DNA from: Candidatus Dormiibacterota bacterium
GTDB lineage: Bacteria; Acidobacteriota; Polarisedimenticolia; Gp22-AA2
Assembly: GCA_035635555.1 (NCBI GenBank)
Contig: DASQAT010000009.1
Location: forward strand, 1 to 41,548
DNA length: 41,548 nucleotides
Direction: 5' to 3'
Shown here: positions 1-41,548 of the stretch, in pieces
Position numbering within the stretch: position 1 is the stretch's first letter
Layout: every line of letters begins with the position of its first letter
Translations under genes and position numbers: made by a program
The notes under the pieces: generated by a model
What the model saw: the letters and a program-made list of their open reading frames with translations, nothing else
Told to the model about the DNA's origin: nothing
Database searches by the model: none

Positions 1-564
1 GTCGATCACCGCGCCGTCGGCAATCGCCGCGCGCACCGACACGGTGTTCTCCCTGGTGGCGCCGTGCCTGATCGTGTGCGAGCCGCCCGCGTTGTTCGCC
101 AGCATCCCGCCGAGAGTGCACCAGGCGGACGAGGAGGGGTCCGGGGCGAAGCGCATCCCGTGGCGTCTCAGCGTCCGGTTGAGGCGCGCCTGGACGACTC
201 CGGGCTGGACGCGCACCGTGCCGCGCGCCGCATCGATGTCCGTGATCCGCTGGAAGTGCTTCGAGAAGTCGAGGACGATGCCCCGGCCCAGCGTCTGGCC
301 GGCCAGACCCGAGCCTCCCCCGCGCGCCGTCACGGAAATGCGGTTCCGGCGGGCGTACTCCAGGACGGCCAGGACGTCGTCCTCGTGTCGGGGCACGACG
401 GCGCCGAGAGGCATCACCTGGTAGATGCACGCCGCCGTGCTGTACAGGGTGCGGTGCACGGAGTCGAAGAGGACCTCGCCTTCGACCCTGCGGCGCAGGT
501 CCTCCGCGACCCCGGCGGCCTCGAGCGCCGGCCGCGGCCGTTCCGCATCAACGAGCGTGGACAT
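1..564 (-). CDS. FAD-linked oxidase (GlcD/LDH type), N-terminal part
   Basis: This is the first 188 codons of an FAD-binding oxidoreductase of the glycolate oxidase GlcD / D-lactate dehydrogenase family; the C-terminal part lies beyond the window edge. The PCMH-type FAD-binding half is visible: a VTARGGGSGLAGQ pyrophosphate-loop motif, then MLANNAGGSHTIRHG, both typical of this family. Such enzymes oxidise 2-hydroxy acids with FAD, some with an added Fe-S half that cannot be judged here. The ATG at 564 lies inside the 3' end of moaB (17-base overlap), so the two are probably cotranscribed. The exact substrate cannot be told. Confidence 0.85.
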   Translation of the reverse strand, partial: MSTLVDAERPRPALEAAGVAEDLRRRVEGEVLFDSVHRTLYSTAACIYQVMPLGAVVPRHEDDVLAVLEYARRNRISVTARGGGSGLAGQTLGRGIVLDFSKHFQRITDIDAARGTVRVQPGVVQARLNRTLRRHGMRFAPDPSSSAWCTLGGMLANNAGGSHTIRHGATRENTVSVRAAIADGAVID

Positions 565-1084
565 TTCGAGACCGGCGCGTTTCCTTCCCGACCAGGCCGG
601 CGACGTGCGGGAGCTCCGGCAGGATCAGCTTCGTCATCGCCAGGCGCACGGCGGCTTCCGATCCCGGCATCGAGAACAGCACCATTCCGCGATAGGTGCC
701 GGCCACCGCGCGGCTCAGCATCGCCGCCGACCCGATCTCGCGATAGCTCAGGGCCCTGAAGATCTCGCCGAAGCCGTCGAGCCGCTTGTCGAGAAGACCC
801 GAGACCGCCTCGAAGGTCGAGTCCCGGACGCCGACGCCGGTGCCGCCGGTCAGGAGGACGACCCGCGCCCGCGCACGTTTCGCCAGCGCCCGGAGGTGCG
901 AGACGATGCGGCGCGGATCGTCTTTCAGAATCCGGTAATCGACGACCGCGTGGCCCGCACCGCGCAGCGTCCGGAGGATGAGCGCGCCGCTCGCATCGGT
1001 CGATTCATGGCGCGTGTCGCTGACGGTAAGAACGGCGCAGGGCACGGAGGCCGGGCCTTGCAGGCGGTGCTCGCGGTGGCCCAT
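548..1084 (-). CDS. moaB: Molybdenum cofactor biosynthesis protein MoaB
   Basis: A 178-residue MoaB/MogA-family protein that adenylylates molybdopterin before metal insertion in molybdenum (or tungsten) cofactor synthesis. Visible features are LTVSDTR at residues 19-25, TGGTG at 79-83, the GFGEIFR/LSYREIG segment at about 104-118, and the PGS motif at 140-142. The length is normal for MoaB. The ATG at 1084 is preceded by a GAGGAG ribosome-binding site. Its product is needed by bis-MGD enzymes such as the formate dehydrogenase encoded at 26.4-31.1 kb, although the two loci are not adjacent. MogA is the alternative name; the sequence fits MoaB better. Confidence 0.93.
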   Translation of the reverse strand: MGHREHRLQGPASVPCAVLTVSDTRHESTDASGALILRTLRGAGHAVVDYRILKDDPRRIVSHLRALAKRARARVVLLTGGTGVGVRDSTFEAVSGLLDKRLDGFGEIFRALSYREIGSAAMLSRAVAGTYRGMVLFSMPGSEAAVRLAMTKLILPELPHVAGLVGKETRRSRNVHAR

Positions 1085-1118
1085 CGTCTCCTCGAAGGCA
1101 TCGCACCGGGAAGAGCGG

Positions 1119-2633
1119 TCAGTCCGCGAGCCCCAGGAGATAGCGGGTCAAGGTGCGCACGCCGACACCCGACCCGCCCTTCTTCATGTACGAGTACTCC
1201 TTGTCCCCGAAGGCCGGGCCGGCGATGTCCAGGTGCGCCCAGCGCAGCCCGCGTCGCACGAATTGACTCAGGAAGAGCCCCGCCGTGATGGCGCCGCCCC
1301 AGCGGATCCCCGTGTTCTTGATATCGGCGATGTCGCTCTTGATGTGCTCCAGGTACTCCTCGTAGAGCGGCAGCGGCCACATCGGCTCGCCGGCCCTGGA
1401 GGCGGCGGCCAGGATGTCGTCGACCATGCCCCGATCGTTCCCGAGGACCCCGGCCGCCATCGGACCGAGCGCCACGACGCAGGCCCCCGTCAGGGTGGCC
1501 AGGTCGATCGCCTCCTCGAGGTCGGGCAGGGTCGATGCGTACGACAGGGCGTCGGCAAGGACCAGCCGTCCCTCGGCGTCTGTGTTGCGCACCTCGACCG
1601 TCTTGCCGTTCATGATCTTGAGGATGTCGCCCGGCCGGAGGGCGCCTCCCCCCGGCATGTTCTCCGCCATCCCCATGAGGCCGATCACCTCGGTCCGCGG
1701 CGCCAGCTCGGGCAGGATCTTGAGCGTCGCGAGCACCGTCGCGGAGCCGGCCATGTCGCACTTCATCGTTTCCATCCCTTCCGAGGTCTTGAGGGACAGC
1801 CCGCCCGAATCGAACGTCAGGCCCTTGCCGATGAGGGCGATCTTGCGGACCGCCCTCTCTTCCGGTTTGTACTCGAGCTGGATCAGGCGCGGCGCCCTCT
1901 TCGAGCCCTGCCCGACGCCGAGGATCCCTCCCATCCCCAGGCGGCGCATCTCCTCCGGTTCGAAGACCTTGATGCCGATCTTCGACTCGTCGGCCACCTG
2001 TCTGGCGATCTCCGCCATTTTTTCGGGGAACAGCTCGCCGGCCGGCTCGTTCACCAGATCGCGGGCGAAGTTGGTGGCGCTCGACGTCGTCTCGCCGAAC
2101 GAGATCCCGTCGGACACCTCCCGGAGCGGCCCGTCCCCCGCGGCCACCTGCACCTCGCGCAGGTATTTGTGCCCGGTGCGCGCCTCGGACCGGTACCGAT
2201 CGAACCGGTAGGTCCCCAGCAGGATCCCTTCGCACAGGGCCACCGCCGCCTCGCGCGCCGGGAACGGCGAGGCGCCGGCCTGCAAAAGGGGAAGCGCGAC
2301 GCTCGCGGCGCCCAGCCGGTCGCACTCCAGGAACGCGTCCCCGAGGTAGCGCCGGTAGCGCAGCAGGGTCAGATCGTCCTTCGCCCCGAGGCCGAGCAGG
2401 ACGTATCTCCTGCACCTCAGTCCATCTCCCGGTGGGGCGTGCCAGAGGAGGTGGCGGCCGGCCGCGCCTTCGAAGTGATCCTCCTTGGCGACTTCCAGGA
2501 GACGCTGCGCCAGGGAGCGATCGACCGGGCCCGGGAGAACCGCGTCCCCCTTGAACTTGTAGACGATGCCGATGTCGGCGGTGAGGCCCGCGAGATCGCC
2601 CTTCCTGGATTCGATGCGCGGCGGGCCGCTCAC
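1119..2633 (-). CDS. pepA: Leucyl aminopeptidase (M17 family)
   Basis: A 504-residue cytosolic M17 aminopeptidase that removes N-terminal residues from peptides using two metal ions. The signature NTDAEGRL is at 350-357. With the GTG start at 2633 the predicted active-site residues fall at K270, D275, K282, D293, D352, E354 and R356, which matches the E. coli PepA numbering as I know it and strongly supports this start. The N-terminal macro-like domain covers roughly 1-165 and the peptidase domain 170-504. The start overlaps the dxs stop by 4 bases (GTGA), so translation is probably coupled to dxs. Confidence 0.95.
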   Translation of the reverse strand: MSGPPRIESRKGDLAGLTADIGIVYKFKGDAVLPGPVDRSLAQRLLEVAKEDHFEGAAGRHLLWHAPPGDGLRCRRYVLLGLGAKDDLTLLRYRRYLGDAFLECDRLGAASVALPLLQAGASPFPAREAAVALCEGILLGTYRFDRYRSEARTGHKYLREVQVAAGDGPLREVSDGISFGETTSSATNFARDLVNEPAGELFPEKMAEIARQVADESKIGIKVFEPEEMRRLGMGGILGVGQGSKRAPRLIQLEYKPEERAVRKIALIGKGLTFDSGGLSLKTSEGMETMKCDMAGSATVLATLKILPELAPRTEVIGLMGMAENMPGGGALRPGDILKIMNGKTVEVRNTDAEGRLVLADALSYASTLPDLEEAIDLATLTGACVVALGPMAAGVLGNDRGMVDDILAAASRAGEPMWPLPLYEEYLEHIKSDIADIKNTGIRWGGAITAGLFLSQFVRRGLRWAHLDIAGPAFGDKEYSYMKKGGSGVGVRTLTRYLLGLAD

Positions 2634-4585
2634 GCCCGTCCCTTCACGAAGGCCCGGACACGCGGGACCAGCGCCTGGGCGGAGAGACCCACTTCGTCGA
2701 GGAGCTGGGGCATCGAACCGTGCATGACGAACCGATCGGGCAGGCCGACGTGGTGCAGCGCCCCCGGGGTCACGCCCGACTCGTGGAGCTGCTCGTGCAC
2801 TCCGTCGCCGAAGCCGCCGCGAAGCGTATTCTCTTCGAGGGTCACCAGGACCGGGTAGCGCGCCGCGACGTCTCTCAGGAGCGCGCCGTCGAGCGGCTTG
2901 ACGAACCGGCAGTTCACGACCGCGACGTCGAGATCCTCCTCCAAAAGCTTCTGCCGCACGGTCTCGGCCGTCTCCACCATCGAGCCGACCGCCAGGAGAC
3001 AGGCGTCGCGACCTTCGTGCAGCACCTCCCAGGTCCCGATCGGGATGGTCCTGAAGGGACGCTCGGGCGTAAACCGGCGGCTGGGGCGCTTGGGGTAGCG
3101 GATGGCGAACGGGTACACCTCCTGGTCGACAGCCGTCTTCAGGAGATCGCACAGCTCGTCGCCGTCCTTGGGAGCGGCGATCACGAAGTTCGGCACGGCG
3201 CGCAGGTAGGTCAGGTCGAACACGCCGTGGTGCGTCGGGCCGTCGGCCCCGACCAGGCCGGCGCGATCCAGGCAGAACGTGACCGGGAGGGACTGCACCC
3301 CGACGTCGTGGATGATCTGGTCGTAGGCGCGCTGCAGGAAGGTGGAGTAGATCGCCGCGACCGGCCGCATCCCCGAGATCGCCAGACCCGCGGCGAAGGT
3401 CACGCCGTACGCCTCCGCGATGCCGACGTCGAAGAAGCGCGACGGGTGCTTCTCTCCGAATTTCACCAGACCGGTGCCGTCGGCCATCGCCGCCGTGATC
3501 GCGACGACCCTGTCGTTGTCCGTGGCCAGCCGCGACATCGCCTCGCCGAACACCTTGCCGTAATCGGGGGCGGCCGCCTTGCCCGAGGCGGCCAGCGTCC
3601 CGGATGCCGGATCGAAGGCGGTGACGCCGTGGTAGACGCACGAGTTGGCCTCGGCGTAAGGCAGCCCCTTGCCTTTCTTCGTGATGACGTGCAGGAGACG
3701 CGGCCCCTTGACCGCCTTCAGGTTCGTCAGCACCGAGATCAACTCTTGAAGATTGTGCCCGTCCATCGGCCCGTAATACTGGAACCCCAGCGCCTGGAAC
3801 AATCCTCCGGGCACCACCACTTCCTTGAGCGATCGCTCCATGCGCTTCGCCAGCTCACCGGCGGGGACGCCGAGCGGCACTTTCTTGAGGATGTCGCGCA
3901 CTTCCTCTTTGAGCCGGTTGTAGTACTTGCTCGAGGTGATGCTCGTCAGGTAGGTGGAGATCGCCCCGACGTTCGGCGAGATCGACATCTCGTTGTCGTT
4001 CAGGATCACGAGGATGTCCCGCTTCGAGTGTCCGGCGTTGTTGAGCCCCTCGTAGGCCAGACCTCCCGTCATGGCGCCGTCCCCGGTCACCGTGACGACG
4101 TGGTGATCCTCGCCGGCGCTGTCGCGTGCCACGACCATTCCCATGGCCGCCGCGATCGACGTGCTGGCGTGCGCCACGCCGAACGCGTCGTACGGCGACT
4201 CGGTCGGGCTGACGAAGCCGGACAGCCCCTTGTACTGCCTGATGGTCGGAAGCCTGTCCCGACGGCCGGTGAGGACCTTGTGACCGTACGCCTGATGACC
4301 GACGTCCCAGACTATCTTGTCGCGCGGGGCCTCGAAACAGTAGTGCAGGGCGATGGTGAGCTCGATCGCTCCCAGGCTGGGGGCGAGATGCCCGCCGGTC
4401 TTGGAGACGACCTCCACGACGTACTCCCGCAGCTCGGCGGCGAGCCGCTCGAGCTCCGGGAGGCTCAGCTTCTTGAGGTCGGCGGGCGAATTGACGAAGG
4501 GCAGGATCGCCCCCGACCTGGCCTCTTCCTTCTGCACGCCGCGCACGGCCGGAACGCTCATCTTGTCTGTCAGGGCTTCAGACAT
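2630..4585 (-). CDS. dxs: 1-deoxy-D-xylulose-5-phosphate synthase
   Basis: A 651-residue thiamine-diphosphate enzyme that condenses pyruvate and glyceraldehyde 3-phosphate in the first step of the MEP isoprenoid pathway. The ThDP/Mg site is seen as GDGAMTGG at 168-175 and NDN at 196-198. DRAGLVGADGPTH, conserved in DXS, lies in the middle (pyrimidine-binding) domain, and a transketolase C-terminal domain follows. The chosen ATG (4585) has a GAGGAG site upstream; an in-frame start 10 codons earlier lacks one. It heads the dxs-pepA-moaB-oxidase run. The MEP pathway would supply the isoprenoids acted on by the geranylgeranyl-reductase-type flavoprotein at 14 kb, but that link is inference. Confidence 0.96.
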   Translation of the reverse strand: MSEALTDKMSVPAVRGVQKEEARSGAILPFVNSPADLKKLSLPELERLAAELREYVVEVVSKTGGHLAPSLGAIELTIALHYCFEAPRDKIVWDVGHQAYGHKVLTGRRDRLPTIRQYKGLSGFVSPTESPYDAFGVAHASTSIAAAMGMVVARDSAGEDHHVVTVTGDGAMTGGLAYEGLNNAGHSKRDILVILNDNEMSISPNVGAISTYLTSITSSKYYNRLKEEVRDILKKVPLGVPAGELAKRMERSLKEVVVPGGLFQALGFQYYGPMDGHNLQELISVLTNLKAVKGPRLLHVITKKGKGLPYAEANSCVYHGVTAFDPASGTLAASGKAAAPDYGKVFGEAMSRLATDNDRVVAITAAMADGTGLVKFGEKHPSRFFDVGIAEAYGVTFAAGLAISGMRPVAAIYSTFLQRAYDQIIHDVGVQSLPVTFCLDRAGLVGADGPTHHGVFDLTYLRAVPNFVIAAPKDGDELCDLLKTAVDQEVYPFAIRYPKRPSRRFTPERPFRTIPIGTWEVLHEGRDACLLAVGSMVETAETVRQKLLEEDLDVAVVNCRFVKPLDGALLRDVAARYPVLVTLEENTLRGGFGDGVHEQLHESGVTPGALHHVGLPDRFVMHGSMPQLLDEVGLSAQALVPRVRAFVKGRA

Positions 4586-4767
4586 CGCGCTCCTCGCTCT
4601 CGGGTAGGTCGGCAAATCTCAGGGAAGTCGCTGTCACTGCAGTCACATGGCCGGTAATCATAGACCCCGGGACCGGGCCGGTCAAGAACCGGCTCCCCGG
4701 GAGGCCGGAGCGGTCGTGGGCGTCCCGCGGCCCTGTGCTATAGTGCGCGGCCCGGCGGAGCCTCCGC

Positions 4768-5448
4768 GTGATCCCCCTCAAGGACGACAACCCGACACGC
4801 AGCGTTCCCTTCGTGACGGTCGTCCTCATTCTCGCAAACACCGCCGTGTTCGTCTACCAGCTGCTGCTCCCGCCGGAGGCTTCCAAGAGCCTGATCGCCG
4901 GGCTGGGACTCACACCCGCCCTGCTGACCGAGGCGCTCCTGCACGATCCGGGGCGGCTCGGCCGCGCCGGCGTGACGCTGCTGACGGCGATGTTCCTGCA
5001 CGGCGGTATCCTGCACGTCGCGCTGAACATGCTGTATCTGTGGATCTTCGGGAACAACATCGAGGACGTCATGGGTCACGGCCGCTTCGTTCTCTTCTAT
5101 CTAGGGTGCGGCCTGATCGCCTCACTCACGCAGGTGGCGGCGGCGCCGCACTCGAAGATCCCGATGATCGGCGCGAGCGGGGCCATCTCGGGCGTCCTGG
5201 GGGCCTACCTCGTGATGTTCCCGGTGGCGCGCGTCCTGACGCTCGTCTTCCTCGTCTTCTTCGTTCGTGTCGTCTCGTTCCCTGCGGTCATCGTGCTGGG
5301 CTTCTGGTTTCTCCTGCAGCTCGTCAATGCCGGACAGATGAGCGCGGGCGGCGGCGTGGCGGTGCTGGCGCACATCGGAGGATTCGTGACCGGGCTCGTC
5401 CTCATCCCGGCGTTCCGTCGCAGACGCCCGCGGCAGAGCCTCTTCTAG
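4768..5448 (+). CDS. Rhomboid family intramembrane serine protease
   Basis: A 226-residue polytopic membrane protein of the rhomboid family, which cleaves substrates within the membrane. The catalytic dyad is visible as GASG with Ser137 and AHIGG with His202. The conserved loop/helix residues H78, H83 and N87 (FLHGGILHVALN) are present. There are about six hydrophobic segments. The start is a GTG with GGAG 8-9 bases upstream, and a TATAGT hexamer (4739-4744) could be its -10 box, although no good -35 is seen. Its stop codon interlocks with that of the convergent gene in the palindrome CTAG (5445-5448). The substrate is unknown. Confidence 0.93.
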   Translation: MIPLKDDNPTRSVPFVTVVLILANTAVFVYQLLLPPEASKSLIAGLGLTPALLTEALLHDPGRLGRAGVTLLTAMFLHGGILHVALNMLYLWIFGNNIEDVMGHGRFVLFYLGCGLIASLTQVAAAPHSKIPMIGASGAISGVLGAYLVMFPVARVLTLVFLVFFVRVVSFPAVIVLGFWFLLQLVNAGQMSAGGGVAVLAHIGGFVTGLVLIPAFRRRRPRQSLF

Positions 5449-6098
5449 ACCGAAGCAGTCTCGAGCCCGTGGGCGCGCAGCGCCCGCCGCACCTTCCGCC
5501 GCAGGTCGGCGATCGTGCCGTCGTTGTCGATCAGGACGTCGGCCAGGGCCAGCGTCGCCAGGAGCTGCTGTCCGGCCGGCGTGGTGGAGTTCTCGCGTTC
5601 TTCCTTGCGCGCGAACTCGTCCAGGGTCGCGCCGTCCCCCAGCCGGCCGCGCAGGAGAGAGCGCTCGAAACGCAGCGCCTGGGGCGCGTCGATTCCCAGG
5701 AGAAGGAAGCGCGGAAGCCGCCTCAGGACCTCGACCTCCCCCGGGTTGCGGATCGAGTCGACCACAGCGCGCCCCTTCAGGCGCGGGAGCACGCCCAGCG
5801 CCAGAGCACCGGGACCGTGCTCCGACCGCAGGTCGACACCGACGCGGATGAGGTTATCGCGGCTGTGATCCAGTCCGCGGCGGGTCGCTTCCTCGCGCAC
5901 GGCATCGGACAAGGAATGGACATCGAACCCTGACGCGGCGAGGAATGTCGCGACCTCTCCCTTGCCCGAGGCATTGGGACCGGTGAGGCCCACGACCAGA
6001 ATGGGGAGCGGCTGCTTAGCGCGCGCTGCCGGGTGTGTTGCCCGATGAGTCGCCCTCTTCGGGCGCAGGGGCGTCCGACGGCTCTTCATTGGAATCAT
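5445..6098 (-). CDS. P-loop nucleotide kinase-like protein (dephospho-CoA kinase/UPF0200-like)
   Basis: A P-loop NTPase of the nucleotide kinase fold: Walker A GPNASGKG, a lid-like region rich in Arg and Glu, and a C-terminal IDNDGT segment. The residues after the P-loop (SLSDAVREEATRRGL) resemble UPF0200 / dephospho-CoA-kinase-like proteins and the kinase-like domain found beside some dCMP deaminases. The reaction is not established. The start is uncertain: the ATG at 6098 gives 217 residues but overlaps the upstream gene by 83 bases and lacks a good ribosome site, while a GTG at 5993 would begin within the first beta strand. The true protein is probably between 182 and 217 residues long. 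Confidence 0.75.
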   Translation of the reverse strand: MIPMKSRRTPLRPKRATHRATHPAARAKQPLPILVVGLTGPNASGKGEVATFLAASGFDVHSLSDAVREEATRRGLDHSRDNLIRVGVDLRSEHGPGALALGVLPRLKGRAVVDSIRNPGEVEVLRRLPRFLLLGIDAPQALRFERSLLRGRLGDGATLDEFARKEERENSTTPAGQQLLATLALADVLIDNDGTIADLRRKVRRALRAHGLETASV

Positions 6099-6834
6099 CG
6101 GGCGGGGCGGGCGCCGCCTCGGGATCGACCGCGGGGGCGGGAGGCGGATCGGCTGGCGGCGGCTGCGTCACCTGCGGCTGCGGAGCGACCGGAGGAGTCT
6201 GTGGAGCCGGTGTGGTCCGTCCCGCGTCGACCATCCCCGGTCTTCCGCCGCGACCACCCCCCCCGTTGATGCCGCGGCCGAACCTGCGTCCCGCGGCCAG
6301 ACTCTGACGCGCTGCCATTCCGAGCATGGGACCACCCGGTCTGCCGCCGGGGCCCGCGGTGGCCTGGGGATAGGGGCGCTGAATCGGGCCGGCGCCGCTG
6401 TTCCCGCCGATGTCGAGGGGCTTGATGTGCGCAAGGTTGTCATTCGGACCGCCCGCAGGCCGGCCGCCGATTCCCGGTCCCGCCGCCATCGAGGGATCGG
6501 TTGGAAGCCCCGACGCGACCGCGGGCGGAGCGGCGGCGGGGGCGGGCCCGGCCGCCACGATCGGAGCGACGGCAGCCGGCGCGGGCGCACTCTGCGCCGG
6601 AATGGCCTGGGGTGCCGTGATCGCGAAATCCTCTATCTTGGAGATCTGGTCGGTCGGGACCCCGACCTTGCCGCCACCCTCCATCTCCAGGATGGTGAAC
6701 TTCTCCCCCTTCTCGACGCTCTTGACCATGATCGCCTTGCCGTTGACGAAGTAGACGACCTGGTCGGCGAACGACAGGGGGACTGTGGCGCACAGAAGCA
6801 CGATCGCGAAGGGAAGGAGTCTACGGGATGACAT
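6016..6834 (-). CDS. Secreted Pro/Gly/Ala-rich protein of unknown function
   Basis: A 272-residue protein not recognised as a named family. It has a clear signal peptide (basic MSSRR, a hydrophobic core and cleavage probably after SFA at about residue 24). A short folded region follows, about 25-85, with alternating valines and charged residues (VVYFVNGKAIMVKSVEK). The rest, about 90-272, is low-complexity Ala/Pro/Gly sequence ending in an acidic Pro-rich tail. The N-terminal motif resembles small SH3-like domains of secreted proteins that sense or bind the envelope, but this is a guess. ATG 6834 is preceded by GGAGAG. It probably acts in the periplasm or on the cell surface. Confidence 0.75.
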   Translation of the reverse strand: MSSRRLLPFAIVLLCATVPLSFADQVVYFVNGKAIMVKSVEKGEKFTILEMEGGGKVGVPTDQISKIEDFAITAPQAIPAQSAPAPAAVAPIVAAGPAPAAAPPAVASGLPTDPSMAAGPGIGGRPAGGPNDNLAHIKPLDIGGNSGAGPIQRPYPQATAGPGGRPGGPMLGMAARQSLAAGRRFGRGINGGGGRGGRPGMVDAGRTTPAPQTPPVAPQPQVTQPPPADPPPAPAVDPEAAPAPPDDSNEEPSDAPAPEEGDSSGNTPGSAR

Positions 6835-6988
6835 AATCGACTCTCCGTAACGGCCCACCCAGAACCCGGTTTTTAGAGACCCCATCATTGTCCTCCGGAT
6901 CCCGCGCGAAGTAAACCCCCGGTGGGAAGAAACTTCGGCCCACGGAAGTCTACGGTGAGGGTACGCCCGGCGCAATGAAAATCGTCGC

Positions 6989-8023
6989 CTACGATGCGGT
7001 GACCGAGACGCCTTCGGGCACAAAATGACACTCGAGGATCGTGGCCCCCCGCTCCCGGGCGCTCTGGGCGACCCTCTCCCGCATGCCATCCCTCGCCCAG
7101 AGGACCACGCACCCTCCCCCGCCGGCCCCGCACACCTTCCCGGCTATCGCCCCGGCGGAGCGCGCCGCCTCGATCAGACGATCGATCGACTCGTTCGTCA
7201 CAGTCGGCGACATCCGCTTGCGCGCTTCCCACTCCCGCCCCAGCGCCTCCCCCGCGGCGTCCCAGTCGGCCGCCAGGAGGGCCCGGCGCATGGCGTGGGT
7301 GGCTTCGATGATCCGATCGAGCGCCAGCCGCGCATCCGCGTCGCCGTCGAGGTGCCTCTTCAGCATGTCCCAGTTCGAGACGCCGGAGGCCCTCGACACG
7401 CCGGTGAACACCAGGACGGTCCTCTGCCCCAGTGCCGCGCCGTCCACGGCCAGGCGCTCCACCCGGGTCCCCTCGACGGTGTAGTGGAGGGCGAGCGTGC
7501 CGCCGTGGCGGGCCGGGTGGTAGTCCTGCTCCCCCGTCGGGATCCTCAGCACCTGCGTCTCGATGGAGCGGGTGAGCTGCAGCAGCGCGTCGCCGCCGAG
7601 ACCGCGGGAGGTATGGCGATCGAGGGCGGCGGCCAGGGCGATGCCGAGCGTCGACGAGCCTCCGAGGCCGGACCCGGCGGGGGCCCGGCAGTCGGTCGTG
7701 ATCCGGCATGACGCCTCGCGCGCCTGCGCCTGCTCGAGGAAATGGGAGGCGAGACGCATCGGGAACTCGAGCTCGGATGGCGCCTCTTTCAGCGCCGCGC
7801 GCAGGTGCGCCACGGAGGCGAACCGCGCCCTCCGGTCACGGTCGATGGAGACCAGCTCGACCGACCCGTCGCGGGTGGATTCGACCGTGGCGCGGGCATA
7901 GAGATCGATGGCGGTATTGACGGTGAGCGGATCGTCGTGCAGCAGGTACAGCGGCCACAGATCGACGGTGCCGCCCCCGAGGTCGATGCGAGTCGGGGCG
8001 CGCGCCTCGACCCGCTCAGGCAT
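6989..8023 (-). CDS. GHMP-family sugar kinase
   Basis: A 344-residue GHMP kinase (galactokinase/homoserine kinase/mevalonate kinase superfamily). The N-terminal substrate motif RIDLGGGTVDLWP is at 12-24, the ATP-binding motif PAGSGLGGSS at 115-124, and the C-terminal glycine loop KVCGAGGGGC near 305-315. The sequence is closest in pattern to the D-glycero-D-manno-heptose-7-phosphate kinase / fucokinase-like branch, suggesting a sugar-1-phosphate made for nucleotide-sugar or envelope polysaccharide synthesis. That assignment is inference. The ATG at 8023 lies inside the end of the DUF2007 gene (8-base overlap), so the two are cotranscribed. Confidence 0.88.
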   Translation of the reverse strand: MPERVEARAPTRIDLGGGTVDLWPLYLLHDDPLTVNTAIDLYARATVESTRDGSVELVSIDRDRRARFASVAHLRAALKEAPSELEFPMRLASHFLEQAQAREASCRITTDCRAPAGSGLGGSSTLGIALAAALDRHTSRGLGGDALLQLTRSIETQVLRIPTGEQDYHPARHGGTLALHYTVEGTRVERLAVDGAALGQRTVLVFTGVSRASGVSNWDMLKRHLDGDADARLALDRIIEATHAMRRALLAADWDAAGEALGREWEARKRMSPTVTNESIDRLIEAARSAGAIAGKVCGAGGGGCVVLWARDGMRERVAQSARERGATILECHFVPEGVSVTAS

Positions 8024-8276
8024 CGAGACGCCCCGTCTTCGACCGGTGACCGGCCAGGATGGTCTGCGCCTCGCTCTCCGCTTCGAGAGGCACGAGGACG
8101 CGCGTCTCACCGAGGCCGTCCACCGTGAACGGATACAGGAGATGGCTGATGTCGGTCGCGAGGCCGACGGGGATGCCGTAGAGCTCCAGGATGCCCTTGA
8201 CGAGCTGGGCTTCGAGGTCGCTCCAGGTTCGGTACACGACGACGGACACGGTTTCGTCCACGGCTCGGACCATCAT
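8016..8276 (-). CDS. DUF2007-type small signal-transducing-like protein
   Basis: An 86-residue protein matching the pattern of DUF2007 (putative signal transducing protein). It has an aromatic/hydrophobic first strand (VVYRTWSDLEAQLVKGIL), a GIPVGL turn and the ending GETRVLVPLEAESEAQTIL typical of the family. The members are PII/ACT-like small alpha-beta domains whose partners are mostly unknown. It starts at tandem ATG codons (8276 and 8273), and its end overlaps the start of the GHMP kinase gene, so it is the first gene of that pair. Confidence 0.8.
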   Translation of the reverse strand: MMVRAVDETVSVVVYRTWSDLEAQLVKGILELYGIPVGLATDISHLLYPFTVDGLGETRVLVPLEAESEAQTILAGHRSKTGRLDA

Positions 8277-8337
8277 AGACGCGCCCGTGGAAAACGGTCA
8301 ACGGGAGAGGCGCCAATCCCGCTCCTCCCTCCCGCGG

Positions 8338-8366
8338 TTGATGATCCGGAAACGCTGTGTTAGCAT
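8338..8366 (+). promoter_or_regulatory. Possible sigma70 promoter for the O-antigen ligase gene
   Basis: TTGATG (8338-8343) and TAGCAT (8361-8366) are separated by exactly 17 bases in the divergent gap upstream of the O-antigen-ligase-like gene. The -35 matches 4 of 6 consensus positions and the -10 about 4. The transcript would have a leader of about 75 bases. This rests only on the two hexamers and their spacing. Confidence 0.4.
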
Positions 8367-8444
8367 GCGACGTTCTGCGCCCGCCGCTCTCGGCTCGTCC
8401 TTGCCCAGAGCGGCTTTCGATTGGATCCCCGGCGTCATGTCCGC

Positions 8445-10715
8445 ATGCTGAAGTCCTTGGACAGGCCATTCTTCGAGCGCGCCGGGGTGTGGCTCCTGGC
8501 GGCCGCTCTCTTGCTGGTCCCCCTCGCGTACAGCTCCAGCCTCGCCGACCCGTTCGCCTTCGTGAAGCGGTCGCTGATGCTGCTGGTCGCACTTCTGCTC
8601 TGGGGGCTGGCCTTCCTCGCGCCGGCCCCCGAAGATCGGCCGCGGCTGGTCGCGCCGGTGCGGACCCTTCTCCTCGTCTTCCTCGTCTCGGCCGCGGCGG
8701 CCTGTGTCGTCGCCGCCAACCGTGGTCTGGCCCTCTGGGGCCTGCTCGACCTGACGGTAGGGCTCGGCCTCTTCCTCGGGACGGTGCGCTTCGTGCGCGA
8801 CGTCCGGAGCGTGTCTCTTCTTCTGCGCACCACGCTGCTCGCCGCGTCCATCGTGGCGCTTGCGTCGCTGCTTCAAGTATTCATACCCGCCTCGGCCGGC
8901 GGGTGGCTGAACGACATCCTCCCGCCGAATCGTGGCGGATCGACGCTGGGCGATCCGGGTCTGGCGTGCCAGTTCCTGATCCTGGCTCTGCCGCTCGGGA
9001 TCGGCGCGGCGGCGCTGTCCGCGAGCGCCTGGCGCCAGGCCTGCGGCGGCCTGCTCGGGCTCGTCGCTTCGGCGCTCCTGTTCATCGGCAGGCCCGAGGG
9101 CTGGTGGCTGGCGGCCGCCGCCCTGCTGCTCGTCGTCGTGGGCCGCATCGTCCAGGCCGCGGGACACGGCGGCCGCTGGACAGATCTGGCCCCCGATCTG
9201 GGCGGGGCCGGTTTGCGCGCCCTCCTGATCGCGGGGATCGTCGTTCTGGTCGTTGTCTCGGTATCCCGCCTGGCCTTCCTGTATCCGTCGGCGAAGCCGC
9301 TCGAGCCGCTCCAGGGCACGTCCCTTCTGTCCCCGACGACCGGCAACCCGGCCGCCGACAGGGCCGCGGCCGTCCGCGACACCTTCGTACTCATCCTGCA
9401 TCATCCTCTCGGGGCAGGGCCGGGCGGATTCCGGCATGCCTTCCTGGAGGTCGCCTGGACGGCCTCGCCGAACTCTCCCTTTTCTCTCAGCCACCAGGCG
9501 ATCCATCCGGGGAACGCATTCCTGGAGATGACGGCCGAGACCGGTCTCCTGGGCGGTCTGGCGTTCGCGCTCCTCGTCCTCGTGCTGCTTCTCCAGGCCC
9601 TCCTCGCCGCGGCCCGGGCGGAGCCACCCTGGGACAACGTCGGCGTGGCGGCCCTCGCCGGGCTCGGGGCACTGGCGGGGATCGCCTTCCTGGGGGCGCC
9701 TTACCAGGAGGCCACCCCGTCGATTCTCTTCTGGGTGCTCGCCGGGATCGTGCAGGTCTCACTCCGAAGCGCCGGCGCCGTGCCGCGTCCTCTCGGTCTG
9801 CTGGTTCCGCGCGAGCGTGCGGCCGGCGCGGGGCGCGGCAGGCGTCTCGCCGCCGCGGCCGGTCTCGCCTGGATCGCGGCCGCCGCGGTGCTCGGATTCT
9901 TCGTGGTCGATCGCGCCCGCGCCTCGATGGCGACGCTGGAGGGGCAGGGGGCGTTCTACGCGGGACGGTACGCGGCGGCGCTGCAGGCCTTCGGGCGCGC
10001 TCCCGTCCTGCGCTCGCCCGACCACCTGCCGCGCGTGCTGGCGGGCAGCGCCAGCCTGCGTCTGGGTCTCTACGATCAGTCCGTGCGCGAGTTCGGCGAG
10101 ACCCTCAGGCGCTCACCTCATTTCATCGCGGCGTACCTCGGAAGGGCGGCGGCCGAGGAGGCCCAGGGACACTGGGACCTCGCGGACTCGGACTACCGGG
10201 CGGCCCTCAAGATCTGGCCGGACAACGCCGACATCTACCTGGCGCTCGCGAACCTCGACACCACGCGCGGACGCGTGGACGCCGCGCTCGACGACTACCG
10301 CCAGGTCATGGAGCTCAATCCGAACCAGGCGGACACTTATTTCCGGATGGGAGAGCTGTTCCTGCGTCGGGACCAGATCGACGAGGCGATCGAGGCGTTT
10401 CGCGTCTGCGCAATGAAGAACCCGAAGTATCCCCGCGTGCTCCTGAGGCTCGGCGACGCCTTCTTCCAGAAGGGGCTGCAGGAGATGGCGCTGCGCTACT
10501 TCCAGGCGGCGGCCAACGCCGACGGCAAGGACATCCAGGCGCGGCTGCGCATCGCCAACACGCAGCACGCCCTCGGCAAGATGTGCGAGGCCCAGGACGC
10601 CCTCGAGGCGGCCCGCGACCTCGAAACCGACACGGCGCGGCGCGACGGGATCCTCGACCTGATCAAGAAGATCGAGCCCGAGTGCAGGAAGGAGCGCGGG
10701 CCGCAGAAGCGGTGA
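8445..10715 (+). CDS. O-antigen ligase-like membrane protein with C-terminal TPR domain
   Basis: A protein of about 756 residues. The first 480 or so residues are strongly hydrophobic with around 12 membrane segments and a large periplasmic loop (AKPLEPLQGTSLLS onward, then HHPLGAGPGGFRHAFLE and HPGNAFLEMTAETGLLG), the layout of the Wzy_C/WaaL O-antigen ligase and polymerase family. The GPGGFRHAF and HNxxLE-like motifs mark the family's catalytic loop. The C-terminal 250 residues are tetratricopeptide repeats (for example AYLGRAAAEEAQGHWDLADS). It probably transfers or polymerises a lipid-linked glycan, or glycosylates pilin-like proteins. The ATG at 8445 was preferred over a TTG at 8421; neither has a strong ribosome site. 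Confidence 0.85.
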   Translation: MLKSLDRPFFERAGVWLLAAALLLVPLAYSSSLADPFAFVKRSLMLLVALLLWGLAFLAPAPEDRPRLVAPVRTLLLVFLVSAAAACVVAANRGLALWGLLDLTVGLGLFLGTVRFVRDVRSVSLLLRTTLLAASIVALASLLQVFIPASAGGWLNDILPPNRGGSTLGDPGLACQFLILALPLGIGAAALSASAWRQACGGLLGLVASALLFIGRPEGWWLAAAALLLVVVGRIVQAAGHGGRWTDLAPDLGGAGLRALLIAGIVVLVVVSVSRLAFLYPSAKPLEPLQGTSLLSPTTGNPAADRAAAVRDTFVLILHHPLGAGPGGFRHAFLEVAWTASPNSPFSLSHQAIHPGNAFLEMTAETGLLGGLAFALLVLVLLLQALLAAARAEPPWDNVGVAALAGLGALAGIAFLGAPYQEATPSILFWVLAGIVQVSLRSAGAVPRPLGLLVPRERAAGAGRGRRLAAAAGLAWIAAAAVLGFFVVDRARASMATLEGQGAFYAGRYAAALQAFGRAPVLRSPDHLPRVLAGSASLRLGLYDQSVREFGETLRRSPHFIAAYLGRAAAEEAQGHWDLADSDYRAALKIWPDNADIYLALANLDTTRGRVDAALDDYRQVMELNPNQADTYFRMGELFLRRDQIDEAIEAFRVCAMKNPKYPRVLLRLGDAFFQKGLQEMALRYFQAAANADGKDIQARLRIANTQHALGKMCEAQDALEAARDLETDTARRDGILDLIKKIEPECRKERGPQKR

Positions 10716-10730
10716 TCGCCGGCCTCCGCC

Positions 10731-11588
10731 TCATTCGATCCAGATCTCGATGTGGCAGCTGTCGTCGTCCACTTCCAGCAGCTTGCCCGCGCCCGCCGTC
10801 TCGATCGCTTCGAAAATGTGGTCGAGATTGATCCCCTTCTGCCGCGCCACGTTCTGCATCTCCTTCTTCTGGTCCTCGTTGACGGCGTCGATGAGCATGC
10901 GCGCGAAGGCGACCGGCAGATTGACCTTGAGCTCGTAACGCTTCTCCTCCTTGTTGTAGACGGTCATCCGGATGAGGCTCGGGGTCGCACCCCTCGCGCC
11001 CGGTCGCTCCGTCTCCGTCGAGGGCACCTGCTTCGGATCGATCTTCAGGATGGCGATCAGGATTTCGTTGCGGATGTCGGTGTCGGTCTGGGTGTCGTAC
11101 GCCTTTTTCAGGACCGGGAGCGACCGGCGGCGGAGGTCCTCGTCGGACGTGTCTCCGGCCTGGATCGCGGCGAGCGTCGAGACGTAGCGCGAGCCGTTCC
11201 CGAGTCCCTCTTTCAGCACGGCGGAACAGTCACGTCTCGAGGGTGAGCGCGGCTCGCAGGCGGCGGAGAAAAGGGCCGCCCAGGCCTGCTCCACCATCAC
11301 CTTCTCGCCGGTGTGCCCCGCGATGAACTCCCTGAAGGCCTTGACGCCGTCGGCCTCGCGCCCCGGGATCCGGCTCAGGGCGCGCGCCCGGTAGAAGCCC
11401 GCCTGGGTCGTCGAGTGTCCCGACGGATACCTCGCGAGGATCTCCTCGCAGCCGCGCAGCACCGCCGTCCAGTCCTGATCGAACACGTCCACCTTCACCT
11501 GACGGAACAGCTCGTCCTCGCCGGCGGCCGCCCCCAGGAACGTGAGCGCCAGCACGAGCGCGAGACCGCGGGCGACGTCAGACGACAT
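10731..11588 (-). CDS. Exported protein with SHOCT-like C-terminal domain
   Basis: A 285-residue protein with an N-terminal signal peptide (LALVLALTFLGAAAG) and a helical TPR-like region of about 25-140 (YPSGHSTTQAGFYRARALSR). Its C-terminal domain (about 220-285) resembles the SHOCT-like module found with DUF4097 proteins: KVNLPVAFARMLIDA, then an LDHIFEAIE helix and the ending LLEVDDDSCHIEIWIE. It is the third gene of the ECF sigma/anti-sigma unit, overlapping the anti-sigma gene by 11 bases, with GGAGGG before its ATG. It is likely an envelope target or effector of that regulator. Its biochemical role is not known. Confidence 0.78.
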   Translation of the reverse strand: MSSDVARGLALVLALTFLGAAAGEDELFRQVKVDVFDQDWTAVLRGCEEILARYPSGHSTTQAGFYRARALSRIPGREADGVKAFREFIAGHTGEKVMVEQAWAALFSAACEPRSPSRRDCSAVLKEGLGNGSRYVSTLAAIQAGDTSDEDLRRRSLPVLKKAYDTQTDTDIRNEILIAILKIDPKQVPSTETERPGARGATPSLIRMTVYNKEEKRYELKVNLPVAFARMLIDAVNEDQKKEMQNVARQKGINLDHIFEAIETAGAGKLLEVDDDSCHIEIWIE

Positions 11589-12423
11589 CCGCCCTCCCCT
11601 CCATCTCGCGCGTGACCAGGTCGATGCGCAGAAGGATCTGCCGCGTCTCGATCTGCTCGCGCAGGTCGTGGATCTGGCGCGCCGAGGCGCAGTCGTCGAG
11701 CGCCGCCACCTGCATCAGGACCGACTCGAGCTGGCGCACCAGCGTGGACAGCCGCTGGTCCTCGAGCGACCCGAGACCGCCTTCGTAGAGGTTCATCCTC
11801 CTGAGCAGCTGCCGCGACTTCTCCTTCTCGAGAGTGATGTCATATTGGCCGCCGGCCTTGCGGCACGGGGCGGCCGGCCCGACCAGGTTGACCAGAACGG
11901 CGCGGCTGTCCGTCAGATAGCGGGCAGCCCCCCGGCGCGCCAGCCGGTCCTGCATCGCGTGGGCCGACTCCAGCAGGGAAACGAGCGGCGGCCCTCCGAC
12001 GCCGGAGTCGGGCGATGCCGGCGCTCCCCCAGGCACGCCTCCCGGCCGCAGCCCCGTGTTCCACAGGAGGACCGCGACGAGGGCGGCCGCCGCCAAGAGC
12101 GCGAAGCGAGCCGGGACGGGGACTGCCACCCACCCCGCAGCCACGGCGGTTGCGGGCCGGGCGGCCTCGGCGGCGCGCGCCCGGGCGACGGCGGCACGCG
12201 CGAACTCGCGCCAGTCGACCTCGGTCTCGCGGGGAAAGACCGTCTCCGGGGTCGCCGCGTCCAGACACCCGCGGAACTCGTCCCACTCCAGCCCGCAGAA
12301 TCGGCAGGAGTCGAGATGGCGCAGGAGGCCGGCCTCGTCCGCAGGGACGAGCGCCCCGTAGTAGAGGAGGCTCATCCGGACGCGGGCGGCGCGGCAGGCG
12401 CGCGGGGGCCGGCGCGGGCTCAC
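11578..12423 (-). CDS. Transmembrane zinc-finger anti-sigma factor
   Basis: A 281-residue protein with an N-terminal ZAS-like motif (HLDSCRFC: H, then CxxC) at about residues 36-43 and one transmembrane helix (FALLAAAALVAVLLW) near 107-121. A periplasmic helical part of about 150 residues follows. This is the layout of membrane anti-sigma factors that hold an ECF sigma factor in the cytoplasm until an envelope signal arrives. The GTG start overlaps the sigma gene's TGA by 4 bases, and the genetic pairing supports the call. The long C-terminal part, with charged coiled-coil-like helices, may act as the sensor. Confidence 0.85.
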   Translation of the reverse strand: MSPRRPPRACRAARVRMSLLYYGALVPADEAGLLRHLDSCRFCGLEWDEFRGCLDAATPETVFPRETEVDWREFARAAVARARAAEAARPATAVAAGWVAVPVPARFALLAAAALVAVLLWNTGLRPGGVPGGAPASPDSGVGGPPLVSLLESAHAMQDRLARRGAARYLTDSRAVLVNLVGPAAPCRKAGGQYDITLEKEKSRQLLRRMNLYEGGLGSLEDQRLSTLVRQLESVLMQVAALDDCASARQIHDLREQIETRQILLRIDLVTREMEGRADVV

Positions 12424-13022
12424 GACGACTCACCTTTCGGCGACCGGAACGCCGGATCGGTGCGCGCCAGGTGGTCGCGGATCGCCGCGGCGGCGCGGTG
12501 CAGGGACGACTTGACGGTCCCCAGGGCGCAGCCGAGAGCCTTGGCTATCTCCTCGAGACGCATCTCTCCGAAGTGGCGCAGCATGAAGATCTCCCGCTGT
12601 CTCGGCGGCAGCGTGTCGATCGCCCCCTGCAGCACGCTCCGGAGCTCGCGACGCTCCTGGCGCGTCTGGGCGGATTCCTCCGACGAGGACAGAGGGAGCG
12701 GTCCCCGTCCCGGCCGCGTTTCCTGCGCCTCGTCGAGGGACTGCTCCGGGCGGACCCGCCGGTGCCGGATCTGGTCGATGCACCGGTTGGCGAGGATGCG
12801 CGACGCCCAGGTGAACGGATGGGCGCTGGGACGATAGCTCTGGCGGGCCAGGTAGATTTTCACGAACGCCTCCTGCACCGCGTCGAGGGCCTCCTCGTGG
12901 TTGTGGAGGTAACCGCAGGCCAGCCGATACAGACGTCTCTGATAGCGCTCGACGAGAGTCTCGAAGGCGCCGGGTGATCCACGCCGCACCTGTTCCATGA
13001 GGGTGAAGTCATCAGCCTCCAC
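12420..13022 (-). CDS. ECF-type RNA polymerase sigma factor
   Basis: A 200-residue sigma-70 family protein of the extracytoplasmic-function group. Region 2 (about 10-85) includes GAFETLVERYQRRLYRLA and the core DAVQEAFVKIY. Region 4 (about 135-190) includes LPPRQREIFMLRHFGEM and the helix-turn-helix LEEIAKALGCALGTVKSSLHRA. Its GTG start follows a G-rich ribosome site. It begins a three-gene unit with the anti-sigma factor and an exported SHOCT-like protein, which probably forms an envelope-stress response. I could not identify an autoregulatory promoter upstream. Confidence 0.93.
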   Translation of the reverse strand: MEADDFTLMEQVRRGSPGAFETLVERYQRRLYRLACGYLHNHEEALDAVQEAFVKIYLARQSYRPSAHPFTWASRILANRCIDQIRHRRVRPEQSLDEAQETRPGRGPLPLSSSEESAQTRQERRELRSVLQGAIDTLPPRQREIFMLRHFGEMRLEEIAKALGCALGTVKSSLHRAAAAIRDHLARTDPAFRSPKGESS

Positions 13023-13066
13023 ACCCCCCTCCGCACAGGATCAAACGGCCGCGGGCGTCCCGGGGT

Positions 13067-13789
13067 TTACCGCTTCCGGCGCGCCGCGATGAAGTTTTCG
13101 ATGACCCGGAGGACCTCCGCGGGTGGGTCCACGAAGCGGATGCCGATCCCGGGCAGGAGATGGCTCCCCGGTTGCGGCCGCAGAGACCGCCGGACCTCCC
13201 CCTCGGCCGCGACGGGCGCCGGTTTCTCCAGGCGTCCCTCGAGCCGGCGTGACGGCAGGTGGATCACCATCTGCAGCCGGGTCCCGCGGACGAACGGCCG
13301 CGGGCTCTTGAGGAACAGGCCGTGCGTGCTCAGATCGCGAGTGTAGGCGGTGTAGGAGGCCGATCTCACCTTGAATTCGACCCGGCAGGACACCGGGATG
13401 CGTCCCTCGCGGCGCTCCAGGAGCGGCACGAAGCGTCGCACCTTCTCGAGGAAGGAGGCCGACTCGAGCGGCTTGATCAGGACATCATCGCAGCCGGCGC
13501 GCACGCACTCCTCGCGGCGGGACTCGGAGGCGACGAGCACGATCGGAATCCGCCCGAGGAGCGGGTCGGCCTTGAGGAACCGGCAGGCCGCGATGCCGTC
13601 CATCTCCGGCATCTCCGCGTCCAGGAAGACGAGGTCGGGTGGATCCTGACGGCACAGGTTCAGCGCCTCGACACCGGTGCGCGCAGTCTGGATCCTGCAG
13701 GTGGTCCGCTTCAGGTAGTTCCTCTGCAGGTCGATGAACGGCAGGACGTCGTCCACCAGGAGGATGCGGACGATGCGCTCGTCACTCAC
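13067..13789 (-). CDS. Response regulator with receiver and PilZ domains
   Basis: A 240-residue regulator. The receiver domain (1-115) has the acidic pair D13/D14, phospho-acceptor D57 (LVFLDAEMPEMDG) and K106 (VLIKP). The second domain (about 118-236) is PilZ-like with RxxxR (RREGR) and DLSTHG, which corresponds to the D/NxSxxG part of the c-di-GMP site. It could therefore integrate phosphorylation and c-di-GMP to control motility, pili or exopolysaccharide. No cognate histidine kinase is encoded nearby. The GTG start at 13789 overlaps the stop of a small membrane-protein gene by 4 bases. Confidence 0.9.
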   Translation of the reverse strand: MSDERIVRILLVDDVLPFIDLQRNYLKRTTCRIQTARTGVEALNLCRQDPPDLVFLDAEMPEMDGIAACRFLKADPLLGRIPIVLVASESRREECVRAGCDDVLIKPLESASFLEKVRRFVPLLERREGRIPVSCRVEFKVRSASYTAYTRDLSTHGLFLKSPRPFVRGTRLQMVIHLPSRRLEGRLEKPAPVAAEGEVRRSLRPQPGSHLLPGIGIRFVDPPAEVLRVIENFIAARRKR

Positions 13790-13965
13790 CGCCCCCTCGC
13801 CGAGCAGCGCTCCAGCACGTACCCGGCGAGGAACATCAGACTGCCGAGGAGCAGCCAGGCGAGCTCGGAGTTCATGTTGTCCTCCCCGAAGCCGTAGACC
13901 AGCAATGCCACGCCCAGGGTCAGCATCGCCGCGATCTCGAGGATCTTGCCGACTACGTACGTCAC
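13786..13965 (-). CDS. Small membrane protein, unknown function
   Basis: A protein of about 59 residues with two predicted membrane helices (ILEIAAMLTLGVALLVYGF and LAWLLLGSLMFLAGYVLE) joined by a short acidic loop with Asn residues. It is not recognised as a named family. Support for it being real comes from its 4-base overlap (GTGA) with the receiver-PilZ gene and its clean two-helix pattern. The start could be the GTG at 13965 or another GTG three codons upstream (13974). Confidence 0.6.
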   Translation of the reverse strand: MTYVVGKILEIAAMLTLGVALLVYGFGEDNMNSELAWLLLGSLMFLAGYVLERCSARGR

Positions 13966-14043
13966 GCCCGCCACTATAGCGGAAGGTGCGTTCCGGTGCT
14001 GCCATCCGTTACCATGAGCGCGGGGACTCCGGGGGAGGCTGAA

Positions 14044-15237
14044 GTGGGGGACCACAAGGGGAAGCGAGTCGCCGTGATCGGAGGCGGCCCCGGCGGCGCG
14101 CAGTGCGCCCGGCGTCTGGCGGAGGCCGGCGTCGATGTGACCGTGTTCGAGCCGCGGGTGCGTTTCGAGAAGGCCTGCGGCGGCGGCATCCCGGCCCGGG
14201 GCCTGGAGCGCTACCCGTTTCTCCTCGACACCGGACTGGCCGGGAAGGCGGTTCGCGAATGCCTGGTCGTCGCGCCGTCCGGGCGCGAGGCACGGTTCCC
14301 CCTGGAGCACCCTCTTTACGTCTTCAGCCGCGGTGCCCTGCACTCCTTCATGCTGTCGCGCGCCGCCACCGCCGGCGCGCGCGTCGTCCGGGCGCGTGTC
14401 GTGTCGTTTCGGAACGACCGGGGTGCGTGGGACGTGCGCGCGGCCGCGGCGGGCGGAGGCGAGGCGGACCCCTTCGGCCCGTTTGATTTCATCGTCGCGG
14501 CGGACGGCGCCGCGGGGGCGGCCCGCCGGCGCCTCCTCCTCTCCACCTCCGGCGCCGACGTGTCGCAGGGGATCGGCTATTACCTGCCGGACGTCTCCGA
14601 GGAATTCGTCACCCTCAAGTTCTACGATCGTCTGCACGGCTACCTCTGGGTCTTCCCGCGGCCGGATCACTCGTCGGCGGGGATCTGCGCCACGCTCGGC
14701 GCGCTGCCTGTTTCCGGGCTCAGGGGACTGATGGACGATTTCCTGAAGAGTCGCTATCCGGCCGCGGCCGTCGAGGCCGCCGAGCGCTACGCCGCCCTCA
14801 TCCCCGGGGCGCCGCAGGACCCGGGCAGCGAGCGGCTGCAGGGGGATGGATGGGCGCTGATCGGCGACGCCGCGCGTCTGGTCGACCCGCTCACGCGCGA
14901 GGGAATCTATTACGCGATGATCTCGGGCGATCTCCTGGCGGAGGCGCTGTGCCGCGGACAGCCGGAGCAGTACACAGACGCCTGGGCCGATCAGGGGGCC
15001 CGGGAGCTGTCCTGGGCGGCGGCGCACGGAAACGGCTTCTTCGACGCGCGCTTCATCGAGCGACTGGTGTTCCTCGCCGCCGCCAGCCCCGCCATCGCGC
15101 GCGTCCTGTCCGACGTCATCTCCGGGCGGCAGACGTACAGGACCCTGAAACGCCGCCTGTTGCTCAACGTCCCCCTGGTCGCGGCGCAACTCGTCCGCCG
15201 CGCGGTGACGGCGCCCCTCAGGCGTCGTGACAGTTGA
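14044..15237 (+). CDS. Geranylgeranyl reductase family FAD-dependent oxidoreductase
   Basis: A 397-residue flavoprotein with an N-terminal Rossmann motif (VAVIGGGPGGAQCARRLAEAG), a central ATRAD-like segment (FDFIVAADGAAG) and the C-terminal GDAARLVDPLTREGI motif that marks the geranylgeranyl reductase / ChlP family. The CGGGIPARGL loop near the active site is also typical. These enzymes saturate isoprenoid chains of lipids, quinones or pigments. The exact substrate is unknown. The GTG at 14044 has a strong GGGGGAGG site six bases upstream and was preferred over in-frame starts at 13996 and 14014. The 3' end overlaps the convergent cytochrome gene by 20 bases. Confidence 0.88.
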   Translation: MGDHKGKRVAVIGGGPGGAQCARRLAEAGVDVTVFEPRVRFEKACGGGIPARGLERYPFLLDTGLAGKAVRECLVVAPSGREARFPLEHPLYVFSRGALHSFMLSRAATAGARVVRARVVSFRNDRGAWDVRAAAAGGGEADPFGPFDFIVAADGAAGAARRRLLLSTSGADVSQGIGYYLPDVSEEFVTLKFYDRLHGYLWVFPRPDHSSAGICATLGALPVSGLRGLMDDFLKSRYPAAAVEAAERYAALIPGAPQDPGSERLQGDGWALIGDAARLVDPLTREGIYYAMISGDLLAEALCRGQPEQYTDAWADQGARELSWAAAHGNGFFDARFIERLVFLAAASPAIARVLSDVISGRQTYRTLKRRLLLNVPLVAAQLVRRAVTAPLRRRDS

Positions 15238-15463
15238 AGCACTGGTTCTGGGCCGGCGGGTGGTTCGGTCCGCGCGGGCTCTTCTTGCCCGGACCGTGGC
15301 ATTCGAGGCAGTCGGCCGGCTGCCGGGATGTCCGGTGATCGGCGTCGGCCGGGAGCCGGGGCGGATGGTGCAGGATGGTGTAGACGACGAGGAGGACGGC
15401 CAGCGTCCCGCCAACTACAAGAAAGATGATGAGAGGCGCCCGCCGGGATGTCGTGGACGTCAC
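15218..15463 (-). CDS. Small membrane-anchored dihaem cytochrome c-like protein
   Basis: An 81-residue protein with one N-terminal membrane helix (LIIFLVVGGTLAVLLVVYTIL) and two c-type haem attachment motifs, CLECH and CFNCH, in a short C-terminal region of about 50-79. It is most likely an inner-membrane-anchored periplasmic electron carrier of the doubled CxxCH cytochrome type. Its distal ligands cannot be assigned, although extra histidines (HH, DH, NH) lie nearby. Its partner is not clear from the neighbours. The 3' end overlaps the convergent flavoprotein gene. Confidence 0.8.
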   Translation of the reverse strand: MTSTTSRRAPLIIFLVVGGTLAVLLVVYTILHHPPRLPADADHRTSRQPADCLECHGPGKKSPRGPNHPPAQNQCFNCHDA

Positions 15464-15479
15464 TGCGGACGGTCCGCCC

Positions 15480-15935
15480 TCATCCGCGGTCGACCCGCCG
15501 CGCGCGCGTGTTGGTCGAGATCTTCTCGGTGGCCATGACCTTCCCCTGCAGGAACGCCTCCTCGGCGATGGCCACGATCGAGGCGCGGATGTCGCCCCGC
15601 ATCCGGCCCGTCGGCCGGAGCTCGAACTTCCGCGCCACCACGACCCGCCCGTCGATCGACCCTTCCACGATCAGGTTCTCCGCGGTGATGTCGCCGCGCA
15701 CGGAGCCGTGCGGCTCGATGACGACCGACCCCGAGGTCACGACGTTCCCCTCGATGTGGCCGCGCAGCCGGATGTTCTCCTCGGAGACGATTTCACCGAC
15801 GAGCGTGACGTCCCGATCGATCAGCGTGAGACCGTCGGTCTCCGGCAGTTCCTGCTCTGTCCTTGTGTCCTTGAAGAGGGGCAATCGCTTCCCCCGCGGG
15901 AGTGCGATGATATCAGCCGGTGCCGCCTGGATCAA
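15480..15935 (-). CDS. Bactofilin (polymer-forming cytoskeletal protein)
   Basis: A protein of about 151 residues. The core (about 35-135) consists of short parallel beta-helix repeats rich in Gly and Val at regular spacing (IRLRGHIEGNVVTSG, VRGDITAENLIVEG, MRGDIRASIVAIAEE), which is the bactofilin fold. Bactofilins form membrane-associated polymers that localise cell-wall or polarity proteins. The TTG at 15935 sits directly after the TGA of the YigZ gene, indicating translational coupling. No ATG or GTG is available between that stop and the conserved core. Confidence 0.87.
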   Translation of the reverse strand: MIQAAPADIIALPRGKRLPLFKDTRTEQELPETDGLTLIDRDVTLVGEIVSEENIRLRGHIEGNVVTSGSVVIEPHGSVRGDITAENLIVEGSIDGRVVVARKFELRPTGRMRGDIRASIVAIAEEAFLQGKVMATEKISTNTRARRVDRG

Positions 15936-15936
15936 A

Positions 15937-16530
15937 TCAGCCTTGCGGCCGGTCGATCTCCTCCAGGCGGGCCTGGCCGCGGGCGATCTCCTGCAGGTCT
16001 TCCGTGAGACGGTCGCGCGCCCCGGCCGGCACGCTGGCGCGCAGCACACTTCTCTCCGCGTCGTCGTAGGATGACGAGTCCACGCGCCCCCCATGCCGGG
16101 CCAGAACGTGCCGCGCCTCGCCATCGAGACGGAGCGGCACGCTGATGAGCAGACGGCTCATCGGCACCGCCTCGACCCTCGGGGCGTCCTGGAGGACCCG
16201 GGTCGCGGCGGCGCGATAGGCGCGCGCCAGGCCGCCCTTGCCGAGCCTGGTGCCGCCGAAGTAACGGGTCACGACGACCACCAGGTTGCCGAGCCCGGCG
16301 CTGTGGATCGCCTGCAGGACGGGGGGTCCCGCGGTCCCTTTCGGCTCGCCCGCGTCGTGGGATCGCTCCAACCGCTCGCCCGGACGCCCCGCCACCGACA
16401 TGCCCCAGCAGTGATGGGTCGCATCCGGGAACTCCGACCGCACCGTTTCGATCGCCAGGTCCGCCTCCTCCTCGTCGCGCGCCGGCACCGCCGTGGCGAT
16501 GAAGCGCGAGCCCTTCTCACGCGTCTCCAC
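15937..16530 (-). CDS. yigZ: YigZ/IMPACT family protein
   Basis: A 197-residue protein of the YigZ (UPF0029/IMPACT) family. The N-terminal EKGSRFIATAVPARDEEE and the RYFGGTRLGKGGLARAYRAA motif at about 89-108 are diagnostic, and a shorter DUF1949-like C-terminal domain follows. The precise biochemical function is unsettled; IMPACT homologues influence translational control in eukaryotes. The annotated start is a GTG only four residues before EKGSRF, shorter than the usual leader, and no other ATG, GTG or TTG is in frame upstream before about 16620, so a CTG start is possible. Confidence 0.88.
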   Translation of the reverse strand: METREKGSRFIATAVPARDEEEADLAIETVRSEFPDATHHCWGMSVAGRPGERLERSHDAGEPKGTAGPPVLQAIHSAGLGNLVVVVTRYFGGTRLGKGGLARAYRAAATRVLQDAPRVEAVPMSRLLISVPLRLDGEARHVLARHGGRVDSSSYDDAERSVLRASVPAGARDRLTEDLQEIARGQARLEEIDRPQG

Positions 16531-16655
16531 GCGCAGCGTCCGCGCCAGGGTGGGGAAGGAAGCGGCCAGCCGGACCTCCCGCGAGAACGGATTCGTTGGA
16601 AGCGCGAGTCTAACGAGGCGGGTTGCTTCGGGTCAACGCGGCGGGCCCGGATTGG

Positions 16656-17126
16656 CTACGACTGCGTCCCCTCGGGCCACTGGTAGAACTGTCCGTGCGA
16701 GAAGACCATGTCGCAGTTGAAGTCGGTGGTCTGCCCGCCCGGACGCGAGCTGAGGAGGCCATCCTTGCCATAGCTTGCGAGCGTGTAGTCCGACCCGGTC
16801 GAAGTCGTGGATGCGTCCCAGCCGTTGCTCCACCCGTCGGCATCCGGCGGCATCCTGATGAAGTACGGATCGACGATCAGCTTCAGCGCGGCCCAGCTCG
16901 GTATCGCCTGCGGGTAGACGGCGGTGTCGGTCGCATACGCCTCGACGGCGGTGCCGATCGTCCGGAGGTCCGACATGGACTTCTTCTGCTTGCTCTTGTC
17001 GATCGCGTTGAGAAGATTCGGAAGCGCGACCGCGGAGATGATCCCGATGATCGCGACGACGATCAGGAGCTCGATCAGCGTGAAGCCCTTTCCTCCTGAG
17101 TGCCTGGATCCGCGAAGCGTCATCAT
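16656..17126 (-). CDS. Type IV pilin / GspG-like pseudopilin
   Basis: A 156-residue prepilin-like protein. A class III leader (GSRHSGGKG) is followed by the FTLIELLIVVAIIGIISAVA hydrophobic helix, with cleavage expected between G and F and Glu at mature position 5. The globular part has a TGSDYTLASYGKDGL pattern seen in GspG-type and short type IV pilins. It could be a major or minor pilin or a type II secretion pseudopilin; no prepilin peptidase or assembly ATPase is nearby. Tandem ATG codons at 17126/17123 follow a GGGGGAG site. The upstream gap (17127-17330) contains no clear promoter. Confidence 0.88.
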   Translation of the reverse strand: MMTLRGSRHSGGKGFTLIELLIVVAIIGIISAVALPNLLNAIDKSKQKKSMSDLRTIGTAVEAYATDTAVYPQAIPSWAALKLIVDPYFIRMPPDADGWSNGWDASTTSTGSDYTLASYGKDGLLSSRPGGQTTDFNCDMVFSHGQFYQWPEGTQS

Positions 17127-17330
17127 CGGCGCGCTCCCCCTTCGCGCTCTCAAAGGGCAAGGACGGTGCCAGATCGGCCGGTCCCGGCCCCCCTGGATGC
17201 AACTGTCGACATAACATAACGTTGGCCGCGCCGGTCGCAAGCGGCGGCCTCAATTTCGTTGTGCCAAAAAGTGGCGATTCCGCCCCCCGCCTGCCGTTCA
17301 GCGTCAGCGCGGCCCTCGCGATCGCGTCAC

Positions 17331-17359
17331 TTGCATCGAAACCGCCGCCCGCTTAAACT
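17331..17359 (+). promoter_or_regulatory. Likely promoter of tRNA-Thr
   Basis: TTGCAT (17331-17336) and TAAACT (17354-17359) are separated by exactly 17 bases and lie about 50 bases upstream of the tRNA gene. Both hexamers match the sigma70 consensus in four positions. The transcript may continue into the methyltransferase gene, which starts 53 bases after the tRNA CCA end. Confidence 0.5.
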
Positions 17360-17408
17360 ACGGACTCTTCACGCGATCGTGAGATTGTCATGCGTCGATC
17401 TCCCGGGC

Positions 17409-17483
<75 letters not shown>

Positions 17484-17536
17484 TCCCCTTCCGCGGCGAC
17501 CCGCCGGCCGGCGGCCGAAGGACAGGCTTTCAGCCG

Positions 17537-19492
17537 ATGCCTCTCACCGACACCTCCTTCTCCGAGATGCTGGCGCGCGGCCCCCTCGTCTTCGACGGGG
17601 CCATGGGGACGCAGCTCTACGAGCGCGGATACTTCATTACTCGATCGTTCGACGAGGCCAACCTGGCGCGCCCCGACCTGGTGCTCGGAATCCACCGGGA
17701 GTACGTGGCGGCCGGCGCGCAGATCATCGAGTCGAACACGTTCGGGGCGAACCGCGAGCTGCTGCGGCGCTACGGTGCGCAGGACCGGCTGCGAGACATC
17801 AACCGGGCGGGCGTGCGGCTGGCGCGCCAGGCAGCGGGACGGGCCGCCTACGTCGCCGGCTCCGTGGGGCCGACCGGGACTCTGGCCGCGAAGCTCACCG
17901 CCGAAAGACGCGCCATCCTCGACTCGGTCTTCAAGGAGCAGATCGAGGCTCTCGTGGACGAGGGGGTCGATCTGCTGGTCCTGGAGACCTTCATCGGGGC
18001 GGCCGAGATGGAAGCGGCCCTCCAGGCGGCCCGCTCTTTGTTTCCCGGCCCGATCGTGGCGCAGATGTCGTTCAGCGAGGACCGGCCTTCGGTCGACGGG
18101 CTGCCGCCGGCCCTCATCGCCGATTTCCTGCGCGATCGCGGCGCCGACGTGGTGGGGGTGAACTGCGCCGAGGGACCGGCCTTCGTGTTCGAGGTGGCGC
18201 GCGAGATGCTGGGTCACGGCCGGCCGGTGAGCGCGCAGCCGAACGCCGGCCGTCCCCGCCGCCTGGACGAGAGGACGATCTACATGACCACCCCGGAGTA
18301 CTTCGGGGTGTACGCGCGGCGGCTGTTCCAGAGCGGCGTGTCGCTCGTCGGCGGCTGCTGCGGCACGGGGCCCGAGCACGTCAGGCGCGTCGCGGACGCG
18401 GCCGCCATGATGTCGGGTGGAAGGGTCAAGGTCGAGGCGGCTAAGCCGGGAATCGCGATCCCCGAGGTGGGCCGCCCCCCGTCGGCGCCGATGGCGGAGA
18501 AGTCGACGCTCGGCGCGAAAATCGCGCGCGTCCATCGCGACCGGATCGACCCGGGCGGGCCGCGCCTCCCGCTCGCCGGTCCGGAGTCGTTCGTCGTCAG
18601 CGTCGAGGTCAACCCCGAGCCCGGCCTCGACCCCGGGCACAGTCTCGAGGCCGCGGCGATGCTGAAGCGCGCCGGTGTCGACGCGGTGAACACGGCGGAC
18701 GGGCCCCGCGCCGTGGCGCGCATGAGCAACCTGGCGCTGGCCCTGCTGATCCGCGAGCGGCTCGGTCTCGACGTCCTGCTGCACGTCTGCTGCCGCGACC
18801 GCAACCTGCTCGGGCTGCACTCCGATCTCCTGGGCGCCTGGGTCCTCGGTGTCAGGAACCTGGTCATCATCACCGGCGACCCGCCGAAGATGGGGGACTA
18901 CCCGGCCGCCACCGCGGTGTTCGATCTCGACTCGATCGGCCTGCTGCGGCTGGTCGACTCGCTCAATCACGGGGTCGATCCGGCGGGCAAGTCGATGCAC
19001 GACCGCACCTCGTTCCTGCTCGCCTGCGGCGCCGAGCCGGCGGCCCACGATTACGACCGCGAGCTGAGACGCCTGGAGGAGAAGAAGCGCGCCGGCGCCG
19101 AGTTCGTGATGACTCAGCCGGTGTACGACCCGGTGGTGCTGAGGCGCTTCCTTCTCGACATCCGATCGCTGGGTCTTCCCGTGCTCGTCGGGCTGTGCCC
19201 TCTCGCGAGTGCCAGGAACGCCGAGTTCCTGCACAACGAAGTCCCCGGCATGCAGATTCCCGCGGCGATCCGGGCGCGCATGGCGAAGGCCGCGTCCGCC
19301 GAGGAGGGCCGGCGGGAAGGGATGCTGGTCGCACGCGACATGCTCCTCGAGGTGAAGGACGACGTGGCCGGCGCGTATCTCATGCCGCAGTTCGGCCGCT
19401 TCCGCACCGCCGTCGAAGTCCTGCAGCCGCTCGGATACGACTTCGACCCGGAGGACCGCCAGGACGCTCCACATCCTCGAGGTCGCCCGTGA
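17537..19492 (+). CDS. Bifunctional homocysteine S-methyltransferase / methylenetetrahydrofolate reductase
   Basis: A 651-residue fusion like the YitJ type. The N-terminal homocysteine methyltransferase domain (about 10-300) has FDGAMGTQLYERG, the zinc ligands C210 (GVNC) and C274/C275 (GGCCGTGPEHV). The C-terminal domain (about 345-640) is a FAD-dependent MTHFR TIM barrel with RDRNLLGLHSDLLGAW and IITGDPPK. It makes methionine from homocysteine and reduces 5,10-methylene-THF. ATG 17537 lies 53 bases after tRNA-Thr. The stop overlaps the kinase gene's GTG by 4 bases. Confidence 0.93.
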   Translation: MPLTDTSFSEMLARGPLVFDGAMGTQLYERGYFITRSFDEANLARPDLVLGIHREYVAAGAQIIESNTFGANRELLRRYGAQDRLRDINRAGVRLARQAAGRAAYVAGSVGPTGTLAAKLTAERRAILDSVFKEQIEALVDEGVDLLVLETFIGAAEMEAALQAARSLFPGPIVAQMSFSEDRPSVDGLPPALIADFLRDRGADVVGVNCAEGPAFVFEVAREMLGHGRPVSAQPNAGRPRRLDERTIYMTTPEYFGVYARRLFQSGVSLVGGCCGTGPEHVRRVADAAAMMSGGRVKVEAAKPGIAIPEVGRPPSAPMAEKSTLGAKIARVHRDRIDPGGPRLPLAGPESFVVSVEVNPEPGLDPGHSLEAAAMLKRAGVDAVNTADGPRAVARMSNLALALLIRERLGLDVLLHVCCRDRNLLGLHSDLLGAWVLGVRNLVIITGDPPKMGDYPAATAVFDLDSIGLLRLVDSLNHGVDPAGKSMHDRTSFLLACGAEPAAHDYDRELRRLEEKKRAGAEFVMTQPVYDPVVLRRFLLDIRSLGLPVLVGLCPLASARNAEFLHNEVPGMQIPAAIRARMAKAASAEEGRREGMLVARDMLLEVKDDVAGAYLMPQFGRFRTAVEVLQPLGYDFDPEDRQDAPHPRGRP

Positions 19493-20649
19493 AGGACGTC
19501 TCCACCGCCACGACACGCAGCGGAGGCCGGGCGCGCGTCCCGCACGATCCCACGCGCCGCCTGCTGTCTCCCGGGCAGACGATCCGGAGTCCGGAGACGC
19601 TCCTGTCGTATCGGATCGAACAGTTTCTCGGCGAGGGGGGGTTCGGGCAGGTCTTTCTCGCACGGCGCCTGGAGCACTCCACCATTGTCGCGGAGCTGGT
19701 CTGCATCAAGGTCAGCGGGCGCATCGACGGGTGGCTGCGCGAGGCGTACTTCGGCCAGCTCCTGGACGGTCATCCACGAGCGATCCGCGTCTACGACGCC
19801 TTTCCGCTGACCACGCCGGAGGGCCGGCCGCTGTATTTCCTGGCGCTCGAGTACGCGCGCCACGGTGACTTGCGGGCGTTCCTGCACCGCGCGGACACGG
19901 GGTGGCCCGAGAAGACGGTCCGGCGCGAGATCGCCGGCATCCTCGAGGTGCTCCGCAAGCTGCACCGCGGGCGGCTGCTGCACCGCGACCTCACGCCGAT
20001 GAACGTGTTCGTGTGCGACGGGCCGAGCCTCAAGCTCGGGGACTTCGGCATCGTGCGCCAGCAGAGCGACCGGGGCGGAGTCGTGTCGCACACCATGAAC
20101 GCGCTGACGGCCCCGAGCGACATCCTCGCCGGCGCGGTCCCCAAGTGGCAGGCCCGCGACGACGTGTACCAGGTCGGGCAGCTCCTCGGCATGCTGGTGA
20201 AGGGGGACGCGAGCGCGCGTCTGCGCACCTCGGAGATCCGCCGCTTCCCCTGCGGCGACCATCTCAAAGAGATCATCCATCGCTGCCTCGGCGAGCGCCG
20301 CAAGAGATACGAGAGCGCCGACGACCTGATCGAAGCGCTGCGCAATCCTCCGGCCCCTCTCAAGCCGGGCGTGCTGCGGTCCCTCAATGGGGTGCACCTC
20401 GCCTTCACCGGTATTCTGAGCAAGCGCCGCAGCGTGGCCTCCAGGGCCGCGCGGAAGGCCGGCGCCAAGGTGCACGGCGGACCGTCGGCGCTGACCACGG
20501 TCATCGTGCGCGGGCGGCCGAATCCTCTGCAGGCGGCGGGCCGCGACGCGGGCCTGAAACTGATGGAGATCAAGCGGCTGCGCGCCAAGGGACACAGAAT
20601 CACGCTGCTCAACGAACAGCAGTTCTGGCGGCTGGCGCGCAAACGGTAG
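19489..20649 (+). CDS. Serine/threonine protein kinase fused to a C-terminal BRCT-like domain
   Basis: A 386-residue Hanks-type kinase. The glycine loop GEGGFG is at 48-53, the catalytic Lys probably K74 (VCIKV), the catalytic loop HRDLTPMN at 165-172 and DFG at 185-187, so all key residues are present. Residues 298-386 do not belong to the kinase. They read as a BRCT domain: LAFTGILSKRR, GAKVHGG, TVIVRG and the ending LLNEQQFWRL, as in the C-terminus of NAD-dependent DNA ligase. BRCT domains bind phosphopeptides or DNA ends. No transmembrane helix is visible, so it is probably cytosolic. The GTG start overlaps the preceding TGA by 4 bases. Confidence 0.88.
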   Translation: MKDVSTATTRSGGRARVPHDPTRRLLSPGQTIRSPETLLSYRIEQFLGEGGFGQVFLARRLEHSTIVAELVCIKVSGRIDGWLREAYFGQLLDGHPRAIRVYDAFPLTTPEGRPLYFLALEYARHGDLRAFLHRADTGWPEKTVRREIAGILEVLRKLHRGRLLHRDLTPMNVFVCDGPSLKLGDFGIVRQQSDRGGVVSHTMNALTAPSDILAGAVPKWQARDDVYQVGQLLGMLVKGDASARLRTSEIRRFPCGDHLKEIIHRCLGERRKRYESADDLIEALRNPPAPLKPGVLRSLNGVHLAFTGILSKRRSVASRAARKAGAKVHGGPSALTTVIVRGRPNPLQAAGRDAGLKLMEIKRLRAKGHRITLLNEQQFWRLARKR

Positions 20650-20683
20650 ACTCGCCGCGCCAGGCGGGCGATCTCCGGAAAGA

Positions 20684-20699
20684 GCAACTCTTGGGTTGC
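20684..20699 (+). promoter_or_regulatory. Upstream ArsR-type operator candidate
   Basis: The inverted repeat GCAAC-N6-GTTGC spans 20684-20699 and overlaps the -35 box of the SRPBCC/ArsR promoter. The same arms and spacing recur 41 bases downstream. The likely ligand is the ArsR-family protein encoded in the same unit. Confidence 0.55.
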
Positions 20700-20724
20700 A
20701 CGTGGCCCGGGTCTGCCGTATAGT
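20696..20724 (+). promoter_or_regulatory. Promoter of the SRPBCC-ArsR operon
   Basis: TTGCAC (20696-20701) and TATAGT (20719-20724) are exactly 17 bases apart, giving a predicted start near 20731 and a leader of about 44 bases to the ATG at 20775. Both boxes are close to sigma70 consensus, and both are overlapped or abutted by the twin operators. Confidence 0.7.
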
Positions 20725-20740
20725 GCAACCATACGGTTGC
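20725..20740 (+). promoter_or_regulatory. Downstream ArsR-type operator candidate at the transcription start
   Basis: The inverted repeat GCAACC-ATAC-GGTTGC at 20725-20740 directly follows the -10 box and covers the expected start site. Its shared core GCAAC-N6-GTTGC equals the upstream site. Binding here would block initiation, consistent with autorepression by the encoded ArsR-type regulator. Confidence 0.65.
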
Positions 20741-20774
20741 GCATGAGCGCCGCCGGCCACGAGGAGGTTCCCGG

Positions 20775-21230
20775 ATGACATCAACGACCGATCGCATCGA
20801 GAAGACGATTCTGCTGCGCGCCCCGAAATCGCGCGTCTGGCGCGCGCTCACGGACTCAGCCGAATTCGGCACCTGGTTCCGCGTGAAGCTGGAATCCGGC
20901 TTCGCCGTCGGCAGGACGGTGAAGGGGAAGGTCACGTACCCCGGATACGAGCACCTGACGTTCAGCGTCGAGGTCGAGCGGATGGACGCCGAGCGGCTCT
21001 TCTCGTTCCGCTGGCACCCGTACGCGGTCGACCCGAAGGTCGACTACTCCGCTGAACCCGCGACGCTCGTCGAGTTCCGTCTCGAGGAGGCGGCCGCCGG
21101 GACGATGCTCACGGTGGTCGAGTCCGGCTTCGATCGCGTTCCGGCCGGACGTCGCGACGAGGCGTTCCGGATGAACTCGCAGGGGTGGGCCATCCAGATG
21201 CAGAACATTCAGCGCCATGTCGCCGGCTGA
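20775..21230 (+). CDS. SRPBCC (AHSA1-like) domain protein
   Basis: A 151-residue START/Bet v 1-like protein of the AHSA1 branch. It opens with IEKTILLRAPKSRVWRALTD and has FGTWFRVKLE, with a ligand-cavity fold ending in a C-terminal helix. Members bind hydrophobic small molecules or lipids; the ligand here is unknown. It is translated from an ATG after GAGGAGG and overlaps the ArsR gene by 14 bases. The AHSA1/ArsR gene pair is widespread in bacteria, and the two presumably form a ligand-responsive switch. Confidence 0.9.
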   Translation: MTSTTDRIEKTILLRAPKSRVWRALTDSAEFGTWFRVKLESGFAVGRTVKGKVTYPGYEHLTFSVEVERMDAERLFSFRWHPYAVDPKVDYSAEPATLVEFRLEEAAAGTMLTVVESGFDRVPAGRRDEAFRMNSQGWAIQMQNIQRHVAG

Positions 21231-21561
21231 CGCTATCGACGTCGCGCAGGTCCGGGACGCCGCGCCCCTGTTCGCTGCTCTCGGGGACGAGACGCGTCTC
21301 AAACTCTTCGTCCGGCTCTCCTCCAGCGGGCCGGAATCGATCTCGCGCCTGAGCGCGAAGACCCCGGTGTCGCGCCAGGCGGTCACGAAACACCTGAACG
21401 TCCTTTCCAGGGCCGGTCTGATCCGGGGAAGCCGGCGCGGACGCGAGCGCATCTGGCAGGTCGAGCCGAAGCGGCTTGCCGACGCGCGGTTGCATCTCGA
21501 GCGGATCTCGCGCCTGTGGGACGACGCCCTGGGCCGGCTGCAGCGACACGTCGAAAGGTAG
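21217..21561 (+). CDS. ArsR-family helix-turn-helix repressor
   Basis: A 114-residue winged-helix protein. Residues about 14-90 carry the ArsR pattern: LFAALGDETRLKLFVRLS, SRLSAKTPVSRQAVTKHLNVLSRA (recognition helix) and the wing GSRRGRERIWQVEP. There is no CxC or similar metal site, so it is probably not a metal sensor and more likely responds to its SRPBCC partner or a small ligand. It is the probable binder of the GCAAC-N6-GTTGC sites upstream of the operon. Confidence 0.92.
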   Translation: MSPADAIDVAQVRDAAPLFAALGDETRLKLFVRLSSSGPESISRLSAKTPVSRQAVTKHLNVLSRAGLIRGSRRGRERIWQVEPKRLADARLHLERISRLWDDALGRLQRHVER

Positions 21562-21768
21562 ACGCGCGGTCGACGGGCGAAACCTGACCGCATTTCGGCA
21601 GGTGTTCGAATTCAGGCAGCCGTCTCCCCTGCCGGGCATTCCGGTGCGTCGCGGGGGAACCGAAGCCCGGTCAGCGTGTTCCACGGTGGATCGTCATCGG
21701 CCGCAGTGTTGGCACGCCGCTTGAAGTAGAGAACATCGGGCCACGGTGGCCACGAGGAGGAGCACACC

Positions 21769-22521
<753 letters not shown>

Positions 22522-22531
22522 GGAGGCGGAC

Positions 22532-23428
22532 ATGAAAATCAACGAGATGAAGGCCGGCGGCAGCGCCGTCCTGTTCGGCGTCATCCCCGTGGGGACGGCG
22601 TTCGGCCACTGGGTCAGCAAGCTCATCGCACTGCCCCAGCTGAGACGCCTCGCAACCGGAGAGATTCCCTGGACGCCGCTGCGAAGACCGCTGGCGCAGA
22701 GCACCGTGGCGCTCGTCTCGAGCGGCGGCGTGCACCTGCGAAGCGATCGCCCGTTCAACCTCAATGGGGATCCGACCTTCCGCGTCATCCCGAATGGAGC
22801 ACAACAGGCCGATCTCGCCATCTCGCACCAGGCGTACGACAAGACCGATGCACTTCGGGACATCAATCTGGTGTTTCCGATCGAGCGCCTGCGCGAGCTC
22901 GAGACCGAGCGGGTCATCGGCCGGCTGTCCGACGTTCATTACGGATTCGGATTGATGGGGAGCGCCAAACGGCTCATGCCGGCAATCAAGGAGGTCGCGC
23001 GACGCATCAAGGAGTCGGGTGTCGACCTGGTTCTCCTGGTGCCCGCCTGACCGATCTGCACGCGGTCCGTCGGACTGCTTGCCAGAGAAATCGAGGCCAG
23101 GGGCGTGACGACGGTGGCCCTGGGTCTCGTCAAGGAGGTCGCGGAGGCGGCCCGCGCGCCGCGCTTCCTGTACCTGCACTGGCCCTTCGGCCACGCCCTG
23201 GGCGAACCGGGCCATGTCGCCCAGCAGCGAACCGTGCTCCACGACATGCTCACGATGGCGACACGCGCGCCGCGCCCGGGGCTGGTCGTCGAGCTCCCCT
23301 ATCGCTGGCGACGCCATGCGTACACGGCCGTCCGTGACTGGAAGGCGCCAAGCCCGGCCGTCTCCGCCGAATTGTCCTCACTCACGGGTCATGGCGTGAC
23401 GGGGGAAGCTCAACGGAAGAGCGCATGA
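22532..23428 (+). CDS. Selenoprotein of the glycine/sarcosine/betaine reductase subunit B family (in-frame TGA = Sec173)
   Basis: The reading frame runs 298 codons from the ATG at 22532 (site GAGGAGG) to the stop at 23426-23428, with a single internal TGA at 23048-23050. Both halves belong to one family. The first has STVALVSSGGVHLRSD, ISHQAYDK and VFPIERLREL. The second resumes as PICTRSVGLLAREIE straight after the TGA. Family members I know carry Sec here in a UPVC-type motif; here it is U173-P-I-C176, a UxxC redox pair. A SECIS-like hairpin follows (23062-23078). Its role outside glycine reductase is not established; a redox or reductive function with the neighbouring SDR is inference. Without Sec insertion a 172-residue fragment would be made. 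It ends 19 bases into a convergent gene. Confidence 0.92.
23062..23078 (+). promoter_or_regulatory. bSECIS element of the GrdB-family selenoprotein
   Basis: GCGGTCC-GTC-GGACTGC forms a 7-bp stem (one G-U) with a three-base loop whose first base is G. The loop starts 19 bases after the last base of the TGA codon. Below a C/T mismatch three more pairs form (23058-23060 with 23080-23082). This matches the known bacterial rule of a small apical loop with an early G about 16-37 nt after UGA. Confidence 0.82.
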
Positions 23429-24336
23429 GCGTCCGGGGCCGGTCGAACCGCGAGGTTCGCCGGCAGGGCGCAGAGGATCAACGCCACCATCACCGGCACG
23501 AACGCGTCGAACTGCCTGACCTCGTGGAACTGGCCGTATAGGAAGGTGGTCGTCGCCAGCAGCGGCAGGAGAATGACCGTTCGACGCAGCGCCGGCGACG
23601 CGTGGCGATACCCTAGAATTGCGACTCCCATCCAGATGGCCGGAGCCAGATAACGGGTCAGAAGTCCCGCCGTCGGGTGAAGGAGCTGCTGAGTATTGGT
23701 CTCGATGCGAAGCTCGGGAGCCACCGCCGAGGGGAGCAGCCAGAACATCAGGAGTCGAACGCCTCCCCATACAGCCAGCTGCAGGGCCACTCTTCCCCAG
23801 GTTGCAAGCCGCCTGACTCCCTGAGGAAATTGAAGCACTAGGTAGACGGGAATCAGAAGAAGAACGATCTCATGGTTGACCGTGCCCAAGGCTAAGAGAC
23901 CCAGGTAGAGGAAGAACCGCTCCTTGAAGAGACAGAGGAGTGACGCGCTGAAGAAGAAGACGACTCCGAAGTCATAGAAGTTGTAATAGCGCAGGGTGGG
24001 GATCAGGATCACAGCTAGGAGTAATTGAGCCAGGAAGGCGAACTCCGCCCGGACGAACAGCGCGGCCCACCTTCGGATCGCTTCGAAGGCCGCGAGGGTG
24101 GCAACCAGCTGTGACAGGAGAAAGCACTTCACGTAGCTGAACGAGGGGAACGTCGCCTGGATCGCATCGGCGAGGAGGGCAAAAAGGACCCGATGGCCGA
24201 CGGGCGGAGGAAAGGCAAAGTTCATGATCTGCTGAAGCGGCATCCATTCCCCCTCGTATCCATGCTCCTTCAGCACATGAAAGCAGGCCCAGCTGGTCCC
24301 GAGGAGGACCAAAATTGAAAAGACTCTCTGACGCAT
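23410..24336 (-). CDS. Polytopic membrane protein, unknown function
   Basis: A 308-residue protein with about eight or nine hydrophobic helices (for example FVRAEFAFLAQLLLAVILIP and VVFFFSASLLCLF) and few charged loops. It is not recognised. The general pattern of many helices with conserved aromatic and basic residues between them resembles uncharacterised GT-C or EpsG-like membrane proteins, but no catalytic motif is clear. ATG 24336 has GGAGGGG upstream. Base composition is visibly lower in GC than its neighbours: 23821-23880 is 27/60 (45%), which may mean recent acquisition. It converges with the selenoprotein gene, overlapping by 19 bases. Confidence 0.75.
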   Translation of the reverse strand: MRQRVFSILVLLGTSWACFHVLKEHGYEGEWMPLQQIMNFAFPPPVGHRVLFALLADAIQATFPSFSYVKCFLLSQLVATLAAFEAIRRWAALFVRAEFAFLAQLLLAVILIPTLRYYNFYDFGVVFFFSASLLCLFKERFFLYLGLLALGTVNHEIVLLLIPVYLVLQFPQGVRRLATWGRVALQLAVWGGVRLLMFWLLPSAVAPELRIETNTQQLLHPTAGLLTRYLAPAIWMGVAILGYRHASPALRRTVILLPLLATTTFLYGQFHEVRQFDAFVPVMVALILCALPANLAVRPAPDAHALFR

Positions 24337-24437
24337 CCGGATCCCCTCCGCTCGCGCCAACACTGACCGCGCCGGGATCCTACTTGAGTTTCCGGGCGTA
24401 AGATGCGCATCGCAACGCTCGACAGGAGGACAGGACC

Positions 24438-24854
24438 ATGCCCAAGCTTCCGCTGACCGGGGGCTGCCTCTGCGGCAGCGTCCGCTACGAGATCGCCCAG
24501 CCGCTCGTGTTCGCCGGCTACTGCCACTGCACCCGCTGCCAGCGGCGCACGGGGACGGCGGCGGCGGCATCGGCGCGCATCGCGCCCGGATCGCTTCGGG
24601 TTCTCTCCGGACAGGAGCTGATCAAGGCCTGGCGCCCGCCGGACGGATTCGCAAAGGTCTTCTGCTCGAGCTGCGGGGGCGCCCTGTGGAGCCAGAGCCA
24701 GCACGACCCCGACGTGATCAGCGTTCGCATGGGCACGTTCGACACCGATCCGGGCATCCGCCCGTCGTATCGAGCGTACGTCGCCTACGCCGCACCGTGG
24801 GAGCCGATTCCGGAGGACGGACTGCCGCGTTTTCTCGAGGCGCGCAAAGGCTGA
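24438..24854 (+). CDS. GFA (glutathione-dependent formaldehyde-activating / CENP-V) family protein
   Basis: A 138-residue zinc-binding protein of the GFA family. The seven Cys ligands are at 10, 12, 29, 31, 34, 76 and 79 in the usual pattern GGCLCGSVRY, CHCTRC and FCSSCGG. The founding member promotes the reaction of formaldehyde with glutathione, but most homologues have no proven function. Its nearness to an alcohol dehydrogenase and formate dehydrogenase is suggestive of C1 oxidation, though it is on the opposite strand and the link is inference. GACAGGAGGACAGG supplies the ribosome site. Confidence 0.9.
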   Translation: MPKLPLTGGCLCGSVRYEIAQPLVFAGYCHCTRCQRRTGTAAAASARIAPGSLRVLSGQELIKAWRPPDGFAKVFCSSCGGALWSQSQHDPDVISVRMGTFDTDPGIRPSYRAYVAYAAPWEPIPEDGLPRFLEARKG

Positions 24855-24876
24855 GAGGGTGTATGAGCGCGAGTTG

Positions 24877-25110
24877 CTAGGCGCTCCGACGTTCAAAGCT
24901 GGAATGAGGCGAGCGCCAGCCCGATTGCGCCTGGTCCAACCGCGCGGCCTGGGACAGGATGAGGGCGGCGAACCGGCGCGCCTCCTCGCGGCTCAGATGG
25001 ACTATCCGGACGTCGTCCTCCGCCGTCCCGGCAATCTTCAGCTCGACGGAAGAGCTCGCCGGATCGGCCCCCACCTGAATCTCCATCGTGAGTTCGTCTA
25101 TCAGTCTCAT
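24877..25110 (-). CDS. Small hypothetical protein
   Basis: A protein of about 77 residues that is not recognised. It starts MRLIDELTMEIQVGAD and has an alternating beta pattern (VELKIAGTAEDDVRIVHLS) followed by an amphipathic helix (REEARRFAALILSQAARL). It lies downstream of the alcohol dehydrogenase on the same strand, 159 bases away. I used the ATG at 25110; a TTG at 25152 would add 14 residues. Confidence 0.5.
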   Translation of the reverse strand: MRLIDELTMEIQVGADPASSSVELKIAGTAEDDVRIVHLSREEARRFAALILSQAARLDQAQSGWRSPHSSFERRSA

Positions 25111-25269
25111 GCGGTGGCCCTCGCTCGACCTCCCTTTCACGAATCGTGCCAATCCTCGATGCGTGCCGAAGCCAGGGGTTGGGCCGTGAATTGCGCCGAA
25201 CGCGCGGCCGGATCGTGGGCAGGAGTGTCCGAAGTCGAACAGTTGCGTTTGAAAATGGGATGGTCGAGC

Positions 25270-26286
25270 CTACCGTCCGATGGTCAGGACCACGCGAAAA
25301 CGCGCCTTGCCGCTCATCATGCGCTCGTAGGCCTCGGAGGCGCGCTCGAACGGGAAGGTCTCGTTCATCGACCGCACGCCCGTGCTCGCGCTGAAGGTCA
25401 GCGTCTCCTGCGTGTCGATCGACGTCCCCGAGTACCACCCCTTGATCGAGCGGCGTCCGGAGAGAAGCAGGACAGGTGAGACTTGCAGCGACGGCGCCGC
25501 CCCGACGATCATGAGCGTGCCGTTGATCGCCAGCCCGCCCTGCACGGCGCCGATCGCCTCGCCGCTGGTCGCCGTCGCCAGGATGACCGCGGCACCGCCC
25601 ATCTTCTGGAGCTCCGCCGCCGGATCCTGGGCCTGGCTGTCGATGTACCCCGCCGCGCCGAGCCGGCGGGCATGCGGCTCCTTGTCCTTGCCGCGAGCGA
25701 TGCCGATCGTGTGGAAGCCCATCCTGGCGGCATACTGCACCGCGAGATGCCCCAGCCCGCCGAGGCCGAGCACGGCGACGACGTCCCCCGGCCGCGCACC
25801 GCTGTTGCGCAGCGCGTTGAATGTCGTCAGGCCGGCGCACATCAGGGGAGCCGCCTCGACCGGGTCGAGACCCGCCGGCATCCGCGCCACGGCGCTGGCG
25901 GGGGCGATCAGGTACTCCGCGTAACCACCGTCGTAGGTGATGCCGGTCACCTGACCGGTCACGCACGCGAAGAAGTCTCCGCGCCGGCAGTGGTCGCAGC
26001 GTCCGTCGTACCCGCCGTTCCACCCCACGCCGGCCGGCTGTCCCTCCTCCCATCCGACCACGCCGGGGCCGACCGCGTCGATCGTCCCCGCCACCTCGTG
26101 TCCCGGCACGCGCGGATACTGCATCCCGGGCCAGCCCCCCTCCTTGGTGAGCGAATCGCTGTGGCAGATGCCGCAGGCGCGCACCTTGATCCGTAGCGTT
26201 CCGGCCCCCGGCTCCGGGATCGGTCTCTCCACCATCTCGAGCGGCCCGCCGGGCCGGGACACCTGTACCGCGCGCATCGTCGCCAT
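25270..26286 (-). CDS. Zinc-dependent alcohol dehydrogenase (MDR family)
   Basis: A 338-residue medium-chain dehydrogenase. The catalytic zinc ligands are C41 (CGICHSD), H63-E64 (PGHE) and Cys in APLMCAGLTTF. The NAD(P) motif GLGGLGHLAVQYA is near 175. The structural-zinc loop has only three of the usual four cysteines (C97, C100, C108; the first is replaced), so that site may be weakened. It oxidises or reduces an alcohol/aldehyde not identifiable from sequence. It lies 76 bases downstream of the formate dehydrogenase Fe-S gene on the same strand, so a shared transcript is possible. Confidence 0.93.
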   Translation of the reverse strand: MATMRAVQVSRPGGPLEMVERPIPEPGAGTLRIKVRACGICHSDSLTKEGGWPGMQYPRVPGHEVAGTIDAVGPGVVGWEEGQPAGVGWNGGYDGRCDHCRRGDFFACVTGQVTGITYDGGYAEYLIAPASAVARMPAGLDPVEAAPLMCAGLTTFNALRNSGARPGDVVAVLGLGGLGHLAVQYAARMGFHTIGIARGKDKEPHARRLGAAGYIDSQAQDPAAELQKMGGAAVILATATSGEAIGAVQGGLAINGTLMIVGAAPSLQVSPVLLLSGRRSIKGWYSGTSIDTQETLTFSASTGVRSMNETFPFERASEAYERMMSGKARFRVVLTIGR

Positions 26287-26362
26287 GGGTTCACCAGTCT
26301 AACAGCACGATCACCGGAGGGACAAGCCTCGTCCGGTAGGGTTTGGAGTCCGTCTTGTCGGC

Positions 26363-27241
26363 TTACTTGACCTCCTGCGGTGTCCGGTTCTGCACGAACT
26401 GCCACCCGAACCGCCCCTTGATGCACAGGTGCCCGTTCGTGACGTCGTGGTCCAGCGGTGAGGTGACCTTGACGATCCTGTTCTCCTGCACGCGCAGCTG
26501 GAGCGTGCAGCCGACGCCGCAGTAGGGGCAGATGGTGTCGGTCTGGGTCTGCTTCGACTCGTCCCAGGTGCCGGCGCGGCGCATGTCGTATTCGCTCTTG
26601 AACATCAGAGCGCCGGTGGGGCAGACGCCGATGCAGTTGCCGCAATAGACGCAGGCGGAGTCGGTGAGCGGGCGGCCGGACTCGGTCGAGATGCGGGCGT
26701 CGAATCCGCGGCCGGCGACGGCGATGGCGAACGTGTTCTGGGCGTCCTTGCCGCAGGCCTCGACGCACTTGTAGCAGAGGATGCACTTCGAGTAGTCGCG
26801 GATGTACAGGTCGTTGTCGATCTTCGGCGGCTGCGCTACGGTGGCGGCCTTGGGGCCGAAGCGCTCGGGACGGGCGGCGTAGCGCTTCATGTGCCCCTTG
26901 ACCTCGTCCGAGACGAGCGACAGGTCGACGGAGGACGCCAGGAGCTCAAGCACGAGCTTGCGGCTCAGGCGGACGCGCTCGCTGTCGGTGCGCACCACCA
27001 TCTTCGGCTCGACCGGGCGCGAGCAGGCGGGGACCAGGACGCGCGAGCCCTCCACTTCGACGACGCAGACGCGGCAGACGTTGACCGGGGTCAGGGTCTC
27101 GAGGTAGCAGAGGGTCGGCGTGTCGATCTTCAGGCCGCGGCAGGCCTGCAGGATCGTCGTCCCTTCCGACACGCGCACGGCGGCACCGTCGATCGTCAGC
27201 TCCACGTCGCGCCGGGGGGCACCGCCCGGGCGGTCGCTCAT
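26363..27241 (-). CDS. Formate dehydrogenase Fe-S subunit carrying the detached bis-MGD [4Fe-4S] domain
   Basis: A 292-residue protein with three parts. Residues 10-90 are a plant-type [2Fe-2S] domain (C45, C56, C59, C73). Residues 150-210 hold two ferredoxin [4Fe-4S] sites (C153/156/159/163 and C197/200/203/207). Residues 236-282 are the domain that normally starts a molybdopterin oxidoreductase: CPYCGVGC (C238, C241, C245), C273 and the conserved K275 (HLCIKGRFGW). The protein then stops, with no molybdopterin body. The His/Cys [4Fe-4S] motif that usually follows the [2Fe-2S] domain in NuoG/FdhA is replaced by a Cys-free helix (residues 100-130). The start overlaps the NuoEF-like gene by 4 bases (ATGA). 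It should relay electrons from the catalytic to the NAD-reducing subunit. Confidence 0.93.
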   Translation of the reverse strand: MSDRPGGAPRRDVELTIDGAAVRVSEGTTILQACRGLKIDTPTLCYLETLTPVNVCRVCVVEVEGSRVLVPACSRPVEPKMVVRTDSERVRLSRKLVLELLASSVDLSLVSDEVKGHMKRYAARPERFGPKAATVAQPPKIDNDLYIRDYSKCILCYKCVEACGKDAQNTFAIAVAGRGFDARISTESGRPLTDSACVYCGNCIGVCPTGALMFKSEYDMRRAGTWDESKQTQTDTICPYCGVGCTLQLRVQENRIVKVTSPLDHDVTNGHLCIKGRFGWQFVQNRTPQEVK

Positions 27242-29118
27242 GCGCTCCCCTTTCCGTCGAACAGGTGCAGCTTGCGAAGCGCCGACTGCACGGCGCCGGC
27301 GGCAGTCTGGCCGAGGCCGCATATCGAGGCGTCGCGCATCGCCTGGGCGACCTCGTCGATGAGGAGGGCTTCCTGGGCGGCCGAGCCGAGCGGTCGCTTC
27401 GCGGCCAGTCGGTGCAGCGCCTCCTCCTGCCGGACCGTTCCGACGCGGCACGGGACGCATTGGCCGCACGACTCGTCGCGGAAGAAGGTTGCGATGCGCA
27501 GGACGGTGTCCTGAAGATCGACCGTGTCGTCGAACAGCATGACGACGCCCGAGCCGAGCGTGGCGCCGATCGCCCGCGTCCCCTCGAAGGTGAGCGGGAC
27601 TTCTATCTCGGCGGGAGTGACGAAGACGCCGGCCGCGCCGCCGAGCAGGATCGCCTGCAAGGGACGGCCGCCGCGCACGCCGCCGGCGAGGTCGATGAGC
27701 TGATGGAGCGTCGCCCCGAACGGGACTTCATAGAGGCCCGGGCGGGTCGCGCAGCCGGAGACGCAGAACAGTTTCGGACCGGTCGACTGGTCGGAGCCGA
27801 CGGCGGCGAACGCCGGGCCCCCCTCCAGGACGATGTCGAGCACGTTGACCAGTGTTTCAACATTGTTGATCGCGGTCGGCTTGCCGAAGAGACCGACCTG
27901 CACGGGGAACGGCGGCTTGTTGCGCGGCTCGCCGCGGTGGCCTTCGATCGAGTTGAACAGGGCCGTCTCCTCGCCGCAGATGTAGGCTCCGGCGCCGCGG
28001 CGGATCTCGACGTCGAAGCGGAGCCCCTCGCCGAGGATGTCGTCGCCGAGGAAGCCGCGCGTGCGGGCCTGCTCGATGGCCCCCTGGAGACGCTCGATCG
28101 CCAGCGGGTACTCGCCGCGCACGTAGATGAAACCGCGCTCGCAGGCGGTGGCGTGGGCGGCGACAGTCATCGACTCGAGAACGGCGAACGGGTCCTCCTC
28201 CATCAGGACGCGGTCCTTGAAGGTGCCCGGCTCGGATTCGTCCGCGTTGCAGACGAGATAGTGCGGGCGCACCGGCTGGCGCGCCACCGCTTCCCATTTG
28301 CGCCCGGTCGGGAAGGCGGCGCCGCCTCGGCCGACGAGCTTCGAGTCGAGGACTTCGCGCAGGATCCCCTCGGGGCCGATGGCGAGGGCGCGGCGCAGCG
28401 CGGCGTACCCGCCGTGGGCGCGGTAGTCGTCGAGACTCTCGGGGTCGGCGACGCCGACGCGCCTGAGGAGGCGGAGGCCGGGGGCGCGCGGCGCGAGGGT
28501 CTGCGGGGCGGAGGGGACGCCGGAATGTGCGGAGGCGGCGCGGGGCGTGTCGATCCCCGCCGTCACGTCCGCCGCCGTCGCCGGCGCGAGGCTCCAATCC
28601 CCTCGCCCCTCCCCCGCCGACTGGAACATCACGGCCGGGGCGCGTTCGCACTGGCCGAGGCACGGGCTCCTCAGCCATGTGGCCGACGCCCCCTTCTTCG
28701 CTTCGCCCGGCGGGCCGAGACGCTTCTCCATCTCGCGGCAGAGGTCGAGCGCGCCGCTCACACGGCAGGCGATGTCGTCGCAGACGTGCACCACCGTCTT
28801 CGGCCGCGGCTCGAGGGAGAACATCGCGTAGAACGCGGCGACGCCGTACGCCTCGGCGGGAGGAACCGACAACCGCTGGCAGACGTAATTGAGGGAGCCT
28901 TCGCTGATCCAGCCGACGCGCCCCTGGATGGCGTGCAGCGCCGGCAGCAGGAGGTCGCGCCGCCGCGCGGCATCCATGCCGCCGCGGGCGACCTGGGCCT
29001 CGCGGCCGGAGCGACGCGTCCCACCGTCCCAGCCGGACTCAGGAGGGCCGAGGGCCGCGTCTACGGCGGCCCGCTCTTCCGCCGTGGGGGTCGCTCCGGG
29101 GATGAGGTGCAGGTCCAC
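27238..29118 (-). CDS. NAD-reducing formate dehydrogenase subunit (NuoE-NuoF fusion)
   Basis: A 626-residue fusion of NuoE-like and NuoF-like modules. The N-terminal thioredoxin-like [2Fe-2S] domain has C113, C118, C153 and C157 (CDDIAC, CLGQC). The NuoF part follows with GRGGAAFPTGRKW (FMN/NADH site), YICGEETALFNSIEG and a C-terminal [4Fe-4S] motif ESCGQCVPCRVG plus a downstream Cys (SICGLG). This module passes electrons between Fe-S clusters and NAD+ through FMN. It starts at a GTG directly after the TGA of the catalytic gene and overlaps the next gene by 4 bases, so the three genes form one translationally coupled operon. Confidence 0.95.
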   Translation of the reverse strand: MDLHLIPGATPTAEERAAVDAALGPPESGWDGGTRRSGREAQVARGGMDAARRRDLLLPALHAIQGRVGWISEGSLNYVCQRLSVPPAEAYGVAAFYAMFSLEPRPKTVVHVCDDIACRVSGALDLCREMEKRLGPPGEAKKGASATWLRSPCLGQCERAPAVMFQSAGEGRGDWSLAPATAADVTAGIDTPRAASAHSGVPSAPQTLAPRAPGLRLLRRVGVADPESLDDYRAHGGYAALRRALAIGPEGILREVLDSKLVGRGGAAFPTGRKWEAVARQPVRPHYLVCNADESEPGTFKDRVLMEEDPFAVLESMTVAAHATACERGFIYVRGEYPLAIERLQGAIEQARTRGFLGDDILGEGLRFDVEIRRGAGAYICGEETALFNSIEGHRGEPRNKPPFPVQVGLFGKPTAINNVETLVNVLDIVLEGGPAFAAVGSDQSTGPKLFCVSGCATRPGLYEVPFGATLHQLIDLAGGVRGGRPLQAILLGGAAGVFVTPAEIEVPLTFEGTRAIGATLGSGVVMLFDDTVDLQDTVLRIATFFRDESCGQCVPCRVGTVRQEEALHRLAAKRPLGSAAQEALLIDEVAQAMRDASICGLGQTAAGAVQSALRKLHLFDGKGSA

Positions 29119-31077
29119 TCAGGAGCTCCGGGCGCCGGCCCGCGCCCCGGCCGCGGCCGCGGCGCGCCCGCGCGGCGCGCCCTTGGAGAGCAGCCGCTCG
29201 ATGCGGATGGCCGTCGCCTTGAATTCCGCCGTGCCGGACTTGGGGTCGGTCGCGTCGATGGTCAGCAGGTTCGTCGCAACGTCATCCTGGAAGTGCAGCG
29301 TCATGAAGGCGAGGCCCGGGCGCAGGCCGGTGTCGCCACGCACCGGCGCCTCGACCGAGCCGCGCCGCGACACGACGCGCACGCGCTCTCCTTCCTCCAG
29401 GCCGTAGCGCTCGAGGTCCTCCGGCGCGAGGTCGAGCGATTCACCGCGGCGCAGCGGGGACGCGTACCCGGCGGTCTGCACGCCGGTGTTGAACGAGTCG
29501 AGCCGGCGGCCGGTCGTCAGGCGGATCGGGTACTCCTCGGTCAGCCGGTCCACCGGCGGATCGTGCTCCACGACGCTGAACGGCGCGAGCCTCCCCTCGA
29601 CCGGGTCCTTCCAGAGTCGATCGTGGAGAAACGGGCTCCCGGGGTGCGACTCGTCCGGGCAGGGCCAGTGCAGGCCTCCTGCCGATTCGAGACGCGCGTA
29701 GGACATTCCCTTGTGCCACGACGACAGAGAGCGCAATTCGTCCCAGATTTCTTCGGCGGTCGGCTGACCCCAGTCGCGCCCGAGAGCCCGCGCCAAGTCG
29801 CACACGATTCGCAGATCGTCGCGCGCCTGCCCCGGCGGTTCGAGCGCCTTGCGCACGCGCTGGACGCGACGTTCGCTGCTCGTCACGGTTCCTTCGGCCT
29901 CGCACCACGAGGCCGACGCCGGCAGCACCACGTGGGCCATCTGGGCCGTGCGCGTCATGAAGATGTCCTGCACGACCAGGTGGTCGAGCCCTTCCATCAG
30001 CCGCATCGCCCGCGTCATGTCGGCCTCCGACTGCGCGGGGTTCTCGCCGAGGACGTACACCGTCCGCAGCGTGCCGTGCTCCATGGCTTCGAACATCTGC
30101 GACAGGTGCATGCCGATCTTCGGCGGGATCGTGGCGCCATAGACCTTCTCGAACTTCGCGCGCAGCACCGCATCCTCGACGTCCTGCCCGCCCGGGAGCT
30201 TGTTCGGGATCGCCCCCATGTCGCCGCCCCCCTGCACGTTGTTCTGCCCGCGCAGCGGGTTCAGACCGGAGCCGTAGCGCCCCACGTGGCCGGTCAGAAG
30301 CGCCAGGTTGATCAGCGCGAGAACATTGTCCACCGCGTTGTGGTGCTCGGTGATCCCGAGCGTCCAGCAGAGCTGCGCCCGATCGGCGCGCGCGTAGGCG
30401 TGCGCCAGGTCGCGGATCGCCGCCGCCGGGACGCCGGTCTCCTTCTCCGCGTAATCCAGCGTGTACGTCCCGACTCCCGCGCGGTACGCCTCGAACCCCT
30501 GGGTGGCGCGCTCGACGAACGCCCGGTTCACGAGGTCCGCCGAGATGATCTCGCGTCCCATCGCGTTCGCCAGGGCGACGTCCGAGCCGACGTCGAGACC
30601 GAGCCACACGTCGGCCCATTGCGCCGAGCCGGTCCGGCGCGGATCGATGGCGTACAGCCGCGCGCCGTTCCGCACTCCCTTCAGGACGTGATGGAAGAAG
30701 ATCGGGTGCGTCTCGCGCGCGTTCGAGCCCCACAGGAGGATCAGATCGGTCTCCTCGATCTCCCTGTAGGACGAGGTCCCGCCCCCGGCGCCGAAGACCG
30801 TCGTCAGACCGACGACGGAGGGCGCGTGTCAGGTCCGGTTGCAGGAATCGATGTTGTTCGATCCGATGACCGACCGCGTGAACTTCTGCGCCAGATAGTT
30901 GACCTCGTTGGTCGCCTTCGAGCAGGAGAACATGCCGAAGGACTGAGGCCCGTGGCTATCGGTCGCCGCGCGGAATCCCCGGGCGGCGGCTTCGAGCGCC
31001 TCCTCCCAGGTCGCGGGCGCCAGGATCCCGTTCTTGCGCAGAAGCGGCTCGGTCAGCCGGGTGTAGCCGCCCTTCAT
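29119..31077 (-). CDS. fdhA: Formate dehydrogenase catalytic (bis-MGD) subunit, selenoprotein (in-frame TGA = Sec83)
   Basis: A 652-residue molybdopterin oxidoreductase read through one in-frame TGA (30829-30831). The flanks are DSCNRT before it and HAPSVVGL after it, which align with the active-site UHGPSVAGL of E. coli FdhF, where Sec binds Mo and the next His assists formate oxidation. Downstream, LNPLRGQNNVQGGGDMGA, VQDIFMTRTA and the C-terminal MGD-binding region (about 540-645) are clear. The usual N-terminal [4Fe-4S] domain is missing and is found on the 26363-27241 gene. ATG 31077 has GGAG at good spacing; ATG 31089 is an alternative. A GGTCT-loop SECIS follows the TGA. Confidence 0.94.
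30798..30818 (-). promoter_or_regulatory. bSECIS element of the formate dehydrogenase gene
   Basis: On the minus strand CCGTCGTC-GGTCT-GACGACGG forms a perfect 8-bp stem with the pentaloop GGTCT, the same apical loop as the E. coli fdhF SECIS that SelB recognises. The loop begins 19 bases after the last base of the TGA codon. It lies within the coding sequence and also encodes conserved residues. Confidence 0.92.
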
Positions 31078-31195
31078 CGTCACTCCCATCGCGATTCGTG
31101 AAACGCGAACGTCGCTGAAGGTCCGAGCTTACCGCCGTTCATCGCATGTGTCCAGGAGTGGCCGGGCCGCCGTGAGGCGCGGTACATTGAGCGGC

Positions 31196-31957
31196 ATGGA
31201 ATCGCCGCTCGAGACCGGACGGAGCGCGCCGGCGAGGACCCTGGCCGCGGAGCTGGCCACCGCTCCCCTGCCGTACCTCGAGGGTGCGCTCGAGAACCCG
31301 GCGCTCGTCCCGGAGCTCCTGCTGGTCGCGCTGAAGAATCGCGCCGTCACGGCTCCGTTCATCCAGCGCGTCGCGCGCAATCCATCCTTGCTGAAGGTCT
31401 ACGAGGTCAAATCGGCCCTCGTGCTGCACCCGAAGACACCGCGCGCCATCGCCATGAACCTGCTGCAGTACCTGTGGTGGCGGGACCTGGTCAGGGTCGC
31501 GGATCACGCGCCCCTGCCGCCGCCGCTGCGCCGCGTGGCGGAGCGGCTTCTGACCATCAGGCTGCAGGAGATGGCGCTGGGAGAGAAGATCGCCCTGGCC
31601 CGCATCGCCAGCCGCGGCGTGATCGCCTTCCTGCGCAGGCAGGATCATCCGATGGTGATACGGGCCCTGCTGCACAATCCTCGTCTTCTGGAGGAGGACG
31701 CCCTGACGATCGCCAGTGCCACGGTCACGCCGGGCCCCGTCCTGCAGGCGCTGGCGGATGACGGAAGGTTTTCGGCGCGGCCGGCCGTCCGGAAGGCGCT
31801 CGTTCAGAACCCCGAGACCCCTCCGTCCATCGCGCTGAGAATCCTCCAGAGTCTGAGCACCCGCGTCCTCAAGGAGTTGACCCATGCTCCCCACGTGCCG
31901 CAGCTGGTCAAAGTGGCCGCCGTGCGGCTCATCGAGGCGAGAGAGGGCCCGGAATAG
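31196..31957 (+). CDS. Helical repeat protein with NPxTP motifs, unknown function
   Basis: A 253-residue all-helical protein without signal peptide. Two repeats of about 45 residues are plain: residues 76-122 (LHPKTPRAIAMNLLQYL, RDLVRVADHAPLP) and 203-249 (VQNPETPPSIALRILQSL, RVLKELTHAPHVP). Further degenerate copies start at NPSLL and NPRLL. This resembles HEAT/leucine-rich-variant solenoids. The same repeat occurs in the C-terminus of the protein at 33379-34500, so they are paralogues. Function unknown; a scaffold role is likely from the fold. It is divergent from the formate dehydrogenase operon. Confidence 0.78.
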   Translation: MESPLETGRSAPARTLAAELATAPLPYLEGALENPALVPELLLVALKNRAVTAPFIQRVARNPSLLKVYEVKSALVLHPKTPRAIAMNLLQYLWWRDLVRVADHAPLPPPLRRVAERLLTIRLQEMALGEKIALARIASRGVIAFLRRQDHPMVIRALLHNPRLLEEDALTIASATVTPGPVLQALADDGRFSARPAVRKALVQNPETPPSIALRILQSLSTRVLKELTHAPHVPQLVKVAAVRLIEAREGPE

Positions 31958-32016
31958 ATCGGGCGGGCGCTCCCCCCTCGATTTGATTAACTGATTGACG
32001 CATATTGACTTAGGGT

Positions 32017-32029
32017 GGTTTGACAAACC
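32017..32029 (+). promoter_or_regulatory. Palindrome GGTTTG-A-CAAACC over the -35 box
   Basis: A perfect 13-base inverted repeat covers the -35 hexamer (32020-32025) of the promoter for the RodZ-like gene. Position and symmetry suit a repressor site, but the binding protein is unknown. Confidence 0.5.
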
Positions 32030-32048
32030 GTAACCCCATCCTTATTAT
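32020..32048 (+). promoter_or_regulatory. Strong sigma70 promoter before the RodZ-like operon
   Basis: A consensus TTGACA (32020-32025) and TATTAT (32043-32048) are separated by 17 bases, in an AT-rich island (about 31980-32060) within GC-rich sequence. Predicted start is near 32055, about 55 bases before the first gene. It probably drives the six tightly packed genes up to 38322. Confidence 0.72.
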
Positions 32049-32108
32049 TAGGCCACGGTCGAAAGTCATTCTGGCCCAACGAGTTGTAGTGCTGCGGGCG
32101 CGGTGTCG

Positions 32109-33392
32109 ATGGCGAGCTTCGGCGAGTCCCTCAAACGTGAGCGCGAGCTGCGCGAAATTTCCCTGCGACAGATCTCCGAGGCCACAAAGATCAATCTCCG
32201 CTACCTCGAGGCTCTGGAGGAGAACCGTTTCGACGCCCTTCCCGGAGGGCTGTTCAACAAGGGATTCATCCGCGCCTACGCCACGTACATCGGCATCGAC
32301 GGCGAGGCGATGGTCAACTCGTACCTGCAGGAAATCAACGTCCACCGTCCCGGCGGCGAGGCGTCCTCCCGCGGTCCTTCGAACCTGCACCGGCCGCAGG
32401 AGGTGCCGCAGCGTCGCGCGCCGGCGGGGGACAGGACGGAACGCCCCTCGGGCTCCGCGATGTCGACGGCTCAGCGCCGGGCGCAGGAGACCCGCGCTTC
32501 GGCGATTCCAGAGCCGAGCCGCCCCGCGCACGCGCCGTCCCAGGGGGAGACGAGGGCCACGATCGCGGCCCTGGAGCGCGTGCTGGATCAGACGCCCCGT
32601 CCCGCGGTCAGCGGCATCGACGTCGCCGACACGCAGGCGACGGCCTCGTCCCGCGTGCTCGTGTGGGTGCTGTCCCTGGTCGCCGCGGCAGGCGTGCTGT
32701 TCCTGATCGTCAGCCTGGTGCGTGGAACGATGCCCGGGGCGCGGCGCGTGCCGGAGCAACCGGGGACGAGCGAAGAGAAGGTCCCCGGAACGCCCGCCGG
32801 CGAGGCGGTCCAACCGCCCGCGGAGACCGACAGCGCGCGCGGCGAGCCGGACGGATCGACCGTGGTTCCCGAAATAGCCGCGCAATCGCCTCTCATCCTG
32901 GGCACGGCCGGCACGCCGCCGGCGAAGAGTGCCGCGCCGGGCAAACCGGCCGCGACACCGTCCCGGACGCCGCCGCCGAAGCAGGCTTCGCTTCCTCCTC
33001 CCGAGCCTTCGCCCGGCGACGCACGCCCCTCGAACGACAGGCCCTCGGACGACCGGCCCACGGAGCAGGCGCGCCAGGACGACGCTCGTTCCGCACGCGG
33101 ACCGATGAAGACCGTGATCGAAGCCCGCAGCAAGACATACGTGGTCCTCGCATGCGACGGGCGCGAGGTGGTCAACCGGTTCCTGGAAGCCGGCGAGACG
33201 GAGCGGACCAAGTGCGACACGGTGATCCGTGTCAGCGCCTCGGACGCCGGCGCCGTGGTCCTGTCGGTGAACGGCGAAACCTGTCTGCCGCTCGGCGATC
33301 CGGGGACGCGCGCCTACGGTTACACCATCCGCGTCGACGATTACGCCCGCATCTGCCCGGCGCCGGGCGGAGGATCCGATGGCCGCCCCTGA
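32109..33392 (+). CDS. RodZ-like helix-turn-helix membrane protein
   Basis: A protein of about 427 residues. The N-terminal HTH of the RodZ type (LKRERELREISLRQISEATKI, RYLEALEENRFDALP, KGFIRAYATYIGID) spans about 1-75. A low-complexity linker, one membrane helix (about 183-204, VLVWVLSLVAAAGVLFLIV), a long Pro/Ser-rich periplasmic linker and a C-terminal DUF4115-like beta domain (about 330-425) follow. RodZ links MreB to the membrane and helps cell shape. An ATG at 32109 and a GTG at 32103 are both usable. It overlaps the next gene by 14 bases and is the first gene of the operon driven by the promoter at 32020. Confidence 0.85.
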   Translation: MASFGESLKRERELREISLRQISEATKINLRYLEALEENRFDALPGGLFNKGFIRAYATYIGIDGEAMVNSYLQEINVHRPGGEASSRGPSNLHRPQEVPQRRAPAGDRTERPSGSAMSTAQRRAQETRASAIPEPSRPAHAPSQGETRATIAALERVLDQTPRPAVSGIDVADTQATASSRVLVWVLSLVAAAGVLFLIVSLVRGTMPGARRVPEQPGTSEEKVPGTPAGEAVQPPAETDSARGEPDGSTVVPEIAAQSPLILGTAGTPPAKSAAPGKPAATPSRTPPPKQASLPPPEPSPGDARPSNDRPSDDRPTEQARQDDARSARGPMKTVIEARSKTYVVLACDGREVVNRFLEAGETERTKCDTVIRVSASDAGAVVLSVNGETCLPLGDPGTRAYGYTIRVDDYARICPAPGGGSDGRP

Positions 33393-34500
33393 GCCGCAGG
33401 CCGCCCCGAAGCCCCCCCGTCATCCGCTGGTCGAGAAGATACTCGCCGGCTCCGCCGCCGAATCGATCCGTCTGACGGCGGCGCGCGGCGCGTTGCCCCT
33501 CCCTCTGCAGGATCTCGTGTACACGCAGATCTGCCTGCTGCAGGACGAGCAGCCGGCGGTCGTGGAGGCGGCGTCGGAGAGCCTCGGGAAGATGACCGGC
33601 GAGACGCTCGCCCCGCTCCTGCGCGACCCCGGCTGCGATCCGATCGTCCTCGATTACTTCGCTCGCTCCGGCCGGCTCGCGGGGGACGCGCTGGAGGCGG
33701 CGATCGCCCACCCGGCCGTCCTGGACGCCACCCTCGAGGCCGTCGCGGCGAGCGCTCCCGGGGAGACCCTGAATCTCATCGTCACCAACGAGGTCCGGCT
33801 CATCAGGAACCCGCGACTGCTCGAGGTGCTGCGCTCGAACGCTCAGCTGTCGCCGGACAACCGTCGCCGGCTGGCGGAGCTGGAGCGCGACTTCATCGGC
33901 AAGGAGGAGATCAAGATCCGTCCGGCCGCCCCGCAGGCGCCGGCCGGCGAAGCGCCCCTCGAAGCCGCCCCGCCCGAAGGAGAGGCGCCCCCGCCCGAGG
34001 GCGAGGCCGCGCCTCCGCTCATGACCGAGGAGGAGGAGAAGAACTTCGAGGAGGAACTGAGACGGACCCCGGCGTTCCAGAAGATCATGAAATTGAACGT
34101 GGCGGAGCGTCTGCAGCTCGCCATGAAAGGGGAAGCCGAGGAGCGGGCCATCCTGATCCGCGACACCGCCAGGATTGTCGCGGGGGCTGTCCTGAAGAGC
34201 CCGAAGTTGTCGAACAACGAGATCACCGTCTTCGCCTCCATGCGCAGCGTGACCGAGGATATCCTGCGCACCATCGCCTCGAAGAAGGAGTGGACCAAGA
34301 GCTACACCACGGTGCACGCCCTGGTGCGCAACCCCAAGACCCCTCCCGGCCTCACCGTGCAGTTTCTTCCGAGGCTGGGCACGCGGGACCTGAGGATCGT
34401 CGCGGGCGACAAGAACATTCCCGAGCTGGTCCGCCGCAACGCGCGCAACCTGTTCCTGGCCAGGACCCAGCCCTCGAAGAGGATGAAGAAGGCCCACTGA
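33379..34500 (+). CDS. Helical repeat protein paralogous to the 31196 gene product
   Basis: A 373-residue protein with an N-terminal helical repeat region (about 1-180), an acidic Pro/Glu-rich linker (about 185-220) and a C-terminal helical region. The latter contains VRNPKTPPGLTVQFLPRL and RDLRIVAGDKNIPELVRRNA, the same NPxTP repeat as the 253-residue protein at 31196-31957. There is no signal peptide. Function unknown; its place between the RodZ-like and TPR genes suggests a structural or regulatory scaffold. Its stop overlaps the next ATG by one base (TGATG). Confidence 0.8.
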   Translation: MAAPEPQAAPKPPRHPLVEKILAGSAAESIRLTAARGALPLPLQDLVYTQICLLQDEQPAVVEAASESLGKMTGETLAPLLRDPGCDPIVLDYFARSGRLAGDALEAAIAHPAVLDATLEAVAASAPGETLNLIVTNEVRLIRNPRLLEVLRSNAQLSPDNRRRLAELERDFIGKEEIKIRPAAPQAPAGEAPLEAAPPEGEAPPPEGEAAPPLMTEEEEKNFEEELRRTPAFQKIMKLNVAERLQLAMKGEAEERAILIRDTARIVAGAVLKSPKLSNNEITVFASMRSVTEDILRTIASKKEWTKSYTTVHALVRNPKTPPGLTVQFLPRLGTRDLRIVAGDKNIPELVRRNARNLFLARTQPSKRMKKAH

Positions 34501-35450
34501 TGCGGCTGCTCAGGTCGATCAGAAACCTGCTCGGCAACTACCAGCTCAAGTCGGGGCTGTACCACTACTACCGCGGCGAGGCGAAGCAGGCGATCGAGTT
34601 TCTCACGCGCGTGCTGCAGGCCCCCGAGACGCCTGAGTCGGACCGTCGCATGGCGATCTACTACCTGACGCAGACCCACATCGCCGCCGCGGAGAAGTTC
34701 GAGGAGGCGAAGAACGTCGAGGCGGCGGTGGAAGGATATCGCGAGGCCCTGGCTCTGACCCCCGACTACCCCGACATCCACTTCCGCATGGGGGGGCTGT
34801 ACGCGCGCTTCGACCTGAGCCTGGAGGCGATCGAGTGCTACCGGCGCGCCGTCTCGCTGCACCCCGGTTACCTCGAGGCGCGGGTGCAGCTCGCCTTCCT
34901 CCTGCTCGAGACCGGCCAGAAGGAAGAGGCGCACAAGGAATTCGCGGCCGCGCGCGACCTGGCCGTGCGCGCCATCGACGAGCCGTTCCAGAGGGCTCAG
35001 GACGCCCTGGCCCGGGGCGACGGCCGCGAAGGCGAGGAGTGGATGCGCGAGGCCTTCCTGCGCCGCCCGGAGAGCTTCGCGTTCCACTACGGGCGTGCCC
35101 TGCGTTTCCTGACCGAGGGACAGCACGAGAGGGCGGCCGAGGATTTCCGCCTGGCCAGCGAGTTGAATCCGAATTTCGCCGATGTCCACAACTACATCGG
35201 CGTCGCCCTGGGGGAGCTCGACCGATGGGACGAGTCGGTCGCGGCGTTTCGCAGGGCGCTGGAGGCGAATCCGGAGTATCCTTTCGCCCGGCTCAACCTG
35301 GCCTTCGCCCTGGCGGAGGGCGGCCACGACAAAGAGGCCGTCGAGGAGCTGCGCGAGATCCTGGCGCGCGAGCCGAACAACGAGCCGGCGCTCGTCAAGC
35401 TCCAGGAGCTGTCGGCTCCGAAAAAAGAGAGGACCCGTGTCCAGGGGTAA
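34500..35450 (+). CDS. TPR repeat protein
   Basis: A 316-residue protein of tetratricopeptide repeats, for example AIEFLTRVLQAPETPESDRR, then AVEGYREALALTPDYPDIHF, AIECYRRAVSLHPGYLEA, and near the end ESVAAFRRALEANPEYPFA. About six or seven repeats are present. A short basic N-terminus has no signal peptide. It is a protein-interaction scaffold; its partners are probably encoded by the adjacent genes. It ends 14 bases into the PP2C gene. Confidence 0.9.
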   Translation: MRLLRSIRNLLGNYQLKSGLYHYYRGEAKQAIEFLTRVLQAPETPESDRRMAIYYLTQTHIAAAEKFEEAKNVEAAVEGYREALALTPDYPDIHFRMGGLYARFDLSLEAIECYRRAVSLHPGYLEARVQLAFLLLETGQKEEAHKEFAAARDLAVRAIDEPFQRAQDALARGDGREGEEWMREAFLRRPESFAFHYGRALRFLTEGQHERAAEDFRLASELNPNFADVHNYIGVALGELDRWDESVAAFRRALEANPEYPFARLNLAFALAEGGHDKEAVEELREILAREPNNEPALVKLQELSAPKKERTRVQG

Positions 35451-36261
35451 GACTCCGGGTCATGGCGGATCCAGCCACGTGAAGATCGAAAGCGCCGGGC
35501 TCAGCGATGTCGGCCGCAAGCGGAAGTCGAACGAGGACTCGTTCGCCATCTCCGAGGACGGCGCCCTGTTCGTCGTGGCCGACGGGATGGGGGGGCACGC
35601 CGCGGGCGAGGTGGCGTCGCGCCTGGCGGTCGAGTCGATCGAGAGGCATATCTCCGGCTCCGACCCCCGCAAGGAGCCGACCATTCCCGCCTCGTTCCGT
35701 TCACCGAGCGAAGACGAGGCCGGCCTGCCCGCCCCGGCACGGCGCGTGCTGAACGCCATCCGTCTCGCCAACCAGGAGATCGTGCGCTCGGTCCGGCACG
35801 ACAGCAGCAAGCGCGGCATGGGGACGACGGTGGTGATCGCCCACATCCATGGATCGCGCGCCTACATCGGCTCGGTCGGCGACAGCCGGGCGTACCTGGT
35901 CCGCGACGGCGCCTTGAGCCAGCTGACGTCGGACCACACCCTGGTGAACGAGCAGGTTCGCGCCGGCGCTTTGAGCACCCAGGAGGCGCGCCGGCACCCG
36001 GCGCGCAACATCCTGACCCGTGCGGTCGGCAGCCAGGAGGACGTCGAGCCGGATCTCGTCGAGCAGGATCTCCGTCCCGGTGACCTTCTTCTTCTGTGCT
36101 CCGACGGCCTGACGACCATGGTCGAGGACGCCGATATCTTGAAGACCGTCCTCGCCCATCAGGAGGACCCGGCCTCCGGATGCAGGGCGCTCGTCGATCA
36201 GGCCAACGATCACGGCGGCGACGACAACGTCACGGTCATCCTGGCGCGCGCCGGCCGGTAG
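35437..36261 (+). CDS. PP2C-family protein serine/threonine phosphatase
   Basis: A 274-residue Stp1-type metal-dependent phosphatase. The metal ligands sit in KSNEDSF and VVADGMGGHAAGEVAS. GMGTTVV, GSVGDSRAYLVRDG, LLLLCSDGL and DDNVTVILAR complete the family motifs. It would dephosphorylate targets of Hanks-type kinases such as the kinase-BRCT protein at 19489-20649, although the two are 15 kb apart. GTG 35437 has GAGAGGA upstream and overlaps the TPR gene. Cytosolic: no membrane segment. Confidence 0.95.
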   Translation: MSRGKTPGHGGSSHVKIESAGLSDVGRKRKSNEDSFAISEDGALFVVADGMGGHAAGEVASRLAVESIERHISGSDPRKEPTIPASFRSPSEDEAGLPAPARRVLNAIRLANQEIVRSVRHDSSKRGMGTTVVIAHIHGSRAYIGSVGDSRAYLVRDGALSQLTSDHTLVNEQVRAGALSTQEARRHPARNILTRAVGSQEDVEPDLVEQDLRPGDLLLLCSDGLTTMVEDADILKTVLAHQEDPASGCRALVDQANDHGGDDNVTVILARAGR

Positions 36262-36268
36262 ACCCGGA

Positions 36269-37411
36269 TTGAAGATTCTCCACACCAACTTCCACCGCGG
36301 CTGGGGCGGCCAGCCGTCCCGCATCCTGATGCTGTCCCAGGTCCTGAAAGAGCGCGGCCACCTTGTGACGCTGGCCGTGCCGCGCGGCTCCGAGCTGGCG
36401 ATCCGCGCGCGCGAGGCGGGGATCGAGGTCTTCGACCGGCTCGAGTTCCGCAAGCCGAAGTTCCTCTTCAAGGCGCTGCGCGACGTGGCGGTCCTCGCGA
36501 GGCACCTGCTCGGGGCCCGCTACGACCTGATCGACGCGCACGGCTCGCAGGATGTCTGGACCACCGTCCTGGCCCGGAGGATCGCCGGTGCGACGGCCCC
36601 CCTGGTGTTCACGCGCCACAACACCAAGCGCGTCCGGGACCACCTGTTCAACCGCCGGCTGTACGCCCAGCACGTCGACCACCTCATCGTCGTCAGCCGG
36701 TCGGTCCTGGAGCGCTACGAGCCGTTTTTCCGGAAGGGCGTCCTCGCTCCGGAGCGTGTCTCGGTCGTGCCGTCGGCCTACCGTCCGGACCGTTTCAACC
36801 CGGGAGTCAGCGGCGGCCGCGTGCGGACCGATCTCGGATTCGCACCCGAGGTTCCCCTGGTCGGCGTGGTCGGCCGGCTGGTGGCGGACAAGGGGCAGGA
36901 CGATCTGCTGAAGGCCGCGCCGATGATCTTGAAGGCGCGTCCCGCGACGCGCTTTCTCCTGGTGGGGACCGGCTCGCGCGAGCGCGATCTCAAGGAGCTC
37001 GCAGCGTCTCTCGGCGTGGCCCCGGCCGTGCGCTTTCTCGGTTTCCGCGACGACGTGCCGGAGGTCACCGCGGCGCTGAACATCTCCGTCCTTCCCTCGA
37101 TCGACTGCGACGCCTCGTCCGCCGTCCTCAAGGAGGCCCTGGCGTGCGGTGTCCCGGCGGTCGCCACCTCGATCGGCGGAGCGGCCGAGATCCTGGAGGA
37201 CGGCGTCACAGGCCTGATCGTCCCGCCGCGCGACCCGGCTCGTCTCGCCACGGCCATCCTGACGCTCCTCGACGACCCCGAGAAAGCGCGCGCCATGGGC
37301 CGGCGCGGCAGCCGCGAGGTCGCCGCCCGTTTCAGCCCCGATCGGCTGGCCGACGAGACGCTGGCGGTGTACAAAAGGGTGGTGGAGAGTGTCCGGAGGG
37401 ATCGTCCATGA
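36269..37411 (+). CDS. Glycosyltransferase family 4 protein
   Basis: A 380-residue GT-B glycosyltransferase. The N-terminal domain opens KILHTNFHRGWGGQPSRILML (a glycine-rich acceptor-side motif). The C-terminal domain has VGVVGRLVADKGQDDLL, FLLVGTGSRERDL and the EX7E-like SSAVLKEALACGVPAVA. It transfers a sugar from a nucleotide donor, probably in envelope polysaccharide or lipopolysaccharide synthesis. It starts with TTG at 36269, eight bases after the phosphatase stop, and overlaps the DUF1259 gene by 4 bases. Confidence 0.93.
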   Translation: MKILHTNFHRGWGGQPSRILMLSQVLKERGHLVTLAVPRGSELAIRAREAGIEVFDRLEFRKPKFLFKALRDVAVLARHLLGARYDLIDAHGSQDVWTTVLARRIAGATAPLVFTRHNTKRVRDHLFNRRLYAQHVDHLIVVSRSVLERYEPFFRKGVLAPERVSVVPSAYRPDRFNPGVSGGRVRTDLGFAPEVPLVGVVGRLVADKGQDDLLKAAPMILKARPATRFLLVGTGSRERDLKELAASLGVAPAVRFLGFRDDVPEVTAALNISVLPSIDCDASSAVLKEALACGVPAVATSIGGAAEILEDGVTGLIVPPRDPARLATAILTLLDDPEKARAMGRRGSREVAARFSPDRLADETLAVYKRVVESVRRDRP

Positions 37412-38322
37412 AAACCGCACGCGACTTCGCCTCGAGCTCGGCCCTGATGGTCCTCGCCCTCGTCGGTCTCGCGGAGGCGCCGCCCACCCCACCCAGACCG
37501 GCGGCCGCCGCCGACGTCGATCGTCTCCTCGAGGCGAGCGGGACCTGGAACGCCACGGAGCAGGTGTACAGGGTCGCCCTGCCGAGGAGCGACGTCCCGG
37601 TGCACGTGGACGGCATCCCCCTCCCACCGTTCCTGGGATTGACGTCCTGGGTCGCCTTCAAGTGGACCGGCACCGGGACATCGATGATGATGGGCGATCT
37701 GGTCGTCTTTCAGGACGAGGTCAACCCGGCGATGGACGCGCTCCTGGCGCGCGGCGCCGAGGTGACCGCCCTGCACAATCACTTCTTCTACGACGACCCG
37801 CGTGTTTTCTTCATGCACGTCGGCGGGACGGGGGCGAGCCTCGATCTGGCCGGCGCCGTGCGGGGCGCGCTGGACGCGGTTCGCAAGGCACGGCAGGCGC
37901 GCCCGGTCCCGTCCGCGACCAGCGGCCGTCCCTCCCCGCCGAAGAGCGCGCTCGACGCCGCGGCGCTGAGTGCTGTGCTCGGGGTGCAGGGACAATCCAA
38001 GGACGGAATGTTCAAGGCGGTCTTCGGCCGCAAGGCCCGGCACGGCGATATGGAGATCGGCGCCGACATGGGGATCAACACCTGGGCGGCCTTCGCAGGC
38101 GGAGCCGACGACGCGATCGTGGACGGTGATTTCGCCGTTCGGGAGGGGGAGCTGCAGCAGGTCCTCAGGACGCTCCGCAAGGGGGGCGTCGACATCGTCG
38201 CCATCCACCAGCACATGACGCTCGAGGAGCCGCGCCTGATCTTCCTCCATTACTGGGGACGCGGAGAAGCCAGGCGCCTGGCCGGGACCGTGAGGCAGGC
38301 GCTCGACGGCCTCGCGCCCTGA
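37408..38322 (+). CDS. DUF1259 (LppY/LpqO family) exported protein, internally duplicated
   Basis: A 304-residue protein with a signal peptide (about 1-24) and two homologous halves. The first half ends with HNHFFYDDPRVFFMHVGG, the second with IHQHMTLEEPRLIFLHYWG, each with paired histidines followed by an acidic/Pro and aromatic stretch. LppY/LpqO proteins carry this DUF1259 pattern; function is unknown, but the HxH pairs could bind metal. ATG 37408 overlaps the glycosyltransferase TGA (ATGA) and follows GGAGGG. Confidence 0.88.
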   Translation: MKTARDFASSSALMVLALVGLAEAPPTPPRPAAAADVDRLLEASGTWNATEQVYRVALPRSDVPVHVDGIPLPPFLGLTSWVAFKWTGTGTSMMMGDLVVFQDEVNPAMDALLARGAEVTALHNHFFYDDPRVFFMHVGGTGASLDLAGAVRGALDAVRKARQARPVPSATSGRPSPPKSALDAAALSAVLGVQGQSKDGMFKAVFGRKARHGDMEIGADMGINTWAAFAGGADDAIVDGDFAVREGELQQVLRTLRKGGVDIVAIHQHMTLEEPRLIFLHYWGRGEARRLAGTVRQALDGLAP

Positions 38323-38344
38323 CGTCCCCCCATTCGGGGGCGTC
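38321..38344 (+). terminator. GC-rich hairpin after the DUF1259 gene
   Basis: GACG-T-CCCCC, loop CATTC, then GGGGG-CGTC forms a strong 9-bp stem with one bulged T, starting inside the stop codon. No U tract follows, so it could be a Rho-independent-like pause site or an RNA-stabilising end. It separates the RodZ-like operon from the peroxiredoxin gene. Confidence 0.5.
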
Positions 38345-38440
38345 CGCGCGGCTCCGGGAATCGCACGCCTTGCGGGGCCCGCCCGCCGGATGGTACTCTC
38401 AATGGCCCTGTCCATCCGAGACCCGGAAAGGAGGCCCGCC

Positions 38441-38887
38441 ATGCTGCAAGTCGGATCCAAAGCGCCCGATTTCACGGTGAAAGACCACCGGGGACAGGAT
38501 GTCTCCCTCGGTGATTTCAAAGGAAAGACGGTCGTCCTCTGGTTTTTTCCGAAGGCCGATACACCCGGTTGAACCATCGAGGGTTGCGGGTACCGCGACC
38601 TGGCGTCCGAGTACGAGAAGAAGAACGCCGTGATCCTGGGAGCCTCGTTCGACACCGTGCAGGAGAACGCCGATTTCGCGAAGAAATTCGATTTTCCGTA
38701 CCGCCTGCTGTGCGACACCCGGCGGGAGATCGGGATGGCCTACGGGGCCTGCGCAGATCTTCAGGACCGGTCGGCGAAGCGAATCTCCTACGTGATCGGT
38801 CCGGACGGCATCATCCGCCACGCCTTTCCGAAGGTGGACACAAAGAATCATCCGCGGGACGTGCTGGAGCTTATCGGGCGGGACTAG
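38441..38887 (+). CDS. Selenocysteine peroxiredoxin, Bcp/PrxQ type (in-frame TGA = Sec44)
   Basis: The frame from ATG 38441 (AAGGAGG site) to the TAG at 38885-38887 is 148 codons with one internal TGA at 38570-38572. Upstream is APDFTVKDHRGQDVSLGDF and FFPKADTPG, downstream TIEGCGYRDL. In Bcp/PrxQ the residue at this exact place is the peroxidatic Cys (PKADTPGCT), and the resolving Cys sits five residues on, here C49. It should reduce hydroperoxides with thioredoxin-type reductants. Sec peroxiredoxins are known from anaerobes such as Eubacterium acidaminophilum. A SECIS hairpin follows the TGA. Without Sec insertion only 43 residues would be made. Confidence 0.93.
38582..38600 (+). promoter_or_regulatory. 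bSECIS element of the selenoperoxiredoxin
   Basis: GGTTGCGG-GTA-CCGCGACC forms an 8-bp stem (one U-G pair) with a three-base loop beginning with G; a further G-U pair can close the base. The loop starts 18 bases after the last base of the TGA codon, almost the same distance as in the other two selenoprotein genes here. Confidence 0.85.
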
Positions 38888-38891
38888 GAAC

Positions 38892-40058
38892 ATGAGCACT
38901 CCGATGCCGATCGAAACTCCGCGCCAGGCGCCCGACCTCGCCTCCCTGCGCATCCGCCGCGAGCCGGAGCGCCCGAGGCGCCCCGTCCTGCTCCTCCTGG
39001 GCGGGGCCGTCCTGGTGTTCGCCATCGGCGCGGGTGCGTTCGCCTGGATGTCCTCCTCGCTGCGCGCCCCGCTAGTCGAGAAGACGAATGCGGCCCTGAT
39101 CACGGAGGGACAGGCGCTCACGGTGCTGTCGGCTTCGGGGTACGTCGAGGCGGAGACCAAGGCCGATCTCTCCCCGAAGATCACCTCGCGGATCACCGAG
39201 CTGCGCGTGACCGAGGGGACACGCGTCAACAAGGGCGACATCATCGCCCGTCTCGACCATCAGGACCTCGACGCCCAGCTCGCCGAGGCGCAGGCCTCCT
39301 TCGCCCAGGCCGCGGCCGATCTCGTCCGGCAGCAGAACCTGTTCCAGCAGCAGCTCGCCCCGAAATCGACGCTCGACGCGGCGGTCGCGACCGAGGCCGC
39401 GACACGGGCTCGCGTCGACTACATCAAGGCGCTGCAGGACTACACCGTCCTGCGGGCGCCGTTCGACGGCGTCGTGGTGGCGAAGCGGGCCCACGTGGGA
39501 GAGGCGGTGTCCCCGTTCGGCTCGCCGGGGCAGGGCTCGACGAACGGCGGCGCCATCGTCACCCTGGTCGATTTCTCGACCCTCTACGTCGGCACCGACG
39601 TCAACGAGTCGAACCTGGCCCGGCTCGGCTCCAAGCAGCCGGCGGAGATCATCCTGGAGGCGTACCCCGACAGGGTCTACAAGGGGTATCTCAAGCAGGT
39701 CATCCCGTCCGCCGACCGACAGAAGGGAACGGTCAAGGTCAAGGTCGCCTTCCTCGATCCGGACGAGCGGATCCTTCCCGATCTGTCGGCGCGCGTCAGC
39801 TTCACCTCCGCCCCGACGGCGGGACAGTCGGCGCGGACCCGGGTCGAGGTGCCGAAGAGCGCCCTGGCGCTGAATGACGGCCGCACCGGCGTCTTCCTGA
39901 TCAAGGAGGACCGGGTGGTGTTCCAGCCTGTCGTCGTCGGCCGCCAGAGCGAGGCGACAGCCGAGATCAAAGAGGGGCTGCTCGGCGGCGAGGCCCTCGT
40001 CGCCAACGCCGCGGGCCAGCCCCTGGCGAGCGGCATGAAGGTGAAGGTCGGCAGGTAG
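38892..40058 (+). CDS. Efflux periplasmic adaptor protein (HlyD/MacA type)
   Basis: A 388-residue membrane fusion protein. An N-terminal membrane anchor ([19 protein letters not shown]) at about 30-50 is followed by lipoyl/barrel-sandwich halves ([20 protein letters not shown] and [19 protein letters not shown]), a short coiled-coil hairpin rich in Gln/Ala, and beta-barrel domains ([12 protein letters not shown]). It would link an inner-membrane ABC exporter (the next two genes) to an outer-membrane channel. It starts four bases after the peroxiredoxin stop, so it could share that transcript. Confidence 0.9.
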
Positions 40059-40084
40059 GTCACCCCCGTCACACAGGAGGGAAC

Positions 40085-40801
40085 GTGGCGCATTCTCTGA
40101 TCTCCGTCGAGCATGTCTCCAAGGTCTACCGCCGGGACGCCCTCCAGATCCCCGTCCTGGAGGACATCAATCTCGAGATCGACAAGGGGGAGTTCGTCGC
40201 GCTGATGGGGCCCTCCGGCTCGGGGAAGACGACCCTGCTCAACCTGATCGCCGGCATCGACGTCCCGACGAAGGGGCGCCTCAGCATCGACGGCCGCGAC
40301 ATCTCGTCGATGCGCGAGACCGAACTGGCGCGGTGGCGGGCCGACACGATCGGGTTCATCTTCCAGCTCTACAACCTGATCCCGGTCCTCACCGGCTTCG
40401 AGAACGTCGAGCTGCCGCTCCTGCTCACGAAACTGTCGCGCCGGGAGCGCAACGAGCACGTGCGCTCGGCGCTCACGATCGTCGGCCTGGCCGACCGGAT
40501 GGACCATTACCCCCGCCAGCTCTCGGGCGGGCAGGAGCAGCGCGTAGCCATCGCGCGGGCCATCGTCACCGATCCGCTCATCCTGGTGGCCGACGAACCG
40601 ACCGGGGACCTGGACGCGAAGAGCGCCGAGGAGATCCTCGTCCTGCTCAACCGCCTGAACGAGGAGTACCACAAGACGATCGTCATGGTGACGCACGACC
40701 CTCGGGCCGCGGGACGCGCCCACCGGCAGCTCCACCTGGACAAGGGGGTGCTGTCGCCGGAGACGCCGGCGGTCGTCGAGCGATCGCGGGACTCGAGGTG
40801 A
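40085..40801 (+). CDS. ABC transporter ATP-binding protein (MacB/LolD type)
   Basis: A 238-residue ATPase. Walker A GPSGSGKT is at 42-49, the Q-loop at Q94, the signature LSGGQ at 146-150 and Walker B LILVADEP at 165-172, with an H-switch in VTHDP. The residues after LSGGQ are EQR, where QQR is usual in this family. It energises the MacB-type permease encoded next, with the adaptor upstream completing a tripartite exporter or a lipoprotein/antimicrobial-peptide transport system. GTG 40085 follows AGGAGGGA. Confidence 0.95.
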
Positions 40802-40805
40802 CGCC

Positions 40806-41548
40806 GTGAAATACTTCCGCTTCATCTGGAAGAACGTCTTCCGCAAGAAGATCCGGGCCTTCTTGACGATGGCCTCGATCGTTCTCGTGCTCGTCCTGAT
40901 CGTGGTTCTGTCGTCGTTCCTGGAGGGGATGGAAGGGACGACCGGGACCGGCAAGGGGGCGACCCACATCGTCGTGCAGCACGCCACCGGCCTGGCGAAT
41001 TTCATGCCGCTCGCCTACCGGCAGCGGATCGAGCAGATTCCAGGTGTCGTCGCGGTCGCGCCGGAAGTCTGGTTCGGCGGCATGTACAAGGACGACCGTC
41101 CGGAAAACTTCTTCGGCCAGCTCTCGACCGACCCCGAGACCTGGGCCGTGATCCACGACGATTACACTCTTCCCCAGGACCAGCTCAAGACGTGGCAGGC
41201 CGAGCGCGACTCGTTCGTCGCCGGCAAGCAGCTCATCGACAAGTATCACTGGGGGATCGGCGACCGGATCCAGATCAAGGGGACCTACATCACCGGGATG
41301 CTCGACCTGGTGCTGCGCGGCGTCTACACCGGGCCGGACGAGTCGAACATCTTCTTCCACAACAAGTACCTGGAGAATTCCTCGATCGGCCGGCTGAGCC
41401 GGACCGGCATCTTCTTCCTGCGCACCAAGACGCCCGAGCAGGTGCCGGTCGTCTGCGACGCCATCAACCGGATGTTCGAGAACAGCGAGGCGCCGGTCAA
41501 GGCGATGCCCGAGAAGCAGTTCATGCTGCAGTTCGCCGAGATGATGGG
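40806..41548 (+). CDS. ABC transporter permease (MacB-like), N-terminal part
   Basis: The frame is open from GTG 40806 to the window edge (247 codons). It starts [15 protein letters not shown] and has one membrane helix ([20 protein letters not shown]) at about 17-36, then a MacB_PCD-like periplasmic domain ([33 protein letters not shown]). The FtsX-like C-terminal helices lie outside the window. It belongs to the adaptor-ATPase-permease set and starts four bases after the ATPase stop. Confidence 0.9.

Follow-up and report, generated by a model that had tools for sequence, protein, structure and literature searches.

The question raised by this locus is whether an in-frame TGA at codon 173 of a 298-codon frame is read as selenocysteine (Sec) and, if so, what kind of protein results. 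The window (the whole stretch of 41,548 nucleotides that was analysed) comes from an acidobacterial genome, G000, of 4.28 Mb and 99% completeness. The following features define the gene.

22522-22526, plus strand: Shine–Dalgarno-like GGAGG, identified from the sequence, 5 nt before the ATG
22532-23428, plus strand: PrdB-like selenoprotein gene, 298 amino acids with predicted Sec at 173
23048-23050, plus strand: UGA at codon 173, predicted to be read as Sec (the U of U-P-I-C); the TGA is shared by every orthologue and almost every homologue

Frame inspection placed the start ATG at 22532 and the next stop after codon 173 at TGA 23426-23428, and translation with U at the internal TGA gave A-U-P-I-C-T around codon 173. 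The frame, the codon number, the length and the UPIC motif are all as reported in the first-pass annotation. Standard gene callers would cut the product at residue 172, hiding nearly half of the protein. The open frame by itself is weak evidence, because at the window's 69% G+C a random frame of 125 codons is free of stops in 35% of cases.

Three close orthologues were identified: L058 (81% identical to the window gene; the same contig as in the congeneric genome G001, 'Acidobacteria bacterium gp22 AA4'), L059 (79%; an Acidobacteriaceae MAG) and L060 (69%; positions 4016-4915 of that locus, from an actinobacterial Streptosporangiaceae MAG). The TGA recurs at this codon in all three, within LLVPAUP[IL]CTRSVGLLAR, and U-P-[IL]-C-T-R-S-V-G-L is identical across the four genes. 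As four independent assemblies share the TGA, a frameshift at this point, which had been named as one way in which the Sec reading could fail, is excluded. The codon at the Sec site was TGA in 104, TGC in five and GAA in one of 110 homologous loci (excluding a duplicate and the copy in the window itself, and with some genomes present twice). Homologues thus continue past the TGA rather than all ending at residue 172, a second way in which the reading could have failed. Pairwise dN/dS was 0.13-0.21 before the TGA and 0.11-0.32 after it (one saturated value left out); with low values on both sides, purifying selection acts downstream of the TGA as it does upstream. The windows of lowest synonymous change in the gene, all eight of them, start no more than four codons from the TGA and cover both the TGA and the hairpin that follows it.

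23062-23078, plus strand: SECIS apical stem-loop of 7 bp with loop GUC; position and pairs conserved, with covariation
23052-23093, plus strand: extended SECIS hairpin with lower helix, from the minimum free-energy structure; the lowest synonymous rate of the gene lies here

The apical stem (arms 23062-23068 and 23072-23078) begins at a distance of 11 nt from the TGA; the first-pass annotation put its SECIS-like hairpin 12 bases downstream, nearly the same. Its place directly 3' of the UGA and the GU in its apical loop are those of a bacterial SECIS. In 87 distinct Sec sequences the mean number of stem pairs was 6.39 of 7, against 4.31 in synonymous recodings that preserve the protein and local codon usage; the total was 556 pairs in the real set against a maximum of 399 among 500 recoded sets. 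Pairs 15-31, 18-28 and 19-27 vary on both sides (with CG/TA/GC, AT/TA/GC and GC/CG among the variants), and the apical loop begins with GU in 81 of the 87 sequences. The six homologues without TGA have four stem pairs each. For the window gene alone, all seven pairs were kept in 0.5% of synonymous recodings, and the folding energy of the whole hairpin was unexceptional (p = 0.14). Since this single-gene energy test is not significant with the coding sequence kept, the assignment of a SECIS rests on position, pairing and covariation. When the window gene was aligned with L058, L059 and L060, a stretch of 18 nt was identical in all four; it runs from the fourth codon downstream of the TGA and reaches into the loop. 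An Rfam search gave no match at the gene.

The genome contains selB (334 bits, contig C55), selA (542 bits, C31) and selD (366 bits, C46), each above the cut-off of its profile, together with a tRNA-Sec gene (selC, C28) with a UCA anticodon; the absence of selA, selB or selC, which would have counted against Sec, was therefore not encountered. The selD gene (L022, G000:C46:119634-120566) itself encodes a selenoprotein, with an in-frame TGA in SGGUAAK. No selA was found in the genome of L059, and that of L060 has selA only as an 86-codon fragment; the missing complete gene perhaps reflects MAG incompleteness in both. The combination in L060 of the TGA, a near-identical SECIS and a selA fragment is compatible with transfer, an incomplete assembly or a misbinned contig.

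Judged from these sequence comparisons, selection maintains UGA-173 as a sense codon, with a conserved SECIS at the right distance, in a genome with selABCD. Because the TGA is conserved, dN/dS stays low after it, the hairpin is conserved and covarying, and the Sec machinery is present, the earlier proposal of Sec at residue 173 is upheld as a near-certain prediction. That the TGA is a true stop, ending a 172-residue protein or marking a pseudogene, has in its favour the frequency of long chance open frames in G+C-rich DNA; it is scarcely tenable against the shared TGA of four independent assemblies, the selection downstream, the conserved stem and a confidently predicted fold that draws on both halves of the protein. 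Least probable of all is a suppressor that decodes UGA as Cys or Trp, for which no support was found and against which stand the full selABCD set, the UCA anticodon of the tRNA-Sec, the SECIS and the gene's own terminal stop, which is also TGA.

The protein matched the Pfam family GRDB (PF07355) with 36.1 bits, above the gathering score of 22. Its best NCBIfam match was PrdB (TIGR04483; 173.2 bits, under the equivalog cut-off of 300), a model that every sequence in a 69-member alignment of relatives also matched. GrdB-type NCBIfam models scored about 50-56 bits, all below cut-off; TIGR01918 (GrdB/GrdF/GrdH) reached 55.0 bits against a subfamily cut-off of 65.45 and covered only profile positions 263-408 of 431. 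The UxxCxxC motif of GrdB/GrdF/GrdH (PMC13188914) is incomplete here: U173-P-I-C176-T-R-S179 is without the second Cys. Within PF07355 the nearest described family is PrdB and not GrdB, which corrects the label 'GrdB-family'; PrdB-like is the better name. In the tree the window gene, L058, L059 and L060 form one clade (100% SH-aLRT) on a stem of about 0.69-0.80 changes per column; authentic PrdB from Peptoclostridium, Enterococcus and Facklamia lies close by but separately. A side branch next to authentic PrdB, with L043 and L047 (at around base 1920 of the minus-strand match), carries UPEVC or CPEVC (UxxxC), and L057, sister to that branch, has UPVC.

The kind is already known, since a Sec family has been named 'PrdB' from the Sargasso Sea and GOS surveys onwards. 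The former reported 42 Sec 'proline reductase PrdB' sequences in 2005 (PMC1088965), and the latter 235 Sec 'PrdB' with UxxC, against 110 Cys homologues, in 2008 (PMC2398784). These metagenomic proteins share PF07355, UxxC and Sec with the window protein, and their role is given by name alone; as described, they would differ from the window clade in its own stem branch, its N- and C-terminal extensions and its soil-type acidobacterial hosts. The tree places the window gene in a distinct four-member clade within this widespread family. Authentic PrdB (TIGR04483; Peptoclostridium acidaminophilum and Enterococcus gilvus) is 34-38% identical to the window protein, with the profile match at residues 45-261 and Sec or Cys at the same place (UxxC or CxxC). 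GrdB, GrdF and GrdH have a homologous C-terminal half with Sec at the homologous point, but are about 431-435 residues long as against 298. The RefSeq 'glycine/sarcosine/betaine reductase selenoprotein B family protein' of Roseomonas (WP_207415257) is of the same family and likewise stands alone in a non-Stickland bacterium, but has Cys instead of Sec and lies in the other half of the tree. In Roseomonas (L148, 7893-10278), the Cys form of the family and a gene with the annotation protein adenylyltransferase SelO are in convergent orientation.

The gene is patchily distributed within the window's genus: the orthologue is present in G001, a Sec paralogue of 40% identity in G003 and G004, and neither in G002. 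The wider PrdB-like family was present in 101 of 396 sampled genomes of the phylum, about a quarter, and in many others, mostly with Sec. In one group of acidobacterial MAGs (Holophagales / Thermoanaerobaculia, 'Candidatus Multivorans'; L063-L077 and L106) the family lies in a syntenic region, and several of these genomes have two different Sec PrdB-like genes each.

21769-22521, plus strand: short-chain dehydrogenase (SDR) gene (PF13561, PF00106), ending 10 nt upstream of the PrdB-like gene

The SDR gene is probably co-transcribed with the PrdB-like gene; it does not adjoin the orthologues at L058-L060. Further upstream in the window are an AHSA1 gene and an ArsR-type gene. The neighbours are an ECF-type sigma factor and an alpha/beta hydrolase at L059, and a PEBP gene and membrane proteins at L060. 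Clustering over 81 loci gave apparent sets of conserved neighbours, which were rejected as one group of closely related genomes together with out-of-frame coding shadows; no neighbour was common to distant subfamilies among these loci, and no conserved neighbour hints at a substrate. As orthologous loci have no neighbours in common, the gene seems to have been passed on or moved by itself, as one unit. Positions 21709-21726 of the window, 5' of the SDR/PrdB-like pair, read TTGGCACG-CCGC-TTGA, which resembles a sigma-54 -24/-12 promoter; the critical -12 element has A, not C.

AlphaFold2, run with the 69-row alignment, gave a model with mean pLDDT 90.6 and pTM 0.88, poor solely at residues 4-20 and the last few. 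The model is one alpha/beta domain that spans both halves through residue 173. Residue 173 is predicted to follow a strand (166-170) and to lie at the N-terminus of a helix (174-188), with Cys176 one turn on. In the 69 homologues, position 173 (Sec or Cys), P116, L169 and R211 are invariant and C176 is nearly so. Among thiol and selenol enzymes, a nucleophilic Sec with a resolving Cys would be expected to be placed in this way. Sequence and profile searches of the PDB found no solved relative, and all Foldseek E-values were above 0.001. Fold matches are weak: the best by VIA-align, to microcystinase C, has a Z of 8.9 and by itself reveals no function.

The best explanation as a whole, to which we give a probability of about 0.65, is a selenoprotein with one domain, belonging to the PrdB-like branch of the GrdB/PrdB superfamily (PF07355), that would act as a Sec/Cys (UxxC) reductase of a small substrate. 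SelB and Sec-tRNA would insert Sec at 173, and the selenolate, placed at the helix N-terminus behind the beta strand, would attack a small electrophilic or oxidized substrate. Cys176 would then resolve the intermediate as an Se-S bond, which a thioredoxin-type reductant would reopen. A UxxC-type mechanism of this kind is suggested by the motif, the predicted fold and the distant relatives, and is judged probable, slightly less so than the reading as a whole. Candidate substrates are a disulfide, a peroxide or a carbon electrophile, among which the sequence does not discriminate. The putative 'different redox role' of the first-pass annotation is a fair inference.

A special case of this explanation is GrdB-like chemistry, with the selenolate attacking a carbon atom of a small organic substrate and breaking a C-N or C-halogen bond in it. 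Homology to GrdB/PrdB, where Sec is the nucleophile, points in this direction, as does the alpha/beta hydrolase gene near the L059 orthologue; with no PrdA-type carbonyl subunit found and with neighbours that vary between loci, it is considered unlikely, if clearly the best placed of the alternatives. GrdB-like FarB, which has a partner subunit, has been proposed for fluoroacetate dehalorespiration (PMC10838667), and by analogy the GrdB/PrdB superfamily may take other substrates.

A role as the Sec subunit of D-proline or glycine reductase in Stickland fermentation is very unlikely. The PF07355 and PrdB matches agree with it, as does placement in the same 99%-supported half of the tree as authentic PrdB. 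Against it, the protein scores below every NCBIfam cut-off and its motif is UPICTRS instead of UGTCHRS or CGTCHRS. PrdA (TIGR04480) had no match in G000, in a search whose hits in two Facklamia genomes were weak and below cut-off; GrdA (PF04723) likewise had none in G000, and the control genomes gave none either. No prd or grd gene adjoins the window gene, unlike in Enterococcus gilvus, where prdC-prdA-prdB lie in a row. The earlier observation that partner genes are not adjacent was accordingly borne out, and for PrdA it extends to the whole genome. The window protein is not a D-proline reductase, since neither the pyruvoyl subunit PrdA nor a prd operon was found.

For the preferred reductase reading, the clade suggests a further step, which we put forward tentatively and at somewhat less than even odds: the four members may be a separate stand-alone selenol reductase with its own substrate, derived from amino-acid reductases, without a pyruvoyl/carbonyl partner, and moved between Acidobacteriota and Actinomycetota. 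The family still bears the name of a Stickland enzyme, which the window member cannot be, and among the papers searched none reports a functional study of PrdB-like selenoproteins that stand alone. Such a small, stand-alone member, with a confidently predicted fold and no known partner subunit, offers a practical route to the function of the family.

Elsewhere in the window, positions 17537-19492 hold a fused homocysteine S-methyltransferase/methylenetetrahydrofolate reductase gene, just before which lies a tRNA-Thr (CGT) at 17409-17483.
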